A DNA stretch of 64,000 nucleotides, taken from positions 1 to 64,000 of the IMG/VR virus record IMGVR_UViG_3300025121_000027. The stretch is one strand, 5' to 3'. A program made the position numbers and the translations under genes. A model generated the notes under the pieces. It had not been told where the DNA came from. It searched no databases and was given only the letters and a program-made list of their open reading frames with translations. This document shows positions 1 to 64,000 of this stretch, piece by piece. Positions within the stretch are counted from its first letter, which is position 1, and every line of letters begins with the position of its first letter. Source of the DNA: a virus.

Positions 1-878
1 CACCTCCATATAATATTTTTTACATTATCTTCTGTCTTATTCGCATTTGTATGCTCTTGCATATTCTTTCTAAAATTTAATTTAATGGAGTAATCCATTT
101 TCATCGAATCGATATAAGTATCTATTCTTTCGTCCATCTCTTTTTGTACATTGATATGAGTCCTAACAACAACCGATTTGTCTATTGGTATTTTTATCTC
201 TTCAATGGAATTATCTTCTGCATACCAAAGATAAAAGCATGGCTGATGGTCGATCTGATCTGCATCCATTCTCATTACAGAACCAGCATTGACAATCCTT
301 CTGTTATTAACTTCTATATCGAATCTTGTATGATTGTCTCCGCTTAGAATTAAGTCGTATCCTTTTAACTCTTCCAAAATGTCATACGCATTTCTGGTTT
401 CAAACATTGCTTTTTCTAAACTGATTTGCATATGAACGAGACAAATATATGGCTCTTCGTCTCTTCTCTTTCTTCTTGGTTTTGGCTCTATTCCATAAGG
501 AAAACCTACTACTTTAAAACCATCGCAATCTATTGTTGTTTCATGATTTAAAATAACTTCTGCTTTGTTTGCTTCTTGTAATACTGCAAGGCCGGACTTA
601 TTAAATAGCTCCAAGTTATGGTTTTGGTTGTCATGTTGACCTGGAATACAAATAAATTCCGGCATATATTCAAGAGCAATGCGAAGTAGCTCGGGAGAAG
701 GCTTCCAATAATTAAAGACATCCCCAGCGATTAATAAGGGAATATTATATTTGTCGCATATCTGATTAGCGTACTTTGCTTTATTTATTTGCGCTTGCAT
801 GAAATCATCTACACGACAAGTAGGGGTATCTTCTCTCCAGTGCCAATCAGAAGCAAGTAGTGCGGAAGGTTTTTTCAT
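1..878 (-). CDS. SbcD/Mre11-like metallophosphoesterase (partial, C-terminus beyond window)
   Basis: Calcineurin-type metallophosphoesterase, probably the nuclease partner of the adjacent SbcC-like ATPase in processing DNA ends. Metal-binding motifs appear in the family order: D-W-H near the N-terminus, GDVFN, GQHDNQNH (variant of GNHD), then GDNHT. The start is the ATG at 878, which overlaps the stop of the upstream ATPase gene as ATGA, so the two are translationally coupled. The frame stays open to the left edge, so the last part is missing. Family call is firm; the exact nuclease activity is inferred. Confidence 0.85.
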   Translation of the reverse strand, partial: MKKPSALLASDWHWREDTPTCRVDDFMQAQINKAKYANQICDKYNIPLLIAGDVFNYWKPSPELLRIALEYMPEFICIPGQHDNQNHNLELFNKSGLAVLQEANKAEVILNHETTIDCDGFKVVGFPYGIEPKPRRKRRDEEPYICLVHMQISLEKAMFETRNAYDILEELKGYDLILSGDNHTRFDIEVNNRRIVNAGSVMRMDADQIDHQPCFYLWYAEDNSIEEIKIPIDKSVVVRTHINVQKEMDERIDTYIDSMKMDYSIKLNFRKNMQEHTNANKTEDNVKNIIWR

Positions 879-1969
879 TTCCAGTCTCCTCCGCACAAAG
901 GGCATTCCTTCGGTGCCATCAGTTTATATTCTGTAGCCACTTTCTTATATTCTTTTTCTGCTTTCTCTAACTCTTCTTTGGCATCAATTATTTTATTCTC
1001 TATTTCTATAAATTGGTCTATCTCTTTTCTAAGAGAATCAATTTCATTTCTTTGCTTTAGCAATAAAGATATATCTTCTTTTGCTTTAACAATAGAATTT
1101 GCTCTTTCTATTTCATCTTCTAAATCAGCTATCTTATTTTCTATTGATTCTAATTCTGCTATCTTGTTTTCTATAGTAGATATTTCTTGCTTCAAAGATA
1201 TAAGTTGTTCGATTTCTTTCTTGGCATTTACTGTAAGTGGTTTATATCTGTCTATCTCTTTTTGAAGTTCTATTATTTTGCTTTTACCATTTCTTAATCT
1301 CTGCTCATCATTTCTAATAATAGATAAACTGGATTCTATTTGCTCAAGTTCCGTTAATTCTTTTTCAGCAGAATCAACCCAATTAAAATCTTCTACTTGT
1401 AGTTCTGCTCTTATTAGTTCTGCTTCTTCTCTTTTTATTGTTGCTCTTGTATCCCTTATTTCACTATCAGCATTTCTAAATGATGTATCTATATCTGAAA
1501 GCGAAGCAATTTGATTTAGCTTCCTGCCTATTTCTCCTGGCTTATCTCCTACAAGAAAATGTGGATTGTCTTGCTCTTGAAAATTAATCTCGCTCATATT
1601 CAAGGGATTAGATACTTCATCTGGTACTCTTGTTCCTACTGCTTCAAGTGGTTTTGTTAATGTAGATATTCTATATTCATTTGACTTTGGTCCTTTGACT
1701 CTTGATATCTCTGTTCCGTCTTCAAATACAACAGTAAATATACACTCGCCGGTTAATTCAAAATCGCCATTTTTCTTTTTCTTCTTTATCCAATCAGAAG
1801 CAAATTCGTTTCCGCTTGGATCATTATCTTTAAGCCATTTAAGTCCTTTAAGTATTGCCGATTTGCCTTTATCAGAAACACCGCAAATTATATTGACATT
1901 GGGAGAAAGATCGAAAGTCTCTTTCTCCCATGACATAAAGTTTTGGATTTTGAATTGCTTAAATTTCAT
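875..1969 (-). CDS. SbcC/Rad50-like ATPase ending at the zinc hook
   Basis: SMC/RecF-type ATPase of 364 aa. Walker A is GVSDKGKS at residues 30-37, followed by a long Glu/Lys/Ile-rich coiled coil. The protein stops right after a CPLCGG zinc-hook motif (Cys356 and Cys359), so the returning coiled coil and the Walker B half of canonical SbcC are absent from this chain. I chose the ATG at 1969 because it overlaps the stop of the small upstream frame (ATGA); the frame extends to 2038, but that part overlaps the other gene and looks non-coding. Likely acts with the phosphoesterase at 1-878. Short versions ending at the hook are, from memory, known in other phages. Confidence 0.8.
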   Translation of the reverse strand: MKFKQFKIQNFMSWEKETFDLSPNVNIICGVSDKGKSAILKGLKWLKDNDPSGNEFASDWIKKKKKNGDFELTGECIFTVVFEDGTEISRVKGPKSNEYRISTLTKPLEAVGTRVPDEVSNPLNMSEINFQEQDNPHFLVGDKPGEIGRKLNQIASLSDIDTSFRNADSEIRDTRATIKREEAELIRAELQVEDFNWVDSAEKELTELEQIESSLSIIRNDEQRLRNGKSKIIELQKEIDRYKPLTVNAKKEIEQLISLKQEISTIENKIAELESIENKIADLEDEIERANSIVKAKEDISLLLKQRNEIDSLRKEIDQFIEIENKIIDAKEELEKAEKEYKKVATEYKLMAPKECPLCGGDWK

Positions 1970-2169
1970 TTTATTAAGTCTTTTAAATCTAAAATTCCTT
2001 TTGGTTTTTCTATAGTTGGATCTCCTGCAACAATCCAATACGCATATGTTACTGCTTGAAAAATATTTGCTGCTTTTAATTCCCCAATATCAACAAAGTA
2101 TTTATAAACAATAGAATCAATTTGCTGTTTTTCTTTTGCTGCTTGTTTTAAAGCATCTTATTGGCTCAT
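1966..2169 (-). pseudogene. Small gene interrupted by an in-frame TAA at codon 4
   Basis: A 68-codon frame fills the gap exactly between the endonuclease VII gene and the SbcC-like gene. Its ATG (2169) overlaps the upstream stop as ATGA, and its terminal TGA (1966-1968) overlaps the ATG at 1969. The fourth codon is TAA (2158-2160), giving M-S-Q-stop, followed by 63 clean codons beginning DALKQAAKEK and ending DLKDLIK. The perfect coupling at both ends says this is, or recently was, a gene. It may be a point mutation, an assembly error, or a gene started elsewhere. The product has no recognised family. Confidence 0.55.
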
Positions 2170-2741
2170 TTCTTCATTGCCTCTTTCGCTTTTTTAATCA
2201 GTTCTTTTTCTTCTTTAGAAAACTTATTCCTACAAATAAACGGATATACTTTCTGATAAATCTTTTTCCATGTTTCATTCCAACCAAATCTTGGATACTT
2301 AGGCAAAGCTTTTCTTTTAGGAAACGCCAAAAAATAATACTTACAAATTCTTTTGTATTCAGGAATTGTTATTCTCTTGCGCTCTATCTTTCTTTCATTA
2401 GGATGGATTATCAACTCCTTAATTGGTGGTTGTTCTATATAATCAGCACATCTTCTTAATAGTTCTGGAAGAGATATTACTTTATGTAATCCATATCTGC
2501 GCCAACTTCTTTCTAATTTACCTTCAAATGAATTTGCGTTTCTATGAATGACGCCTCTTAAACAACCAAGTCTATCTTTACCGCCACACTCTTCTGATTT
2601 AAGTTTATGTTTATGATCCAGTACACACTCGGCTTTATCAATACAAACTCCAAGAATAGCACACTTGCCATCTTGCTTTTTAAATTGCTTCTCTCTTAAC
2701 TCTGCAAGTTCTTTTGAAGTAATAGATATAAGTTTAGACAT
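2166..2741 (-). CDS. Endonuclease VII-like Holliday-junction resolvase
   Basis: 191 aa. The N-terminal half has the recombination endonuclease VII pattern: a Cys pair (CAILGVC), then a Cys, the DHKHK metal/catalytic motif, a Cys, and LRGVIHRNANSFEG, which matches the LRGLL-C-xxN segment of T4 gp49-type enzymes. These His-Me nucleases cleave branched DNA before packaging. The C-terminal half is basic and less conserved. The gene lies with recombination genes (SbcCD-like downstream, RecA-like two genes upstream) and overlaps the next small frame by ATGA. Confidence 0.75.
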   Translation of the reverse strand: MSKLISITSKELAELREKQFKKQDGKCAILGVCIDKAECVLDHKHKLKSEECGGKDRLGCLRGVIHRNANSFEGKLERSWRRYGLHKVISLPELLRRCADYIEQPPIKELIIHPNERKIERKRITIPEYKRICKYYFLAFPKRKALPKYPRFGWNETWKKIYQKVYPFICRNKFSKEEKELIKKAKEAMKK

Positions 2742-2749
2742 TTACTTTT

Positions 2750-3325
2750 TTACTTTCTATTATAATATACATCATAAAGTTTCTCTGCATATCCATTCTT
2801 TTTATACTCTGGCCCATTATACTTATAAGCAAAGTCATTCCAATTTCTGTCTTGTAGCTCATAGGCAAGACCTACATTCTTAATGTAGTTACAGAAAGAA
2901 ATTAGATGTTCTCTTTCAGAATCTTCCATTGCATTTACAAAATCGTAAACATCTGCAAAGCCACAATAAGCATGATTAACTCCGAGAATTTGAAACTTGC
3001 CCCACGAAGCAGACATATAAGCACAAGCTGGATTGCATAATTTTGCTGCGTTTAATCTCTTCCATTCTTCTTTTTGATTCTTACCATAGAATTTCTTTGT
3101 CCATTTAGGATAAGAAATAGTCGGATACTCTCTATCATATTTATGTTGTGTTAAACGAGAAAACCAATGGCCTTCAAATAGAATAACAGGAAGGCCATCT
3201 TCAGAGAATCCTCCATTCGGCGCTTCTACTTTTGCTACCGCTTGAATAGCGGCAACTTCACACTTCAAAATTTTAGCAGCTTGTTTATAGTCTGCTAATG
3301 TCAGAGTATTATTTTTACTGCTCAT
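2750..3325 (-). CDS. N-acetylmuramidase endolysin (DUF3380 type)
   Basis: 191 aa. Resembles the phage N-acetylmuramidase family: helical N-terminus with AAIQAVAKVEAPNGGF (family pattern VExxGGGF with the likely catalytic Glu), ILFEGHWFSR, a Tyr/Pro-rich central part, then SASWGKFQILG and a C-terminal NWNDFAYKYNGP segment. It would cut the peptidoglycan glycan backbone at lysis. No signal peptide is visible, so export would need a holin. It sits among recombination genes rather than next to an obvious holin or spanin. Confidence 0.85.
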   Translation of the reverse strand: MSSKNNTLTLADYKQAAKILKCEVAAIQAVAKVEAPNGGFSEDGLPVILFEGHWFSRLTQHKYDREYPTISYPKWTKKFYGKNQKEEWKRLNAAKLCNPACAYMSASWGKFQILGVNHAYCGFADVYDFVNAMEDSEREHLISFCNYIKNVGLAYELQDRNWNDFAYKYNGPEYKKNGYAEKLYDVYYNRK

Positions 3326-4510
3326 TTAAAATCTCCTTGGAGTTTTAAACATAAGCATTTTTTCTACTTCTTTCCAAACAGAGCCAACAATATCTTGCAA
3401 CTTATCTTGTAGATTATTATCTTCGATATACTCTATCAAATTATCTTTACTCTTTTTTATATCAAATTCTTTTGCTACAATTCCTTTTGTATCGCTTGCC
3501 CAATGCTCTGTTAATTTTAAGAAGTCAATGCAAGATTCAACATCATGCAGACCATAAGATTCATAGATAGGAATTACAACTCCGCTCTTTCTTTTCTTTC
3601 CTGTAAGCTTATTTTTAATAACTTCAATTTGCGCCATACTCCCTATCTTATGTTTTAAATTCATTGCTTCTTCTGTAATACTTTTAATTGAATTAAGATA
3701 CAGTTGATGAAATGAATAGAAGAACGGAGCATCCCCGCCAGAAGTTACCCAATCAGTCTGGCCAAAACCACTTTTAAATCTTTGTCTTGTTTGCTGAATA
3801 ATAAATAGAGCACTATCTGTGCGCTTTATATTGCCATTAATCATTCGCAAAGCTTCTCCTATATGCTTTGCTTTCTCTGCTTTATATGATCCTTTAAGTT
3901 CTGTTACCGCTTCTGCACTCTTAGCGTTTTTGATAGCGTTCTTATATTCTCTTTCCATTTCTTCATCGGAAGTTAGAGAATCAAGACTATCCAAAACCCA
4001 AATAAAAGGTCTTCTCTGTTTACATTTAATTAAGATATTGCCTTTAAAATCTTGGATAGTCTCAGAAGGAACTGGTTCTCCATCGTCATAGTTCGGTGCT
4101 TTCAATCTACCTGAAGTAAGGTCTTCTGGGTCTTTTGGTGCTAACGGAGGGAATAAATAATCAAGATCAAAAGAAAGAGATTGCTCCCCATCATCATAAA
4201 TAAATTCATATTCTTTAAACTTAGGATCGACAGCGCAACACGCAAGCATAGTTAGCATCAATACAGTTTTTCCAGAAGCAGATTTGCCTGGAATAGTATT
4301 GATAGAGCCTAAAGCAAAGGCTCCCTTTGGGTTGTCGCTACAAGCACAGTTGACCAAAGTAGAGCCAGAAGGAATCAATCTATCTTCTGTTATCTTTTTA
4401 GGGTCTGGACCTACATACTCTTCTGGCTCATTCTCTTTTGTTCTGTCTCTATTCTCTATCTGCTCTGCCGCCGCACTTCGTCTTCGTCTTTTTTGAATAA
4501 GTTCTGCCAT
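3326..4510 (-). CDS. RecA/UvsX-like recombinase
   Basis: 394 aa. RecA-fold ATPase with Walker A PGKSASGKT near residue 75 and a Walker B-like strand (FIWVLDSLDSL). A later IIQQTRQR segment resembles loop regions of RecA-like proteins. The N-terminus has an unusual basic patch (QKRRRRSAAA). It probably forms filaments on single-stranded DNA for recombination-dependent replication and repair, next to SSB and endonuclease VII. It ends 4 bp... immediately before the endolysin gene and begins just after a small HTH gene. Confidence 0.75.
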   Translation of the reverse strand: MAELIQKRRRRSAAAEQIENRDRTKENEPEEYVGPDPKKITEDRLIPSGSTLVNCACSDNPKGAFALGSINTIPGKSASGKTVLMLTMLACCAVDPKFKEYEFIYDDGEQSLSFDLDYLFPPLAPKDPEDLTSGRLKAPNYDDGEPVPSETIQDFKGNILIKCKQRRPFIWVLDSLDSLTSDEEMEREYKNAIKNAKSAEAVTELKGSYKAEKAKHIGEALRMINGNIKRTDSALFIIQQTRQRFKSGFGQTDWVTSGGDAPFFYSFHQLYLNSIKSITEEAMNLKHKIGSMAQIEVIKNKLTGKKRKSGVVIPIYESYGLHDVESCIDFLKLTEHWASDTKGIVAKEFDIKKSKDNLIEYIEDNNLQDKLQDIVGSVWKEVEKMLMFKTPRRF

Positions 4511-4516
4511 CTAATT

Positions 4517-4738
4517 TTATTCTCCATGATTGCCATATCTCAAAAAATATAAAAACTTATCCTTGTCCACATACCATCGGCCAAATACTTTCTTGCCGAT
4601 GCCATATTTGGCAAGCCATTTTATTAGTGTTGGTAGGGTAATTTTATAGCCTCTGGCCCTGGCAATTTCTAATGCTTCTGTAGTAGAAATTCCAGGGCCT
4701 TTAACTATTACCCCTATTTTATTTGGGGGGTCTGTCAT
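4517..4738 (-). CDS. Small helix-turn-helix DNA-binding protein
   Basis: 73 aa. The central part (STTEALEIARARG, TLPTLIKWLAKYG) followed by GRWYVDKDKFLYFL looks like a MerR/excisionase-type winged helix, in which the wing carries the Y-x-V-D-x-D pattern. It is packed between SSB and RecA-like genes, so it may be a regulator of that operon or an accessory recombination factor. The target is unknown. Confidence 0.6.
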   Translation of the reverse strand: MTDPPNKIGVIVKGPGISTTEALEIARARGYKITLPTLIKWLAKYGIGKKVFGRWYVDKDKFLYFLRYGNHGE

Positions 4739-4741
4739 AAG

Positions 4742-5923
4742 TTATCGCCGTCGTCTACGAGTTGTAGTTTCTGGTTCTGGTTTACTTTCTTCTTTTGTGA
4801 CAGGCTTTCTCTGTCTGCGCTGTACTTGCGGTTCTGGTTCTGGCTCCGGTTCTGGCTCCGGCTCATCTTGCGGATTATTAAATGCTTCTTCGCAAGCATT
4901 GTAATCTTCATCCGCACACTCATTACATTCAGGATGCTGATTGAAGTCTACGCCAAATTCTCTTTTCTTAGGGCATTTGCATTCATTATCATCAGGCGGG
5001 AAAGAGCCTTCATCTTCTGTCTCTTGCTTCTCTTCTTTCTTGAATCGACTGCTCCGATTAGGCTTTTTCTCTTCCTTGCTTTCTTTGCTTTCCTTATCGT
5101 CTTTCTTTTGGTTCTTCTCTTTGTTCTTTGTATGGGCTTTGGTTATATCTCCAGTGCCACCAGTAAGAACAGAAGTCAATTGATCGTAAGTAGGAATTAC
5201 AAGTAATTGATCCAATGGATAGACTTCATCAAGAATAGAGTCCTCATAAGAACTTCGCTTTGCAAAATCAACACGATCCGCTTTAACAAAAGGAAATTTA
5301 CCGAGCTTCTCTTCTTTGCCGCGCCACTCTACTGTTTTACCATCTTCCAAATCCCAAAATAACTCCAATCCTTTTTCACCCATGTAGACTTCACCCATGA
5401 GGATTTTTTCAAATAGATGATAGGAGTGCTCCCACAATCTAATTTCATCATCAGCATTAAGATCAATGATGTTATACAAGCAACGCCATTTTGGCTTCAA
5501 GCCTTCAGCAAGTTTTCCATCCGGGTCTTCTTCTGGGTTGTCAAGCAGTCTTGCTCTCTCTTCACATACAGGGCAAGGCAAGCCAAATGTCTCAAGAAGA
5601 CAAAGTGTCTTCTGTTGCTCTGGTCCTACTCCGTTGTGAATAGCAAATTCAAGTTTATAATCTACATCACCAGGAACAAGACCGGTCGGCTTGCCTGAGA
5701 ACTTCCGCATTGTTTCATACCAATCCATCGAAACTTCAAACGGTAGAATATCAAACTTATTTGGTTCCCTGCCATGCTTTACTTTATCTACCCACTTAAC
5801 TTCACGATCTCCTAATGCTTTGAAGGAAAGAATAGTGGATGCTTTTCCTTCTCTGTTCTCAGCGCTGTCTTTGGTTTTGTTTTTTAGCTTCTCTCTTCGC
5901 TCTTTCCAACTTGGCTTTGCCAT
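4742..5923 (-). CDS. gp32-like single-stranded DNA-binding protein with basic C-terminal tail
   Basis: 393 aa. The N-terminal two thirds resemble T4 gp32-type SSB: a core that binds single strands, with a zinc-type cluster (CLLETFGLPCPVCE) near residue 107. The C-terminal third is unusual. It has a Lys/Glu linker, a second Cys-rich patch (CKCPKK..., CNEC, C), an EP dipeptide run, and it ends TTTRRRRR instead of a purely acidic tail. The replicative clamp at 17777 ends in a very similar VTTRRRKK. It lies in a tight operon with RecA-like and HTH genes and coats ssDNA at forks. Confidence 0.75.
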   Translation of the reverse strand: MAKPSWKERREKLKNKTKDSAENREGKASTILSFKALGDREVKWVDKVKHGREPNKFDILPFEVSMDWYETMRKFSGKPTGLVPGDVDYKLEFAIHNGVGPEQQKTLCLLETFGLPCPVCEERARLLDNPEEDPDGKLAEGLKPKWRCLYNIIDLNADDEIRLWEHSYHLFEKILMGEVYMGEKGLELFWDLEDGKTVEWRGKEEKLGKFPFVKADRVDFAKRSSYEDSILDEVYPLDQLLVIPTYDQLTSVLTGGTGDITKAHTKNKEKNQKKDDKESKESKEEKKPNRSSRFKKEEKQETEDEGSFPPDDNECKCPKKREFGVDFNQHPECNECADEDYNACEEAFNNPQDEPEPEPEPEPEPQVQRRQRKPVTKEESKPEPETTTRRRRR

Positions 5924-5948
5924 AATAATTCTTGCTCCTTTTATTTAA

Positions 5949-6152
5949 TCATTTACATGCATGTTTGTGTGGCCGATGTCCTATGTGTATTCCTTTGCAA
6001 TACTCACAATAATAAGGGCTTAACTTCCACACTAAAACAGATTCTTTCTTTTTATAAATCTCTTTGATTGCTACTTTTGCTTCTTCTATTGAAGCATATT
6101 TTTTCTTTCCCTTGCAAGCATTTCTTTTCTTTCTGGCATTTTTAGAGGCCAT
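5949..6152 (-). CDS. Small Cys/His-rich basic protein
   Basis: 67 aa. A Lys/Arg-rich N-terminus is followed by Y-Y-C-E-Y-C-K-G-I-H-I-G-H and a terminal H-K-H-A-C, a likely zinc knuckle. This pattern is common in small phage proteins of unknown role. It begins the SSB-recombinase cluster and has a normal start with a purine-rich leader. Confidence 0.65.
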   Translation of the reverse strand: MASKNARKKRNACKGKKKYASIEEAKVAIKEIYKKKESVLVWKLSPYYCEYCKGIHIGHRPHKHACK

Positions 6153-6167
6153 TAAATTACCTCATAG

Positions 6168-6653
6168 TTATTTTCTCCTTCTTTGATTAACTGCATTCCT
6201 CGTTTCTTCATCTGCTTTTTCAAGCTGAACTTTCCTTACGCCTTGTGTTTTAGAAGTAGTTGCCCAATAGCCAAGAGCAAGAAGTTCTCTCTCTTCCCGA
6301 AGAGAATCGCTTCTTGCTCTGAAAACATTTATGCATTCTTTCAACAATTCCAAATCGTATTCAAGAACATTGATTTCAGCTACCAGCTTTTGATACTTAT
6401 CATCAATTTTAATTTCTGCATCTACTTCCGATACTGTCATTTTTTTATTAGCCAAATTAATAGTAGTTATCCTTAGTTTGGCTTCATATACTGCCATCTC
6501 CTCTTTCTTGTCTCTTAAATCTTTAGAGACTTTTGTTTTCTCTTTTGCATACTTCATAATCAATTCTGGATTATCTTGATTGTTTAGTTCAAGACTATCT
6601 AAATTGATTTTAATTTCGTTTTCATAATCAAAATTAGTCCAGTCAACAGACAT
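6168..6653 (-). CDS. Coiled-coil hypothetical protein
   Basis: 161 aa, mostly Glu/Lys/Leu-rich helix, ending with a basic NQRRRK. The frame is open to 6704, but that part lies inside the tRNA gene. The ATG at 6653 has a good GGAG site (AAAGGAGAAGTA) and is preferred. No family recognised; the upstream neighbour is the tRNA gene. Confidence 0.7.
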   Translation of the reverse strand: MSVDWTNFDYENEIKINLDSLELNNQDNPELIMKYAKEKTKVSKDLRDKKEEMAVYEAKLRITTINLANKKMTVSEVDAEIKIDDKYQKLVAEINVLEYDLELLKECINVFRARSDSLREERELLALGYWATTSKTQGVRKVQLEKADEETRNAVNQRRRK

Positions 6654-6670
6654 TACTTCTCCTTTTCTTT

Positions 6671-6747
6671 TGGTGCCGCTGCCTGGACTCGAACCAGGAA
6701 CCAAAGCCTTATAAAGACTACGCTCTAACCTATTGAGCTACAGCGGC
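6671..6747 (-). tRNA. tRNA-Ile (anticodon UAU)
   Basis: 77 nt cloverleaf read by eye. The 7-bp acceptor is perfect (GCCGCTG/CAGCGGC). The D-arm is GCTC/GAGC with GG in the loop. The anticodon loop TTTATAA gives UAU, with one mismatch at the top of its stem. The T-arm is CCTGG-TTCGAGT-CCAGG. The 3' ACCA is encoded. It would decode AUA, a codon likely to be frequent in this AT-rich genome. Confidence 0.9.
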
Positions 6748-6751
6748 ATAG

Positions 6752-6788
6752 TTTGCTTATGCCAAGAATTAGACTTGGCATAAGCAAA
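6752..6788 (-). other. Strong 15-bp stem-loop before the tRNA
   Basis: Perfect inverted repeat TTTGCTTATGCCAAG, 7-nt loop, CTTGGCATAAGCAAA, between the 51-aa gene (ends 6809) and the tRNA. No U-run follows on the minus strand, so it is not a classical terminator. It may be an RNA-processing or stability element that separates tRNA from mRNA. Confidence 0.6.
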
Positions 6789-6808
6789 TAGTTGAACTTA
6801 ATTACTCC

Positions 6809-6964
6809 TTACTTTACAGGATCAAGTTCTTTGGTGCGCTTAACAACTACCTTGACGTCCCCGCCAACAGCTTTAGTAACAGCATCCTTGATAGACGCCA
6901 CCAACTTGCCATCAGCCATTTCAGTCTCTTTACTTCTAATAACGATAGAAAAAGCTTTCTTCAT
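6809..6964 (-). CDS. Small hypothetical protein, 51 aa
   Basis: Short gene with a very strong ribosome site (GGGAGGTGATTAA before the ATG at 6964). The product is basic and starts MKKAFSIVIRS, with a central DAVTKAVGGDVKVVVKR. The strong initiation signal suggests abundant expression. No family recognised. Confidence 0.7.
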   Translation of the reverse strand: MKKAFSIVIRSKETEMADGKLVASIKDAVTKAVGGDVKVVVKRTKELDPVK

Positions 6965-6988
6965 TTAATCACCTCCCTTCTATATTAA

Positions 6989-9067
6989 TTATCCTGCACT
7001 CAATTGATACAATGGAAACACAATATCTCCCCATCCGTTAGCATAAGTAACAGTTTTCAAGGCTTCATAAACATCTGTCAATCTTATCATCGGGTCTTCA
7101 TCCCCTCTTTTCTTTTTCTTTTGATCCGATGAAAGAGCTATCTTTGTAATGTATCCTATGACTGCTCGGCGAACGTTCTCTGCATCTTCTCCCTTTTGTT
7201 TTATCTTGTATATAATATCTTTGATTCGCGCCCAGGATTCGCCGTTCGCTAATGACTGGCATAAATCCTTTATCTCTGCTTCAAGCGGCGTAAAACTGTT
7301 AATAGCTGTTATGATCGCTTCATCTTCAAGATCGATTACTTGGTCCAGTATTTTCAAAGCATCTCTCGGACAGCCATCGGCAGTATCTATAATTGCTTGA
7401 ATAGCTTTATCTGGAAATGAGCCAACATCTTCTTTCTTTAGAGTTCTGAGAAGAAGGGTTTTCATTTCTGTATCATTCAAAGGGTTGACTTTAAATGTAT
7501 GGCATCGGCTATGAATGGTTCCGATAAGTCTTTGCGGGTCTGTAGTACAAAGAATAAAATAAACCCAAGGCGGTGGCTCTTCCAAAGTTGTCAAGAAATT
7601 ATTCTGTGGAATGTTCTTCTCGGACGCACCGCCAGAGCCTATCATATGGCAATTATGAACAGGTAAACCGTTAGCGAAATAAGACGGATGATTTTTAACT
7701 TGCAAATCATAACAAATTACATATCCTTGATCTTTTTCTTTATCTCCGATAATACTTTGGAAACATTCGTCATTATTTCCTCGTTTGTAAATCTCAGAAT
7801 TTGCCAGCCTAATTCCTTTAGTTTTGCTGTTTTCTTTATATCTCTCAATATAATTTTTTTCGCACCGTGACTCTTTCCATCTACTTCTATTGCAAGCTTC
7901 AGTTTCTTGTTGCCAATATCTACTTTGTAGCAAGTTGGATAGCCAGGAAATCTTCCACCAAGCGGAATAGCAACTTCCATAGGCCAATTCAATGCTTTTG
8001 ACAATAAGACTTGTGGCTTTGTGAACTCCCCATTCCCTCCACGAGGAACAGGGCACAGGTGCAATGTTCCATTTGTCTCTTTTGTAGATTTCATTTTTTC
8101 TACATACTCTAAATTGAACATGGGATTTTTCTTTTTCATTCGCTTGGAATGTTTCTCTCCTATATAATCTCTCATTTCTTGAGACATATTTTTCCAAGCT
8201 TTTGCTACGCTCTTGCTGCGTTTTTTTCTGGCTTGTTCTGTATTGCATGTCGCTCTGTATTCTGGATGCTGCCGCAAATTCTCGTTGGCACATTTCCTCC
8301 CACAAAATCGATTCCCCAATTTTTTGACAGGCTTGCCGCATATCAAACATAAAGACCGAGATTTTGTCATTGATAAATTGTGACATTCTTTGGAGCAATA
8401 TTTCTGCCATTTCCGAATTACTTTGTTGCACGTCGCGCAATATTTGATTTCTCTCATTTGTTATTCCTATAAATTCAGAATCAAGCGGATAAATTATATC
8501 ATCAGAAGTAAGGTTTTGCGCTTCTACCCATCCCTTTGAAGTAAAAAATAAATGATCTTTAGTTGTATAAATATTTCTATCTTCTGAAAAAGTTAATTTA
8601 ATAAGTCTATCAAAAGATATTTTATTTTGCGATACAGCGACAACTTTATCTTTGCCATATAAAGAAACAATATCTTGATCAACTTTAATTTGTTCAATTG
8701 GGATATTGCCGCTTGGCGTTTCGATCATAGTTCCAGCAGGAAAACATTCTTCGATAAGCCAAACCCTACACTTTGCAACAGATGGTTTATAAGAGATACT
8801 TCTTTTCAATTCCTTAATGGTATCTGCTTTAACATCTCCACCATCAATCTGATAGAAGTCTGGACATTCATCGATAGGCATACCAAGAAGCTTCTCTGCA
8901 ACGATTCTTCCTGTTGTGCTCTTGCCGCTTCCTTTTGGACCCATAAACAACCAAGCGTGTGGCAAGTCTTTTTCTCTGGAAAAGATTGTCTTAATACTAT
9001 TGACCATATCTACATTACCAACAATTTCATCTAATGTCTTTGGTCTGTATGTAGTTTGAAGCGGCAT
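6989..9067 (-). CDS. Clamp loader ATPase (DnaX/gp44-like) containing an intein
   Basis: 692-aa precursor. The host protein is an AAA+ clamp loader: Walker A GPKGSGKS (43-50), Walker B strand VWLIEE, then after the intein HMIGSGG, a sensor-1 strand YFILCTTD, and an SRC arginine-finger motif (IHSRCHTF). Removing the intein (residues 108-472) leaves 327 aa, a normal size for a gp44/DnaX core. The intein sits exactly at Walker B, between LIEE and CHM. The protein would load the sliding clamp (17777) for the DnaE polymerase. Its ATG follows a GAGGAAAG site and a promoter motif at 9091-9121. A complete endonuclease gene lies inside it in another frame. Confidence 0.88.
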   Translation of the reverse strand: MPLQTTYRPKTLDEIVGNVDMVNSIKTIFSREKDLPHAWLFMGPKGSGKSTTGRIVAEKLLGMPIDECPDFYQIDGGDVKADTIKELKRSISYKPSVAKCRVWLIEECFPAGTMIETPSGNIPIEQIKVDQDIVSLYGKDKVVAVSQNKISFDRLIKLTFSEDRNIYTTKDHLFFTSKGWVEAQNLTSDDIIYPLDSEFIGITNERNQILRDVQQSNSEMAEILLQRMSQFINDKISVFMFDMRQACQKIGESILWEEMCQREFAAASRIQSDMQYRTSQKKTQQERSKSLEKYVSRNERLYRRETFQANEKEKSHVQFRVCRKNEIYKRDKWNIAPVPCSSWREWGVHKATSLIVKSIELAYGSCYSAWWKISWLSNLLQSRYWQQETEACNRSRWKESRCEKNYIERYKENSKTKGIRLANSEIYKRGNNDECFQSIIGDKEKDQGYVICYDLQVKNHPSYFANGLPVHNCHMIGSGGASEKNIPQNNFLTTLEEPPPWVYFILCTTDPQRLIGTIHSRCHTFKVNPLNDTEMKTLLLRTLKKEDVGSFPDKAIQAIIDTADGCPRDALKILDQVIDLEDEAIITAINSFTPLEAEIKDLCQSLANGESWARIKDIIYKIKQKGEDAENVRRAVIGYITKIALSSDQKKKKRGDEDPMIRLTDVYEALKTVTYANGWGDIVFPLYQLSAG
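7652..8746 (-). mobile_element. Intein in the clamp loader (365 aa) with an out-of-frame endonuclease gene
   Basis: N-terminal splicing block starts at Cys108 (CFPAGTMIETPSGNIP); a block-B-like TTKDHLFFT follows. The C-terminal block ends YFANGLPVHN followed by Cys (+1). Splicing would join LIEE to CHMIG. The middle (about residues 205-450) has no endonuclease motif in the intein frame and reads like shadow translation. A Vsr/PD-(D/E)XK-like nuclease is encoded in another frame there. The whole intein frame is nevertheless stop-free. Confidence 0.85.
7717..8457 (-). CDS. Homing endonuclease (Vsr-like/PD-(D/E)XK) nested inside the intein in another frame
   Basis: 246 aa. The N-terminal half has zinc-ribbon pairs (YCATCNKVI, CSKEC, CLICGKPVK, FCGRKC) and a NUMOD-like basic helix region. 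The C-terminal half has an EDxHD/Vsr-like nuclease pattern: KVDIGNKKLKLAIEVDGKSHG, then KLKELGWQILRFTNEEI. The ATG at 8457 has an upstream AGGA, and the gene ends before the C-terminal intein block. It would make the double-strand break that spreads the intein. Related nucleases are reported from genes placed between split inteins. Confidence 0.8.
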   Translation of the reverse strand: MREIKYCATCNKVIRKWQKYCSKECHNLSMTKSRSLCLICGKPVKKLGNRFCGRKCANENLRQHPEYRATCNTEQARKKRSKSVAKAWKNMSQEMRDYIGEKHSKRMKKKNPMFNLEYVEKMKSTKETNGTLHLCPVPRGGNGEFTKPQVLLSKALNWPMEVAIPLGGRFPGYPTCYKVDIGNKKLKLAIEVDGKSHGAKKIILRDIKKTAKLKELGWQILRFTNEEIMTNVSKVLSEIKKKIKDM

Positions 9068-9090
9068 AATTTAAACTTTCCTCTTATTAC

Positions 9091-9121
9091 TTATTATAAT
9101 AAAGAAATTTAGAAAAATAAA
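9091..9121 (-). promoter_or_regulatory. Promoter-like motif, copy 1 (upstream of clamp loader)
   Basis: On the minus strand: TTTATTTTTC, 10 bp, TATTATAATAA. The TATAAT is 17 bp from TTTATT. Predicted start lies about 19 nt before the ATG at 9067, leaving the GAGGAAAG ribosome site in the leader. Four other copies share the same spacing. Confidence 0.7.
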
Positions 9122-9152
9122 GATTGCTTATATTCACGTAACAGTTTGGAGT

Positions 9153-10466
9153 TTATCCTCTGAAAAAGTTTGCCATTCTATAATTACTATTTCTTTGTTT
9201 TCTAATTTTATGAATAGTAGTTTTTTGTTCTTCTGGTAGTGTCTTTTTAACTTCTTTCATTTGCATTCTTCTTGTTCTAACAATCTCTTTATACTTTTGA
9301 TAAGCATCGCTTTTTGGCTGTGCCTGTCCAAGACCTTTACACCAATAATCATTTCTTAATAATACTTTACACATTCTACGCCATGATGGAGCCCAGCATT
9401 TACTTTCAAGTTCTGGCGGTGCTTCTTCTGGAATAATCGGATAACCCCTTCTGTGCCACCCGTGAATAAACTTTTTAAATCTAAGCGTGTAATGACTTCT
9501 CGTTTTCTTCGGCATTGTTTGCAGAAGCAAATTACAAAAGCTTTTCCATGTATGGTTATCAGGTTTTGTTATTTTATTATAACCACTAATGTTGCCATTT
9601 TCTTGAACATAAAGCGCTCCAGAATTTGCTCCATTTACTCTTGCAACTAATTTAAACCATGTATTCGGTTCTAAAATATGATAAAGCCACAATCCTCTTC
9701 TCTGATCGTCTCCAAATGGTTGACACAATCTTTGATGCGATAAAGGGACACCCGCCATTTGCATCTTATCATATATTTTATTGTGAGGTTTTTCTGGATA
9801 TTTAGCGTGATACTTCCAAATGTCTTGAGTAAGCCAATCGTAAATAGGATATACGTTATAAACATTATCTGCTATTTTTGTTGTCCATCTATAGTTGTTG
9901 AACATTAAATCTCTTTTTTCCCAAGTAGCAATAGCACAATATCTATGGAGACTTTCTTGTGCTCTGATTCCAATAAAAGCAGCAGTAGGTTTGTCTTGGC
10001 TATACCACTCTCCAAACAAAACAATAAACTCTTCAAACTCCATCTTAGCAACGCCAAACGGATAGTCTTTTTCTGTTTTTATATATGGATAATTTGGCTT
10101 TTCTCTTATCCAAATATCTTTCTTTTCTTCATCCCAACAAACCCATCTCGGCTCATAATTTGTAACAGCATTTCTTAAAAGCATTGGAATACAAATCCAA
10201 TGCGGATCAATATACTCTTTGTAAATCTTGAACATTTCTTTTGCGTGTTTTATAGTCTCTGCATATTGTGCTTCAAAGTCTATATACATGACTCCAACTT
10301 TTCGCTTCCTACGCATTGCTTCTTCCATAACAAGATGAAACATAACACTACTGTCTTTACCGCCAGAAAAAGCAACATAGATTCTCTCAAAATTATCAAA
10401 TACTATTTTAACTCTTTCTCTTGAAGCCGTTAATACATTGTAGTTTTTATATCTTTTTACACCCAT
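9153..10466 (-). CDS. IbrA-like PAPS-reductase-family protein
   Basis: 437 aa. The N-terminus has the adenylyl-binding P-loop FSGGKDSSV near residue 34, typical of PAPS reductase/ATP-pyrophosphatase folds, followed by a long C-terminal region with AFIGIRAQES and CQPFGDDQRRGLWLYH, as in IbrA/DUF3440 proteins. It is probably not a sulfate-assimilation enzyme; relatives pair with a ParB-like IbrB partner, and here that partner is the next gene upstream. The biochemical reaction is unknown; activation or sulfur/nucleotide transfer is inferred only from the fold. Confidence 0.8.
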   Translation of the reverse strand: MGVKRYKNYNVLTASRERVKIVFDNFERIYVAFSGGKDSSVMFHLVMEEAMRRKRKVGVMYIDFEAQYAETIKHAKEMFKIYKEYIDPHWICIPMLLRNAVTNYEPRWVCWDEEKKDIWIREKPNYPYIKTEKDYPFGVAKMEFEEFIVLFGEWYSQDKPTAAFIGIRAQESLHRYCAIATWEKRDLMFNNYRWTTKIADNVYNVYPIYDWLTQDIWKYHAKYPEKPHNKIYDKMQMAGVPLSHQRLCQPFGDDQRRGLWLYHILEPNTWFKLVARVNGANSGALYVQENGNISGYNKITKPDNHTWKSFCNLLLQTMPKKTRSHYTLRFKKFIHGWHRRGYPIIPEEAPPELESKCWAPSWRRMCKVLLRNDYWCKGLGQAQPKSDAYQKYKEIVRTRRMQMKEVKKTLPEEQKTTIHKIRKQRNSNYRMANFFRG

Positions 10467-10478
10467 AATAAACCGCCA

Positions 10479-11627
10479 TTAATAAATGTCAGATTGTCTA
10501 TTTGCATAAGCTTCGTCCATGGTAACTTCTTCACGGTCATTAGCTTTAAGCCATTTATTCAAATATTTTAGAGCAACTTCGTTTGCTTCGTTCTGTTGTT
10601 TCTCAGACATTAGAGAAAATCCACCTCTAAATGTAGACGGAATACCTGTAGCATAACACATGGCAGCTTGTCCAAGCCATGCTATTCTGTTCATGGCGCT
10701 ATTTGTTAGGTAGTGTTCGCAAGAATGTTTCCACTCCTTTATAACATGTTCAAGTGTAGCAGCAAATTTCTTTGGGTTAGATAAAAACTTTTTATACTCT
10801 TCTTCGCACTCGCTTTTAGTTTTTCCATGCATTGTAGTATTATAAAAACCAGCCTTATAACATTCCCATTTTTCATATGTGTGGAAAATCCTATTTTCAT
10901 CACTCGTGTTTACTGTTCTAAATTCTTTATCTTCTTCTTTAAAATCGTCTACATCATCGCTCAACTCTTCAAAATCAGATTCGGTTACTTCTCCTTCAAC
11001 ATCCCATGCTTTTGAAAATTCTTGATCTGAAAATAATTCGATAAGCCCTGTTATTTGACACAAGCGCAAAATTTCATCTTCATCCATTCCAAGTTCTCTT
11101 GAAATTTTTTCATTGTCCCAATTTCTTCTTTTTAATTCTAAGACAATATCAGACATCTTTTCTATCTGATGTTTGCCCCTTGCGCGATTATGTCTAATAG
11201 TTGCCGCTATTCTATCTGATTTTGATTCTCTTTCATGATTTATAATAGCAAGAGGAAGATAACCTAAAATTCTTTTCTTCGCTTCTTTTGATTCTTTGCC
11301 GACTCTATTTCTATGAAAGCCGTCTACTACTTCGAATATATCTTGTTCATTTCTCCATGCGACAATTGGTTGCGTATAGCCGTCTTCACATATTGATCTT
11401 TCAAGCAGTTTCATTTCTGGAGGAGCTACAGAATTTGGATTATAATCATTTGCATGAACCATGTCTGATTTAATCCACTGCACACAATCAACAGGCTCAT
11501 TTTTAAATGGACTATACTTGTGAAGTTCTTTTCTTATTTCATTAATTGCTTCGATTAAATCTCTTTGGTTTAAAATATCAAGAGATTTAAATAAGTCTTT
11601 CGATTTCTTAATAACTTCTTTTTTCAT
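10479..11627 (-). CDS. IbrB-like ParB/Srx-domain protein
   Basis: 382 aa. A ParB/sulfiredoxin-like domain occupies about residues 50-190. It includes NDYNPNSV, EDGYTQPIVAW, EVVDGFHRNRVG (the family's D-G-x-x-R) and AATIRHNRARGKH, followed by an HTH-like region (NDKISRELGMDEDEI in outline). The C-terminal half is acidic and then helical. It lies 12 bp upstream of the IbrA-like gene, as in the IbrAB pair, and overlaps the DnaE gene stop as ATGA. In known cases the pair influences gene expression; here a role in DNA metabolism is inferred from its position. Confidence 0.75.
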   Translation of the reverse strand: MKKEVIKKSKDLFKSLDILNQRDLIEAINEIRKELHKYSPFKNEPVDCVQWIKSDMVHANDYNPNSVAPPEMKLLERSICEDGYTQPIVAWRNEQDIFEVVDGFHRNRVGKESKEAKKRILGYLPLAIINHERESKSDRIAATIRHNRARGKHQIEKMSDIVLELKRRNWDNEKISRELGMDEDEILRLCQITGLIELFSDQEFSKAWDVEGEVTESDFEELSDDVDDFKEEDKEFRTVNTSDENRIFHTYEKWECYKAGFYNTTMHGKTKSECEEEYKKFLSNPKKFAATLEHVIKEWKHSCEHYLTNSAMNRIAWLGQAAMCYATGIPSTFRGGFSLMSEKQQNEANEVALKYLNKWLKANDREEVTMDEAYANRQSDIY

Positions 11628-14600
11628 TTTGTCGCTTCCTTAAATGCTTTGCTGAACTCTTCGATTCCTTTTTCAAACAGTTCTCTATTTCTTGGATTTC
11701 TCAATACCGCAGATGGATGAAGGCTCCAAACTACATATGCTTCTAAAGATTTAATCCATTGTCTTTGCCCTGCTAATGTAGTAATGCCTCCATCCTTTCC
11801 TGTAAATGCTTTCAAGCAAATGTTACCACAAGCAAGAACGAGTTTGCATTTAGTCTTCTTTAATTCATCCATTAACCAAGGAAGACATGCTTGTATATGA
11901 TCTTCTTTCGGCGTCTTTGTTTTTGAAGGATAGCATCTACAGGCGTTTGAAACATATACATCCGATCTATTGATATTATACTTTGCTAAAGTACTCCAAA
12001 GCAAATCGCCAGCGGGACCAATAAATCCCATTCTTTTAATTGAACCATCTCTCATTTGTACTCCAATGTCTTCTCGTCTTCCTGGCGCTTCGCCGATTAC
12101 AAATATATTATACTTTCCAATGCTCGTTAATATTGGCTCTTGCGCTTCTTCTGCTAAACTGCATCGCTTGCACTTTGATATTCTTTCGCTTCTATACTTT
12201 ATCTTTTCAGCTTTCAAAATTCTATCTTGCTTCTGTATTAGTTTATTTGATCCTCGCCCACATTCAAAAGGCAAGTACTCACTTAGGTTACTTGGAATTG
12301 ATTCTGGATCATAGGCATCTATCTTTTCTAATGTCTCTTCTATTTTTGTTTTCTTCTTGGCAACAGGATTAATATTAAAAAAGCCTTTGTTCTTTGGTTT
12401 TGCTACTATCTTATTTTCTACACACTTTAAAGCATTACTTTCTCCAAAAGATTTAATTTCTGCAAACGGAGTATAAAGACAATTATCTTTTATTGTCCAC
12501 CTTAATGCATCTGATATTCCTATCTTCGGCGGCATTATAGATAAGCCAATTTCTTTTGCTTCATCTATGATATGTTGTTTATGCTTTTGAACATCTTTCT
12601 TCTTTTCATCATATTCACCATAAGATAGAGTAGCACAAAAAAACTCTACTGGATAATGCGCTTTTAAATATGCAGTACGATAAGCAATCAAAGCATATGC
12701 AGTACTATGCCCTCTTCCGAATCCATAACGTGCCCAATGAAGAAGACCGTCCCAAAATTCTCCAGCTTCTTTAGGGCTAAATGTTTTTTGTTTAGCACAA
12801 CCATCAACAAATTGCTTTTTATATGGCTCGAATTCTTTAGGGTCTCTTTTCTTTCCTATAACTCTTCTAATACTATCTGCATCTGATTCTGACATTCCAG
12901 CCATTCTGGAAATTACTTTCATCACTTGTTCTTGATACACGAGCTGGCCGTATGTATCTTTTGTAATATCTTCATATATAGGATGATCTTTATCCCAATG
13001 CTTTCCTTTCTTTCTTTCAACATATTCTTCCGTCATGCCGGATTCCGATGGTCCTGGTCGTATAAGAGCAAGTGCAGCGTTAAGATGTTCAAAGCAAGAG
13101 ATACCCATTTGAGTACATAATTCTGTCAACGGCCTTGCAGATACTTGAAACAAGCCAGCAGTTTTTCCAGAATCAATAAACTCAAATGCTTCAGGGTCTT
13201 CTTCTGGTATTGTTTCTATTTCAAAGCTTGAGTTGGATTGTTTTATTAAAGTTCGGCACTCTTCTAATACAGATATTGTAGCAAGACCGAGCACATCAAG
13301 TTTCATAAGTCCTTGATGCTCGCAGTTTTTCATATTCCAATTTACTACTTGATAATCTCCACGCTTTACAAGAACGCATCTTGTTCCTTGTGTTAAATCT
13401 TCTCCACTTATAATTACTCCAGCGGCATGTCTTCCAGCATTTCTAAACTGTCCTTCAAGTTTTAAAGCGAGTTTAATTTGCTTTGGATGTTTCTCTGCAA
13501 ATTGTTTTGCTTCTGAATTTCTTTCAACAGCATATTCTATTGCACTTCCTTCGTGATCTGGATTGTCCCATATAGAGTTTGCCATATCCGATACTTCATC
13601 ATTAGGCAAATCAAATACTCTTCCTATATCACGAATAACCGCTTTACTTTTCATCTGCATTTCAGTAGAGATATAAGCAACATTATTCTTACCGTAGATT
13701 TCAAATAAAGCATCTACTGCTTGCTGTCTATATCTCTTTTCAATATCTAAATCAATATCTGGTAGATCATTGCGGTCCTCAGAAAGAAATCTTGAAAAAG
13801 GAAGATCATATTTAATTGGATCAAGTCCTTCTGTAATATGAAGTAAATGAGCTATCAATGCTCCAGCTACACTTCCACGACCAGGGCCAACTCCCCATCC
13901 TTTACTCTTACAATATAAAACAAAATCTTGAACGATTAGAAAGTATCTTGAGAAGTCTTTCTTGCCAATCAAAGCAAGTTCTGTTTCTAATCGTTCTTTG
14001 TATTCTGTTTTTCTATCAAGGCCAAATTCTCTCAATCCAATTAAGCATCTACTTTTTAATTCTTGAAATTCACTTTGCTCTGATATTTTATAAGGAAGAT
14101 TGGGAAGAGATATATTTTGTTTCTTTATTTCAAAGTTAGAACATCTTTCAGCTATTTGAACGGTTCTTTCAATTGCTTTATATACTTCTCTCTTTGTAAA
14201 GTCTCCTTGCTTTTCAAAGGCTTGAAGCATTTCATCTGCTGTTCTCAAATGAAGACCCTTAAATCCAAACCTCCATCTATTAGGATCATTCCACTTAGCA
14301 TTACTTTGAATAGCTAAAAGAACTTCTTGCGCTTCCCAATCTTCCTCAAGGATATAGTGATTGTCATTGGTTGCAACTAATGGCCATTCACTATAATCTT
14401 TTTTTATCTTTGCATGAAGTTGTTTCTGGCTCTTGATATTGTGCGGCATAACTTCAATAAATACAGAATCTTTATTTGCTTTCTCATCTAAGTCTCTAAC
14501 AAATCTATCAGAAGCATTTATAACAGAAGCAGCGCAACCAGTAAGAAAGATCAAACCATCAAGATTAGAATTTAGAATTTGTTCATAATCGCATCTTGGC

Positions 14601-14947
14601 CGATGATAGAATCCTTCGAGGCTTGCTTTTGTTAACCACTTGCAGAGAGTTCTCCACCCATTTATATTTTCTACAAGCACTGTTAGATGGCTTCGCTTTT
14701 CTCCTTTGTCTTTCTTATTCATATCCGAAACTACATAGAGTTCGCAGCCGACAACAGGAAGTATATTGGCTTTCTTACATTCCTGCTGCCACTCAATTGC
14801 GCCGTCTACATTTCCGTGATCTGTTAAAGCAATAGATTTAAAGCCAAGCTCTGCTGCTCTTTTAATGTAGTTAGCAGAAGTACCAAAGCCATCAAGCCAG
14901 CTCCGGGTGGAGTGCAAATGCAGATGAACAAAAGAACTGTTATCCAT
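11624..14947 (-). CDS. DNA polymerase III alpha (DnaE) fused to a family-4 uracil-DNA glycosylase
   Basis: 1107 aa. PHP domain with HLHLHS (8-13) and LTDHGN; polymerase core with GPGRGS (354-359) and the catalytic Asp motifs PDIDLD (396-401) and KLDVLG (Asp551). From about residue 920 a UDG replaces the usual OB-fold/tau-binding tail. It shows an Fe-S type Cys set (926, 929, 1003 or 1005, 1021), GEAPGRRED (952-960) and WSLHPSAV (His1077). This is the replicative polymerase. The fused UDG could sense or remove uracil at the fork. No separate DnaQ exonuclease is visible in the window. Confidence 0.9.
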   Translation of the reverse strand: MDNSSFVHLHLHSTRSWLDGFGTSANYIKRAAELGFKSIALTDHGNVDGAIEWQQECKKANILPVVGCELYVVSDMNKKDKGEKRSHLTVLVENINGWRTLCKWLTKASLEGFYHRPRCDYEQILNSNLDGLIFLTGCAASVINASDRFVRDLDEKANKDSVFIEVMPHNIKSQKQLHAKIKKDYSEWPLVATNDNHYILEEDWEAQEVLLAIQSNAKWNDPNRWRFGFKGLHLRTADEMLQAFEKQGDFTKREVYKAIERTVQIAERCSNFEIKKQNISLPNLPYKISEQSEFQELKSRCLIGLREFGLDRKTEYKERLETELALIGKKDFSRYFLIVQDFVLYCKSKGWGVGPGRGSVAGALIAHLLHITEGLDPIKYDLPFSRFLSEDRNDLPDIDLDIEKRYRQQAVDALFEIYGKNNVAYISTEMQMKSKAVIRDIGRVFDLPNDEVSDMANSIWDNPDHEGSAIEYAVERNSEAKQFAEKHPKQIKLALKLEGQFRNAGRHAAGVIISGEDLTQGTRCVLVKRGDYQVVNWNMKNCEHQGLMKLDVLGLATISVLEECRTLIKQSNSSFEIETIPEEDPEAFEFIDSGKTAGLFQVSARPLTELCTQMGISCFEHLNAALALIRPGPSESGMTEEYVERKKGKHWDKDHPIYEDITKDTYGQLVYQEQVMKVISRMAGMSESDADSIRRVIGKKRDPKEFEPYKKQFVDGCAKQKTFSPKEAGEFWDGLLHWARYGFGRGHSTAYALIAYRTAYLKAHYPVEFFCATLSYGEYDEKKKDVQKHKQHIIDEAKEIGLSIMPPKIGISDALRWTIKDNCLYTPFAEIKSFGESNALKCVENKIVAKPKNKGFFNINPVAKKKTKIEETLEKIDAYDPESIPSNLSEYLPFECGRGSNKLIQKQDRILKAEKIKYRSERISKCKRCSLAEEAQEPILTSIGKYNIFVIGEAPGRREDIGVQMRDGSIKRMGFIGPAGDLLWSTLAKYNINRSDVYVSNACRCYPSKTKTPKEDHIQACLPWLMDELKKTKCKLVLACGNICLKAFTGKDGGITTLAGQRQWIKSLEAYVVWSLHPSAVLRNPRNRELFEKGIEEFSKAFKEATK

Positions 14948-14949
14948 TA

Positions 14950-15228
14950 TTACTTTTCTTTCCTAACTCTTTTCACTTTCTCAACTGGCTTTTTCTTATC
15001 TGCCCACATCTTTTTAAATCGTTCTGATGCTGTTGCCTTTTGTTCTTCTGTTCGCTTTCTCATACTGAAAGGATTCTTGCCTGTACGATAAGCAAACAAA
15101 GCGCAATCTTTACTTTCGCATTTAACTATCATTCTTTGTCCACCAATACAAGAACTACAAAACTCTTTGATAGCTTTCATCGGCGACCCAAACTTCTTAC
15201 CGTGTTCTGTTTCTGTGAACTTATTCAT
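14950..15228 (-). CDS. Small Cys-rich phage protein
   Basis: 92 aa. Pattern FCSSCIGG then KCESKDCALFAYRTGKNPF resembles a widespread small phage protein with two Cys pairs, followed by a Lys-rich tail. Probably zinc-binding and nucleic-acid associated. The gene is 2 bp upstream of dnaE and overlaps the preceding gene by 8 bp. Confidence 0.7.
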   Translation of the reverse strand: MNKFTETEHGKKFGSPMKAIKEFCSSCIGGQRMIVKCESKDCALFAYRTGKNPFSMRKRTEEQKATASERFKKMWADKKKPVEKVKRVRKEK

Positions 15229-15445
15229 TTAATTTTTTTCTCCTGTTGAAATAATTTTTATTCTTCGGCATCTTGATAGGTCTTATTGCGTACTTGCTCG
15301 TTAGTACTTTCTTATTGTCTTCAAATTGAATTAGTATAGAGTTCATATAGCCTTTAGCCAATACTCTACATTTGTTCCCCTTCCTTTCCGGCAAATGAGA
15401 AGTCCAATGCCATACATAATCGAAGTTATTACTGACAAGATTCAT
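15221..15445 (-). CDS. Hypothetical protein, 74 aa
   Basis: The frame extends to 15565, but the ATG at 15445 overlaps the upstream stop (ATGA), so it is chosen. The product starts MNLVSNNFDYVWHW and has a short beta-rich middle (CRVLAKGYMNSILIQFED) and a basic end. The middle could be a small SH3-like barrel; no family recognised. Confidence 0.6.
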   Translation of the reverse strand: MNLVSNNFDYVWHWTSHLPERKGNKCRVLAKGYMNSILIQFEDNKKVLTSKYAIRPIKMPKNKNYFNRRKKLNE

Positions 15446-15669
15446 AGTGGATTCTCTACTGTGACAGATAGCGGTTGTAATGGTAAATTGAAAGTCAGCA
15501 AACTGATATAGATAATTCCTGTTTCTGCAATTACTTTCTTTTCCTCTGTTGTAAGTTGCCAACAAGTAACGACTATGCCGGTTTCATCTTTATGCGCTGG
15601 CAACGGTTGATATTCTGGTTGATCTTTTGCATAAATACAATTCTCTTCTTTGAAATGAATAGGTATCAT
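15442..15669 (-). CDS. Conserved phage hypothetical protein, 75 aa
   Basis: Contains KDQPEYQPLPAHKDETG, CWQLTTEEKKVIAETG and a proline-rich FNLPLQPL end. I recognise this pattern from many phage genomes as a protein of unknown function. Coupled by ATGA to the next gene. Confidence 0.7.
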   Translation of the reverse strand: MIPIHFKEENCIYAKDQPEYQPLPAHKDETGIVVTCWQLTTEEKKVIAETGIIYISLLTFNLPLQPLSVTVENPL

Positions 15670-15711
15670 AATTTATCCTCTATATTCTCTTGTTGATAAA
15701 TTGTCATTTCT

Positions 15712-15978
15712 TTATCTCATAGCAGATGAAGTATACGAACCAACACCAAGAACAAAACCGAAGTCATACCAGCTGCCATTATTATAGACAGCATAGACAG
15801 CAGTAGAATCACTAAACAAAGATACAATAAAAGAAATAGGAATAATCATTCCATGCCATAAGCCACTCCAGAAACCTACTTGATTCATAGTCAATGCAAA
15901 TTGACAATCAACTTTATCTGCACAAGAAGTAATAAGCAATAAAAAAAACAAAGAAGTAATCAATTTAATGTGTTTCAT
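15712..15978 (-). CDS. Small membrane lipoprotein, host-type
   Basis: 88 aa. The N-terminal signal sequence has a lipobox (LLLITSC, lipidated Cys near residue 19), followed by VDCQFALTMNQVGFW and a hydrophobic span (MIIPISFIVSLF), ending YNNGSWYDFGFVLGVG. Very similar small proteins exist in bacterial chromosomes, so it may be host-derived. It overlaps the HNH gene stop. Confidence 0.65.
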   Translation of the reverse strand: MKHIKLITSLFFLLLITSCADKVDCQFALTMNQVGFWSGLWHGMIIPISFIVSLFSDSTAVYAVYNNGSWYDFGFVLGVGSYTSSAMR

Positions 15979-16226
15979 TTTTTTCTCCTTTCTTTTTCAT
16001 CATTTCTATGCCAAGATTTTTCGCATGGCCAGCACGTTAACATAAGATTGTCAGGATCATTTGTTCCGCCATCTTTTCTATGCTTTATATGGTGGATATG
16101 CCCTTTCATTTTTCCATTGTTCTCTTTGCTGCCTTTCTCCAAATACAATGCGCAGCCACATCGCTTGCATTTTTTACCATCTCTTTCAAAGACAAATTTC
16201 TTTCGTGCTTGAGATTGTCCAGACAT
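15975..16226 (-). CDS. HNH endonuclease
   Basis: 83 aa. Classical small HNH domain: CKRCGC, HIHHIKHRKDGG, NDPDNLMLTCWPCEKSWH. It may nick DNA at specific sites or help packaging, as small phage HNH proteins do; a role as a selfish gene is also possible. Its ATG lies only 9 bases from the -10 of a promoter motif, with no ribosome site in between. Confidence 0.85.
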   Translation of the reverse strand: MSGQSQARKKFVFERDGKKCKRCGCALYLEKGSKENNGKMKGHIHHIKHRKDGGTNDPDNLMLTCWPCEKSWHRNDEKERRKK

Positions 16227-16232
16227 GGTACT

Positions 16233-16263
16233 CTATTATAATAGATTTAGTTGAAAAAATAAA
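16233..16263 (-). promoter_or_regulatory. Promoter-like motif, copy 2 (upstream of HNH gene)
   Basis: TTTATTTTTT, 10 bp, TATTATAATAG on the minus strand. The predicted start is about 2 nt before the ATG at 16226, so the HNH message would be essentially leaderless. Confidence 0.7.
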
Positions 16264-16265
16264 AG

Positions 16266-17159
16266 CTATGTAGGCATGAGTCTAAGCATGGAGTCGATAT
16301 CGTTTAAAGCTTCTCTCATATCTAATTCTTTAAATATCTCTTTTAGTTTTGGCTTATTCAAGACTCCGCGCTTTATATTCTTAGATATGTTTTCTGGCTT
16401 ATCTACCATCTCTGTATTTTTTAAATCCATTAATCTCTTTGACAATTCAAAAGACTTTAAATCATCAAATGCTTTTCTTTCAAATTTATTTGGAGAGTAT
16501 TGGCCAGCCATAACAGCTTTTCTAAACGCTCTATAGGAGCCGAACTTTTGCATAATAGACAAAGCTGTTTTTTCTCCAACACCAAAGCAGCCTGGAATAT
16601 TATCTCCACTATCTCCTGTCATGGATCGATAGTCCAACCACTGACAGGGGCGCAATCCTTTTACTCTTTTGAAGTTGCTTGAATTTAGATATCTGACTTT
16701 GGCAATCGATACAGGGTTATATATACTGACATCTTCGTTTATTAATTGATAGAAGTCTTTGTCAGAAGAAACAATTACTACATCCTGCTCTTTAGTTTCT
16801 TGGGCGAAAATAGCAATGACATCATCTGCTTCGGTATTGTGTAGCTCAAAGTAGTCAATAGGAAAGCATAGCAACATCTCCTTAATCTTAGGCATTTGTA
16901 AGTGTAGTTGTTTGATCTTTTCTTCATCTTTGATTTTGTCTCTTTCTTTATAGGCAGGATATAGCTTCTTTCTTTTGATGGAGTGTCCCCCATCAAATAC
17001 TATCATTACTTTGTCAACATGACTAAATTTATCTAAGTAATGATATAGCGATTCAAAGAAGCCATATATGGCTTGGGTAGGAAAACCTTTTTTGGAGGAA
17101 AGTGTTTGGGAGGTATTGCAAACGAAAGCAATATTGTTTCCGTCGAGGATTAGAATCAT
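16266..17159 (-). CDS. 5'-3' exonuclease / flap endonuclease (T5 FEN-like)
   Basis: 297 aa. PIN/FEN fold acidic motifs in order: LILDGNNIAF, VMIVFDGG, ELHNTEADDVIA, VVIVSSDKDFYQL, and the helix-hairpin-helix region RSMTGDSGDNIPGCFGVGEKTA. It would remove RNA primers and 5' flaps on the lagging strand. Length matches phage T5/T4 RNase H-type enzymes. It directly precedes the promoter motif at 16233-16263. Confidence 0.9.
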   Translation of the reverse strand: MILILDGNNIAFVCNTSQTLSSKKGFPTQAIYGFFESLYHYLDKFSHVDKVMIVFDGGHSIKRKKLYPAYKERDKIKDEEKIKQLHLQMPKIKEMLLCFPIDYFELHNTEADDVIAIFAQETKEQDVVIVSSDKDFYQLINEDVSIYNPVSIAKVRYLNSSNFKRVKGLRPCQWLDYRSMTGDSGDNIPGCFGVGEKTALSIMQKFGSYRAFRKAVMAGQYSPNKFERKAFDDLKSFELSKRLMDLKNTEMVDKPENISKNIKRGVLNKPKLKEIFKELDMREALNDIDSMLRLMPT

Positions 17160-17411
17160 TTAACTAATCTTCCATTTCATTTGTCTACACAAACGAACCG
17201 CTTCTTTCTTTGTCTTCTTTGCATCCATCCAAAAGTCATAATTATCAACAACAAAAATTGCCCATAGTGTTTCGCCGGTTTCGTTTGTTTGAGAAATGTG
17301 TACGTTTAGATTTCGCTTCAAGGCATATTGAATTGCTTCTTCATAAAAATAAGAAGACTTTTCTTTAAGTTCTTTTGCCCATTCTGTTTGTTCTATTTCT
17401 TCTCTGGTCAT
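17160..17411 (-). CDS. Hypothetical protein, 83 aa
   Basis: Helical N-terminus followed by a beta-rich part (NVHISQTNETGETLWAIFVV) and a basic helix. It abuts the FEN gene and the SLOG gene in the same operon. No family recognised. Confidence 0.6.
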   Translation of the reverse strand: MTREEIEQTEWAKELKEKSSYFYEEAIQYALKRNLNVHISQTNETGETLWAIFVVDNYDFWMDAKKTKKEAVRLCRQMKWKIS

Positions 17412-17414
17412 ATC

Positions 17415-17774
17415 TCACACAAGAATAATTTTGTTTTTAGGTTTCAACTTCTTAAACTTCTTTATTGTATCTTCTGTTCCGCCTGTTCTGTCTTGCGAAA
17501 CACAAGCAATAAGTATATCTGAATCTTGAGCAATGAAAGAATTTCTAATGTGGCCAGCAGACTTTCCAAGCAAGCTCCACTTAGCATAATAAATTGTAAT
17601 AGGAACTTGCTTGGATTTAGCTATGTACTCTGCAAAGGCATCACCACCTTCAGAACAACCACCAGAAACGATTTCATCTCCATCTTCATATATAGATTGA
17701 AATGCTTTGATGACTAAGTTTTTATCAGCAAAAGTGTTTCTTCTTCTTGAGCCGATGATGCCTATCTTTTTCAT
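17415..17774 (-). CDS. SLOG/DUF2493-type Rossmann protein
   Basis: 119 aa. Starts KKIGIIGSRRRN and contains EIVSGGCSEGGDAFAEYIA, the G-G-x-x-G-x-D pattern of SLOG/DprA-like nucleotide-binding proteins. Later strands (DILIACVSQDRTGGTEDTI) fit the same fold. Such small phage proteins are thought to bind nucleotide-derived ligands; the role is unknown. Confidence 0.7.
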   Translation of the reverse strand: MKKIGIIGSRRRNTFADKNLVIKAFQSIYEDGDEIVSGGCSEGGDAFAEYIAKSKQVPITIYYAKWSLLGKSAGHIRNSFIAQDSDILIACVSQDRTGGTEDTIKKFKKLKPKNKIILV

Positions 17775-17776
17775 AA

Positions 17777-18994
17777 CTACTTTTTCCTTCGTCTTGTAGT
17801 TACTGGTTTTTCTTCTTCAATGACTTCCTCTTCGCCGCTCATATCCACAGTTTCAACTTCTTCTTCTACAGATGATTCGTCCACAACTTCATCTTCAACA
17901 GTCTCTTCTGTTTCTTCTTCGGTAGATTCAAACAAGCATACGCAATGTTCAAAATCTTCGGCACAGAATTTCAGACGTTCTCCAAGTTGAACAGTTGAAA
18001 GATGCTTCAAAATATCTGCAAGTAAAGTAGGATGTACTTTGATTGAATTTTCTTTTCCTTTATAATCGATTTCAATCTTTTCTGTAACAGAACCGAGAGG
18101 GCCTTTGCCAATACAAGTAAGTTTATCTTTGGAGAATACCATTTCAATAGCGCGGTCTTGGTCAAACTCTTCTGTAACAAGAGTTTCAACACGCCGAATA
18201 ACATCTCCAGTTCCTTGCGGCAATGCTACTTGATCCCCATCGACATCAAAGAACCCCCAAATCTGCTCTGGATATTCTCCGCCAAGAACACGACAAGAGA
18301 TAACTGTGTTCTCGTTATTCATGAAGTGCATCCAGGCATCTTCTACAATATACTTTGTAGGATTGTATGTCTTCATGTGCTTGGCAACATTAGCGGGCAG
18401 CAGAAAGTCTTTAGCAATGTTGTCATTGAGATAGAACATAGTACCCCTGTAGCCGTCACAGGAGATAGCAAAAGCCTTATCATCGTCTTGCACAAAGAAA
18501 ATGCAAGTCAGTTCTGGCTTTGTGATATTCTTCGATGCAGAGAAGACGCAAAACGTAGCCGCCTTAGAAAAGTTCGAAGGAAGCTTCATCCACTTTTTAC
18601 TATTGCTTTCTGGCGGATTAGCTCCTTGCTGTCTTGTAGTTTGAATTGTTTTAATGATAGCTTCGAATCGATTGTTGTCAGAGATAAAAACTTTATCTTC
18701 TTTCTGGTCAATAAAGACTTCATCAAAAGGAAGTTTGGCAATCAAGTCGTAAAACTCTTGCGCTTTAATACTTCCAGTAATGCCTGAATTGAACTTCTGA
18801 GCTACAGAGATTTCATCATTGTCAGTCCAGATTCTATCTGGAGAAAAGTTAAAGTGAGTGCTGTTCTCTACCACCTCCTTATTTGCAATTCCTGGGCGCA
18901 CTTTTACCAATGCGTCAAGCAGATGCTTTCGATTGATTTTGTTTTTCGTTTCTGTTTCTTTTTGCTGAGTTGTTGCAGTTTTTCTTTTAGCCAT
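17777..18994 (-). CDS. DNA polymerase sliding clamp (DnaN-like) with basic tail
   Basis: 405 aa. Shows beta-clamp-like repeats: N-terminal NRKHLLDALVKVRPGI, middle AFAISCDGYRGTMFYL, and C-terminal VHPTLLADILKHL with LKFCAEDFEHCVCL. An acidic tail of about 60 residues (many Glu/Val) ends VTTRRRKK, resembling the SSB tail. It would tether the DnaE polymerase; the loader is at 6989. It overlaps the radical SAM gene by 8 bp. Confidence 0.75.
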   Translation of the reverse strand: MAKRKTATTQQKETETKNKINRKHLLDALVKVRPGIANKEVVENSTHFNFSPDRIWTDNDEISVAQKFNSGITGSIKAQEFYDLIAKLPFDEVFIDQKEDKVFISDNNRFEAIIKTIQTTRQQGANPPESNSKKWMKLPSNFSKAATFCVFSASKNITKPELTCIFFVQDDDKAFAISCDGYRGTMFYLNDNIAKDFLLPANVAKHMKTYNPTKYIVEDAWMHFMNNENTVISCRVLGGEYPEQIWGFFDVDGDQVALPQGTGDVIRRVETLVTEEFDQDRAIEMVFSKDKLTCIGKGPLGSVTEKIEIDYKGKENSIKVHPTLLADILKHLSTVQLGERLKFCAEDFEHCVCLFESTEEETEETVEDEVVDESSVEEEVETVDMSGEEEVIEEEKPVTTRRRKK

Positions 18995-19910
18995 TTAAGT
19001 TAGTCTCCTTTTTTATTTTAGAAAAAAATGATTTCTTGATATACATATTTGATTTTTTGGTATGGCCGCTTCCTAAAATAGTGCGATTATAAAACCAAGA
19101 CATTATTCTTAATCTCTCTTGCTCGGACCATCCAAGTTCTTTTTGTTCTTCTGTTATCTTGTTTTTATACATAGCGTCCGATCTTCTAAACCACATAGGA
19201 ATAGGCATGATGCCACTTTTTTCTATAAACATGCATCTTGCCCATGCCTCTTGCGGATCGGAATTAAAACCAATAAGAGCATAAGACCTTATATTAGAAC
19301 GCTTGACGCCTAAATCAGTAAGCAGTTTGACCGCTGAAATCCATTTGTCTATATAAGAATTATCATCAAGGGCTATTCGTAAAACAGCTTTTTTGATTCT
19401 GGCGAATTGTCTCGCGTGATACTTCGTTAAAATTCTAACGTCGATGCCGCCATTAAAATCAGCCCATCCCCACTCATCTACCAGCCCATTAATAACCTTT
19501 TGAAAATGACTTCCAGACGAAGCCAAGATATTGTTGTCGCAAACGATAGGTAGGTTTGGCCATTCATCAAGTTCTGTAAACTTGCCTTCTGTTTTTCTTA
19601 CAAGACAGAACTTGCACTTCCTTATACACCCATAGGTTGTTTTGGTTGCCAGCGGTTCGAATCTCTGTAAAACTCCTTTGATATCTCCCGTATCGACAGT
19701 AACTCCAGAAATACCAGAAAGAAAAGAAGGCATAGCCTTAACAGCAGGGCCACCAACTACAACAGGAGAAAACTTATAAGAAGTTTTCAAGTGTGATTTT
19801 AATTTAGGAAGTAGCCAAGTGAATGGGACGCTTATAAAAGTCGTCCCATTCACTTCCCACTGTATCCAAGACTTTGGCCACTTTGCTTTTCTATACTTTT
19901 GCTTGTTCAA
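18987..19910 (-). CDS. Radical SAM protein
   Basis: 307 aa. The CxxxCxxC cluster is CIRKCKFC near residue 94, the standard [4Fe-4S]/SAM site. Upstream are VVVGGPAVKA and a Gly-rich segment reminiscent of B12-type radical SAM N-termini. Downstream are GGIDVRILTKYHARQFARIK and repeated barrel strands. The substrate is unknown; base modification or RNA/tRNA modification are possibilities only. It sits between the clamp and a Lys-rich protein. Confidence 0.8.
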   Translation of the reverse strand: MNKQKYRKAKWPKSWIQWEVNGTTFISVPFTWLLPKLKSHLKTSYKFSPVVVGGPAVKAMPSFLSGISGVTVDTGDIKGVLQRFEPLATKTTYGCIRKCKFCLVRKTEGKFTELDEWPNLPIVCDNNILASSGSHFQKVINGLVDEWGWADFNGGIDVRILTKYHARQFARIKKAVLRIALDDNSYIDKWISAVKLLTDLGVKRSNIRSYALIGFNSDPQEAWARCMFIEKSGIMPIPMWFRRSDAMYKNKITEEQKELGWSEQERLRIMSWFYNRTILGSGHTKKSNMYIKKSFFSKIKKETNLNG

Positions 19911-20596
19911 ATTTTGCCTTTTTCAATGCGATATTTATAGGTAGCAACATGCAGGTGGGTGGTTACGGCGCCTTGGAAATTCTTTCTAACAAGGTCTGCA
20001 ATTTGTTGATTGGTCATACTTTTAAACTTGCCAGACTTGACACCTTCAGCGATGAATTTGCCGACTCCAATGGGTTTTTTGCCATTTTGTTTGTCTGGTT
20101 TTTTTGTTACTTCTTTTTCTACATCATTCTTTTTTGTCTCTGCCTTGGTGTCTTCTTTCCCCTTTTCTTTTTTAGGTTTTTTGGTTTCCGCTACTTTCTT
20201 TTCAGGCTCCGGCTCGACTGGTTTGGTTTCAACTACCGGCTCCACTTTCGCTTTAGCTTTCCCGCCTTTCTTTTTCGCGGCTTTCTCAACAACAGGAGCT
20301 TCTTCTACAACAGACTCATCAATCTTTTCAGGTTCGCATACACAGGGGACTCCAAACAGATTGGCAACATCAATATCAAGAACGCGCATCAATTCAATTT
20401 CATCAGCAGAGAATTTGTCCTTGTCTTCTGGAAGCAGATCTTCATTTGCAGTTTTAATAATCTCTTCTGTCATTGCTTTTATAGTATGGGTTTTCTTTGT
20501 ATCATACATAATAGGATCATCTGGAGAAAGAATCTTCTCGTTAAAAGTCTTCACCAGTCCAGCAAGCATAGCTTTTGTAACATCGGATTTGTTCAT
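19907..20596 (-). CDS. Lys/Glu-rich linker protein with a C-terminal helical domain
   Basis: 229 aa from the ATG at 20596, which has an AAGGAA site. An upstream in-frame start (20662) lies within a promoter motif, so it is not used. The N-terminal helical domain includes a CVCEPE motif. A roughly 90-residue Lys/Glu/Pro linker follows, then a compact C-terminal domain (MTNQQIADLVRKNF) that could bind DNA. Function unknown. Confidence 0.65.
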   Translation of the reverse strand: MNKSDVTKAMLAGLVKTFNEKILSPDDPIMYDTKKTHTIKAMTEEIIKTANEDLLPEDKDKFSADEIELMRVLDIDVANLFGVPCVCEPEKIDESVVEEAPVVEKAAKKKGGKAKAKVEPVVETKPVEPEPEKKVAETKKPKKEKGKEDTKAETKKNDVEKEVTKKPDKQNGKKPIGVGKFIAEGVKSGKFKSMTNQQIADLVRKNFQGAVTTHLHVATYKYRIEKGKI

Positions 20597-20645
20597 GAAG
20601 CATTCCTTTCGAGTATGTTTTTTAGTATGTGGTAGCGGATTCATA

Positions 20646-20676
20646 TCATTATAATAAGACATTCCAAAAAAATAAA
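20646..20676 (-). promoter_or_regulatory. Promoter-like motif, copy 3
   Basis: TTTATTTTTT, 10 bp, TATTATAATGA on the minus strand, between the zinc/HTH gene (20702) and the gene starting at 20596. Predicted leader is about 45 nt. Confidence 0.7.
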
Positions 20677-20701
20677 GGGCATCAAAAAATAAATTTATTT
20701 T

Positions 20702-21316
20702 TCAAAAGCTATTGATTTCGTTGCATTTTTCCTCGGCTATTCTTTTTTTAACTATTTGGTAACACTCGTTTGAGCAATACTTTCTTTTTCTAAAAGCCCA
20801 AATTTGTTCAAGTTTGCCACTGTCATATCTTTTTCTTTTGATTTGTTTCTTGCATTCTTCACAATATATAATAGGTTCACAAAATTTGCGCGGTCTATTT
20901 GTTCCGCCAATTGGATTTATATCACCTGTTTTTGCAAGCTTTCTTCTTATCGTGCCGGTACTAACTTTTATTTTTTTGCTTATAGCTGTCAGGCTCATTT
21001 TCTTTTCATCATATAAATATCTAAGCCAAGCACAAAAATCATCCTCAAAGCCAGCTTCTCTGCTGAGAAACATTAGTTTATAATCTGTTTGATTCTTTGT
21101 TTGGTATGTATCATCTATAGATACATCTTTTAAAAGTTCCCATCTTTCTTTATCTTCTAATATATATCGAGGCAGCAGCCGAGAATCTTCGATAGAATAA
21201 TCATATAAAATTCTTACGATGCAATAAAGACAATCATGGAATTTATCTTTATCTTCGTCCTTATTTTCACAATCAGCGCAAGGACTTCTTCTGGCTGGTG
21301 GAGTCATTGATATCAT
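20702..21316 (-). CDS. Zinc-binding helix-turn-helix protein
   Basis: 204 aa. The N-terminal Cys pairs are CADC and CLYC. A central HTH is visible (MSLTAISKKIKVSTGTIRRKL), followed by two more Cys pairs (YCEECKKQ, YCSNECYQ). It could be a transcription regulator or a former homing-endonuclease-type DNA binder. It overlaps the DnaB gene stop by 4 bp (ATGA). Confidence 0.6.
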   Translation of the reverse strand: MISMTPPARRSPCADCENKDEDKDKFHDCLYCIVRILYDYSIEDSRLLPRYILEDKERWELLKDVSIDDTYQTKNQTDYKLMFLSREAGFEDDFCAWLRYLYDEKKMSLTAISKKIKVSTGTIRRKLAKTGDINPIGGTNRPRKFCEPIIYCEECKKQIKRKRYDSGKLEQIWAFRKRKYCSNECYQIVKKRIAEEKCNEINSF

Positions 21317-22857
21317 TTACCCCACCATGAATCCAGATATGGCCTTCCGATAGAAAGACAATTTAAAATCCACAATTGACCAGTAGCAGAGTATTCGTCA
21401 TCTCTTTTTTTGCCCAATAGAATACGGTATAAACCAGAATCCTTTTCTTGTTCTTTCTGATTTACCATCATAGATAAATCGCATTCGTTTAAACCAGCAA
21501 CACCTTCTTGCCAGTTACCACGCTTTAAATCTTTGCCGTCTCTTACTGTGTTTCCTTGGTGGCCTGTTATGGCGAGTATATTTCTTTCCTGCGCGATAGA
21601 TTTATGATCGATAAAGACATCTTCTATTCCATGTCTTTTCTCTGAATATCTTTGGGACGGTATCATCTTATTTGCATAGTCTGTTATCAGAATGCTTGGG
21701 ATAATATTCTCATACTCTTCTAAGTTTTGAAGATACATTCTCAAATCATCCATGGACTTTGATCTGGCCGGCCAGCGAACAAAGATAAACTTTCCTGCTC
21801 TCTTGTTTATTCTATCAAACAAATTGCGAATTTTTAGAGCACTTGGTAGGTCCAGCTTCTTTCTCTTCTCTTTCTTCATAAAAGTCGAAGGCTCGAAAGA
21901 AAACCTTTGTTTATTATTAGTGTTCTGGCAAGCTGTACACGGTTTATAATCCGTTGGATAGTTATCAGGGGTGCAAGCAGTACCAGCTAAACTTATTAAA
22001 CTCTTTTTATTTGTTCTACTGTTCGGATGTGGGCACAACCCGTTCTGATTTAGATTGCAGTCCCATTGCGGAATATAAATACTGCCTTCTTTCTTCGGCA
22101 GTCCAGTTACCCATTGATAAGAGCGAGTAACGATCTGTGGCTGGCTCATTTCAAAAGAGACATAAAGAACATCTTGCCCGCTCATGACTCCCCACCAAGC
22201 ACACTGTAGGAGCCACCAGGACTTTCCTACTCCTGTATTACCGACAAAAGCGACAAGCATTTCTCTTTCAAGATCGCCAACTATTCTACCAAATTCTCCA
22301 GGAAATTTGAGCACTACCCGATTAGAAGAGTTTTCGGAAAAGGTTTCTACCAGCGGATCAATATCTCTAAATATATCTATTCCTCTTGTCTTTTGGCGAA
22401 CAACTCTTTGGTATGTTTTCGCCAGCGCTTCTCCTTCTTCTATATTATTGCTTATGATAGATTTATTTAGAGACACCCTCAAATCGTCCAAAGAACAAAG
22501 CCTGAAATGTTCTTCGGTTTGTTTGAGAAGATATTCAACATTTAAATTTCCTGCTTGCTCATACTCTTCTGATATCTCTGTGAGAAAGTCTGTTATTTCA
22601 TCTGCTGTTTCTTGCTGGAAATTTACTTTTGTTTTTGCGTGAAAGATATCTTGAATGTGTAGTCCTGGGCATAGCTTAAACTCTTGATAGTATTCAAGGC
22701 ACCATTCCGCAATCGTCTTTACGAATTTAAGTTTTAAAGAGTTTTGTCTGTATATCTCTTTTACTTGCCTCAAATAGTCCGAGTTGGTAATCATCGCTGT
22801 TACGATACGCCGTTCAAGCCTATTATCCGGCGGCTTTAACCTTGAAATGATTGGCAT
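21313..22857 (-). CDS. DnaB-like replicative helicase with a Cys-rich insertion
   Basis: 514 aa. N-terminal helical DnaB-like domain, then the RecA-like core: Walker A GNTGVGKS (206-213), VLYVSFEMSQPQI, a Walker B-like strand ILITDYANKM, GHQGNTV and a terminal RGNWQEGVAGLNEC loop. Between the core strands is an insertion of about 70 residues with five cysteines (267, 275, 295, 307, 310), possibly zinc-binding. It unwinds DNA at the fork with the primase at 29681. Confidence 0.8.
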   Translation of the reverse strand: MPIISRLKPPDNRLERRIVTAMITNSDYLRQVKEIYRQNSLKLKFVKTIAEWCLEYYQEFKLCPGLHIQDIFHAKTKVNFQQETADEITDFLTEISEEYEQAGNLNVEYLLKQTEEHFRLCSLDDLRVSLNKSIISNNIEEGEALAKTYQRVVRQKTRGIDIFRDIDPLVETFSENSSNRVVLKFPGEFGRIVGDLEREMLVAFVGNTGVGKSWWLLQCAWWGVMSGQDVLYVSFEMSQPQIVTRSYQWVTGLPKKEGSIYIPQWDCNLNQNGLCPHPNSRTNKKSLISLAGTACTPDNYPTDYKPCTACQNTNNKQRFSFEPSTFMKKEKRKKLDLPSALKIRNLFDRINKRAGKFIFVRWPARSKSMDDLRMYLQNLEEYENIIPSILITDYANKMIPSQRYSEKRHGIEDVFIDHKSIAQERNILAITGHQGNTVRDGKDLKRGNWQEGVAGLNECDLSMMVNQKEQEKDSGLYRILLGKKRDDEYSATGQLWILNCLSIGRPYLDSWWGK

Positions 22858-22863
22858 AGTATA

Positions 22864-23604
22864 TCAATTTTTCCCAAGATACCAGTTTTGAATAAACTCT
22901 TCTTTTGAAGAGTTTTTAATTTTTTGATCTTTCCATACTCTTGCCTCAAAGAGTTTTGACATTGCTCTTTCAAAAGCTAAATACATTTTCGGCCATTTGT
23001 TTTTATGTTTAAGCAATTTCGCTTGATTTTTACCGCATATAAAAGGACAAACTACACAACCAATTCTATTAAATCCTTCATCATATAAATTACAATACTT
23101 TAAATTATTTATTTCTATATAATCCCATATTTCCCACTCTGAAAATTTAAATATAGGTTTATAAATAATATTCTTTTGAAATTTATCTATTCTTGGTTTT
23201 TGTCTTCTTTTAAAAGATTCTTCTGCCCTTAGCCCCATTAATCTATGTTTAAGTTCTATTTTTTTTGCAGGAATCTTTTTCAGGGCATCGCAACACCATC
23301 GAAACTTCTTCGTAGGATATCCCTTTTTTACAATCAATTCATAAAAAGATTTCTCTGGCCTTAAAAATATTACTTCTGGATAATTTTGTTTAATGAATTT
23401 AACAACTTCTGGAGGATCAATTCCGGTTGCAGAATAGTAGCTCTGATATTTAACTCCAGAAACTTTCGTTAAATGCTCAAGAACAACAGAGTCTTTACCT
23501 CCAGAAAATCCAAGAAAATAACCTTCAGGCGGTTCATTCTTTTTTATAAACTCTATCGCTTCTATATAAGGATCAAAATAACATCTTAGTTTATCTTTTG
23601 GCAT
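22864..23604 (-). CDS. PAPS-reductase-family protein with a C-terminal Cys cluster
   Basis: 246 aa. The P-loop is FSGGKDSVVLEHL near residue 33, followed by RWCCDALKK and a LMGLRAEES motif, then CNLYDEGFNRIGCVVCPFICG near the C-terminus, typical of phage PAPS-reductase relatives. The four Cys may bind an iron-sulfur cluster or zinc. This is a second member beside the IbrA-like protein (9153). The reaction is unknown. It sits between DnaB and sigma-region genes. Confidence 0.75.
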   Translation of the reverse strand: MPKDKLRCYFDPYIEAIEFIKKNEPPEGYFLGFSGGKDSVVLEHLTKVSGVKYQSYYSATGIDPPEVVKFIKQNYPEVIFLRPEKSFYELIVKKGYPTKKFRWCCDALKKIPAKKIELKHRLMGLRAEESFKRRQKPRIDKFQKNIIYKPIFKFSEWEIWDYIEINNLKYCNLYDEGFNRIGCVVCPFICGKNQAKLLKHKNKWPKMYLAFERAMSKLFEARVWKDQKIKNSSKEEFIQNWYLGKN

Positions 23605-23612
23605 AGTATATC

Positions 23613-23858
23613 TTATCTTCTATCAGAAGCATAGATTATTTGTTGAATAGGAATACCGAGAAGTTCTTTTAATTTTCTATCTATAAATGGGTGTGTATAT
23701 GAACCAGCTTGAATTAAATTATCATAGCTTTCTCTGGCTTTACACGCTCCGCAAGTAGCATTGCGGACTTTAGAGATGCCAAACAAATGAATACCGCATT
23801 CATTGCATGGGCTAACCGGCTCTATACCTTTGATCGCGATAGTGCGTACTTGTTCCAT
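23613..23858 (-). CDS. Small two-Cys-pair protein
   Basis: 81 aa. CNECGIHLFG and CGACKARESY look like a zinc ribbon, followed by a helical end. It overlaps the C-terminus of the sigma factor gene by 37 bp. Role unknown. Confidence 0.6.
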   Translation of the reverse strand: MEQVRTIAIKGIEPVSPCNECGIHLFGISKVRNATCGACKARESYDNLIQAGSYTHPFIDRKLKELLGIPIQQIIYASDRR

Positions 23859-24832
23859 TGTTCTCTCGTTTCTATGAAATTATTACAACTTTCCTCAAGG
23901 AAAAATAATATTTGATCTTCAACACTTCTTCTTTCTGCTTGCGCTATTACCTTTATATCTTCTGCTAAACCATGATCTTTTTCAAAAGATAGAATAATAA
24001 ATTCTTTTTTATTTAATTTAGATATCTCTTCTTGTTTTTGTGTTTTATTTTCTTGTATTTGCTTTGGTTTATTTCTTTGCTTACCCCAACAATTAGCGCA
24101 AACTTTAACTTTTCTATTAGTTGGAATCATAGCTCCGCATTTACATCTTCGCGGAGGAACAACTCCTTCAATTGCTTCTATATCTTTTTCTTTTTCTGGC
24201 AGATAAGTAATAATTCCTTGTGGTGCTGGGCAACCTTCTACTTTTAGCGCCGTTATACTTTGATTGTCTTCCATATATTTTTTGCCTCTTTTTACAATCA
24301 TAATACAGGCTTGAGCATATATTTGACTAATTCTGGATTCTGTAACTCCAAGCTCAAAACCAAGTTCTTTCATTGTTTTTTCTTCGCTTACAATACTTTT
24401 AACAATATATCTTTTTCTTTCTGAAAAAGTATCTATCAAATTAGATAGTATTTTTGAATGTTGTTTTGAACAATATGATTCTTCTGTATTTATTTTAGAT
24501 TTGACAGAAAGACAATTTTCAATTGGAACATGTGTTGGGTTATCTTCGCCATTAATTTTTATTTTGATTCGATGATTTCTGGATAAATAATCATTGTCTC
24601 TTAAGAAGTTTAAAATCTCAAAATTAACTTTATGGAAAAGATATGATTTAATATTCATCCCTTTTGATGGATCAAAACTATCTACAGCTTTTATTAAACC
24701 TTCATATGCAGTGCTTTTAATTTCATCGCGTAGATTATATATGCCAGTTTTCTTAACAAACAAATAAGCGATTTTATCTGCATACTTGATATGGCTTTCT
24801 ATGGTCTGCTCTCTGTTAGGTGAACTGTACAT
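23822..24832 (-). CDS. Sigma-70-family factor with a zinc-binding C-terminal extension
   Basis: 336 aa. Residues about 13-85 resemble region 2 (AYLFVKKTG, AYEGLIKAVDSFDPSKG, YLFHKVNFEI), and residues about 130-185 resemble region 4 with an HTH (LGFELGVTESRISQI). Beyond that is a Cys pattern (CKCG, CANCWG, about 229-250), a Lys/Gln linker and a terminal helical part (LAEDIKVIAQAERRSVEDQI). It may direct host polymerase to the phage promoters; the repeated motif in this window is a candidate target, which is inference only. Confidence 0.75.
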   Translation of the reverse strand: MYSSPNREQTIESHIKYADKIAYLFVKKTGIYNLRDEIKSTAYEGLIKAVDSFDPSKGMNIKSYLFHKVNFEILNFLRDNDYLSRNHRIKIKINGEDNPTHVPIENCLSVKSKINTEESYCSKQHSKILSNLIDTFSERKRYIVKSIVSEEKTMKELGFELGVTESRISQIYAQACIMIVKRGKKYMEDNQSITALKVEGCPAPQGIITYLPEKEKDIEAIEGVVPPRRCKCGAMIPTNRKVKVCANCWGKQRNKPKQIQENKTQKQEEISKLNKKEFIILSFEKDHGLAEDIKVIAQAERRSVEDQILFFLEESCNNFIETREQWNKYALSRSKV

Positions 24833-24874
24833 TGTAGATTATATTTTCGCCTCTGAAATCGCTTTTCTCTAACT

Positions 24875-24896
24875 AACCCATAGTCAGCTATGGGTT
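24875..24896 (-). other. 9-bp stem-loop upstream of the sigma gene
   Basis: AACCCATAG, 4-nt loop, CTATGGGTT. It lies in the leader of the sigma factor gene with no U-run after it. Could affect initiation of the sigma gene. The rest of the 24833-24936 gap shows nothing clear. Confidence 0.5.
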
Positions 24897-24936
24897 GATA
24901 CTAAATCAGAGCATAATCGGCTTTAAATATGTTCTC

Positions 24937-25107
24937 TTAATCATAGACACTATAAATATTCCCAAGATCGTCCACGTCCGTTATATCAATGTTTGTTATT
25001 TTACCATTACAGACTGCCGAATATACCGAAAGAAAAAGAGTTCCTTTAAAATATCTCCAATCTACCCAAGCGCCATAAGTTTCATTTTTCGTATCCTCCA
25101 TTCTCAT
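24937..25107 (-). CDS. Small hypothetical protein, 56 aa
   Basis: A short frame with an AAGGAAA ribosome site and a promoter motif just upstream (predicted leader about 13 nt). Product starts MRMEDTKNETYGAWVDWRYF and ends with an acidic beta-rich part. No family recognised, but promoter and ribosome site together make it convincing. It lies upstream of the sigma gene, in the same direction. Confidence 0.65.
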   Translation of the reverse strand: MRMEDTKNETYGAWVDWRYFKGTLFLSVYSAVCNGKITNIDITDVDDLGNIYSVYD

Positions 25108-25124
25108 GTTTCCTTATTGTTATT

Positions 25125-25155
25125 TCATTATAATAAACAAAGCTGAAAAAATAAA
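25125..25155 (-). promoter_or_regulatory. Promoter-like motif, copy 4
   Basis: TTTATTTTTT, 10 bp, TATTATAATGA on the minus strand, starting directly after the stop of the 540-aa gene. It drives the 56-aa gene and probably the sigma factor gene. Confidence 0.7.
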
Positions 25156-25156
25156 A

Positions 25157-26779
25157 CTATTCGTTGTACTTCAAATATTCAACGTACTTTTTAAATGGCG
25201 CAGAGTCTCTTCCTATTCTATCTGGATCAGCATTGGACCAATTATAAGAAAGCCAATCTGCATATTCTAATATGAATTTGCGGGCAGATATAATATCCAT
25301 TTTTAAAGCTTCTTCATCTTTGTCGTTTATCTTTCTATTGTTTTTATATTCTATGATACTTCTAATTCCATATTCTAATTTACCAAGAGAAAATGGTTTG
25401 CTTGGTTTATCTAAAGCTTTCAAGATAGTACTTTGTAGATAGGCAATATATGGATACTTTGAATATTCATTTTTATTGTTGGTTTCTGATAATGGCTTTG
25501 GCGGATGTGACATTGCTTCTACAAGCCAGGATTTTCCTGTGCGCGGATTATAGATTAAGTTTTCTAAATCTCTAAAAGCTGTCTTATTCTCTGGCCAATA
25601 ACCAGGCATACTATATCGAGTCAAATGTGTTACAGCTTCTTTTAATTCTTCTAAGGGCCATTTCAAATCGAATACGTCCGCAGGCATTCTTTCCTGCCAC
25701 TTCGGATCAAAGTATTTATTCTTGCCAAACGTGCCATCGATCAATTGTTTAAAGTATAATTCTATTGTGGTGTATTTCTTTGTGCCAGTTCTATGCTTTG
25801 ATACTGTATCGCAGTCGTTCCAGATTTGAATAATAGATGGTATGATTCTATATGCTCTATTGGCCACTCTACTCTGGCGCGGCGGGCTGGCCGACGGCGG
25901 CGCGGAACATTCTACGCTTAGAGCGTTTACGCTCTTAACCGTATCAGAAAGTTTTTCAATGTTTCTTTTTGAATTTCTTTCCTGAGAATTTGTTTTTTTA
26001 TTTATGAAAGTTTTTTTGTCTTCTTGTATTCTTTGTTTTAAAAGTTGTCTTTTTTCTTTATAAGTTTTTTTCTTATTTTCATTTAAAACTTTTTCATTAG
26101 AAAAAGTTGTTATATTTTTATTTATAAAAATATTACTGTCTTTTAAAGAACTGTTTTCTATATTACTATCTTCTATATTGGGTGTGCAGGTTCTGAGTCC
26201 CCGAATACTCAGATTCTGAAGTTTCTCAATACTCAGATTCTGAAGTTTCGTATTCTCATTTTTCTTAATTTCTTCGTTTGTTTTAAAAATGTTTTTTGCG
26301 CTTGAAAATATACTATCTGTAAATCTATTTTTTTCCGATAAAGGTTTTATCATTACTTTTGATTTTGTTGATGATTGTTTTTCTCTTAAATCGTTAATCC
26401 TATCAACTGCCTTTTGTATGTCTATATTTTCTACATCCATCAATGTATAAATGCATGGCTTATGCTGAAGTTTATCTTGTCCTGTTGGTTTTAAAATACT
26501 CATAAGTCCTGCCGCTTCCATATCTTCGCAAGCAGAAACAAAAACATTTGTACTTATGCCTATGTATTCTGCCCAATCTGCTTGAGATACTCTCGGGAAT
26601 ATAGCATGGCTGTTGTTGTTGCAGAATCTTTTCATCGTAGACCAAACACTAAATGCTGTTGGTCCTATTATTCTCAGCCATTTATCTATCATATAATTAT
26701 AGGTTATAAAAAAACTTCCTGTTCGTTTTACTTGTTCATCTTTAATCTGAATAAAATTCTCTTCTTTGTGTTCTCTCAT
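25157..26779 (-). CDS. Putative replication initiator-like protein with winged-helix N-terminus
   Basis: 540 aa. Residues about 20-115 look like a phage replication-organizer winged helix (FFITYNYMIDKWLRI, AFSVWSTMKRF, VSQADWAEYIGIS, FVSACEDMEAAGLMSIL). A variable Asn/Ser/Lys-rich linker (about 150-290) follows. It includes a duplicated KLQNLSI segment and a local relatively GC-rich patch encoding ECSAPPSASPP. The C-terminal part is helical. It may bind the origin or recruit the DnaB helicase; this is inferred from the fold only. Confidence 0.6.
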   Translation of the reverse strand: MREHKEENFIQIKDEQVKRTGSFFITYNYMIDKWLRIIGPTAFSVWSTMKRFCNNNSHAIFPRVSQADWAEYIGISTNVFVSACEDMEAAGLMSILKPTGQDKLQHKPCIYTLMDVENIDIQKAVDRINDLREKQSSTKSKVMIKPLSEKNRFTDSIFSSAKNIFKTNEEIKKNENTKLQNLSIEKLQNLSIRGLRTCTPNIEDSNIENSSLKDSNIFINKNITTFSNEKVLNENKKKTYKEKRQLLKQRIQEDKKTFINKKTNSQERNSKRNIEKLSDTVKSVNALSVECSAPPSASPPRQSRVANRAYRIIPSIIQIWNDCDTVSKHRTGTKKYTTIELYFKQLIDGTFGKNKYFDPKWQERMPADVFDLKWPLEELKEAVTHLTRYSMPGYWPENKTAFRDLENLIYNPRTGKSWLVEAMSHPPKPLSETNNKNEYSKYPYIAYLQSTILKALDKPSKPFSLGKLEYGIRSIIEYKNNRKINDKDEEALKMDIISARKFILEYADWLSYNWSNADPDRIGRDSAPFKKYVEYLKYNE

Positions 26780-26823
26780 TTAAGTTTTCCTTTGGTTGTC
26801 TTACTATTCATTTTTATTTTTCT

Positions 26824-27180
26824 TCATTTGCAAAATCTAAGAATAGCCTTAAATTTATCAAATTGTTCGTGATTTGTTTTTAAATATCTATGTCTTCCGT
26901 CTGTCTTTTTAACTTCTTGAATAAGTCCTAATTCTTTTAGATTTAGAATATATCTTGTTATAGATGCTTCACCGACACCTAAAAAATCCGCGAAATAAGA
27001 ATTGCTTGCAACACATACTCCCCCATCTTGGGATAGACAGTCTATTTCAAGCCATAATATTTTTTCAGGCCAGCTTAATGAGGATAGATGTATTTCCTCA
27101 GGAACCCAAATACCTTTCCGCAATCTATTCTTTCTTATCGCGTTTAAATTTATAGATAGTTCTTTGTTTTCTTCTTTCAT
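26824..27180 (-). CDS. Winged-helix protein
   Basis: 118 aa from the ATG at 27180, which has a GGAG site; the in-frame ATG at 27192 lacks one. The N-terminus (GIWVPEEIHLSSLSWPEKILWLEID) and the HTH (DFLGVGEASITRYILNLKELGLI) are typical of helix-turn-helix replication or regulatory proteins. It is the first gene in the same direction as the putative initiator. Confidence 0.65.
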   Translation of the reverse strand: MKEENKELSINLNAIRKNRLRKGIWVPEEIHLSSLSWPEKILWLEIDCLSQDGGVCVASNSYFADFLGVGEASITRYILNLKELGLIQEVKKTDGRHRYLKTNHEQFDKFKAILRFCK

Positions 27181-27216
27181 TTTTTTCTCCATTTTTTTTG
27201 ATTTGAAATTTATTTT

Positions 27217-27261
27217 CGGCCAAATCCAGAATTAAACCACATCCAATTCTGGATTTGGCCG
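27217..27261 (-). other. Perfect 17-bp stem-loop
   Basis: CGGCCAAATCCAGAATT, 11-nt loop, AATTCTGGATTTGGCCG. It lies between the secreted-protein gene and the winged-helix gene. No U-run follows on the minus strand; a weak T-run follows on the plus strand. It may be a bidirectional terminator, a regulatory hairpin or an RNA-processing site. Confidence 0.6.
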
Positions 27262-27268
27262 ACTTGTT

Positions 27269-27778
27269 TTATTCTTGAATTTTCAATATCGGAATATAAA
27301 TCTCACTTCCATTCGACATTTCTACTTCCAGAATATCAATAACTCTTGTTGATTTAAATCCATCTCCATTCTTTATATTGTTAAAATAAGACAATGGAAC
27401 CTTACCATTAAAGGCATTATGCTTTTTAGATATCTTAAAATACAACTCTTCGGACACTTGAACGGAAATAAATCCCCAGTTTGTTCTATTGGAATGAGCA
27501 CACTCACTATTTGGCATGTAAGAAAAGATAAGATTATTCGGCTTGACGGCTTGAATTAAACTAAAATACCCTTCACAGAAAGGAGCGAACACTCCGCTTC
27601 CTACTTGATCATTTCCCAATGTATAAAATCTTCCGACTATTGCGCGGATATCATCTTCATTCTTTGCGCTTTGAATATCGAAACATAAAGAGATAAGACC
27701 TTTGTTTTTGGCGAGTGAGATAGGCGGGAATGATAGAAGCTGAATACAAATAATTACTGCAAAAAATAATGTCTTCAT
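27269..27778 (-). CDS. Secreted hypothetical protein
   Basis: 169 aa from the ATG at 27778, which has a strong GGAGGGG site. N-terminal signal sequence (MKTLFFAVIICIQLLSFPPISLA). The mature part has two Cys (LCFDI, SECAHSNRTN) and a beta-rich C-terminus. No family recognised. A long, structured leader precedes it. Confidence 0.65.
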   Translation of the reverse strand: MKTLFFAVIICIQLLSFPPISLAKNKGLISLCFDIQSAKNEDDIRAIVGRFYTLGNDQVGSGVFAPFCEGYFSLIQAVKPNNLIFSYMPNSECAHSNRTNWGFISVQVSEELYFKISKKHNAFNGKVPLSYFNNIKNGDGFKSTRVIDILEVEMSNGSEIYIPILKIQE

Positions 27779-27807
27779 AAAAACCCCTCCTTTCAAGGGT
27801 TAAAGTT

Positions 27808-27903
27808 ATATGAGGGGTGGAAAGGCACCCCTCATATTTGGAAACTTTGGAGCATTGCGCTCCTCCGGTAGCTAACCGGGTTGGAAGAGATGCTACTATA
27901 GCA
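27808..27903 (-). ncRNA. Structured leader with four stem-loops upstream of the secreted-protein gene
   Basis: On the minus strand in order: TGCTA/TAGCA (27891-27903), CCGGT/ACCGG (27865-27879), GGAGC/GCTCC (27849-27863, one nucleotide away) and a 12-bp stem ATATGAGGGGTG/CACCCCTCATAT (27808-27837). They lie before the GGAGGGG site and the ATG at 27778. I could not match it to a known riboswitch. An AT-rich palindrome ACAAATAATTTTATTTGT is at 27923-27940. Confidence 0.45.
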
Positions 27904-27976
27904 CAAGTTGGAGCTAAATGTAACAAATAATTTTATTTGTAGTAATTTCAAACCACTACATAGTACTATAGTTCAT

Positions 27977-28189
27977 TTATTCTTCTACTTGTCGGTAGAA
28001 TACCCACTCGGCAGGGAAGTCTTTCGGCTTTAGCTTTATGGTATCTTTTCCGACAACCGCTTTCATCTCTCCTTGTTGAAATGATTTGAAAGCGTTCTTT
28101 CCAATAACTTCTTTATTACCAATCTTCCTGTAATACTTTCCATCCTTTTCAATAACCAAATCTTCAATTGTTTCAATTGCTTCTGTCAT
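27977..28189 (-). CDS. Hypothetical protein, 70 aa
   Basis: Small, charged, beta-rich start (IEDLVIEKDGKYYRKIG) with a terminal KLKPKDFPAEWVFYRQ. No family recognised. It directly follows the HD gene in the same operon. Confidence 0.6.
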   Translation of the reverse strand: MTEAIETIEDLVIEKDGKYYRKIGNKEVIGKNAFKSFQQGEMKAVVGKDTIKLKPKDFPAEWVFYRQVEE

Positions 28190-28203
28190 TTTAGTTTCCT
28201 TTC

Positions 28204-28698
28204 TTATAGTAATGATGTAAGTTGTTGAATTACTTTATCTCTGTCGTAAACAATACGTTTGTTTGGATTTCTCCCTATCTTATCCCATCTTGCAAGTAAA
28301 CATAACTCTTTTAATCTGTATTCATATTCGGTTATTTCAAGTACTTTAGATAACTTATTCATTTCTCCAAGTTGAAAATGCCAAAACCTCATATGATTCT
28401 TTACAAGATAAAGAGTTTCTTTTGATACAAAACCTTCTATCAATGTCGCGCCAAATGATTCGTGCTGCTTTGTCTCTTGAATCTTTCCTATATCGTGTAA
28501 GAGAGCGGCAAGCGCAACATCGAATCTTGCAAAGTAATCTACCGCTTTTATTTCTCTTATAGCAATAGAGAATACTTGCAAGCTATGATTTAAAACACTT
28601 CCTTCTGGATGGTGGATTGGGTCTTGTATTCGATCTTTTCCAAACTCAAGCAGGTCCAATAAGTGATCTAAGTTAGGTATTTTTTGATAGTATCGCAT
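28204..28698 (-). CDS. HD-domain phosphohydrolase
   Basis: 164 aa. His and Asp motifs: HHPEGSVLNHSLQVF, AALLHDIGKIQE and HESFGATLIEGF, followed by VKNHMRFWHF. This is the HD superfamily of nucleotide phosphohydrolases. The ATG at 28698 has GGGAGGGG and is preferred to 28713. It overlaps the nucleotidyltransferase stop by about 31 bp. A partner role with that gene is inferred. Confidence 0.8.
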   Translation of the reverse strand: MRYYQKIPNLDHLLDLLEFGKDRIQDPIHHPEGSVLNHSLQVFSIAIREIKAVDYFARFDVALAALLHDIGKIQETKQHESFGATLIEGFVSKETLYLVKNHMRFWHFQLGEMNKLSKVLEITEYEYRLKELCLLARWDKIGRNPNKRIVYDRDKVIQQLTSLL

Positions 28699-29684
28699 AG
28701 CCACCCCTCCCATCTTTTTCTATTTATCTTTTCTGGTAAAGTACACAATTCGGAAAGCTTTTCTACCTTGTTCATAATCTCTTCAAGAGTAGGCGCAACA
28801 TCGGATTGATAGTCAAGTTTGCCTTGCTTAACATCTTTAAGATATTGAGCGCAATGCAATGGATAAACAATATCTCCGATAGTGTAGATTTGTAGAAGTT
28901 GATTGGCTGCCCTCAGTGCATGGGAGATTGCTTTCCAATCGATACCTTGGTTTTGTTCTGCAAGTTTTGCTCTATGTCCATATTCGTCATAGAATTTTCT
29001 CAATGAAAGATATACTTCTTTAATTGATACTGTTTCAAGAAAGTATTTCCCGCATACTTGATACATTCTAAACGGTGTTATTTCATTTTTATCTATGAAA
29101 TGAATATGTTCTCCTGTTGGTAGATGTTCCCAAACATGTTTTAATCTTGTAGTATCTATCTTATCCGAATGTACAGAGTCCCACAAAAAATCTGCTACTC
29201 TTTTCGCTGCCGATAATCTGCTTCCCTTTATTCCATACTTGGCGGCTTGTCTCCTGCAATAGCCAACAAATGCTTGCAGATTTTTGGTATAAAATTCTGC
29301 TCTGTGCTTTCTTAAATATTGCCACTCTGTACTTGTGATTATGGAAAATGGTTCTGGACAATGGAGCATATCTATTCCGATTGTCTCTCCTTTAGAAGCA
29401 AGTTCAAGAAAGTAGTGCAAGCTATACATTTCAATATCAATATCCTTACTTGTGTTTTTATCGCGCTTGTTTTCTTTTGAATTATATCTTAAATGCTTAG
29501 GTATTTTTCCTGTTAATATTTCTTCTTCGGTTGGGATAAATACTCCTTTATAATCTGCATCGCTTTGCTCTGTATTTGTTCCGTACAAGTGAGAGCCAAA
29601 TGGCATTAAGACAATAATTTTTCTTCCGTCTACAATAGATTCAACAAGTTTTGTTGTTTCAACAATAGATTCAAGGCCATTCAT
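28668..29684 (-). CDS. Nucleotidyltransferase-fold protein
   Basis: 338 aa. The N-terminal motif GSHLYGTNTEQSDADYKGV is the nucleotidyltransferase pattern (G-S then D-x-D). The rest is helical with AAKRVADFLWDS. Relatives are uncharacterised predicted nucleotidyltransferases; a role in RNA or nucleotide modification is plausible. It overlaps the HD gene and directly follows the primase gene. Confidence 0.75.
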   Translation of the reverse strand: MNGLESIVETTKLVESIVDGRKIIVLMPFGSHLYGTNTEQSDADYKGVFIPTEEEILTGKIPKHLRYNSKENKRDKNTSKDIDIEMYSLHYFLELASKGETIGIDMLHCPEPFSIITSTEWQYLRKHRAEFYTKNLQAFVGYCRRQAAKYGIKGSRLSAAKRVADFLWDSVHSDKIDTTRLKHVWEHLPTGEHIHFIDKNEITPFRMYQVCGKYFLETVSIKEVYLSLRKFYDEYGHRAKLAEQNQGIDWKAISHALRAANQLLQIYTIGDIVYPLHCAQYLKDVKQGKLDYQSDVAPTLEEIMNKVEKLSELCTLPEKINRKRWEGWLCDTIKKYLT

Positions 29685-30571
29685 AATCCAAAGTCTCCTC
29701 TGATTTCTTTTGCTTGTTTGTCTGTTAGTTCTCCTGGGTCTTTGCCTGTATTCAGTGTTGCTATTTCTCCATCTAAACCTCTTGCAGTTAAATATCCATA
29801 TAACTCGGATGCTTTTTCTTGCGCTTGCTCTTCTGCATCAAATAAAATAATGAAACTTTTAAATCTATTTGCTATCATTCTTGCTTGAGCAGGCATCCAT
29901 TCAATGCCGAAAGTAGAACCGCAACCTGGCCCTATTCTCCATGTATCTGTTATGCCTTCAACTATTAGTATTTTGTCTCCTTTACATTTATCTATTCCGT
30001 AGATAGTAGATTTACATGGATAGACTTCCTCTTCCAACTCACACATTTTATAACGCTGCTTGCTGTGGCCTGTAACGTCTCTGCCTTGATATGATATTAG
30101 TACTCCATCAAGACGAATGGGAGCTACTATTCTAAATGCTTGCTTGCCGTGTAAGCCGCCGCCTAATAACTCCCATTCCCGTGCAGTAGAAGCAGAAAAA
30201 TTTCTGCTCTTTAAATAATCCCAATGCATCTTTTGCATTGGCCCAACACCCGCTGGTAGTTCTAATTTGTCTTTTCTTTTTATCTGTGTTTTATAATCTT
30301 CTAATACTTCTCCTGTGCTGTATTTTGTAAGGATAATAAAAGCTTGTTGCAGTGTTGTTCTGGCAAGTGCTGCAACTGTTTTAGGTAGCCACGAATAGCC
30401 GTGCTTGTAGCATACTGAATACCCCTTTAGCATATTAATTCCCATGTGATAGCCAGAAGAAGGGCCACAAAAAGGGCAGCATACATTAGCCCACCCTCTT
30501 CTCTTGTGTTGATGTCCTCTTGGCGCTGTTGCTATGGAGTACTCCATGCAAAATCGTTCTGCATCAAACAT
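29681..30571 (-). CDS. DNA primase (zinc finger plus TOPRIM)
   Basis: 296 aa. N-terminal zinc finger (NVCCPFCGPSSGYHMG, CYKHG), then a TOPRIM domain with ILIVEGITDTW and the acidic strand SFIILFDAEEQ, and a C-terminal KDPGEL. A compact primase lacking a helicase domain. It would supply primers to the DnaE polymerase with the DnaB helicase. Overlaps the nucleotidyltransferase gene by ATGA. Confidence 0.85.
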   Translation of the reverse strand: MFDAERFCMEYSIATAPRGHQHKRRGWANVCCPFCGPSSGYHMGINMLKGYSVCYKHGYSWLPKTVAALARTTLQQAFIILTKYSTGEVLEDYKTQIKRKDKLELPAGVGPMQKMHWDYLKSRNFSASTAREWELLGGGLHGKQAFRIVAPIRLDGVLISYQGRDVTGHSKQRYKMCELEEEVYPCKSTIYGIDKCKGDKILIVEGITDTWRIGPGCGSTFGIEWMPAQARMIANRFKSFIILFDAEEQAQEKASELYGYLTARGLDGEIATLNTGKDPGELTDKQAKEIRGDFGL

Positions 30572-30572
30572 G

Positions 30573-30836
30573 TTACTTCTCTTTGTTAAATGTTTTAATT
30601 TGGGAATTGACTCGTTCTAAATTTTTTTTCATCTTATTAAGTTTTTCTTTTACAAAATCAACTGCTTCTCTAAAAGATAAAAACCATCTATGTGGGAAAT
30701 AATAATCATAGGTGATTTTATTTTCAGAGGTGTTCTCGAAATAGACTTTTGCAAGAGTTTCTTTTATAATTTCTTTCTCTTCTATTCTGATGTTATATAT
30801 CGTACTCCCGTACCCACTAACTCTATATGCTTTCAT
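30573..30836 (-). CDS. Hypothetical protein, 87 aa
   Basis: Aromatic, beta-rich (MKAYRVSGYGSTIYNIRI, YDYYFPHRWFLSF) followed by a Lys-rich helix. Unknown family. One base upstream of the primase gene. Confidence 0.6.
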   Translation of the reverse strand: MKAYRVSGYGSTIYNIRIEEKEIIKETLAKVYFENTSENKITYDYYFPHRWFLSFREAVDFVKEKLNKMKKNLERVNSQIKTFNKEK

Positions 30837-30837
30837 A

Positions 30838-30996
30838 TTACTTCTCCTTGCTAAATGTTTTGAATGTTAAATATACATCAAGGTATTTTGGATCATCATT
30901 TCTTGTTATGAATAATTCTTCACCTTTCTTAAAAAAGATAATAGATAAAAAGATAATAATGAAAATAGCGATTAAACCACAAATAGAAATTATCAT
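30838..30996 (-). CDS. Small membrane protein, 52 aa
   Basis: Begins at the ATG (30996) that overlaps the upstream stop as ATGA. One hydrophobic span (ISICGLIAIFIIIFLSIIFF), then a short charged soluble part. Possible holin-like or inner-membrane protein; no further call can be made. Confidence 0.6.
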   Translation of the reverse strand: MIISICGLIAIFIIIFLSIIFFKKGEELFITRNDDPKYLDVYLTFKTFSKEK

Positions 30997-31292
30997 TCTC
31001 TTCTTCTCCTTTTTGGTTTTGTATTGCAGCATATAGGACATTTTATATCTTCTTCTTTCCCATAACAATCCATAAAGCCATGAGCAAAATTTAATCCGCA
31101 ACGAGTATGTATTCCTTTTAGATCATGATATTTTAACAAGTGCCAAGCATCTCCATTCGTTTCTTTGCAATACTTTCCAGTTACTAAATACTTATTTGCA
31201 TCTATTGCTTTATGTAGCGGTTTATGTTGTTTATGATCTTCTATTGTACATTGCTTTTGGTCTTTCTTCTTTTGATCGAAAAAGTTCTTCAT
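30993..31292 (-). CDS. Small Cys/His-rich basic protein
   Basis: 99 aa. His- and Lys-rich with YCKETNGDAWHLLKY, CGLNFAHGF and a C-terminal KCPICCNTKPKRRRRE, a probable zinc-binding tail. Starts with a GGAG site inside the C-terminus of the helicase gene (62-bp overlap). Confidence 0.6.
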   Translation of the reverse strand: MKNFFDQKKKDQKQCTIEDHKQHKPLHKAIDANKYLVTGKYCKETNGDAWHLLKYHDLKGIHTRCGLNFAHGFMDCYGKEEDIKCPICCNTKPKRRRRE

Positions 31293-32640
31293 CGCAATTG
31301 AACTCCTTTCTGTAAATTCTTGCTCGTTCTTTTGCAGAATTTACAAGCTGTCTAATATGTATATCTACATAATCATAAATCATTGCTTTCTCTTTTCCTT
31401 TTGCTGGTCGCAATACTCTGCCAAGATATTGAAGCAATCTTCCAGAAAATCTAATAGGCGTTGAAAGAAATAAAGAAGATAAGTTTTTACAATCAAAACC
31501 TTCTCCTATCAACTGGCCTGTTGCTATGACGATTCGCTCTTTATTCTGGCCAATTCTTTCAATGATTTGTTTTCTTTCTTGCGAAGAGCAATCTCCTGTA
31601 AGCAATACAGACTCTATACCTTTTTCAGAAAGCATTGTTTGTAAAGTTAAGCAATGTGTTTTTCTATCCGAAAGAATAAGAGCTACACCATTGTAAGCTT
31701 CTTCTGCTGCATCATTTATAATTAGCTTGTTTCGTTCTTCATCTTCTGTTAGTTCTTTAATCATTAACGAGTATTGGTTTATTGGATCATAGTTTGTTTT
31801 GAAAAGGGATTGCCTCATGATAACATCGATTGGCAGGATTGCTTTCTTCTCTATCATCTCTTCTATTCTGATTTCATGTATCTTTGGTCCGATAAACCAC
31901 CATATAAGATTTGTCAGCTTGTCTCTTCTAAATGGTGTAGCAGACAAGCCAAGAAAATATTTACAATCAAAATAAGATACTGCTTCGTCAAAGCATCTTG
32001 AAACGACGCGGTGGGTTTCATCAACTACTAAATGTCCTATCTTTGGTGCAACTTTATCAGCGCATTTAAAAAGAGTTTGAACCATTGCAACAGTAATTTT
32101 TTTACCAACTGTTTTCTTTCCGTCTCCAATTTGGCCAATATCTTCTTTTGGAATAGATAGAAATGTTTCTATTCTATCCTTCCATTGGTAGAGTAATTCT
32201 TTTGTATGAACTATGATAAGTGTTGGTTGGCGGCGAGCAGCAATAATGCTTAATGCCATAATGGTCTTCCCGCTACCCGTTGGCGCTTGCAATACTCCTT
32301 GGTCATGACATAGCATTATAGCAATTGCTTCATCTTGATATGGTCTTTCTTCTGTGTTGAATGTAAAAGACACAGGCTTTTGAACACTTCTTAAATCAAG
32401 TATATCTGGTTTCTTATCGCACATGGAAATTAGTTCAGAATAAAAACCTCTTGGAACAGCAAAAGAAATTTTATCTTCCATAAAGTATTGTAGTACTTTA
32501 GGAACTCCTCTGTTTAGATAACCCATCCTTTCATTTTCAAACCATTTAGGGTTAAACATAGTTAAGCGTTGTCTTATCTTTTCGAGTAGTTCTTTCGGCG
32601 CTTTCTGTATTTCAATGTCATTGGATAGAATTAGTTTCAT
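31231..32640 (-). CDS. UvsW-like SF2 DNA helicase
   Basis: 469 aa. SF2 motifs in order: RPYQDEAI, APTGSGKT, VDETH, LSATPFRRD, VLLTGD, ATGQLIGEGFD, and QYLGRVLRP. Such phage helicases remodel branch-migrating or R-loop structures in recombination-dependent replication. A standard length for UvsW-like proteins. Its gene is coupled to the 50-aa gene upstream (ATGA). Confidence 0.85.
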   Translation of the reverse strand: MKLILSNDIEIQKAPKELLEKIRQRLTMFNPKWFENERMGYLNRGVPKVLQYFMEDKISFAVPRGFYSELISMCDKKPDILDLRSVQKPVSFTFNTEERPYQDEAIAIMLCHDQGVLQAPTGSGKTIMALSIIAARRQPTLIIVHTKELLYQWKDRIETFLSIPKEDIGQIGDGKKTVGKKITVAMVQTLFKCADKVAPKIGHLVVDETHRVVSRCFDEAVSYFDCKYFLGLSATPFRRDKLTNLIWWFIGPKIHEIRIEEMIEKKAILPIDVIMRQSLFKTNYDPINQYSLMIKELTEDEERNKLIINDAAEEAYNGVALILSDRKTHCLTLQTMLSEKGIESVLLTGDCSSQERKQIIERIGQNKERIVIATGQLIGEGFDCKNLSSLFLSTPIRFSGRLLQYLGRVLRPAKGKEKAMIYDYVDIHIRQLVNSAKERARIYRKEFNCDEELFRSKEERPKAMYNRRS

Positions 32641-32789
32641 TTCTTCCCTCTTTTATGGTTTTGTACTGGGGCAATTAGCATAATCATTTCTTCGACTGCG
32701 ATTAAGCCTTCACCATCAAGCCAGCTCCAAATTTCTTCTGATTCTTTTTCATTCAGCGATCTTAGAAACTCTACTAATTTTTTCGGCAT
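32637..32789 (-). CDS. Small hypothetical protein, 50 aa
   Basis: A short gene with an AAGGAGAA site; the TGA overlaps the ATG of the helicase gene. Acidic helical product starting MPKKLVEFLRSLNEKESEEI. No family recognised. Its leader follows a terminator-like hairpin. Confidence 0.65.
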   Translation of the reverse strand: MPKKLVEFLRSLNEKESEEIWSWLDGEGLIAVEEMIMLIAPVQNHKRGKK

Positions 32790-32810
32790 GGTATGTTCTC
32801 CTTTTAAGAC

Positions 32811-32853
32811 AAAATAAAAACCCGACGAAAGATTTTGTTAACCCTTCGTCGGG
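32811..32853 (-). terminator. Terminator-like hairpin with U-tract
   Basis: CCCGACGAA, a 15-nt loop, TTCGTCGGG, followed on the minus strand by TTTTTATTTT. This is a standard rho-independent shape. It lies after the sigma-like gene (32911) but also only about 6 nt downstream of the predicted start of the promoter motif at 32864-32894, in the leader of the helicase operon. Confidence 0.75.
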
Positions 32854-32863
32854 TTTATGTAAT

Positions 32864-32894
32864 GAACTATAATAACAAAATACATTAAAATAAA
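32864..32894 (-). promoter_or_regulatory. Promoter-like motif, copy 5
   Basis: TTTATTTTAA, 10 bp, TATTATAGTTC on the minus strand, the most divergent copy. The predicted start is about 6 nt upstream of a terminator hairpin. Confidence 0.6.
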
Positions 32895-32910
32895 ACCTTT
32901 ACAGAAATAT

Positions 32911-33438
32911 TTATTGTAAAGCCTTTCTAATCTCTGCAAAGCTACGCCAGCAGCGGCCCACTCCCCATCCGCAATGATCTATCAAATATCTTTGGATTCT
33001 TTTCTTGCAGATATGAGCAGAGCCGGTTTCTTTCTTGGCTTGCCTAATCATCTCCATCGGTGTGTCTAATGCGCTATTTACGACAAATTGCGCATCATCT
33101 GATAGTTTTTGTATGGTGTCTTTAAGTTGCGCGCATGACTCTGGATGGTTGCAATCCGGGCAAGCCAAAAACTGTTCTTCTGCCTCCTCTGTTTGTGGGT
33201 GTTTTTTTCTGAAGTTACATTCGACATTGAATCGGAAGTTTAAATGCTTCCACAGAAAAGTACTGAACTTTGATTTTGTTGGATCATAATTCTTTACACA
33301 ATCAAGAAATGCTTCTGCTCCGATTGATTCTAAATCTTCTTGCTCAAGGCCAACAACTCCAGGTCTTGCCCATGCTTTAGCTCGTTTCTTAATAAGTAGA
33401 AAATACTTTTCGTATTCTATCTCATTTTTCTTTAGCAT
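32911..33438 (-). CDS. Second sigma-like factor
   Basis: 175 aa. The N-terminus resembles sigma region 2 (YEKYFLLIKKRAKAWA, EDLESIGAEAFLDCVKNYDPTKSKFSTFLWKHL), with a short Cys segment (CPDCNHPESC) and a C-terminal part that could be region 4. It is smaller than the factor at 23822. It may act at a different class of promoters; the family call is moderate. Confidence 0.6.
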   Translation of the reverse strand: MLKKNEIEYEKYFLLIKKRAKAWARPGVVGLEQEDLESIGAEAFLDCVKNYDPTKSKFSTFLWKHLNFRFNVECNFRKKHPQTEEAEEQFLACPDCNHPESCAQLKDTIQKLSDDAQFVVNSALDTPMEMIRQAKKETGSAHICKKRIQRYLIDHCGWGVGRCWRSFAEIRKALQ

Positions 33439-33545
33439 TTGGGTTTGCTTCCTTCTAAGGCAGTATAGTAGTTTGTTGTATGTGATTGGCTTAGTCGATT
33501 GGTTTTTTCAAGGTTCAAGAACAAAAACTTGGAGCAGAATTATTG

Positions 33546-33803
33546 TTACTCTTCCCACTTCATACCGTGATTTTGGCCAGAGCAAGAACAACGACAAAGA
33601 AAGCCTTTTGCTTCTTGGCATTTCTTCCCGCACTTTGTTTTAGTTGTACTTGCTATCAGCTTTTTAACTTTCATTTTTTTACTGCATATTGGACAGCGAG
33701 TATTTAAAGTTTTGTTATCTTTTAAATACTCGCCCTTCCAACTGGTTGTTACTTCATACCGCTTAGTTGTTTTGCATTGTTTGCATTGGCATATTACTAT
33801 CAA
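33546..33803 (-). CDS. Zinc-binding phage protein, 85 aa
   Basis: Starts at a TTG (33801-33803) with AAAGGAGA upstream. N-terminal CQCKQCK and CPICSKK, then CGKKCQEAKGFLCRCSC with NHG, a pattern I recognise from small phage zinc proteins of unknown role. The gap 33439-33545 upstream of the sigma gene holds nothing else clear. Confidence 0.7.
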   Translation of the reverse strand: MIVICQCKQCKTTKRYEVTTSWKGEYLKDNKTLNTRCPICSKKMKVKKLIASTTKTKCGKKCQEAKGFLCRCSCSGQNHGMKWEE

Positions 33804-33908
33804 TCTTTTCTCCTTTCATTTTGCAATTATCGCATGATAGTTTATTGCAATAGAAGCACTCTTCTGAAAAAAGGGAAGTCATCTATCAAATGTCTTTTGA
33901 TGAACGAT

Positions 33909-34097
33909 TTAAACATATGTTACTCTTTCTATTGTTCTTTTAAGTTCTTTGTTTAGTTTTTCTATTACTTTATTTGCATTTTCGATTTCTATTAGTGTTG
34001 GGTTTCTTCCTTCTTTGTTGTATATTTCTTGCAAAGTGTTTCTTCTTTGCTCCCACCCGTTGATCTTTTGAATAATTTTAGCGGCGATAAGATTCAT
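33909..34097 (-). CDS. Small coiled-coil protein, 62 aa
   Basis: Mostly helical (ANKVIEKLNKELKRTIERV). No family recognised. The gap 33804-33908 holds no convincing gene. Confidence 0.55.
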   Translation of the reverse strand: MNLIAAKIIQKINGWEQRRNTLQEIYNKEGRNPTLIEIENANKVIEKLNKELKRTIERVTYV

Positions 34098-34112
34098 TTG
34101 TCTTTTCTCCTT

Positions 34113-34400
34113 TTAATTGTTATTGTTTAGTTTTACTATTACGTTGATATTATATTCATATTTATCAAATTCTAATTCTGAAATAGAATCATCGATATTT
34201 ACTTCATTGACTTCCATTCCAGTTTTATTATAAAAATGCAGAATTTCTTCTTTAATTTTTGCTTCAAGCCTTTTCTTTTCTTTATTGATTTTATCTTCAA
34301 TTTGCTTCAATTGAAGAGCAAGGTTTAAAGTTTTTTCATGCTTCTTGAGAAAATAAGAAAGCTCTGCATCTTCATTTTTTCCAAGTGTTTTCTTTTTCAT
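34113..34400 (-). CDS. Coiled-coil hypothetical protein, 95 aa
   Basis: Glu/Lys-rich helix (KINKEKKRLEAKIKEEIL) followed by an acidic beta-like end and a terminal Asn run. No family recognised. Adjacent to the VWA metallopeptidase-like gene. Confidence 0.6.
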   Translation of the reverse strand: MKKKTLGKNEDAELSYFLKKHEKTLNLALQLKQIEDKINKEKKRLEAKIKEEILHFYNKTGMEVNEVNIDDSISELEFDKYEYNINVIVKLNNNN

Positions 34401-34413
34401 TGTCTTTTCTCCT

Positions 34414-35571
34414 TTATTTGATTTGAATTACTTCTCCAAATGGCGGGTGAAATCTTTCAGCACTTCCAATGATACACCATAGAACAGGATAGTTAGGATC
34501 ATTTGAAAAACTGCTGCATTGCCCATCTGTCAAATAGATAAAGCAAGATGGGAGCATTCCCTTTTCTTCTAAATGATTAAATGGCGGCCTAAAGTCTGTC
34601 CCTCCACCTCCTTGAGCATTTAGTTTTAACGGTATATCATAAGCTGTAAACTCTTCTACTCCTTGCAAAGCATTATTAACATACATAACATAAGCATTTG
34701 AATCATATGCTTCCATAATTGCACCCAATTCAGAAACAAACTCTTTTAGAACTTCTTGATTGATACTGCCAGAAGTATCAATAGCGACAGCAATGTTTTT
34801 CAACTCCTGTGATCTTAATGATGGCATGAACAACCCCATGTGGATATATCTTTTGTTCGGAGGCATCCAAGCATAATCATTTTTGGCATTCTGATCTACA
34901 AAGCGGCGAAGCAATTCTTTCCAATCCAGAACTGGCTCAAGAGTATCTTCGACCAGTCTTGCAATATGAGCAGGGAGTTTTCCGCACATTTTAGCTTGCT
35001 GCGATGCTTGCGCGATCATTACTTTAGCTTCTGCTTCTGCTTTTGATATATCCGCTTCGCTTGGTTTTTGCCCATCTTGCCCTGGTGCATCTCGTACTTC
35101 GCCACATCCACCTGGATCGCTATTTGAACTACCATCTTTTGATTTATTTGAGCCGCTACCCGACCCGCCACTTTGCTTCTCTGGTTTTGGAAGTTTAGAA
35201 TAGATCGCTTCCGCTGCTTCGTTTGGAAAGCCTTGCAATGCTCCTTTCGGTAGAGTAAATTTTGAATTGGTTAAAAGATAGTTGATGGCATAATCTGCTG
35301 CCGCATTCCATGTTTCGTGGTCTCTATCTTGTCTTCTGACATGATGTAACGCTGCAATATGCATTACTTCATGAGCAATTAATCCTTTCGTTTCGTCTAA
35401 TGTTAAGGACTCGATAAATTCTGGATTGTATCCTAAAGATACTCCATCGGTCCAAGCTGTCTTACATGTTCCATCTTCTTTAATGAGAAGCCTTAAAGCA
35501 ATGGAAGCAAAGAACGGCTCGTCGAGTACTAAACCTGCTTTTGCTTTTGTTATTTTATCTTTTGCTTGCAT
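34414..35571 (-). CDS. DUF2201/VWA-like protein with a metallopeptidase-like HEVMH motif
   Basis: 385 aa. Residues about 1-120: metallopeptidase-like domain with LIAHEVMHIAALHH, then a Gly/Ser linker. C-terminal VWA-like domain (about 260-385): the MIDAS Asp-x-Ser is IAVAIDTSGSINQE and a later TDG (FIYLTDGQC). This is the VWA partner of a MoxR-type system; the MoxR ATPase is at 37035. A chaperone-like or counter-host role is conjecture. Confidence 0.75.
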   Translation of the reverse strand: MQAKDKITKAKAGLVLDEPFFASIALRLLIKEDGTCKTAWTDGVSLGYNPEFIESLTLDETKGLIAHEVMHIAALHHVRRQDRDHETWNAAADYAINYLLTNSKFTLPKGALQGFPNEAAEAIYSKLPKPEKQSGGSGSGSNKSKDGSSNSDPGGCGEVRDAPGQDGQKPSEADISKAEAEAKVMIAQASQQAKMCGKLPAHIARLVEDTLEPVLDWKELLRRFVDQNAKNDYAWMPPNKRYIHMGLFMPSLRSQELKNIAVAIDTSGSINQEVLKEFVSELGAIMEAYDSNAYVMYVNNALQGVEEFTAYDIPLKLNAQGGGGTDFRPPFNHLEEKGMLPSCFIYLTDGQCSSFSNDPNYPVLWCIIGSAERFHPPFGEVIQIK

Positions 35572-35572
35572 G

Positions 35573-36463
35573 TTATTTCCCTCCCAAATAACCAGACATA
35601 GCAGACAGTAAATCGTCTGCTGTTTTAGCCGTTTGCTTTCTTGTCTTTTTATTCTTTCTCAAATCCTCTGGATCAAAAGAACAAAGTTTTTGCTCTACAT
35701 CCTTTCTCATCTCTTCCAGATTAGGATCATTAGAAAGATTCAAGCGCGGAAGCAAAGAGCAAAGTTCTGCAATGTTTGAAATCATACTGTTTTTAAATAT
35801 CTTTTCTGGATCATTAAGGCGCTCGCTCATATGAGAAACAGAATCATAAAGCCGTTGCCACAAATCCTTCATTGCTACCGCTTGGGCTTGAATCAAACCC
35901 TCTTCAATGTTCTTCTTGATTATGCTTGCATCTTCTGCTCTAAGCTTTACTCTAAAATCGTTTGATGTTGGCAGTGGATAGATAGCCGTTGTCACATCAA
36001 ACTTTTCTTTGATTTCATCTTCTTTCGGATAGTCCATCTCATTAAACAATGAGCCGAGCCTTTCTTTGCTATCTTCTACATAGGTGTTGTAGCCTTGCAC
36101 AAACTCTCTTGTTGCATTTTCAAAATCTGATTTAAGACTTCTGATTTTTTCAGAGTACTTACTGAAGTTAGCAGAGGTCAAAATCCTCATCCCTTCATCT
36201 GACCACGGAAGAGTATTAGCATAATGAAAAATTCGAATTTCGTTTGAAATACTTTGAAGCTTTTGCAAAGACTCCTTTGCGATTAGTGCTTTGTTATATC
36301 TTCCTGCATCTTGCTTGGCTTGGTGTTTATCTGCTATCTCTTTGGACGCTTTCTTGTCGTGTTTTCTTGCAGCCCACATAGAGATTGACAACCGCACCAG
36401 CATTGCTTTGCTGGCAAGTTCTTTACTTTCAATTGTCTGAGATTGCTTAGTGGTAGTTTTCAT
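35573..36463 (-). CDS. DUF3150-like hypothetical protein
   Basis: 296 aa, helical, with Lys-rich ends. Middle includes EKFDVTTAIYPLPTSNDFRVKL and a terminal RQTAKTADDLLSAM. Its place between the VWA-like protein and the MoxR-like ATPase fits the DUF3150 component that often accompanies these pairs in phages. Function unknown. Confidence 0.6.
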   Translation of the reverse strand: MKTTTKQSQTIESKELASKAMLVRLSISMWAARKHDKKASKEIADKHQAKQDAGRYNKALIAKESLQKLQSISNEIRIFHYANTLPWSDEGMRILTSANFSKYSEKIRSLKSDFENATREFVQGYNTYVEDSKERLGSLFNEMDYPKEDEIKEKFDVTTAIYPLPTSNDFRVKLRAEDASIIKKNIEEGLIQAQAVAMKDLWQRLYDSVSHMSERLNDPEKIFKNSMISNIAELCSLLPRLNLSNDPNLEEMRKDVEQKLCSFDPEDLRKNKKTRKQTAKTADDLLSAMSGYLGGK

Positions 36464-36522
36464 TTGTTATTCTCCTTTTGTTTTTAGTAGATTGTATTGG
36501 CGATAGTAAATAGTTAAAATTC

Positions 36523-36723
36523 TTAATCTTCAATATCTAATGGGATCAAACGCGCCTCATGCTTTTCGAGCATGTCAATTTCCCCGCCAGCTTCAACATG
36601 TTTCAAGTCTCTTTTTGTGAATTTTTTACCAGTGATACTGTGCATCCTGGTTAAAGCGATATCTGCTTTTGAATAAGCACTCATTCCATAACCGTAATGC
36701 TGGATAATATAGACTTTTTTCAT
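36523..36723 (-). CDS. Hypothetical protein, 66 aa
   Basis: Starts KKVYIIQHYGYG with a later KFTKRDLKHVEAGGEID. No family recognised. It lies in the MoxR/VWA cluster. Confidence 0.55.
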   Translation of the reverse strand: MKKVYIIQHYGYGMSAYSKADIALTRMHSITGKKFTKRDLKHVEAGGEIDMLEKHEARLIPLDIED

Positions 36724-36726
36724 TTA

Positions 36727-37020
36727 CTATTCTCCTTTCATTCTTTTCTCTATAAGTTTTGCAATTACTTCTGGACGATTCTTTTTCAGCCATTCTTTTC
36801 CAACTTCTACTCTATAAGTACTGTGGCAATAAACCATATTAGAGAAGCCCTTTTTTGCATAAGCACTCGGATGGCGAATATAATCTCCACTCTTTGTTTC
36901 ATAGTACCAACCTTGGCCCTTTTCTTCTGGTTCAATATCTCCTTCGACCACCTTGACTGGACAATTCCAATTTGCTTTCGCTTGCTTTCTTATTTCGTAA
37001 AAGAAGTGTCTTTTAGCCAT
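36727..37020 (-). CDS. Hypothetical protein, 97 aa
   Basis: Basic, with aromatic motifs (GQGWYYETKSGDYIRHPSAY) and a single Cys pair region (WNCPVKV, YCHSTY). Possible small phage protein associated with the MoxR ATPase. Unknown function. Confidence 0.55.
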   Translation of the reverse strand: MAKRHFFYEIRKQAKANWNCPVKVVEGDIEPEEKGQGWYYETKSGDYIRHPSAYAKKGFSNMVYCHSTYRVEVGKEWLKKNRPEVIAKLIEKRMKGE

Positions 37021-37034
37021 TTGCTATCTCCTTT

Positions 37035-38045
37035 CTACAGCATTACGCTTTCATGTTTAACCGCCCAATCGATATAAGCCTTGGTATCATATAGTTCCGG
37101 CTTGCCCATAGTACAATCTCTAATGCCAAGCACGCTAAATTCATCAGGCATCCGATTCAAATATTCTACTATTCTACCGAAAGTCTGCTCTGTTGCCCTG
37201 CTTGCCAGTGCTCCGCAGATAGCATAATTAACTGCTGGATCATTACTAATTTCTGCTTTTGTAGGATTCATCAAGATAGCATCTGGAGAAGGTATCTTTC
37301 TACAAATACGGAGAAAGCCAATGAACTCTGCTGCGGCTGCTTCACCAACGGTTCCTTTAATCAGTTCAAACTCTATATCTTTTGAAGGTGAAGTAGAAAG
37401 AATGTTAGAAACAAATTCCCAAGAGCGCGGAGAAGGAAAGGCTTTTTCGTCTGACTTCTTGGGGTCAAATGAGTGAAGTAGATTGGTTCTATACCTCAGA
37501 AAAGCAATTACTTCTGTCTTGATATTGTTTTGCATTGCCCATCGTACCCAATCATTTATATCTACTTCAAAATTAAGATGGACAAAGCGATTGGCCAGAG
37601 CAGAAGGTATCCTGTGTACTACCGCTTTGTCGTTTTCTCTATTGCCCGCTGCAATTACCATCCAGCCATCTGGCAAAGTATATTCACCAAGCTTTCTATC
37701 CAATACCAATTGATAACATGCTGCTTGTGTCAAGGGCGGTGCAGCATTTAATTCGTCCAGGAAGAGTATGCCGCAAGATGAAGAGTCATGCGGAAGAAAA
37801 GCAGGAGGACACCAATGAGCCATGTTGTCTCCGTTGATATGCGGCAAACCCCTCAAGTCCACTGGATCAAGAAGTACTGCGCGGACATCGATAAGAGTAA
37901 AAGGCTTTTTCTTATTTGGCTTTTGCTTCTGAGCTACTTGCTTAACTACTTGAGACTTGCCGACACCAGGAGCACCCCAAATAAAAACTGGTTGCTTGAT
38001 TTGAATAAGAGCGGATAAGCTGTCAATGACTTGAGAAGGTTTCAT
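37035..38045 (-). CDS. MoxR-like AAA+ ATPase
   Basis: 336 aa. Walker A is WGAPGVGKSQVVKQV (near residue 24), Walker B is GILFLDELNAAPP, and a sensor-1 Asn is WMVIAAGNRENDK. Arg-finger region follows (RIPSALANRFVHL). MoxR ATPases act with VWA proteins, and both partners are present here. In phage the cargo is not known. Confidence 0.85.
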   Translation of the reverse strand: MKPSQVIDSLSALIQIKQPVFIWGAPGVGKSQVVKQVAQKQKPNKKKPFTLIDVRAVLLDPVDLRGLPHINGDNMAHWCPPAFLPHDSSSCGILFLDELNAAPPLTQAACYQLVLDRKLGEYTLPDGWMVIAAGNRENDKAVVHRIPSALANRFVHLNFEVDINDWVRWAMQNNIKTEVIAFLRYRTNLLHSFDPKKSDEKAFPSPRSWEFVSNILSTSPSKDIEFELIKGTVGEAAAAEFIGFLRICRKIPSPDAILMNPTKAEISNDPAVNYAICGALASRATEQTFGRIVEYLNRMPDEFSVLGIRDCTMGKPELYDTKAYIDWAVKHESVML

Positions 38046-38096
38046 TGTATTAATTCCTTTCTATAAGTAGTATTTGGTATGAAGTTAATTGTGATT

Positions 38097-38207
38097 CTAC
38101 AGTACAACCAGCCAAATAAATATGTTTAGAACAACCAATAAAACAGCAACAACTTCTCCTGTCATTATCTTTCTTTCCTGTTTATATGGTTTGTATTCTT
38201 GAAACAT
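38097..38207 (-). CDS. Tiny membrane protein, 36 aa
   Basis: Starts MFQEYKPYKQERK, then one transmembrane span (VVAVLLVVLNIFIWLVVL). Good GGAG site. Possible holin accessory or small membrane peptide; no more can be said. Confidence 0.5.
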   Translation of the reverse strand: MFQEYKPYKQERKIMTGEVVAVLLVVLNIFIWLVVL

Positions 38208-38222
38208 AATTACTCCTTGTCT

Positions 38223-38241
38223 GGCCCGGTCGTGCCGGGCC
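38223..38241 (-). other. GC-rich 7-bp hairpin
   Basis: GGCCCGG, 5-nt loop, CCGGGCC, just before the ribosome site of the 36-aa gene. A related GGCCC...GGCC sequence is at about 38437-38452, on the other side of the 57-aa gene. Confidence 0.5.
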
Positions 38242-38247
38242 TTGGGG

Positions 38248-38421
38248 TTAAATCAGGTTGGACAGCGGAACGTCCAGAATCCACACTTCGCCCTCAGTGT
38301 TGACAGCCAAGAAAGCCGCCAACTCCTCGGGTACGTCCTCAATACGGGCTACGCGGATGGAGGTCTGAATGAAGGGTTTTTCAGAAACCGCTAAGTCAAA
38401 ACGTACCTCTAAAGTTTTCAT
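38248..38421 (-). CDS. Small relatively GC-rich gene, 57 aa
   Basis: Starts MKTLEVRFDLAVSEKPFIQ; acidic, beta-rich (RIEDVPEELAAFLAVNTEGEVWIL). GC content and codon use are higher than its neighbours, and the flanks carry similar GGCCC-type hairpins. Possibly recently acquired. Function unknown. Confidence 0.6.
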   Translation of the reverse strand: MKTLEVRFDLAVSEKPFIQTSIRVARIEDVPEELAAFLAVNTEGEVWILDVPLSNLI

Positions 38422-38450
38422 GGGTCTTTCCTTTCTGGCCCGAGGGCCGG

Positions 38451-38636
38451 TTAGTTGACATTTTGCAGAGCTTTAATGATTTTTTCAGCATCTTCTCGTG
38501 AAGAGTAGATTCGGCAAATAGCGATGTCTGGAAAACGTCGATCTTCAGGAGTGAAATTAATGTCTCGAACGAATTTGCCTGAATAGTTCTTTCCTAGTTC
38601 CTCAAAATCGTCAGTAAGTTTATATGTTCCGTTCAT
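38451..38636 (-). CDS. Hypothetical protein, 61 aa
   Basis: Beta-rich start (NGTYKLTDDFEELGKNYSGK), ends with an acidic helix. No family recognised. Confidence 0.55.
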   Translation of the reverse strand: MNGTYKLTDDFEELGKNYSGKFVRDINFTPEDRRFPDIAICRIYSSREDAEKIIKALQNVN

Positions 38637-38649
38637 TTTTACTTCTCCT

Positions 38650-38919
38650 TTATACTATCGGATTTACAAAAACATGATTGAAGAATGTTTCAACTTCATA
38701 TTGGCACGAGTCATATCCAGCACTATCTAATGCTTGTATCACTTCTTGTTTTGTTGTGATTCTAGGAAGGTCTTCGCACCTTACTTCTTCTTCTGAAAAA
38801 CAAATTTTGTGTTTTAGAAGTTCTTTTCTGAAAGCATTTACTCTTTTCATTCTGCTTGATTTTGTTGGCTTGTTTCTGGCTCCGATATCATGATGAGCAA
38901 TGATTGCGAAGTTATTCAT
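38650..38919 (-). CDS. Hypothetical protein, 89 aa
   Basis: Starts at the ATG (38919) that overlaps the upstream stop; the longer frame (38949) lacks a better site. Contains FAIIAHHDIGARNKPTKSS and a single Cys pair region. Unknown family. Confidence 0.55.
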   Translation of the reverse strand: MNNFAIIAHHDIGARNKPTKSSRMKRVNAFRKELLKHKICFSEEEVRCEDLPRITTKQEVIQALDSAGYDSCQYEVETFFNHVFVNPIV

Positions 38920-39131
38920 TGTGCTATCTCCTTTCTTGGCAGATAGCATTTAATTAACATATCATTGTTATTCAATGCATCAAGTACAGATAGAAAAGCA
39001 TTTATCTCTGCATCCGTTCTGGAATATAGTTCTTTAACTTGTGGGTTTTCTTTTCCTTTGAATACTTCTAAAAGTTCTCTTTTGGCTGTTAGAATATCGC
39101 GCAATGCTTGCTTCAATTCTTTTGTTTTCAT
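38916..39131 (-). CDS. Hypothetical protein, 71 aa
   Basis: Lys/Glu-rich helices (LKQALRDILTAKRELLEVFKG). ATGA overlap downstream and TAATG upstream. Unknown family. Confidence 0.55.
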   Translation of the reverse strand: MKTKELKQALRDILTAKRELLEVFKGKENPQVKELYSRTDAEINAFLSVLDALNNNDMLIKCYLPRKEIAQ

Positions 39132-39295
39132 TATGCCTGCCTCTTTTTAGCATTGATAATTGCTTTTTCTGGAGTAGTACGCTTTAGACTTTTGTTTTCG
39201 CATCGTGGGCAAGTAAAGATATATTCAGGACTTGGCCCATGGCCTTTTGGCTTTTGCTCCATATAGCCGCATCGTGAACAAGAATAAGTATTCAT
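39131..39295 (-). CDS. Small zinc-ribbon protein, 54 aa
   Basis: Two Cys pairs: YSCSRCGYM and FTCPRCENKS. TAA overlaps the ATG of the next gene (TAATG). Role unknown. Confidence 0.6.
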   Translation of the reverse strand: MNTYSCSRCGYMEQKPKGHGPSPEYIFTCPRCENKSLKRTTPEKAIINAKKRQA

Positions 39296-39307
39296 TTGTT
39301 ATGCCTC

Positions 39308-39493
39308 TCATTGATTCATTTTGAAAAACAATTTTACAGACAAGCTTGCATCAAAATCTTCCATTGGGATGGTAAATCGAGTGTCTTCATAATCTGGTTG
39401 AAATATACTTCCATCCATATCTTTTTCAGGAAATATAGGAAGATTTGCTTTCTCTGCCATTTCGTTTAATCTATAATCTACCCAGTGTTTCAT
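39308..39493 (-). CDS. Hypothetical protein, 61 aa
   Basis: Acidic, starts MKHWVDYRLNEMAEKANLP. No family recognised. Confidence 0.5.
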   Translation of the reverse strand: MKHWVDYRLNEMAEKANLPIFPEKDMDGSIFQPDYEDTRFTIPMEDFDASLSVKLFFKMNQ

Positions 39494-39506
39494 AGTCTTA
39501 TCTCCT

Positions 39507-39716
39507 TTATGCTTCTGTATGAGAAGCGAGAATGTTTAGGGCAAGCCTTAACCCAGGAACATTAATTCTTTCTACTGTTTTAGAATTGTGCAAATCATGA
39601 TGAATATGGTTGATAATATCGTTTGAAATATTCGCAGCAAGAATACTATCTACACTTCCCCAGGGATATAATTCTGGAAATTGAGGATTGAAGTTGCAAC
39701 AATCTTTTACTTTCAT
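39507..39716 (-). CDS. Hypothetical protein, 69 aa
   Basis: ATG at 39716 has an AGGAGATAA site; the longer frame (39800) overlaps the previous gene. Product starts MKVKDCCNFNPQFP and is His-rich near the middle. Unknown. Confidence 0.5.
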   Translation of the reverse strand: MKVKDCCNFNPQFPELYPWGSVDSILAANISNDIINHIHHDLHNSKTVERINVPGLRLALNILASHTEA

Positions 39717-39733
39717 TTTCTTATCTCCTTTTC

Positions 39734-39931
39734 TTAACAATCTTTTGCCCAAGAAAACAAATCCCGATAAACAAGCCAATGAGCATAGGAACATTCCCAT
39801 CTTTTAGACATTGGACAACCGAATACATCTAATTCAGATGGCCTTGAACGATAAACTTCATTTCCGATTTTCCAGAACTCCCAAAAAGAATCAGGGAATC
39901 GATAGCCAGAAGCAATCAATTTAATTTCCAT
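39734..39931 (-). CDS. Hypothetical protein, 65 aa
   Basis: Starts MEIKLIASGYRFPDSFWEFW, with Trp/Tyr- and Cys-containing C-terminus. Unknown. Confidence 0.5.
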   Translation of the reverse strand: MEIKLIASGYRFPDSFWEFWKIGNEVYRSRPSELDVFGCPMSKRWECSYAHWLVYRDLFSWAKDC

Positions 39932-39944
39932 AAATCATCTCTTT

Positions 39945-40142
39945 TTAAAAATTTGTTATATATTCATTCCATTCCATTTCTTTCATAAAATTCCATCTTT
40001 TCTTATTTCTTCCATGCGTCAAGTACTTAATCAGAAGAAAGCCAGGACTCCAATCTTCTGATTCTGGATCAATCTTGCAATTTAGATCGTCGAAAACGTG
40101 TAGGATAAAGGCGTGACCACTACCATTTGGAATGCTTTCCAT
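39945..40142 (-). CDS. Hypothetical protein, 65 aa
   Basis: Chosen start at 40142 with a GGAGG site; a longer frame exists but overlaps the previous gene. Starts MESIPNGSGHAFILHVFDDL. Unknown. Confidence 0.5.
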   Translation of the reverse strand: MESIPNGSGHAFILHVFDDLNCKIDPESEDWSPGFLLIKYLTHGRNKKRWNFMKEMEWNEYITNF

Positions 40143-40161
40143 GTTTATCCTCCGATTAAAT

Positions 40162-40413
40162 TTATATCGAGACATAAATAGTATACTGTCGGCCGCCAAT
40201 AATTGCAGTATAAATAAACTCTCCGCCGTTTCTACTTTTTTGCATTTCAACATTTTCACAAGCGGAAACATATCCAGCAATGCGTTTTACTATCGGTGAA
40301 TCAGCTTCATAATACTTTCCAGAACAACCACACATGCACTTGCCGGGTTTTCCGGCATAAGCGCGATTGATTTTAACAGGATCAATAATTGGGCAATAAA
40401 TGATTTGCGTCAT
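40162..40413 (-). CDS. Small Cys-rich protein, 83 aa
   Basis: Contains GKCMCGCSGKYYEADSPIV, a likely metal-binding knuckle, then a beta-rich end. Unknown. Confidence 0.55.
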   Translation of the reverse strand: MTQIIYCPIIDPVKINRAYAGKPGKCMCGCSGKYYEADSPIVKRIAGYVSACENVEMQKSRNGGEFIYTAIIGGRQYTIYVSI

Positions 40414-40457
40414 GATTAAGTCTCCTTTTCAAAGTTTATCGATGAAGTTTTTAATAT

Positions 40458-40763
40458 TTAGAATTTTGAGTTGGCATCGTAATAGTACTTTTTGAAATGG
40501 TCTTGATGAAATTTCAACAAATCAATCTCCCAGGCAGTCAAAGTATTGCGTACTATCTTTTCTTTAAAATCAGATGTGATGACTTCTTTATGCTCATGGA
40601 AACCACAGGGGATCATGATGCGGTATTCAATAGTATAATAGTCATAGATTGCTTCTATGCTAATCTTCCTTCTGTTCAAAATTTCTTGAACAATACCCAG
40701 TGTATCATCGCCGATTTTAAAGATTGCATTTGCATCATTTCCTGTTTCAGCTTGCTTCTTCAT
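40458..40763 (-). CDS. Hypothetical protein, 101 aa
   Basis: Mixed alpha/beta with LGIVQEILNRRKISIEAIYDYY and a His-rich C-terminus. Unknown. Confidence 0.55.
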   Translation of the reverse strand: MKKQAETGNDANAIFKIGDDTLGIVQEILNRRKISIEAIYDYYTIEYRIMIPCGFHEHKEVITSDFKEKIVRNTLTAWEIDLLKFHQDHFKKYYYDANSKF

Positions 40764-40765
40764 GA

Positions 40766-40975
40766 TTAAATCTCCTTTTCAAAAGCGGCTTGTGCTTGCT
40801 TGCCACTGATTTTTTCTTCGGCTATGACGATTGCATGAGTATCACCGTTGGTATCTACTTCTCGAATAACTCCTTTAAAGCCAAGACCATTTAAGATTCT
40901 GGTTAGCGAATTGAAATCAATCTGTTCTTTATAATCCCAGACCATCGAAACTGTTTTGATTTCTTTTTTCTTCAT
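40766..40975 (-). CDS. Hypothetical protein, 69 aa
   Basis: Alternating strands (KTVSMVWDYKEQIDF, IREVDTNGDTHAIVIAEE) typical of a small alpha/beta fold. Unknown. Confidence 0.55.
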   Translation of the reverse strand: MKKKEIKTVSMVWDYKEQIDFNSLTRILNGLGFKGVIREVDTNGDTHAIVIAEEKISGKQAQAAFEKEI

Positions 40976-41016
40976 GGCTTTATCTCCTTTGTTTGATTTT
41001 GGTTAGTTTTCGGTAT

Positions 41017-41181
41017 TTAGTCCTGAATGAACATTGCCATTGAGCGGCGGATAGCATCGGCGGATATGTAGAGCTTTTCGGCCAGTGCACGGTCAATCAT
41101 GTCAATGTGGTCATTTTTTTCCAGCAAATTGATGATATGCTCGGCGTGCTCCATATTGTGCTTTGCTTCTTTTTTCGTCAT
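41017..41181 (-). CDS. Small hypothetical protein, 54 aa
   Basis: Starts at an ATG overlapping the upstream stop (ATGA). Helical, acidic, relatively GC-rich codon use compared with neighbours. Unknown. Confidence 0.55.
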   Translation of the reverse strand: MTKKEAKHNMEHAEHIINLLEKNDHIDMIDRALAEKLYISADAIRRSMAMFIQD

Positions 41182-41438
41182 GATTTTATCTCCTTTGCTT
41201 CTGTATTTAAAATATTGTAAGCAAATTCATATGCATCAAATACTCTTTGGTCATTGATTTGCACACCGCCCATTGCCGTGTTGTGCTCTAATGAGAGGCG
41301 CAGCAATTCTCTCATCTTTTCATATCTCAAAGAGATAGTTTTTGTTCCAACTCCTTTTCGACGTACTACTTCGTTAAATGAAGTAGTTAGCAAATCTTTT
41401 ATTGCGAATTCTTTAGCATTAGGATAATTTGTTCCCAT
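41178..41438 (-). CDS. Hypothetical protein, 86 aa
   Basis: Helical with EFAIKDLLTTSFNEVVRR and ELLRLSLEHN. Unknown. Confidence 0.55.
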   Translation of the reverse strand: MGTNYPNAKEFAIKDLLTTSFNEVVRRKGVGTKTISLRYEKMRELLRLSLEHNTAMGGVQINDQRVFDAYEFAYNILNTEAKEIKS

Positions 41439-41449
41439 TTTTTTCTCCT

Positions 41450-41857
41450 TTAATTTGTTAAAATATGTTTTAAAACTTTTTCGCCTCTGAACTCCACTTC
41501 AATTGTGGAGTTTTGATTGGAATATCCTAACTTTTCTAACATTCCAACCATATCTTCTGTTACTGCAAAAAGAACTTTGAAGCTTGCTTTTCTAAGTTCT
41601 TTCAGCATTTCTACTCCTTCTCGCTTTGAAAACGGACAAAAGTGAGAAACACAAAAATAATTAGAATCAAATCGACCAATACAGATCGATTTGTTGAAGA
41701 GAAATACTTTTTCTCTTTTGAGATACGATCCAAATCTATTGTGGTCTAAAATAGATTTGGGTCTTCTTATTTTCATGACTTTGGAATATTGCTTCCAAAG
41801 TTTGGAAGCATCTACTATTTGCAGAACGATTCTTCCGTCAAACAATCCAGAAATCAT
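41450..41857 (-). CDS. Hypothetical protein, 135 aa
   Basis: Contains a Cys/His segment (YFCVSHFCPFSKR) and a helical C-terminus (MVGMLEKLGYSN). No family recognised. Confidence 0.5.
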   Translation of the reverse strand: MISGLFDGRIVLQIVDASKLWKQYSKVMKIRRPKSILDHNRFGSYLKREKVFLFNKSICIGRFDSNYFCVSHFCPFSKREGVEMLKELRKASFKVLFAVTEDMVGMLEKLGYSNQNSTIEVEFRGEKVLKHILTN

Positions 41858-41873
41858 GATTTTATCTCCTTAT

Positions 41874-42080
41874 TTAGTAGATTGCAGTTGCACATTTTTC
41901 ACAGTAGATTTTATCGTCTGTAGTGCAAGTCATTTCCCACATCGGCTTGACAACTTTACATAAGCAGCATGTAGCAGACATTAATTTGGTACATGCTTTA
42001 CAGAAACAATCTCCATTTTCATTTACTGCTGATTTGTTGTCATCTATTTTCTTTCCACAACTATTGCATGTTGTTTCCAT
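41874..42080 (-). CDS. Small three-Cys-pair protein, 68 aa
   Basis: CNSCGKK, FCKACTK, CCLCKVV and YCEKC, a multi-zinc treble-clef-like knuckle. Unknown role. Confidence 0.6.
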   Translation of the reverse strand: METTCNSCGKKIDDNKSAVNENGDCFCKACTKLMSATCCLCKVVKPMWEMTCTTDDKIYCEKCATAIY

Positions 42081-42116
42081 AAAAATCCCCCTATGATGTA
42101 TGCAGAAAAGTTCTTT

Positions 42117-42395
42117 TCTTCTTTGTGGGCATTAATTTAGTAAGGTTTTTATAAGAGGCCTTTTTTGGCTAATATAAAATTGATTTGATCGACGGTTAAT
42201 GGACTTCCATCGATATTTGTTTGGCTTTTAATGTAATTAATTTTGGCTTGTTTAGAGCAGGCAGGACACCGAAGAAGAGCAATTTGCTCCTCTCTTTTAA
42301 GACGAGATTGACCTCTGCCAAGCCGTAAATTACATTTGCATCCGCATTTATAATTTGCCATAATAATTCTCCTTTACTAATGCCCACAAAGAAGA
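42117..42395. repeat. 18-bp perfect inverted repeat flanking a small zinc-protein gene
   Basis: Copy TCTTCTTTGTGGGCATTA at 42117-42134 and its exact complement at 42378-42395, on either side of the gene at 42149-42361. It could fold into a long hairpin in the transcript or mark a mobile gene cassette. Confidence 0.7.
42149..42361 (-). CDS. Zinc-binding protein, 70 aa
   Basis: CGCKCNLRLG and LRCPACSKQA, followed by a small helical part. First gene of the minus-strand block, enclosed by an 18-bp inverted repeat. Confidence 0.6.
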   Translation of the reverse strand: MANYKCGCKCNLRLGRGQSRLKREEQIALLRCPACSKQAKINYIKSQTNIDGSPLTVDQINFILAKKGLL

Positions 42396-42499
42396 AGGAA
42401 AAAGGAATAAAGCTCTCTTTCCGTCTTCTCTGCATTTAACACACTCGCGTCATTCTGTTCGCCTTTACTCTTATTGTCCAGCAATGCTCAAAAGACTTA

Positions 42500-42945
42500 C
42501 TTAAAACAACAATTCCATGGCAAGGTCTTTGACCTCATATCATTTAAAAACAAATGATACTTCGACGGCTGTTATGCAATGGACTGTTTATTCGGCCTTA
42601 CGATTACATGAGCAGGAAAGCGCTTGGCGCGCTGTTAGAAAGGTTGTTGATGGACTAAGTAAGGTGGACTATGACTTCGGCTTAACGACGATAGGCGCTT
42701 GTCTCAAGTATGTTTTTATGGGGTTTACTCGCTGGGCCGTTTCCCCTGCCCGATCTTGAGATAAATTGGATCGGCTCTATCTATCGTTATTTCTGAATCA
42801 AATGCGCGGAACATGATCCAGTGCTGACAAAACCCAGTGGAGCGGTTTGCGGTGGTTTCGTCGGCTTGTCAAAGAACCTTCAGGAGTTCGCCTGGGGTTG
42901 GATCGGTGTAGCGCGTGTGAACCAAGGAACTGGTTCCTTTCTATC
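42500..42945 (+). ncRNA. Candidate structured non-coding RNA, relatively GC-rich
   Basis: Visibly more GC-rich than the surroundings, with no convincing protein. Contains a hairpin at 42878-42897 (CTTCAGG, 6-nt loop, CCTGGGG, two G-U pairs) and a terminator-like hairpin AAGGAA-CTGG-TTCCTT at 42924-42939. An 80-codon plus-strand frame (42517-42759) lacks a ribosome site and familiar motifs. The strand and the function are unsure. The whole gene-free gap is 42362-43196. Confidence 0.4.
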
Positions 42946-42971
42946 AGAAAAAATTAAACTTGTAAACAAAA

Positions 42972-43162
42972 TTAACACACATATTTAAAATAATTTTAAT
43001 AACAAAATCAACAATATACAAGCCAAAAATATGGTATTTTCCAAAAGCCCACCCATCTAAAACGAAAAAAAGAGCTATTATCACGTCATTAACAGTTAAC
43101 ACATGTTAACTGAACTGTTAAAAACATTAACACATGTTAACCAATCAAATTAACACATTAAC
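42972..43162. promoter_or_regulatory. TTAACACA-type repeats upstream of the terminase operon
   Basis: TTAACACATGTTAAC occurs at 43096-43110 and 43127-43141, with partial TTAACACATTAAC at 43150-43162 and TTAACACAC near 42972. Each full copy contains two GTTAAC/TTAAC half sites spaced 4 bp apart. Possible operator or iteron cluster before the plus-strand genes. A TATAAA-type -10 lies near 43168. Confidence 0.6.
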
Positions 43163-43196
43163 AGAAGTATAAAACAATCATAAAATACTAATAACC

Positions 43197-43997
43197 ATGC
43201 GAAAAAGAAGAGACATTCCAATTATAAAACCTGCCGATGCTCCTAAGGGAAGAGGTAGGCCAAGCAAGAAGCCCAAAGTAAAGAAGAGTTATCTATATAA
43301 ACCACCAGAAGCACGAGACTTATCCGATTTACAGATGCGATTCTGTGAAGAGTACATAGTAGATTTAAATGGTGTACAAGCGGCAATACGATCCGGCTAT
43401 AGTCCATCAAGCGCAGGCATAACAGCAAGCAAACTTTTAGCAAATACTTCTATCATTAGATATGTACAACATCTTAAGATAGAACGCGCCAAAAAATTAG
43501 AAGTCTCCCAGGATAGAATAGTACAAGAGTTAGCAAGAATAGCTTACAGCGACCATAGAACATTTTATGATAAAGAAGGTTGGCCGATACCGATAGAGCT
43601 ATTGACAGACGATCAGCAAGCATCGGTAAGGGACATTCAGTGGGGAGAAGAAGTCCAGAAAGATAGAACTGGCGAAACAATAAAAGATCAAAATAACCAA
43701 GATAAGATTTTTAGATATGTAAAGAAGTATGCTTTTTATAATAGAGTAGATGCGCTGAGAATGCTCGGGCACCATTTGGGAATGTCTCTTGATAAACCAT
43801 CGGAAAGATTTACTGGAAAAGATAAACCGCAGCAAGAGATAACATTCGAACATTTACTTAGAAGATTGGATGCAGCGAAGTTGGAACAATTAACACAATG
43901 GTTAGTATCTGCCGCGCAGCCAATTAAAAGTGCTCATCCTGTAGATAAAGAAGATATTCCAGAATGGCCGGATGAAACCCTTGGCGGTATGCAATGA
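43197..43997 (+). CDS. Terminase small subunit
   Basis: 266 aa. Terminase_2-like N-terminal HTH: LSDLQMRFCEEYIVDLNGVQAA, RSGYSPSSAGITASKLLAN, VQHLKIERAKK, then IVQELARIAYSDHR. Basic N-terminus. It would recognise phage DNA for packaging and hand it to the large subunit at 44365. Confidence 0.85.
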   Translation: MRKRRDIPIIKPADAPKGRGRPSKKPKVKKSYLYKPPEARDLSDLQMRFCEEYIVDLNGVQAAIRSGYSPSSAGITASKLLANTSIIRYVQHLKIERAKKLEVSQDRIVQELARIAYSDHRTFYDKEGWPIPIELLTDDQQASVRDIQWGEEVQKDRTGETIKDQNNQDKIFRYVKKYAFYNRVDALRMLGHHLGMSLDKPSERFTGKDKPQQEITFEHLLRRLDAAKLEQLTQWLVSAAQPIKSAHPVDKEDIPEWPDETLGGMQ

Positions 43998-44215
43998 CAA
44001 AATGCCCAAGATGCAATGGTGAAGTTTTTAAGGTAATCTATTATGGATTGCCTTTTTCTTTATGCAAAGAAGAAGATTGCAGTTGTTTGTTTGGTTTCTT
44101 TGATTTCATTGCAAGATATCTTCCTTTTAATGGATGGTTTTATGCATATGAAGGAAGTTATCTGATTGCTTTAATATGTTGGTTGTTTGGGATGGAAACT
44201 GGAAAAGACGAATGA
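43994..44215 (+). CDS. Small Cys-pair membrane-associated protein, 73 aa
   Basis: CPRCNGE and CKEEDCSC pairs, then hydrophobic aromatic C-terminus (YLPFNGWFYAYEGSYLIALICWLFG). Overlaps terminase small subunit by ATGA. Unknown role. Confidence 0.55.
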   Translation: MTKCPRCNGEVFKVIYYGLPFSLCKEEDCSCLFGFFDFIARYLPFNGWFYAYEGSYLIALICWLFGMETGKDE

Positions 44216-44361
44216 AAAAGAAATTCTTTATTGCATTTATCTTTATGCTATTTGTTTTTATAAGTATTGGCTTGAAGTGTTTTATCTTTTCCAATAGTTC
44301 TACTGGAATGATTGCGGATGATAGTAGTCATGTAATAGACAGTAGAGAGTATGGAAAGTAA
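44212..44361 (+). CDS. Small secreted or membrane protein, 49 aa
   Basis: ATG overlaps the previous stop as ATGA. N-terminal hydrophobic segment (FFIAFIFMLFVFISIGL), then a short soluble Ser-rich part. No family recognised. Confidence 0.55.
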   Translation: MKKKFFIAFIFMLFVFISIGLKCFIFSNSSTGMIADDSSHVIDSREYGK

Positions 44362-44364
44362 TTA

Positions 44365-45270
44365 ATGTTTAATGCTTTTGACATATCCAGCTATACACCA
44401 AGACAGCTAATGGATTCAATTCCACCGAATCCTATTCCGATAGCCGAAAGAATACTGGCAGAAAAATCATTAAAGCATTTTGTAATGCAAGCCTGGCATA
44501 TACTTGAGCCGAGAAGCCCTTTGATTTGGAATTGGCATCTTGATGCAATCTGCCAACACTTAGAAGCAGTAACAAACACCTATCTTATTAAATCAGGAAT
44601 AGCTGGAAGAGAAATAGACAACCATTTCTATGAAGCAAATTATTCCATTCCTTCTATAAACTACTTATGGATAAATATGCCGCCGAGACATGGTAAGAGT
44701 TTGCTTGTTTCTGTCTTCTGGCCATGTTGGGAGTGGGGTCCGAAAAACCTTCCAGACTTACGATATCTTTTCATCTCATATGCACAGCCACTATCTACCA
44801 GAGACAATTTAAAACGAAGAAGATTGATAGAGTCCAATTGGTATAGAGAAAGATGGGGAGAGCGTTTTCATCTTACTACAGATCAGAATGCAAAAACTCG
44901 CTTCGATAATGACAGAACAGGAGTAATGATTGCAACTTCTATCTCTGGTCTTGGAACGGGCGAAGGCGGGCAACGCGTTTGTCTACCATATAACCAGAAG
45001 ATAGATACAGAAATTGGTAGGGTCGAGATCGGAAAGATCGTCAAAGAAAAATTAGAAATCAAAGTTGTTAGTTTTAATCATAAGACAAATAAAACAGAAC
45101 TTTCTAAAATAGAAAAGTATTTTGAAAATGAAGGCCGAGATATTTTTGAGATAGAACTTGAAGACGGCACGACATTTCGATGTACTGAAGATCATCCTGT
45201 ATATGTTAATGGTAAAGGGTATATTCAAGCAAGAGAATTAACAGAAGAAGATGAGGTGGTCTGCTTATAA
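44365..45270 (+). CDS. Terminase large subunit, N-terminal half plus N-intein
   Basis: 301 aa. ATPase N-terminus with Walker A NMPPRHGKSLLVS near residue 110 and GVMIATSISGLGTGEGGQRV. At Cys206 a 96-residue N-intein starts (CLPYNQKIDTEIG), with a block-B-like CTEDHPVYV. The gene ends at TAA, which overlaps the ATG of the endonuclease as TAATG. The C-half is at 46280; trans-splicing would restore RV-CIDDAHN at Walker B, giving about 536 aa. Confidence 0.85.
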   Translation: MFNAFDISSYTPRQLMDSIPPNPIPIAERILAEKSLKHFVMQAWHILEPRSPLIWNWHLDAICQHLEAVTNTYLIKSGIAGREIDNHFYEANYSIPSINYLWINMPPRHGKSLLVSVFWPCWEWGPKNLPDLRYLFISYAQPLSTRDNLKRRRLIESNWYRERWGERFHLTTDQNAKTRFDNDRTGVMIATSISGLGTGEGGQRVCLPYNQKIDTEIGRVEIGKIVKEKLEIKVVSFNHKTNKTELSKIEKYFENEGRDIFEIELEDGTTFRCTEDHPVYVNGKGYIQARELTEEDEVVCL

Positions 45271-46393
45271 TGGGTTGTTTATATCAAATAACTTCTCCAT
45301 CTGGTAAGTCTTATATAGGCATTACTAATTTTACCGCTCAAGAAAGATGGTCTCAGCATGTAGGCGAAGCATTAGGGTCAAGGTCTAAAAGAGCAATTTC
45401 TAATGCTATAAGAAAATATAGCTCTGATTTGTTTGATGTTAAAACACTTCTTATTGCAAATGATGCGGCTTATTTAAAGTTGATGGAAGTTAAAGTAATT
45501 GCGGCATTTAAAACGCATACACCTAATGGTTATAATATGACTGCTGGCGGAGATGGTGTTGTTGATTTAGATAGCGAGACTTTTAAAAATCTTCTTGAAA
45601 AACGCTTAAAAACTATAAGGTCGAAAGTATATAGAAAGAAAAATTCAGAAACTCAAAAGGCGCTTTGGACAGAAGAAAAAAGACAAGAAAGATCAAGAGT
45701 TGTTTCTGAATTGTGGGAAGATGAAAATTATCGCAATCATATGTCTGAAGTTCACAAAGGATGGCATTATTCTAAAAGAGAAAGAGAAAAAGCGTCTATA
45801 CGTTCTAAAAAACGCTGGAGTAATCCGGAGTATGTCAAAAGACATAAACTTATGATGAAGAAACTTTGGCAAGATGATGAATTTAAAAAGAAAATGGCTG
45901 AAGCCACAACCGATGAAGTAAAAAAGAAGATAGGTGTTGCTTCAAGAAAGATGTGGTCTGATCCAGAGTTTCATGCAAAAAGAAGTAAGCAAATGAAAGA
46001 GTATTTTAATTTGCCAGAAGTTAAAGAAAAAATAGCTGAAAAAACAAGACAACAAATGGCTGATCCAGAAGCAAGAAAAAAGATTGGTGAAGCCATGTGT
46101 AAGCATCGAGGTTATATCTTTTCAAAAGGTATTAAACCAAAAAATCCGAGAAGCGTGTTTTATAAAATTTGGGACAAGATAGAAAGTAAGATAACATTCG
46201 CAGAGCTTTATCGTTTTGATATTGAAAGCCGTAGAATATCAGAAGCTGTTGATCGTGGCTATTTGGTGATTGTTAAATAATGAAGATTAAGAAGATAAAA
46301 AGTATTAGACGAATCAGAAAAGACTCTGCTACTTATAATATTCAAGTAGCAGATAACTATAATTATTTTGCCAATGGTGTACTTGTTCATAAT
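44980..46393 (+). mobile_element. Split intein with a GIY-YIG endonuclease gene between the halves
   Basis: N-intein 44980-45267 (96 codons), endonuclease gene 45270-46280, C-intein 46280-46393 (38 codons, ending ANGVLVHN then Cys+1). Junctions are TAATG at both ends. The arrangement matches the fractured-gene split inteins described from metagenomes, with a free-standing homing enzyme between the halves. N- and C-intein lengths are typical of naturally split inteins. Confidence 0.85.
45270..46280 (+). CDS. GIY-YIG homing endonuclease (free-standing)
   Basis: 336 aa. The GIY-YIG core is present: CLYQITSPSGKSYIGIT, later QERWSQHVGEAL, LKLMEVKVIAAFKTH and PNGYNMTAGGDG. Then there are repeated NUMOD3-like basic helices with W-x-D/N-P-E patterns (KRWSNPEYV, LWQDDEFK, MWSDPEF). 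It would cleave intein-less terminase genes to drive homing. The ATG overlaps the terminase stop as TAATG, and its own TAA overlaps the next ATG. Confidence 0.9.
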   Translation: MGCLYQITSPSGKSYIGITNFTAQERWSQHVGEALGSRSKRAISNAIRKYSSDLFDVKTLLIANDAAYLKLMEVKVIAAFKTHTPNGYNMTAGGDGVVDLDSETFKNLLEKRLKTIRSKVYRKKNSETQKALWTEEKRQERSRVVSELWEDENYRNHMSEVHKGWHYSKREREKASIRSKKRWSNPEYVKRHKLMMKKLWQDDEFKKKMAEATTDEVKKKIGVASRKMWSDPEFHAKRSKQMKEYFNLPEVKEKIAEKTRQQMADPEARKKIGEAMCKHRGYIFSKGIKPKNPRSVFYKIWDKIESKITFAELYRFDIESRRISEAVDRGYLVIVK

Positions 46394-47389
46394 TGTATTG
46401 ATGACGCCCATAACGTGCTTGAAGTAGAATCAGAGCCAAAAAGACAAAAAGTATTAGCTGTCTGGGACGATACTCTTTCAACTCGTGTCAATGATGTAGA
46501 AGTCGGTGCTTATGTCGGCGTCATGCAAAGAACACATTCAAAAGATTTAACTGGTCATATTTTAGAAAAGAGAAAAGATGGGCAGATAGACAATCTTGTG
46601 CATGTATGTCTTCCTGCAAGATACGAAAAGAATCATCCGCACCCTTCTGATACTCCATTAAACTTTACAGACCCAAGAACAGTAGAAGGCGAGCCTTTAG
46701 ATAAAGGAAGACATCCAGAAGATAGTCTAAAGCAATTAGAGGGAAAACTTACTGCCTGGGGTAAGGCTGGTCAGTTACAGCAAAGACCAAGGCCAAAAGG
46801 TGGTCAGATTGTTCAAGCAGGAAAAATTAAGATAGTAGATAACTATAATCATAGATTAGTAAAGAAGATGGTGCGTTACTGGGACAAAGCTGCCTCTGAG
46901 GATAAAAGTGCTTCTCACTCAGTAGGTCTTCTGATGGCATCTATGAGAGATGAATGTATTGACTACGGCTTTATTGTTCTGGATGTTGTCTACGGCCAAT
47001 GGACTTCTGGCGAGCGTGATGTAAGAATGCGTCAAACTGCTCAGATGGATGGAATAGAAGTTGAACATGTAGTAGAGCAAGAAGGTGGCTCCGGCGGTAA
47101 AGAATCAGCACAAAACTCCATAAGAAAAGTATTTCTTGGTTATAAGTGTTCAGCAGATCACCCATCAGGCGCAAAAGATGTAAGACTTGAGCCGTTCGCT
47201 GGCCAAGTAGAAAACAACAATATTGCTATGTTATCTGCTCCTTGGAATAAAAAATATGTGGAAGCATTAGAAGAGTGCTCTGTTGGTTCCGTAACAGACT
47301 TTGGGGATGGTTCTTCTGGTGCTTTTAACTGGCTTAATGGTTTAACTGGTAAGGGAAAGTCTAAAGTAAGAATAGGAGTTGTAGGATAA
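46280..47389 (+). CDS. Terminase large subunit, C-terminal half with C-intein
   Basis: 369 aa. The first 38 residues are the C-intein, ending NYFANGVLVHN, then Cys39 starts the extein (CIDDAHN, the Walker B region). The rest has motifs of the terminase C-terminal nuclease (VRYWDKAASEDKS, FIVLDVVYGQW). After trans-splicing it would join residue 205 of the N-half. The ATG overlaps the endonuclease stop (TAATG). Confidence 0.85.
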   Translation: MKIKKIKSIRRIRKDSATYNIQVADNYNYFANGVLVHNCIDDAHNVLEVESEPKRQKVLAVWDDTLSTRVNDVEVGAYVGVMQRTHSKDLTGHILEKRKDGQIDNLVHVCLPARYEKNHPHPSDTPLNFTDPRTVEGEPLDKGRHPEDSLKQLEGKLTAWGKAGQLQQRPRPKGGQIVQAGKIKIVDNYNHRLVKKMVRYWDKAASEDKSASHSVGLLMASMRDECIDYGFIVLDVVYGQWTSGERDVRMRQTAQMDGIEVEHVVEQEGGSGGKESAQNSIRKVFLGYKCSADHPSGAKDVRLEPFAGQVENNNIAMLSAPWNKKYVEALEECSVGSVTDFGDGSSGAFNWLNGLTGKGKSKVRIGVVG

Positions 47390-47626
47390 ATGAGTACTTT
47401 TGATGTGGACTTGAGAACAATCAATCCGCAAACAGGAGACATAATAGTTCTACAATTAGACGTGGATAACATTCCTTATTTTGATTTAGACGATTTTATG
47501 GAAATGCAAGATAAGTTGAAAGAAGCATTTCCAAGGAACAAAATAATACTATTGGCTAAAAGCGATAATTTTTTGGTCTGTAAGAATAAGAAAGAAGTTC
47601 AAGAGATATTAAACGAGTTGTCATAA
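47390..47626 (+). CDS. Hypothetical protein, 78 aa
   Basis: Acidic alpha/beta protein (GDIIVLQLDVDNIPYF, FPRNKIILLAKSDNF). Follows the terminase directly. No family recognised. Confidence 0.6.
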   Translation: MSTFDVDLRTINPQTGDIIVLQLDVDNIPYFDLDDFMEMQDKLKEAFPRNKIILLAKSDNFLVCKNKKEVQEILNELS

Positions 47627-47629
47627 ACA

Positions 47630-47833
47630 TTGGATAGTTTGGATAGACAAGTGAATGGGTGCTACAGAACGCAAAGAGAAATAGAAGAAGGCATTTGCAC
47701 TTGTCTACAATACGAGCAAGCAACAGGAAGATGTTTATCAAAGATAGATACAGTATCAAAAATAGATGGTCAGTCAACTTGCCCAAGAAACCCGTTGGCG
47801 ATACCTTATAAAGAGTGGGAAAAAAGAAAATGA
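47630..47833 (+). CDS. Cys-rich hypothetical protein, 67 aa
   Basis: The first codon read is TTG at 47630 with no clear ribosome site, so the true start is uncertain. Cys at several positions (NGCYRTQ, ICTCLQ, GRCLSK, TCPRN). Overlaps the next gene. Function unknown. Confidence 0.5.
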   Translation: MDSLDRQVNGCYRTQREIEEGICTCLQYEQATGRCLSKIDTVSKIDGQSTCPRNPLAIPYKEWEKRK

Positions 47834-48021
47834 ATCTTTTCTTTAATCCATTAAAAGCTTTCAGAAGATGCAAAGAACTTGAATGCAGGATTGCAAGAAA
47901 AGAAGAAATGTCCAGACTTTGCGAAGAGAAAGCAAAACTTCTTAAAAACGGAATAAGATGCGATCAAGAGCAGCTTGATAAATTAAGAATTAAAATAGCC
48001 AAGAAAACTAAAAGGAAATAA
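47830..48021 (+). CDS. Coiled-coil protein, 63 aa
   Basis: ATG overlaps the previous stop (ATGA). Basic and Glu-rich helices (CKELECRIARKEEMSRLCEEK). Unknown. Confidence 0.55.
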   Translation: MNLFFNPLKAFRRCKELECRIARKEEMSRLCEEKAKLLKNGIRCDQEQLDKLRIKIAKKTKRK

Positions 48022-48024
48022 GCA

Positions 48025-48402
48025 ATGGCATTTACTCCAACATATCTTCCTAATAGCAGAAGCAAGTTTTTTCAGTTCTTTGCTACTGGTAACACAACGA
48101 TGGTTGAAGCATTAAATCTTGGTAAAGCATTTGAACTTGCCGATATTAGATTGATTCTTTCTGCTGCTCATCCTTCTGTAACTTATTTCACCGCTAATTT
48201 ATCTGCTGGTCAAGGTAGTGCTTATAACGTCGTGCTTGCTTCTTTTCTTGCAAGTACTCTAACCAATGTAACAGATAGAGTATGGACACCTTCTGCTGAT
48301 AAAATATTATATCAACATAATGATACTATTCAATTTTCCATGCTTAACAGCGTTGGTGCGATTTGGGGGTTAGTTGTAACTGGTTGGGCAGTACAGGATT
48401 AA
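48025..48402 (+). CDS. Putative structural protein, 125 aa
   Basis: Beta-rich, with a Ser/Ala-rich centre (LSAAHPSVTYFTANLSAGQG). Location between terminase and the repeat protein suggests a virion protein. No family recognised. Confidence 0.45.
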   Translation: MAFTPTYLPNSRSKFFQFFATGNTTMVEALNLGKAFELADIRLILSAAHPSVTYFTANLSAGQGSAYNVVLASFLASTLTNVTDRVWTPSADKILYQHNDTIQFSMLNSVGAIWGLVVTGWAVQD

Positions 48403-48408
48403 TACTTA

Positions 48409-50220
48409 ATGGCAGATATCATTCTATCACAAGAAGGCGAAGTAATACCTTCCAACGAAGGCGATACGGTATTCGATTATTCTGAATATACCTTATCTGC
48501 TGAAGCTGGTAGTATTACTCTTGCTGGTACTGCTGCTGATGTAGTTAAAAACTATGCTGTTTCCGCCGATGCAGGAAGTATTGCTTTAACTGGTACAGAT
48601 GTAGGATTAATTTCCGTATTTATAATTACAGCTGAAGCAAGTAGTATTGCCTTAACTGGTGCAGATGCAACATTAACAAAACAAATACCAATCGATGCTG
48701 AAGCTGGTGCTATATTTTTAACTGGTACCGACATCGATTTAACCGCTACTCGTTTAATTGATATTGAATCTGGAAGTATATCTTTAACAGGAACAGATGC
48801 CTCTCTTGAACGTCATCGAATATTTGACGCTGATTCATCTTCTATATCTATAACGGGTACTGCCGCCGATTTAGTTAAAAACTATGCTGTTGTTGCTGAA
48901 GTTGGAAGTATTGTCTTAACTGGTACAGACATTGATCTAACTGCTACTCGTTTAATCAGCGCGGAATCATCTTCTATATCTATTACTGGTACGGACGCAG
49001 CACTAACAAGACAAATACCAGTCGATGCTGAAGCAAGTAGTATTGTTTTAACTGGTGCGGATGCAACATTTATTTATTTATATCAAATTCAAGCCGACGC
49101 TGGTTTATATTCTACATCTGGCCAAGATGCCTCTTTAGTTAAAAACTATGTTGTAGTAGCTGAAGCTGGAAGCATTTTAATAACTGGCATAGATGCTACC
49201 TTATCAAAGTCCGCTACTGAAAGCGGAGAAGTTGTTTGGGACACTCAAGGGGATAGAATCCCGTCAGATGATGGCGATAGAGTATTCGATGGAATAGATG
49301 CTCCAGATAGCTATGCTGTTTCCGCCGATGCTGGAAGTATTGCTTTAACTGGTACAGATGCTACTTTAACAAAAACAAAGACAATTTCCGCAGAATCATC
49401 CTCTTTTATTATTTCTGGTACAGATGCTTCTCTACAAAGACATATAGTATTTGCCGCCGAAGCTGCATCTGTATCTATTACAGGCACAGATGCTACACTT
49501 ATAAGAAACCGTTCTGTTGCCGCTAATGCTACAAGCTTTATTGTTTCCTCTATTGGCGCAACTTTACAGAAAACGACTATATTTGATTGTGATAGCGCTC
49601 AAATTTCGCTTTCAGGAGAAGACGCTGCTCTTATACGCGCCTTTGTTCAATCGGCAGAATTTGGCTCGATTTCATTATCAGGTAATAATGTTGATTTATT
49701 AAAGTCTCTTTCTCTGTCTGCTAATGCAGGAAGTATCTTAATATCTGGCAAGGCCGCTGATTTATCTCAGCTTGCCGCTTTAAGTATTTCTGCTGATTCT
49801 GGAAGTATTGCTCTAACTGGTACTGATGCAAGTTTAGATTTTACTTTAAGAGTTCTTCAAGCAGAGCCAAGCAATATATCTATTATTGGTAAAGATGTAG
49901 AATTAACAAGAGCACTAACTGTTCAATCCGATCCTGCATCTTATTCTATTGTTGGCAGCGATACCCCTCTTACCAGAGGAAGATATATTGCGGCTAATGT
50001 TGGCAACATATTTTCTTCCGGCAAAGATGTTGATTTTATAAGAAGTTATGTTTTTGATGCAGAATTAGGACAATATGTTTTAACAGGAAGTAGTGTTAGT
50101 TTGGATTTAGCAGTAGTTATGTTACCTCACGGGTTGGCAAGTCTTTCTGTTTCTGCAAAGCTACCAGTAATATCGGCAGAAGCAAGAAGACCTGGAATAA
50201 CAGCGACATTGAATTTATAA
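48409..50220 (+). CDS. Repeat-built virion protein (23 copies of a 22-residue repeat)
   Basis: 603 aa. From residue 27 there are 11 repeats, a 33-residue insertion (which partly repeats the N-terminal EGEVIPS...DTVFD motif), then 12 more repeats. Consensus: Tyr-x3-Ala-x-Ala-Gly-Ser-Ile-x-Leu-Thr-Gly-Thr-Asp-Ala-x-Leu, plus 3-4 variable residues. Each is 66 bp, so the DNA itself is repetitive. Likely a beta-rich decoration or fibre protein; similar repeats are seen in phage virion proteins. The length could vary by recombination. Confidence 0.75.
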   Translation: MADIILSQEGEVIPSNEGDTVFDYSEYTLSAEAGSITLAGTAADVVKNYAVSADAGSIALTGTDVGLISVFIITAEASSIALTGADATLTKQIPIDAEAGAIFLTGTDIDLTATRLIDIESGSISLTGTDASLERHRIFDADSSSISITGTAADLVKNYAVVAEVGSIVLTGTDIDLTATRLISAESSSISITGTDAALTRQIPVDAEASSIVLTGADATFIYLYQIQADAGLYSTSGQDASLVKNYVVVAEAGSILITGIDATLSKSATESGEVVWDTQGDRIPSDDGDRVFDGIDAPDSYAVSADAGSIALTGTDATLTKTKTISAESSSFIISGTDASLQRHIVFAAEAASVSITGTDATLIRNRSVAANATSFIVSSIGATLQKTTIFDCDSAQISLSGEDAALIRAFVQSAEFGSISLSGNNVDLLKSLSLSANAGSILISGKAADLSQLAALSISADSGSIALTGTDASLDFTLRVLQAEPSNISIIGKDVELTRALTVQSDPASYSIVGSDTPLTRGRYIAANVGNIFSSGKDVDFIRSYVFDAELGQYVLTGSSVSLDLAVVMLPHGLASLSVSAKLPVISAEARRPGITATLNL

Positions 50221-50238
50221 CGAAAGGATTTAAAGAAG

Positions 50239-50667
50239 ATGGCATCATTTAATAAATTTCAGGATTTCGCAGAGCAGTTGGCAAAAGGTATTCATCAGCT
50301 TCATGCTGCTGGTCATACTCTTAAGGTCTACTTGAGTAATGCTGCACCGTCTGCTTCTGCCGATGCGGTTAAAGTTGATCTTGCAGAAATTACCATGACT
50401 AATGAAACAACTCATGGTGCTGGTGGTGGAGATATTCAAAATGACTACACCGAGACTGCTGGCGTTGGGACTTTGACTGGTACTGATGTTACTTTTCTTG
50501 CTACCGGCGCTCTTGGCCCATTTAGATATGTAGTACTTTATAACGATACCCCTACCGATCCTGCTGATCCTTTGATTGGCTGGTGGGATTATGGTAGTGA
50601 AATCACTCTAAACGCTGGCGAATCTTTTACTGTAAACTTTGGCGCATCTATTCTTACGATAGAGTAA
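50239..50667 (+). CDS. Structural protein, 142 aa
   Basis: Starts MASFNKFQDFAEQLAKGIHQL; Gly/Asp-rich beta strands (VGTLTGTDVTFLATGALGPF, WWDYGSEITLNAGESF). This resembles phage minor virion proteins of unknown position. Followed closely by a beta-sandwich gene. Confidence 0.55.
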   Translation: MASFNKFQDFAEQLAKGIHQLHAAGHTLKVYLSNAAPSASADAVKVDLAEITMTNETTHGAGGGDIQNDYTETAGVGTLTGTDVTFLATGALGPFRYVVLYNDTPTDPADPLIGWWDYGSEITLNAGESFTVNFGASILTIE

Positions 50668-50680
50668 TAGGTAAATAATA

Positions 50681-51031
50681 ATGATATCTATCTCTGAAAC
50701 AGCAAAAGAAAACAGTACTATTATATTTGATGTTTCTTTTACAGATGAAGATGATGCAGATGTAACGCCAGAAAGCATTGCATGGACTCTTGTTGATTCT
50801 CAAGACAATGTTATAAATAGTAGAGATGGTGTTTCTGTATCTGTACCAGCGCCGACTGTTTCAATAGTACTTACTGGAGACGATTTACAAATACAGACTT
50901 CAGAAAGATATCAGAAGAAGGTTTATAGATATCTTATAGTCGAAGCAATTTATAATAGCGACGCTGGAGATGGTTTATCTATTACAGAATCTATCAGATT
51001 TAAAGTTGAGAACTTGATCCATCTTGTTTAG
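50681..51031 (+). CDS. Ig-like beta-sandwich protein, 116 aa
   Basis: Alternating strands (ENSTIIFDVSFTDEDDADV, SIAWTLVDSQDN, SIVLTGDDLQI). Resembles phage Ig-like or BppU-N-type domains. Probably virion-associated. Confidence 0.5.
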   Translation: MISISETAKENSTIIFDVSFTDEDDADVTPESIAWTLVDSQDNVINSRDGVSVSVPAPTVSIVLTGDDLQIQTSERYQKKVYRYLIVEAIYNSDAGDGLSITESIRFKVENLIHLV

Positions 51032-51044
51032 AGGAAAACATATT

Positions 51045-52196
51045 ATGAAGAAAATGTTTTTTCTTATTTTAGCGTGTTTTGCGCTAATGCTGAATACAAG
51101 TACCCTTTTTGCTGCCGCGCGTCCTGACGGCAAAAAGACTATGTATTTAGCTACTGCTTTATCAGGCGGTGCTTCTGGCGCATTAGATGCTTTTGATATT
51201 ACTGGAGCTGGCACTCCAAATACTTATGATTTGGTAGATGGCGACACTTGTATTGTTACTACTTTAAGTAGTACTACTGGTACTTCTTATAGTTATGTTT
51301 TTGATGTTGATGGGACAGATGCAGAATCTTCTCCATCTATAATTAGGCCAGACGATTATGATACTGCTGGTGTGTGGCGTCTTGCAGTAGTATCAATGGA
51401 GTCTTTAGCTCTCGTTCCTTCTACTTCTCCAGGCTTTGATCTTTATGATTCTGATAATCCGGGTACAGATAAATGGACAGCATCATTTGAAGCAGCCTAT
51501 GTGGATGGAGCAGACGGAGCAGAAAATAGCGATATTTTGATTTATATCAATCAGGGCGGTACAAAAACGCTTGTTCTCCAGTTTGATGAATCAGATGATC
51601 AATGGGAGACTTCTAAAGCGATTAACTCTTCTGGTGGGTTTGTAGGGGCTTTAACTGGGAATGCTTCTACGGCTACGGCAGCAGCTTCTCAAGCAATCAC
51701 GGATAATGCTATCATCACGGCAGATGCGGCAGATATAGCAGATAATGACTATGCCAAGTTCACAGCAAATGGTGTAGAGGGCCGATCTTATTCCGAAGTA
51801 CTTTCAGACATCGGAGCGGCGGCAACTGCACACACTACGCAGTACTCGGCAACTCCTGTAGTCGATGACGCCGATAACTTTGATGATAACTTCACCAGTG
51901 ATAATCTCTACGGCGGGACTTTCATCGCTAACGCTGCCGGAACCATTATACTTCCCGATCCCGCCGTTGGCATGAATTTCACAATAGTACTGGAAACGAC
52001 CGGCGCAGTAATCGTTGACCCGCTCGACACCGGAACCGCCGACACAATCGTAATGAACGGGCTTGCTGCTGCCGCTGATGAAAACATCACGGCGGGCGCT
52101 ACGGGTGCATTAGGGGATATGTGTGTCTTCCAATACAGAGCCGCAAATAGTTGGATGGCGACTTGTACCGGATGGGCTGAAGCTACACCTCCGTAA
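51045..52196 (+). CDS. Exported/virion protein with signal peptide and mosaic composition
   Basis: 383 aa from the ATG at 51045, which has an AGAGGAAA site; the longer frame begins at 51024. N-terminal signal peptide (MKKMFFLILACFALMLN, then Ala-rich). The first two thirds are AT-rich, and from about 51650 the DNA is relatively GC-rich and Ala/Thr-rich. The C-terminus includes ADTIVMNGLAAAADENITAG, seen in neck/fibre-like phage proteins. Role unsure: exported surface protein or virion fibre. Confidence 0.5.
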   Translation: MKKMFFLILACFALMLNTSTLFAAARPDGKKTMYLATALSGGASGALDAFDITGAGTPNTYDLVDGDTCIVTTLSSTTGTSYSYVFDVDGTDAESSPSIIRPDDYDTAGVWRLAVVSMESLALVPSTSPGFDLYDSDNPGTDKWTASFEAAYVDGADGAENSDILIYINQGGTKTLVLQFDESDDQWETSKAINSSGGFVGALTGNASTATAAASQAITDNAIITADAADIADNDYAKFTANGVEGRSYSEVLSDIGAAATAHTTQYSATPVVDDADNFDDNFTSDNLYGGTFIANAAGTIILPDPAVGMNFTIVLETTGAVIVDPLDTGTADTIVMNGLAAAADENITAGATGALGDMCVFQYRAANSWMATCTGWAEATPP

Positions 52197-52208
52197 TAAG
52201 GGGATTAT

Positions 52209-52982
52209 ATGAAAAGAATAACATCAGTAGTTTTAATACTTCTGGCTTTCGCGGCTCTGGCTTATGGCGGGTTGCTGCAAGAACGGCAGGCGGCTGTGGT
52301 TGCGGCGCGGTCGGTGCCGGTGGCTTCCAGTTATACTGATGTTCTATTCCATTGGGGCGCTGAGAACACCATGGACGCAGATAAGGGTAGTGTCACCGGC
52401 ACAAATAACGGCGCTGTTTTTGATTCGACAACCTACAAAGTTGGGTCTTATTCCATCGAGCGCGATGGTAATAATGATAATGTTGTTTTTGCTATATCTA
52501 CTTCGCACTTAGAAAAGGAGGGCGGGCAGATAGGGTTTTGGTGGTACAACGGCAACGGCTATCAGGCAGCCTCCCTTAATCGCATCCTGACGATTGTAGA
52601 CACAGGCGGTGACGATTCAATTGTTTTGAAAGTGCATTCCAGCGGCGGGCTTTCGCTTTATTGGGACTCGCAAGCCGCATCTTCGGACGCAGCAGAATAT
52701 ACAGCCGCCGCCCTATCGACATCAACATGGTATTACATCGTGCTTTTTTGGCATCAAGGCGATGCTGGAAATGATCTAATCCTGACAATCTATGATGAGG
52801 CGGGGTCGGTGGCTGGATCGGCTACCGATGCGAATATCACCGCCTTTACTGATGATCCGAGCACACTGACAATTTTTACTGCAACATCCGACGCTCACCG
52901 ATCCAATGTAGACAACTTCATAATTTCAAACGACGAAACCAGGGATATGTTGGCGGTGCGTGATGTTACGAATTTTAATTAA
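52209..52982 (+). CDS. Exported LamG/concanavalin-like protein
   Basis: 257 aa. Signal peptide (MKRITSVVLILLAFAALAYGG), then a beta-sandwich pattern: LFHWGAENTMDADKGSVTG, GSYSIERDGNNDNVV, GQIGFWWYNGN, STWYYIVLFWHQG, VDNFIISND. This is typical of LamG/concanavalin-type carbohydrate-binding folds. Relatively GC-rich DNA. Could act at the cell surface or as a receptor-binding fibre part. Confidence 0.7.
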   Translation: MKRITSVVLILLAFAALAYGGLLQERQAAVVAARSVPVASSYTDVLFHWGAENTMDADKGSVTGTNNGAVFDSTTYKVGSYSIERDGNNDNVVFAISTSHLEKEGGQIGFWWYNGNGYQAASLNRILTIVDTGGDDSIVLKVHSSGGLSLYWDSQAASSDAAEYTAAALSTSTWYYIVLFWHQGDAGNDLILTIYDEAGSVAGSATDANITAFTDDPSTLTIFTATSDAHRSNVDNFIISNDETRDMLAVRDVTNFN

Positions 52983-54435
52983 ACTTGCGGCTTTATGCCT
53001 GTTACTGCCGGCTGTCTGCCTCGGGGAAACGTACCTTGACTTTGAGGAGTTTCCCGTAACAACCGGCAGCGTACCTGGCGATTCAACAAATTGGGAGTAT
53101 AGTTCAAACACTACAAACAACTACCCAGCGAATGTCGAGTCTAACACTTCTGGATGGAAAACGAAGAGTTATTTATCCGATGGGTATAATTGGTTTTACA
53201 GGGTCCAATCTTTTCAGGGTGATGGGTGTGATGACCATTATGGCCTAAAGACCTTCGGATACTTAACGATTTCATCAAATGGGTATACCGGAAATGCTCT
53301 CCAATACACCGTAACAGGTGGTCTTAGGGACGGAAATTGCTCCACGCTCTATGGCACCGAACTATATTGCAGAGAGCAGTATAGCGGGCCTGAAGATGTC
53401 TATACATCTGGCGAAATCGGGCATCCTTATATCTATTTCAAAAAGCTGAATAGCACATTGACGGCGCGGAACACGTCGGCTTTTTCTCAGATCACAGATA
53501 AAAACAGGTGGTCAGTTTATGTTTATCTGCCGAGTGGGTATGATAATGGGGCTGGTGGTAGTTCGCCGGTAGGTGCTTCTGCTGTTAGCAAGACTTCGCA
53601 GGTTGGTATATTCCGCGACCCTGCCAGCACCGCGTATCATCATTATTTCAACTTCTGCACGCAGGGCGGTGGTTGGGCAAAGTTCCAAATAGAAGAAACC
53701 ACCAACGGCGATAACGCTACAGACGGATCGACACGATACATCCCCAACCTCCTGACAAGCACATGGCAATTTTATATCACAACCTTGCCATATGCCGGAA
53801 ATGCCACTCCACCATATAATGTTCTTTACGATAATTTGTCTTTTGATTCGGACGCATACGCCAATCAGAACAACGAGACTATCTCGAACATCGCCATTAT
53901 GTATAACGGTAGCGGCGGGTGGGAAATTTCACTGAATGATAAATATAAAGATGCGACGACTGTCCGCTCGTATGCGACCTATGAACTTCGTTACTCCTTG
54001 TCAGGAGCTATAACAAACGAGAATTGGAATAGTGCCACTCCCGCTCAAATTACAGCAGACAGTAGATTCAGAATCCTCGCTCGGACTGACGGAAAATTCC
54101 AGAAGTGGGTAACGTACAGTCAATTTGTGTGGGCTCCATTTACCTTAGAGGTAGAAGACACGGCAGCTTTAACAGGTGGATCAACTGTGTACTTCGCGGT
54201 TAAAGATATTAGTCAAAATCCGGCAGATTTAACAGACCCAGTTGACGGAATCAACGGCTATTGGGCGACAAGCCAAGGCGGTAGAGATTATGTCGCTCAG
54301 TCAGCATACTTCGATTATGCGAACGACGAAGCCGCATTACCACTGATAAAAAGGATCAGCTACACCATCGCGGGGGTCGGAATCCGCCGCATGTCCGGCT
54401 CAGGCGCAGTAATACGCGGAGGAAGTTATAGATAG
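52963..54435 (+). CDS. Exported beta-rich protein, 490 aa
   Basis: Start taken as ATG 52963; a GTG at 52960 precedes it. It overlaps the end of the LamG gene. Signal peptide (RILIKLAALCLLLPAVCLG), then a long beta-rich Ser/Thr/Tyr/Asn-rich part with Cys pairs (YGTELYCREQYS). No recognised family, but it looks surface-associated. Relatively GC-rich. Confidence 0.55.
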   Translation: MLRILIKLAALCLLLPAVCLGETYLDFEEFPVTTGSVPGDSTNWEYSSNTTNNYPANVESNTSGWKTKSYLSDGYNWFYRVQSFQGDGCDDHYGLKTFGYLTISSNGYTGNALQYTVTGGLRDGNCSTLYGTELYCREQYSGPEDVYTSGEIGHPYIYFKKLNSTLTARNTSAFSQITDKNRWSVYVYLPSGYDNGAGGSSPVGASAVSKTSQVGIFRDPASTAYHHYFNFCTQGGGWAKFQIEETTNGDNATDGSTRYIPNLLTSTWQFYITTLPYAGNATPPYNVLYDNLSFDSDAYANQNNETISNIAIMYNGSGGWEISLNDKYKDATTVRSYATYELRYSLSGAITNENWNSATPAQITADSRFRILARTDGKFQKWVTYSQFVWAPFTLEVEDTAALTGGSTVYFAVKDISQNPADLTDPVDGINGYWATSQGGRDYVAQSAYFDYANDEAALPLIKRISYTIAGVGIRRMSGSGAVIRGGSYR

Positions 54436-54489
54436 AAAGGCGAACATGAAATGAATAGCAGCAACTTTTACTTTTAGGACATTAAAATA

Positions 54490-54939
54490 ATGTTTTATCT
54501 TATATCTTCAGAAGCAATAAGAAAAGAGTTGAAACAGTTTGATATCTTCTTTGGAAAGAAGATATCAACAACTGAAAGTTTACTTGATACAAAATTTATT
54601 CTCTTATCAAAAGAAGAACTAAAAGAAACAATACAATGGGCTAATGGTAGAATAGCAGAAAATTACAATGTAAAACCAGAAGAAGTAAAGAGTTTGTGGA
54701 AATCATTGAAACATGATTGTGATGATTTTGCTAACGAACTTTGTACTTTTTCAAATATGCGTTTTGCTTTAATGAAAGAAGCAACTGCTTCACCAGCAAT
54801 TTTTAGAGTGATAGTAGATAGAAATCCACTTCCTCATGCTTTCAATATGTGTTTTACACAGCAAGGAATTTGGTATGCTGATCTTTCAAGAGGTGTAGAT
54901 ATATGGCAGGAAAATCCAACCATATTAGGATTCGGATGA
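54490..54939 (+). CDS. Transglutaminase-like cysteine-peptidase-fold protein
   Basis: 149 aa. Cys-His-Asp pattern in order: HDCDDFANELC (Cys in DCD), NPLPHAFN (His) and YADLSRG (Asp), plausible for the transglutaminase/BTLCP fold. AT-rich, between two GC-rich exported genes. May process or crosslink another protein of this cassette; this is inference. Confidence 0.55.
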   Translation: MFYLISSEAIRKELKQFDIFFGKKISTTESLLDTKFILLSKEELKETIQWANGRIAENYNVKPEEVKSLWKSLKHDCDDFANELCTFSNMRFALMKEATASPAIFRVIVDRNPLPHAFNMCFTQQGIWYADLSRGVDIWQENPTILGFG

Positions 54940-55766
54940 TGAAAAAGTATTTTATCATATCTTTTTTTATTCTACTTTGCGCTTGCGGAAAACAATACCA
55001 ATTAGAGCGTACTGGTGTAGAGTTCGATGCAGACAACGATAATGTGTTCGACGACTCTTTCAAATTTGACGTGGATAATCTCTACGACGACGGCTCGGCG
55101 TTGTCTGCGGATATTCTTGCTTTACTTAAAGCAGACTCTGCTGCTGACACGGGAATAGCATTTTTCACAAATGCAAACGCTACGACTATTTTTGGGTTCA
55201 CTTACACCGATCTTGATTTCGGCGCATTTACTGGCTCGACGATTCCAGACGATAGCGATGCGAAGGAAGCATTTCAAGCCCTTGAAACAGAAGTAGAGAC
55301 AAAAGCAGACACCACAGGAACGGTTGGGGCTTTTACTCTTGCCGATCAAACAAGCCAAATAGTGGACTTTCTCAGCCTGACCGCTGGCGAAGCGATTACG
55401 GCAGGAAATCCCGTTTATGCCAAATGGGACGCCGGATTGGAAGAGATATGTATTTTTGCATACGACGCAGACGCGGCAGACGCGGCAGACTTCTTTATGC
55501 TTGGAATAGCAAGCTCAAGCGCAAGCGCAGAAGCCGCAGTACAAGTATGGGTTGGCAAAGCGATGCTGATGAGACGCGATACCTTTTCTTTCCCCACGGC
55601 CACTTACGGAAAGCCATTGTGGTCAACGACTACGGCGGGTGGGATTAGTTCAACACCACCTCCAACAGCCGGAGATCATGTAATCAAAATTGGTACTGCC
55701 GTTGCAGCAAACTACATTCTGTATCGCTTCAGTATTGATGATACTCAACGGGAGCCAGCCCCATGA
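54936..55766 (+). CDS. Exported lipoprotein with phage-fibre-like C-terminus
   Basis: 276 aa from the ATG at 54936, which overlaps the upstream stop (ATGA). Signal sequence ending in lipobox ILLCACGK (lipidated Cys). The N-terminal part is AT-rich; the rest is GC-rich with Asp/Ala repeats and ends AGDHVIKIGTAVAANYILYRF, a pattern familiar from phage tail/fibre domains. Overlaps the next gene by ATGA. Confidence 0.6.
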   Translation: MMKKYFIISFFILLCACGKQYQLERTGVEFDADNDNVFDDSFKFDVDNLYDDGSALSADILALLKADSAADTGIAFFTNANATTIFGFTYTDLDFGAFTGSTIPDDSDAKEAFQALETEVETKADTTGTVGAFTLADQTSQIVDFLSLTAGEAITAGNPVYAKWDAGLEEICIFAYDADAADAADFFMLGIASSSASAEAAVQVWVGKAMLMRRDTFSFPTATYGKPLWSTTTAGGISSTPPPTAGDHVIKIGTAVAANYILYRFSIDDTQREPAP

Positions 55767-58456
55767 AGTATATCCTATCTCTTATTTTTTTACTCTTCGC
55801 GGCTCAAGCAAGTGCTGCAACCTATTACGTTACTCAAAGCGGAGATGGTTCTGGCGATGGTTCCACCTTAGGAAACGCCGCGAGCATAGCAACCCACAAT
55901 GCCGGGACAGGGGTATTTGCCGACCTATCCGGCGATACCGTGAGCATGTCGGGAAATATCACAACAACCCTTCAAGCACGAACCGGAGCCACCTATGGCG
56001 GCACGGCTACCTTTACCACTTACAGCGCGAATTCCACTTCAATAAATATCTCCGGCGTCAGCAACGTCACGGTTCAAGACACCACAGTAGATTGGGACCA
56101 CACCACGGCGATGGGTTCGACCCTTATCAACTTGTATGGTATCAGGGTTATAAACAGCTCCAATATCTCAATTGATCATAATACCATCACCGAAACGCCC
56201 AATGCGATCCTTATTTATACTGATTCTGACACAGTGAGCATCACCCGCAATACTTTCCAAAGAAATACTGAAACCGGCATTTTCATGACGGCGACCTGGG
56301 ACCACCCGATAACCAACGTCACCATCGGCGGTTCGGCGGTCAACGCTAATACTTTTATCGAGAACACCTATAAGACTCTTTGGGGCAGTAATACAGTAGG
56401 TTACGACATTCGGGCCGATCAATCTACTTCTCATTTGGTTGTCAGCCACAACCATCACTACTCCAATACCGCCAACTACATGATGTCCGCGCTACTTTTG
56501 CATGGGACTAAAAACGTGCTGGTCGAACACAACAAGATGCACGCCAACCGCGCTTTCAACGCAAGGCCGATGATCTCTATCAAGGGAGCGGACACCGCAA
56601 CGACGACAGACGCTTATAAGGCTCCATATAATATCATTATTCGCTTTAATGAGTTGTGGGACTTGGACGTAGCGTTGAATCCGTACACCGCTCCGGCTCA
56701 AGATGGTATATCGGTATCCGGCAACTGGCACGACATTTATATTTACGGCAACTGGATTCGTGACGCCGATATGGGGATTGATTTTAACCCCGGCAACTGG
56801 TCGTCTCCTGCGACAGATACAGACGGGGTGCATGTTTACAATGGGTTTGTTTGGGCCAATATAATTCAGGATTCCGTAACTGGCTTGTCGATCACTGAAT
56901 ACTCCGCGACTGACCGTTTCCAAAAGATTTACTACCTAAACAACACCGTCCACAATGCTGGCGCGTTTTTATTGGCAGCATCAGGCAATCGCCTGGAAAA
57001 CGTCTATGTGAAGAACAACATAATCCACACTTCTCCGAACGGTTCTTATACTTTCCGCGCTCCCGTTCCGACAAGCTACACGGTTGAAACAGATTATAAT
57101 ATGCACTGGCCCTCAAGCCATGCCAATGTATACTGGCAAAATTCTGCCTCTTGTACTCCGTGCGCTTATAATTCTGCCAATGTACCAACAGGCCAAGGAG
57201 ACAATGACCTTTCAGCCGACCCTCTGTGGATGAACTGGCACCCAGGAGATTATCGACTTTCGGTCGGCTCCACGGCTATCGGCGCAGGCGTGACAGTAGC
57301 AAATACAGATCTACCATCATTTGACAATCTAATTACGATTCAAGGTGTTACATATTGTAATAATAGTAGCGGCTCTTGCGATCAACTCTTATCTTTCGGC
57401 TATGGCCTGGGGGATGACTCTACTTTGACCATGGAGAGTTACGCTCCAACCTGGACGGCCAGATCGGGGGCATGGGACTTGGGCGCAGTTCTTCACGGTG
57501 GATCGGAAGCAGATATAACCCCACCAACGGTAACGAGCGCAACGATTGATTCGACCGGACTTTTACTGACCATTTTATTTGATGAGTCCTGCACTGGGAA
57601 TGCCGGGTTTACTATCACGCCGTCTGGTGGCGCGGCCACACTGACCTATGCCAGCGGGACCGGGCCAAATCGAGTTTATGATATATCCCGCGCTATCGAC
57701 TATGACGAAACCGTTACCTTTTCTTATACAGCCGGTGATGTTGAGGACATAGCAACCAACGCACTCGCGACCATTACTACCGTAGCCGTTGTAAACAACT
57801 CCAATGAGGGATATACGGCGGCAACGGGATTGATTCGGAACAAAGTGCCTGACCCGGTTTGTAACCTTGTGACAAACCCCACAATTAATAAAGTGGCATA
57901 TGCTCCAGCGCCGTCACCTACTCCGTCATATGCATGTTCCGAAACTGCATACAGATCAGTTACACAAAGCGGAACACTCAAAGACTCTCTTGCTGATAGC
58001 TATCTGAGAATATTTTGGGGGCAAGTAATTACAGCCGGGGAAGCTGACAGGGATATTTGCACAGTCACTTGGGACATTTCCAGAACAGCGGGAGATACCA
58101 GTAGTAAAACGTATGTCACCGAAATCTGGTCACTCGGTGGAAGCAACGAACTTGATACTCTCTTGGGCCAGTCCGATACATTGACCGGGTTCAATTCTGC
58201 GTCCACAACAAGAGTCACTTTTACTTTCAGCCCCGCCGTAACAGCAGCAGCGGGCAACGCTATAATTTTGCGAAGGTACAACACAACAGATGGAGATGCT
58301 TCAAACTATATCTCGGTGCATTACGTGTCCTCAAATGCTGATAGCAGCTACAGTTCAAAGGCCAGATGGCGTGATACGGGTGCGCTTGGCACGTCGGGGA
58401 TTGAAACCACGGTGGATTTAAGTGGAACATTCCACGCGTACGTTTTGGTAGAATAG
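55763..58456 (+). CDS. Exported parallel beta-helix protein, 897 aa
   Basis: Signal peptide (MKYILSLIFLLFAAQASAA). Residues about 25-420 have the right-handed parallel beta-helix pattern of short turns and N-S-S-N-I/V-S motifs, as in pectate-lyase or tailspike folds (IRVINSSNISIDHNTIT, NVLVEHNKMHANRA). About 570-680 resembles an SwmB/Ig-like domain (TPPTVTSATIDSTGLLLTI). The C-terminus is beta-rich. GC-rich. It may degrade surface polysaccharide; no catalytic site assigned. Confidence 0.65.
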   Translation: MKYILSLIFLLFAAQASAATYYVTQSGDGSGDGSTLGNAASIATHNAGTGVFADLSGDTVSMSGNITTTLQARTGATYGGTATFTTYSANSTSINISGVSNVTVQDTTVDWDHTTAMGSTLINLYGIRVINSSNISIDHNTITETPNAILIYTDSDTVSITRNTFQRNTETGIFMTATWDHPITNVTIGGSAVNANTFIENTYKTLWGSNTVGYDIRADQSTSHLVVSHNHHYSNTANYMMSALLLHGTKNVLVEHNKMHANRAFNARPMISIKGADTATTTDAYKAPYNIIIRFNELWDLDVALNPYTAPAQDGISVSGNWHDIYIYGNWIRDADMGIDFNPGNWSSPATDTDGVHVYNGFVWANIIQDSVTGLSITEYSATDRFQKIYYLNNTVHNAGAFLLAASGNRLENVYVKNNIIHTSPNGSYTFRAPVPTSYTVETDYNMHWPSSHANVYWQNSASCTPCAYNSANVPTGQGDNDLSADPLWMNWHPGDYRLSVGSTAIGAGVTVANTDLPSFDNLITIQGVTYCNNSSGSCDQLLSFGYGLGDDSTLTMESYAPTWTARSGAWDLGAVLHGGSEADITPPTVTSATIDSTGLLLTILFDESCTGNAGFTITPSGGAATLTYASGTGPNRVYDISRAIDYDETVTFSYTAGDVEDIATNALATITTVAVVNNSNEGYTAATGLIRNKVPDPVCNLVTNPTINKVAYAPAPSPTPSYACSETAYRSVTQSGTLKDSLADSYLRIFWGQVITAGEADRDICTVTWDISRTAGDTSSKTYVTEIWSLGGSNELDTLLGQSDTLTGFNSASTTRVTFTFSPAVTAAAGNAIILRRYNTTDGDASNYISVHYVSSNADSSYSSKARWRDTGALGTSGIETTVDLSGTFHAYVLVE

Positions 58457-58464
58457 GAGATTAA

Positions 58465-59073
58465 ATGCAATATCTCTGGTTCATACTTCTTCTTGCTATC
58501 TATACACCTTCACAGGCAGCACAGGTGGTGCTCCAATGGGATGCTAATAATCCTACGCCGCAGGGCTACCGTATTTTCCAGCGGTCTGAAAATGGGCAGT
58601 ATAACTATCTTCAACCTGTATGGACTGGCACGGCTACTACAACTACTATAGAGAATTTATTTGAAGGTGTTCCGTATTACTTTGTAGCTCGCGCCTTTGT
58701 TGGTTCCGATGAAAGTGGAGACTCAAACGAAGTTATGTTTATTGCTCCTGTTATTCCAATTCCAGTAATTACTCCAGTTCCAAGCTCGGAGCCAACTCCA
58801 ATGCCTCCGAAGTGCTTCCCGATTTCTGGATCAGCTGGATTTATTTCTACCATTGCTCCTGGTGAATATACTATCAAAGACAATGGTAAACTGTGGACAT
58901 TGACTATTGTTGATGTACTACCAAAGACTAACTTTTCCGGCAATATCATTACCAAGACGTTTCACAGAGAAGAGTGTAGATACTATAAATGTTTAACATG
59001 CACCGCTAATTTTGTGACCAGAGAAGCAGCTATTGCAGCAGGATATAAACCGTGCGGAACGTGTAAGCCATAA
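58465..59073 (+). CDS. Exported fibronectin-III protein with Ada-like zinc domain
   Basis: 202 aa. Signal peptide (MQYLWFILLLAIYTPSQAA), then a fibronectin-III-like domain (QVVLQWDANNPTPQGYRIFQ), a Pro-rich linker and a C-terminal Ada/MGMT-type Cys motif (FHREECRYYKC, GYKPCGTCKP), whose four Cys bind zinc in relatives. Odd combination for a phage. Possible surface-adhesion role. Confidence 0.65.
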   Translation: MQYLWFILLLAIYTPSQAAQVVLQWDANNPTPQGYRIFQRSENGQYNYLQPVWTGTATTTTIENLFEGVPYYFVARAFVGSDESGDSNEVMFIAPVIPIPVITPVPSSEPTPMPPKCFPISGSAGFISTIAPGEYTIKDNGKLWTLTIVDVLPKTNFSGNIITKTFHREECRYYKCLTCTANFVTREAAIAAGYKPCGTCKP

Positions 59074-59092
59074 AAGTATAGGAGATTGGAAG

Positions 59093-59347
59093 ATGGGGTT
59101 TGATAAGTTAAGCGATGCAAAAATAAAATTGCTTCAGTGGATGATAGGAATACTTCTAACAACTCTGACAATTAGTGGCGCATGGACAATGCAGCAAATT
59201 TATCAACTTAAATGCGATCTACCAAAAGAGTATGTTATGCTTGAAAGATATCAAGCGGATCATAACTCGTTAGAAAGAAGCATAGATAATATAGATAAAA
59301 AGTTGGATAGATTAATAGAGAGAAGCGGTTGTATTGATAAGCAATAA
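59093..59347 (+). CDS. Small membrane coiled-coil protein, 84 aa (holin/XhlA-like)
   Basis: ATG at 59093 with AGGAG. One hydrophobic helix (LQWMIGILLTTLTISGAWTM, about residues 15-35), then a coiled-coil (NSLERSIDNIDKKLDRL). Could be a holin-like or membrane-accessory protein of lysis or of the head module. The longer frame (59033) overlaps the previous gene. Confidence 0.5.
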   Translation: MGFDKLSDAKIKLLQWMIGILLTTLTISGAWTMQQIYQLKCDLPKEYVMLERYQADHNSLERSIDNIDKKLDRLIERSGCIDKQ

Positions 59348-59362
59348 AAAAGGAATACGGTT

Positions 59363-61864
59363 TTGACAATCTTCTCTAAAATATTTGGATCGAAAAACAA
59401 AAAAGAAAGTCGAATAGCTCGCTTGCTATTTTCTTCTGGTGGCGGTGCTATTTATAGTGAAAAGAACTATGAAAATTTCAGCAGAGAAACATATCTAAAA
59501 AATGTGATTGGTTTTAGATGTATTCTTGAAATTGCTCAAGCTTGTTCTTTTGTGGATTGGTATCTTGAAAAAAGAATATCTCAAGATCAAACAGAAATAG
59601 TAACAGATCATGAAGTAAATAATTTGCTACATAGACCAAATAGAGATAACTCTTGGTCTATGTTAATGTATAGATCGGCGGCATTTCTTGCTTTATCTGG
59701 TAATACTTTTTTTGAGAAAGTACGATTACAAACAAGAAATGCAAAGTTTCCTTCTGAAATGTATGTACTTAGACCAGATAGAATTACTTTGGTTCCAGGC
59801 GATAATGGAAGATTAAAACAATACGAATATACTACAAATCAAGGCAAAGAATATTTTGATATAGACCCTATAACTAATGAATGTGATTTACTTCATGTTC
59901 ATACTTTTCATCCAACAAATGATTTTTGGGGCGCTGGTCCGGTTGAGCCAGCAAGTAGAGAAATAGATATCTCCAACGAAACAACTGATTGGAACATGTC
60001 TTTGATTCGCAATCAGGGGCGACCAGGGATGGTTTTTACTATTGTTGGAGATATGGGAGATGATGATTTTGCAGCTTTTGAAAGAACTTTAAATGAAAAA
60101 TTTACTGGCCCATCTAATGCCGGAAAGAATATAGTAATTACAGGAGACAATGGAACAAAAGCAGAACCTTATTCTTTTACTCCACAAGAGATGGAGTTTG
60201 TAGAAGGAAGCAGAGAATCGGCAAGAAGAATTGCTTTATCTTTTGGTGTTCCGCCTATGCTTCTTGGTGTTCCTGGGGATAACACGTATTGTTTGCCTGC
60301 TGATGCAACAATATCTACTCCTAAAGGGCCAAAAGAGATTGTAAATCTTTCAAAAGGCGATTTTGTTTATTCTCTTGTAGATGGACAAATGAAGGCTATG
60401 TCTGTTTCTTGGCAAGGCAAGGTCGGCAGGAAACAACTTTATAAAGTAAAAACTAAGAATAGAGAAGTTGTTGCTACTTCTAATCATCCTTTTCTTGTTC
60501 GAGAATCATTTAAAATTGAATCTCCTAATATTGGAAAAAGGCGCAGTAAAGAAATTGAATATCGTCTTGTCTATAAGGAACTTAAAGACATTAAAGTTGG
60601 CGATGTATTAGTTCAAGCCAGTAGCCTGCCAACTTTTGAGGAAAGCAATCCTTATAATATCTCTATAGAAGAGATGGAACTTTTAGGACTTTATCTCGGA
60701 GATGGGTATTGTTCTAAGCCGGTAATGATTGGAGACGGCAAAGGATATAAAAGAGGCGGTAGTTTTATTATAGCGGCAAGTCCAAATGCTTCTTATAGAA
60801 ATTATTATTTAAACATAGTGCAAAAACTTACTGGATCAGAAGGCCACATCGGGAAAAATTGTGTTGCTTTTGGAAGTTCTTCATATGTCAGGCGCATAGA
60901 TTATCTTGGCTTTAGCGGTACTGCTCATCAAAAAAGAATACCGGAGTGGGTATTCTCGATGCCAGAAGAATATAAGCTTGCTTTACTTAGAGGTTTGATT
61001 GATTCTGATGGCAGTATTGATAAGAATGGCAGAGCTTCTTTTGCACTTTGTAATAAAAACCTTATCAAAGACATATGGAGCCTTTGTTTATCTTGTAGTT
61101 TGCAAGTCGGAAGTGTTTGTACAAGAGAAAGAGAAGCAACACTTCCGAATGGCAAAAAATTTAATCAAATATATCATATTTTTATGATTTCATGCGCTTC
61201 TGATGTTGCTAAAATAGGAACGCATACGACAGTTTATAAAGAAAGAATACAGGCTAATGTTTTTAAAGATAAAAAGCAACTTCTTTCTGCTACTGGAGGC
61301 AATTCGAGTTTTGAAAAAATTACTTCTCTTTTAAATACAAATGAGTTTCATTTTGCTAAAGTAGTTGATATAGAAAAGCAAGATGTTCAAGATGTTTATG
61401 ACATTGAAGTAAATGGTAGCCACAATTTTATAGCCGAAGGCATTGTTGTTCATAACTCAAACCTCAAGGAAGCGCGTCAAGCATTTTATGAAGGAACAGT
61501 TCAATTCTATTTAAATATGCTTTGTTCCGAATTAAACAATTGGTTGTTTAAGCCAGAGGATAAATTAGCTATCCGATATGATATGGATAATGTTCCCGCT
61601 CTTGAACCAAGATGGGAAAGTAAATGGAAAAGAGCAGAGAACGCGGACTTCCTTACTATCAACGAAAAAAGAGAATTGACTGGTTATGAGAAGTATGAAG
61701 GTGGAGATGTAATTCTTGTTCCGATGGGGATGCAAACTCTTCAAATGGCAACTGAAGAAAAAGAAGAAGAAATAGAAAATATTGAAGATGATGCAAAAAA
61801 AGTATCTGTAACTGATGAAGAGTTTGAACTTCTAATGGGTTTAAGAGAGAAATGGAATGAGTAA
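59363..61864 (+). CDS. Portal protein (HK97 type) with intein
   Basis: 833-aa precursor with TTG start (59363-59365) and an AAAAAGGAA site. The N-extein (309 aa) has RIALSFGVPPMLLGVPGDNTY, and the C-extein has SNLKEARQAFYEGTVQFYL, the well-known HK97 portal stem motif. The intein sits between Tyr309 and that Ser. The mature portal is about 444 aa. It forms the dodecameric channel for DNA packaging. Confidence 0.93.
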   Translation: MTIFSKIFGSKNKKESRIARLLFSSGGGAIYSEKNYENFSRETYLKNVIGFRCILEIAQACSFVDWYLEKRISQDQTEIVTDHEVNNLLHRPNRDNSWSMLMYRSAAFLALSGNTFFEKVRLQTRNAKFPSEMYVLRPDRITLVPGDNGRLKQYEYTTNQGKEYFDIDPITNECDLLHVHTFHPTNDFWGAGPVEPASREIDISNETTDWNMSLIRNQGRPGMVFTIVGDMGDDDFAAFERTLNEKFTGPSNAGKNIVITGDNGTKAEPYSFTPQEMEFVEGSRESARRIALSFGVPPMLLGVPGDNTYCLPADATISTPKGPKEIVNLSKGDFVYSLVDGQMKAMSVSWQGKVGRKQLYKVKTKNREVVATSNHPFLVRESFKIESPNIGKRRSKEIEYRLVYKELKDIKVGDVLVQASSLPTFEESNPYNISIEEMELLGLYLGDGYCSKPVMIGDGKGYKRGGSFIIAASPNASYRNYYLNIVQKLTGSEGHIGKNCVAFGSSSYVRRIDYLGFSGTAHQKRIPEWVFSMPEEYKLALLRGLIDSDGSIDKNGRASFALCNKNLIKDIWSLCLSCSLQVGSVCTREREATLPNGKKFNQIYHIFMISCASDVAKIGTHTTVYKERIQANVFKDKKQLLSATGGNSSFEKITSLLNTNEFHFAKVVDIEKQDVQDVYDIEVNGSHNFIAEGIVVHNSNLKEARQAFYEGTVQFYLNMLCSELNNWLFKPEDKLAIRYDMDNVPALEPRWESKWKRAENADFLTINEKRELTGYEKYEGGDVILVPMGMQTLQMATEEKEEEIENIEDDAKKVSVTDEEFELLMGLREKWNE
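60290..61456 (+). mobile_element. Portal intein with in-frame LAGLIDADG endonuclease (389 aa)
   Basis: Begins Cys310 (CLPADATISTPKGPK) with a block-B-like ATSNHPFLV, and ends NFIAEGIVVHN followed by Ser (+1). Contains two LAGLIDADG helices: ELLGLYLGDGYCSK and ALLRGLIDSDGSID. A single intact ORF, so splicing and homing functions share one chain. Confidence 0.93.
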
Positions 61865-62525
61865 AGTAGAAGTTTTTGAAGACTTAAATATAAATGATTT
61901 CCTGAAAGCCGGAAGAGCTAAAATTGGTTCTAATGATGGCTATACAGAGATAGAAGAAGATGGCACTCTTCGCTTTGATGGGGCTGCTGTTGTTTGGGAT
62001 GATATTAGAATAGTTCCTGGTGTTTTTGATTTTCCTGGCATTGCTGATCCGGTTCTTGATAACTGGCAACCAGGGGGGGCAGGAGCAACATATAAAGTAT
62101 GGGTATTTGCTCAAAATGACGAAGTACATACTACTGTTCAACTTCCACACAAATATAAAGAAGGCTCAGATATTTATGCTCATGTTCATTGGACACCAAG
62201 AACAAGAGGAAATGAAGAAATTGGAAAAACAGTTGCTTGGAAAATAGATGTTTCTTGGTCAAACAATGGAGAAGTATTTCCTTCATCTACAACGTATGAT
62301 TTAACCGATACTTGTACAGGTACAGATAATTTACACGAAAAGACTTCTGATGTTTTACTTAGTGGCGTAGATAAAAGAATATCTTCGATGCTTGAAATTA
62401 GATTATATAGAGATGCAACCGATGATTGGGCAGGAGTATTAGCGGCGCAACTTCCAGCATTTCTTGAATTAGATTTTCATTTTCAAATTGATACAGCAGG
62501 AAGCAGAGAAAGTCATAGTAAATAA
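61857..62525 (+). CDS. Structural protein, 222 aa
   Basis: Overlaps the portal end. Beta-rich with DGAAVVWDDIRIVPG, HKYKEGSDIYAHVHW and LEIRLYRDATDDW. Resembles phage virion proteins located after the portal; exact position in the virion unknown. Confidence 0.55.
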   Translation: MSKVEVFEDLNINDFLKAGRAKIGSNDGYTEIEEDGTLRFDGAAVVWDDIRIVPGVFDFPGIADPVLDNWQPGGAGATYKVWVFAQNDEVHTTVQLPHKYKEGSDIYAHVHWTPRTRGNEEIGKTVAWKIDVSWSNNGEVFPSSTTYDLTDTCTGTDNLHEKTSDVLLSGVDKRISSMLEIRLYRDATDDWAGVLAAQLPAFLELDFHFQIDTAGSRESHSK

Positions 62526-63323
62526 ATGTTTAATGTTTCAGATGATAATGCAGCAAAATATCAAAAGTATTTACTGCGATTAATGGGTAAATTTGAAAGA
62601 GGCATGATTCAAAGAATTTATCCAGTTCTTCAATCGACGTATGAAGAAGCATCTAAACTTGTAGAACATGGACAATCTGATTTTTCTATCGTTATAGAAA
62701 AACATAGACAAGCAATGCAGAAACAATTACAGAAAGAATATGACAACCTATTAGCTTATTTTGGTACGTTTACTTTTGATCAATTTAAGAAAGCATACCA
62801 AAAAGAAATAACAGTTTTAGAGACAAAAGGAATGGAAGATATTTATTGGCAAAATATAAAACAGTGGTCTCAAATAAGTGTTTTATATAAGTCCAGAGAG
62901 ATATCGAAAACAACGAACAAACTGATACAGTCCTTAATACGAAATGGAATGAGGGCTGGCTTATCTAATGCTGAGATAGTAAACGAGTTGATGGATAAAA
63001 GAAAGACTTTTAACAAGGTAAGAGCTACAAGGATAGTAAGAACAGAAACACACTCGGCGGCAAACAAATCAATAGATGAAGCGGTAAGAAGCACCGGCTA
63101 TGTTCACGATAGAGTTTGGCGGGCAACATTAGATGATAGAGTTAGAGGGGCAAATCCAAAAGATAGATTTAATCATAAAATAGCAAATGGCCAAAAGAGA
63201 GATTTAAACACTCCTTTTGATGTATCTGGAGACAAGTTGATGTTTCCAGGTGATCCAAAAGGTAGAGCTGGAAATATTGTGAATTGTCGTTGCGTCACCA
63301 GCTATCATACTAAAAGAGCATAG
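62526..63323 (+). CDS. Head morphogenesis protein (phage Mu F / SPP1 gp7 type)
   Basis: 265 aa. C-terminal motif RATRIVRTETHSAANKS, WRATLDDRVRG and GNIVNCRCVTSYH match the Mu-F-like minor head protein family. It is usually incorporated into the prohead near the portal. It follows the portal and precedes the prohead protease, the standard order. Confidence 0.85.
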   Translation: MFNVSDDNAAKYQKYLLRLMGKFERGMIQRIYPVLQSTYEEASKLVEHGQSDFSIVIEKHRQAMQKQLQKEYDNLLAYFGTFTFDQFKKAYQKEITVLETKGMEDIYWQNIKQWSQISVLYKSREISKTTNKLIQSLIRNGMRAGLSNAEIVNELMDKRKTFNKVRATRIVRTETHSAANKSIDEAVRSTGYVHDRVWRATLDDRVRGANPKDRFNHKIANGQKRDLNTPFDVSGDKLMFPGDPKGRAGNIVNCRCVTSYHTKRA

Positions 63324-63327
63324 TATT

Positions 63328-63474
63328 GTGCAAAATGAAGAAGATAAAGATAAAGAGAAAAAGAAATCATGCGACACTTGCGCTTATGTAGGTGTTGCAT
63401 TTTGTGATAAATGTAAAGATTTCAGTCTTTGGTATCCAGGGGATAACAACAGCGATGAGGAGAAAAAAAGATGA
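63328..63474 (+). CDS. Small Cys-rich protein, 48 aa
   Basis: Probable GTG start at 63328. CDTCAYVGVAFCDKCKDF, a compact metal-binding knuckle with charged flanks. The stop overlaps the ATG of the protease (ATGA). Role unknown. Confidence 0.55.
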   Translation: MQNEEDKDKEKKKSCDTCAYVGVAFCDKCKDFSLWYPGDNNSDEEKKR

Positions 63475-64000
63475 AAAAAGATTCTAATAATTACTTCGGC
63501 AAAGGTAACACTCCTCCGCCTTATAGTATTTTGGGTTTGCCTTTGGAAATTAAATCCGATGATGTTTCGGATGAAGGCAAATTCAAAGGATGGGGAAGTA
63601 CTTTTGGCGGGAAACCAGATAGTTATGGTGATGTAGTTGTAAAAGGAGCATTCAAAGAAACATTAGAAAATGGAGGGAGAAACGGGACTGGAATTGCTAT
63701 GCTTTATCAACACAATTCCTATGAGCCAATTGGCGTTTGGACCGTAATGGAAGAAAGAGATAAAGGGCTTTGGGTAGAAGGCGAATTAGATTTAAATGTT
63801 CAAAGAGCAAAAGAAACACATTCTCTTCTTCGCAAAGGTGCTATGCGCGGCTTGTCTATTGGCTATGATCTTCCAAGACTACCTGATGGAACAAGAGATC
63901 CAGGTGCTTGTGAATTTATCGAACAAGTAAATGGTCAATACATTAGAGTATTAAAGAAGATTAATTTATGGGAAGTTTCCCCTGTTACTTTCCCTGCAAA
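63471..64000 (+). CDS. HK97-type prohead protease (partial, C-terminus beyond window)
   Basis: S78-type protease features: GWGSTFGGKPDSYGDVVVKGAF, IAMLYQHNSYEPIGVW (His in QHN), and MRGLSIGYD (Ser). It would cleave the scaffold and capsid protein during head maturation. The right edge cuts it after about 176 residues; the major capsid gene presumably follows. Confidence 0.9.
   Translation, partial: MKKDSNNYFGKGNTPPPYSILGLPLEIKSDDVSDEGKFKGWGSTFGGKPDSYGDVVVKGAFKETLENGGRNGTGIAMLYQHNSYEPIGVWTVMEERDKGLWVEGELDLNVQRAKETHSLLRKGAMRGLSIGYDLPRLPDGTRDPGACEFIEQVNGQYIRVLKKINLWEVSPVTFPA

What the first reader, a model, noticed from the sequence alone, without database searches (positions are those of the whole stretch)
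7652..8746. Endonuclease encoded in a second frame inside a still-open intein
In the clamp-loader intein, about 741 nt (7717-8457) are open in two minus-strand frames. One frame carries the intein through to its C-terminal splicing block; the other codes for a 246-aa zinc-ribbon/Vsr-like nuclease with its own AGGA and ATG. The middle of the intein frame reads like shadow translation without domain motifs. In AT-rich DNA, stop codons should appear often in a random frame, so this openness looks selected: the intein stays one polypeptide while the homing enzyme is made separately. I do not recall such an arrangement; it would be intermediate between contiguous and split inteins.
Basis: partly seen in the sequence, partly recalled or inferred. 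Interest (0 to 1): 0.93.

Follow-up and report, generated by a model that had tools for sequence, protein, structure and literature searches.

The report
Intein with endonuclease in second frame
A self-splicing protein insert (an intein) in a phage DNA-replication gene carries, in a second overlapping reading frame, the gene for the DNA-cutting enzyme that probably spreads it; the same two-frame layout recurs in dozens of phage contigs and in sequenced phage isolates, so it is a conserved and largely unannotated type of mobile intein rather than an accident.

Summary
ORF 6989-9067(-) is a DnaX-like clamp loader whose 365-aa intein (7652-8746) contains, wholly nested in the +1 frame, a 246-aa zinc-ribbon/EDxHD-type nuclease (7717-8457). 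The layout is conserved: all 61 distinct loci found with the nuclease, including Vibrio, Corynebacterium and Pseudomonas phage isolates, have no stop in the intein frame across the nuclease and 1-31 in the third frame, always in the same phase. Of 69 loci found through the intein N-lobe instead, 68 carry the nested nuclease. Nuclease wobble T is absent (0/972) where it would create an intein-frame stop, against 65% elsewhere. Substitutions peak at host codon position 3 outside the overlap but at nuclease position 3 inside it, so the intein frame there is mainly a stop-free linker between Hint lobes. In some phage pairs near-identical inteins sit in diverged exteins, and empty, mini-intein and nested alleles coexist at one Vibrio phage helicase site, as expected of homing. 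Most likely the gene is read through and the intein splices, while the nuclease is made from an internal start. Translation, splicing and cleavage remain unshown. Closest known: the ShiLan out-of-frame HNH (not an intein) and split inteins. One unread 2025 preprint could reduce novelty.

The parts
6989..9067 (-). Clamp-loader (DnaX-like AAA+) gene, 692-aa uninterrupted ORF including the intein
8747..9067 (-). N-extein (residues 1-107), ending at the Walker B motif ...WLIEE
   Evidence: an IMG/VR relative, L221, matches the joined 327-aa extein over residues 1-324 at 44%
7652..8746 (-). Intein, residues 108-472, CFPAGT...VHN, 365 aa
   Evidence: Pfam PF14890 48.3 bits; Hint fold, best PDB match gp41-1 intein 6qaz
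8477..8746 (-). Intein N-terminal Hint lobe (about 90 aa), single coding
   Evidence: AF2 pLDDT about 86-95; invariant C1, F2, H65
8465..8468 (-). Shine-Dalgarno-like AGGA, 7 nt before the nested ATG
   Evidence: sequence; -4.2 kcal/mol in the window, family median -6.4 against matched control -3.6
8461..8463 (-). In-frame TAA just upstream of the nested ATG, closing the nuclease frame to frameshift entry from upstream
   Evidence: sequence
7717..8457 (-). Nested homing-endonuclease gene, 246 aa, +1 relative to the intein frame
8383..8439 (-). First zinc ribbon of the nuclease (C7, C10, C21, C25)
   Evidence: sequence
8290..8349 (-). Second zinc ribbon (C37, C40, C52, C56), invariant or nearly invariant in the family
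7768..7980 (-). Nuclease catalytic domain (residues about 160-230; invariant D180, D193, H197, D206, W218, R222, N225; E191 nearly invariant)
   Evidence: Foldseek to I-Bth0305I 3r3p E 6.7e-4, probability 1.00
7820..8457 (-). Shadow part of the intein frame: stop-free linker, mostly low-confidence structure
   Evidence: AF2 pLDDT about 30-75; substitution pattern in relatives; largely removed by deletion in relics L095, L122, L155
7717..7819 (-). Doubly structured overlap: nuclease C-terminus (LRFTNEE and last helix) over the start of the intein C-lobe (RLANSEIYKRG...)
7652..7819 (-). Intein C-terminal Hint lobe ending YDLQV...YFANGLPVHN|C
6989..7651 (-). C-extein (CHMIGSGG...), rest of the clamp loader

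Best explanation
This is a mobile intein whose splicing domain and homing endonuclease are encoded by two overlapping frames of one stretch of DNA. Ribosomes starting at the clamp-loader ATG read through the whole gene; the Hint lobes at either end of the intein fold together across a long, mostly structureless linker, excise the intein and join the exteins. Other ribosomes start at the internal SD/ATG (8455-8468) and make a free-standing 246-aa two-zinc-ribbon EDxHD/Vsr-type nuclease. That enzyme cuts intein-less alleles at the Walker B codons, and repair copies the intein in. Shown here: the two frames, selection on both (stop avoidance in one, protein conservation in the other), conservation of phase, ribosome-binding signals across the family, and tract-limited transfer of the element between diverged phages. 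Inferred: translation of both products, splicing, zinc binding, cleavage and target site.
For: No stop in the intein frame in 61/61 loci, third frame closed; P(no stop) 4e-10 for the window locus; wobble T 0/972 against 65% where harmless, while host-gene codons show no such bias, 58% against 56%. Codon-position flip between relatives: exteins 52/28/189 and 105/57/440 at host positions 1/2/3, inside the overlap 48/12/9. SD at the nested start stronger than matched controls, p 2e-10. Inteins mostly 0-8% different per 75-nt block inside exteins mostly 7-25% different, with edges at the intein junctions. Empty (141O35-1, DECHH), mini-intein (K457, 268E42.1) and nested-nuclease (1.088.O) alleles at one Vibrio phage helicase site; the length missing from BLAST hits to empty alleles equals the 1068-nt intein. 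Recovery by intein N-lobe alone gives 68/69 with the nested nuclease. Relics with the nuclease core deleted but the intein frame kept. Nuclease model pLDDT 91, nearest PDB fold the homing endonuclease I-Bth0305I; intein lobes nearest the gp41-1 intein. The element moved between clamp loaders and helicase-like genes, at least 3 label changes forced.
Against: No expression, splicing or cleavage data. The window's own SD is modest (AGGA, -4.2 kcal/mol), and a few relatives (L056, L057, L070, L074) have none detectable. No close relative of the window locus itself was found, so the substitution test rests on other family members, and the number of close pairs is small. The intein search profile was built from nested-type loci, so 68/69 is not an unbiased frequency; mini-inteins without the nuclease exist at the same site. 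The AF2 model of the whole intein has pTM 0.49.
Confidence: 0.9

Rival explanations
1. The nuclease is made by programmed ribosomal frameshifting from the intein frame, as an extein-intein-N-nuclease fusion, not by internal initiation.
For: The phase is always the same (+1 relative to the host), as expected of a fixed shift; a few loci lack a visible SD.
Against: In the window and in most loci the nuclease frame is closed by an in-frame stop 0-15 codons upstream of its start, so a shift would have to fall in that short gap. SD signals at the start exceed matched controls. The phase is also the one in which overlap stops can be avoided purely at nuclease wobble positions, so it needs no frameshift to explain it.
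Confidence: 0.05
2. The intein frame is the only functional frame and the nuclease is a decaying or vestigial out-of-frame homing gene.
For: Shortened relics exist (L095, L122, L155).
Against: In the overlap, differences between relatives concentrate at nuclease third positions, so the nuclease protein is under purifying selection; active-site residues are invariant across 25-29 diverse members; recent transfer tracts.
Confidence: 0.03
3. The nuclease frame is functional and the intein frame is open only by chance or by codon bias; the host gene is effectively split and its protein not made whole.
For: The middle of the intein frame has no domain of its own and is predicted mostly unstructured.
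Against: P(no stop) between about 1e-4 and 1e-13 for nearly all complete loci with own codon usage (related loci are not independent); complete depletion of stop-making wobble T; intact C-lobe and HN|C or SN|C in frame in nearly every complete locus.
Confidence: 0.01
4. The two-frame openness is an assembly or sequencing artefact.
For: The window is a metagenome-derived contig; the matching WWE3 MAG contig MEWG01000047 has the same length as the IMG/VR contig and is probably the same assembly.
Against: The same layout is in independently sequenced isolates: Vibrio phages CP-T1, Rostov M3, K391, 1.088.O, 104E43.1, Corynebacterium phage phi673, Pseudomonas phage MR14, each annotated as one uninterrupted gene.
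Confidence: 0.01

Closest known systems
[quoted passage not shown]
   Same: A mobile endonuclease gene is inserted in a host gene in a different frame, and the host frame stays open across it.
   Different: ShiLan is reported to have no intein or intron splicing domain, the nuclease is HNH, no ribosome-binding site was found, and it is described in actinobacteriophages. Here the carrier is a true Hint intein, the nuclease is EDxHD/DUF559-like, there is an SD in most loci, and the family is spread over phages of several bacterial groups and at least two kinds of host gene.
Split inteins of 'fractured genes' (Dassa et al. 2009, cited in PMC12350094), e.g. gp41-1
   Same: A homing gene separate from the splicing domain lies between the intein halves; gp41-1 is the nearest solved splicing fold.
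   Different: There the N-half ends in a stop, the C-half has its own start and splicing is in trans; the gp41-1 loci read here carry an unrelated ORF in between, which by its MYYVGLT...N-terminus looks like GIY-YIG. Here one continuous frame crosses the nuclease gene.
Canonical mobile inteins with an in-frame homing endonuclease domain (e.g. PI-SceI; the LAGLIDADG portal intein at 59363-61864 in this window)
   Same: Contiguous cis-splicing intein with a homing endonuclease between the Hint lobes; mini-intein relatives exist.
   Different: The endonuclease there is part of the intein polypeptide; here it is a separate protein from another frame.
EDxHD (Vsr-like) homing endonuclease I-Bth0305I
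   Same: Nearest solved fold of the nuclease domain (3r3p, Foldseek E 6.7e-4, probability 1.00; profile E 0.0025).
   Different: Different DNA-binding part (zinc ribbons plus helices) and it sits nested in an intein; Pfam's best family is DUF559.

Membership tests
Intein (Hint, class 1) | N-terminal nucleophile Cys, block A/B motifs, C-terminal HN and +1 Cys/Ser/Thr in one frame with the host | tested here: met
   C1, H65 (block B), VHN|C; Pfam PF14890 above cut-off
Intein (Hint, class 1) | Hint fold | tested here: met
   AF2 lobes about 86-95 pLDDT; Foldseek to 6qaz E 1.6e-6, probability 1.00
Intein (Hint, class 1) | Autocatalytic protein splicing | not testable with these tools
   needs expression and mass spectrometry
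Canonical intein with in-frame homing endonuclease | Endonuclease domain in the same polypeptide and frame as the intein | tested here: not met
   The nuclease profile matches only the +1 frame; 0 of 69 matched in frame
Split intein / fractured gene | Intein frame interrupted, two separately started halves | tested here: not met
   Intein frame open across the nuclease in 61/61 loci; contrast gp41-1 loci
EDxHD/Vsr-like homing endonuclease | Vsr/PD-(D/E)xK-like catalytic fold with conserved acidic and His residues | tested here: met
   Fold match to I-Bth0305I; D180, D193, H197, D206 invariant, E191 nearly invariant. Equivalence with the published EDxHD motif was not aligned residue by residue.
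EDxHD/Vsr-like homing endonuclease | Site-specific cleavage of the intein-less allele | not testable with these tools
   indirect support only: transfer tracts and empty alleles
ShiLan-type out-of-frame endonuclease insertion | HNH endonuclease in a non-splicing insertion | tested here: not met
   The nuclease is DUF559/EDxHD-like and the insertion is an intein; ShiLan features from PMC11855218

The most novel reading that the evidence does not exclude
A third, stable architecture of mobile inteins exists beside contiguous and split ones: 'two-frame' inteins, in which the homing endonuclease is a separate protein encoded by an overlapping frame. It is common in phages, inserts at the Walker B motif of unrelated ATPases (clamp loaders, helicases), and is systematically missed because gene finders suppress nested genes.
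Probability: 0.8. Interest if true: 0.9.

Novelty: new variant of a known kind. Interest (0 to 1): 0.86.

Why it matters
It shows a way to uncouple splicing from homing without breaking the host gene: the selfish enzyme gets its own start and can be expressed independently, while the host protein pays only a stop-free linker. It bears directly on how inteins gain and lose endonucleases and could become split. It also supplies a large natural set of long same-strand overlapping genes, with homing, mini-intein and empty-allele controls, for studying overprinting. In practice it means homing endonuclease genes are hidden inside annotated phage helicases and clamp loaders; the isolate records read here annotate only the host gene. 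It also offers natural inteins that appear to tolerate a long insertion between the Hint lobes.

Tried and rejected
Distant blastn of the window gene against phage records: no match. Profile search with the nuclease in gp41-1 split-intein loci: no match; their intervening ORF is unrelated. L063, where the intein frame ends soon after the nuclease, proved to carry a short deletion relative to the near-identical L057 that truncates both frames. L154/L157, the one intein-recovered locus type without the nested nuclease, has a closed intein frame and no recognisable nuclease of this family; not pursued. Artefact, chance and vestigial readings were considered and rejected for the reasons under rivals. 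Literature: ten full-text searches found no paper describing an intein with its endonuclease in an overlapping frame; Dassa 2009 and the preprint 10.1101/2025.01.02.630785 are not held.

Full report
WHAT IS THERE. On the minus strand, 6989-9067 is one 692-codon ORF: a DnaX-like clamp loader (PHROG 5846 E 4e-44, TIGR02397 E 2.5e-45) interrupted by an intein at 7652-8746, junctions ...WLIEE|CFPAGT...GLPVHN|CHMIG.... Inside it, 7717-8457 is open in the +1 frame and encodes a 246-aa protein with two Cys4 zinc ribbons and a DUF559 nuclease domain. Its ATG is preceded by AGGA seven bases upstream and by an in-frame TAA one codon upstream.

IS IT MORE THAN CHANCE. In this relative phase an intein-frame stop can arise only where a nuclease codon ends in T and the next begins AA, AG or GA, so stops can be avoided at silent nuclease positions. 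With the nuclease protein fixed and codons drawn from its own usage, the chance of no stop is 4e-10 for the window, 3e-14 with host-gene usage. Of the window's NNY codons in a stop-making context 0/22 end in T, against 56/69 elsewhere. Over 61 loci the figures are 0/972 against 2837/4358 (65%); codons of the same host genes outside the overlap show no effect (58% against 56%). This is direct selection against stops in the intein frame.

IT IS A FAMILY. Nuclease-based searches of IMG/VR, phage records and genomes gave 61 distinct loci; in all 61 the frame at the same phase has no stop across the nuclease, while the third frame has 1-31. They include isolates: Vibrio CP-T1, Rostov M3, K391, 1.088.O, 1.194.O, 159E43-1b, 104E43.1, Corynebacterium phi673 and Pseudomonas MR14. 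There the public annotation shows only one helicase-like gene, not the nested nuclease. A separate search using only the intein N-lobe gave 69 distinct loci, 68 with the nested nuclease and none with it in frame; that profile was built from nested-type inteins, so this is not an unbiased frequency. Nearly all inteins sit at a Walker B-like DE|C, in clamp loaders and in helicase-like ATPases. The nuclease tree forces at least three switches between the two host types, e.g. L008 (clamp loader) beside L009 (helicase-like).

WHICH FRAME IS CONSTRAINED. In four close pairs, differences in the exteins peak at host codon position 3 (52/28/189 and 105/57/440 for positions 1/2/3), as do those in the single-coding intein ends (6/1/15 and 13/6/63; the second window reaches a little into the extein). 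In the overlap they peak at host position 1, which is nuclease position 3 (48/12/9). The nuclease protein is therefore conserved there and the intein-frame protein drifts, subject to staying open. AlphaFold agrees: nuclease mean pLDDT 91; intein lobes about 86-95 but the shadow stretch mostly 30-75. The last ~35 codons are an exception, carrying the end of the nuclease in one frame and C-lobe strands of the intein in the other. Relics L095, L122 and L155 have lost the nuclease core by deletion and keep a shorter open intein, so the shadow linker seems dispensable.

HOW THE NUCLEASE IS MADE. Candidate starts carry stronger SD signals than matched internal ATGs (median -6.4 against -3.6 kcal/mol, p 2e-10), and the nuclease frame is closed shortly upstream in most loci, which favours internal initiation over frameshifting. 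The window's own SD is modest, and four relatives show none.

WHAT IT DOES. The nearest solved fold of the nuclease is the homing endonuclease I-Bth0305I (3r3p, E 6.7e-4, probability 1.00); the best sequence match is the endonuclease-like 3hrl (E 1e-10). Mobility shows in sequence: in L018/L019, L022/L023 and L032/L034 the intein is mostly 0-8% different per 75-nt block while flanking exteins are mostly 7-25% different, with the change at the intein edges. At one helicase site, Vibrio phages carry three kinds of allele: uninterrupted (141O35-1, DECHH), a ~149-aa mini-intein without nuclease (K457, 268E42.1, PS65A.1), and the 356-aa nested intein (1.088.O). That is the pattern expected of a homing cycle.

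COMPARISON. Canonical inteins hold the endonuclease in frame; split inteins have an interrupted frame. The gp41-1 split-intein loci, whose solved structure is the closest match to these lobes, end their N-half in a stop and carry an unrelated ORF before the C-half. The gp41-1 N-half query was typed from my own knowledge and agrees with the PDB match. The closest published relative in logic is the ShiLan domain (PMC11855218), an out-of-frame HNH gene in a methylase that its authors conclude is not an intein. That paper cites a preprint on actinobacteriophage inteins with 'non-canonical architecture' in connection with overlapping frames; I could not read it, so some priority may lie there. Within the library searched, nothing describes an intein of this layout.

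THREE ARCHITECTURES IN ONE GENOME. The same window appears to hold a contiguous intein with in-frame LAGLIDADG in the portal gene (59363-61864) and a split intein in the large terminase with a GIY-YIG-like gene between the halves (44365-47389), besides the nested one.

VERDICT. Real, selected, conserved and mobile by sequence evidence; translation of both products, splicing and cleavage are inferred. Confidence 0.9 in the two-frame homing-intein explanation. Filed as a new variant of a known kind because intein and nuclease each belong to known families; what is new is how they are combined, and how widespread the combination is.

Noticed in passing
window 44365-47389 (+): Probable split (fractured) large terminase gene: TerL N-part plus intein N-half (44365-45270), GIY-YIG homing-endonuclease-like ORF (45270-46280), intein C-half plus TerL C-part (46280-47389).
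   Followed up: partly
window 59363-61864 (+): Phage portal protein with a contiguous intein carrying an in-frame LAGLIDADG_3 domain; with the nested and split ones, one phage seems to hold all three intein architectures.
   Followed up: partly
L095, L122, L155: Mini-inteins that look like decay products of nested ones: internal deletions removed the nuclease core but kept the intein frame.
   Followed up: partly
L222 (Vibrio phage 1.285.O) and L227 (1.171.O): Intein-free helicase alleles have DE|AHH or DE|SHH at the insertion point instead of DE|CHH; the Ala form could not support splicing and may be a resistant allele.
   Followed up: no
L225 (Vibrio phage PS65A.1): Same helicase carries a second large insertion of intein-like sequence at the P-loop (GGGK|C...HN|T), besides the Walker B mini-intein.
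   Followed up: no
L154 / L157: DECF-site intein N-lobe whose frame closes soon after, with no nuclease of this family; possibly split or broken.
   Followed up: no
L063 against L057: Near-identical contigs; L063 lacks a short stretch at the 3' end of the nuclease, which truncates both frames.
   Followed up: partly
window 11624-14947 (-): DNA polymerase III alpha with a C-terminal uracil-DNA-glycosylase-superfamily domain in one 1107-aa protein.
   Followed up: no
window 6989-9067, context: The locus matches at 100% a contig of a WWE3 (candidate phyla radiation) MAG, MEWG01000047.1, so the host may be WWE3, though binning of a phage contig is weak evidence.
   Followed up: no
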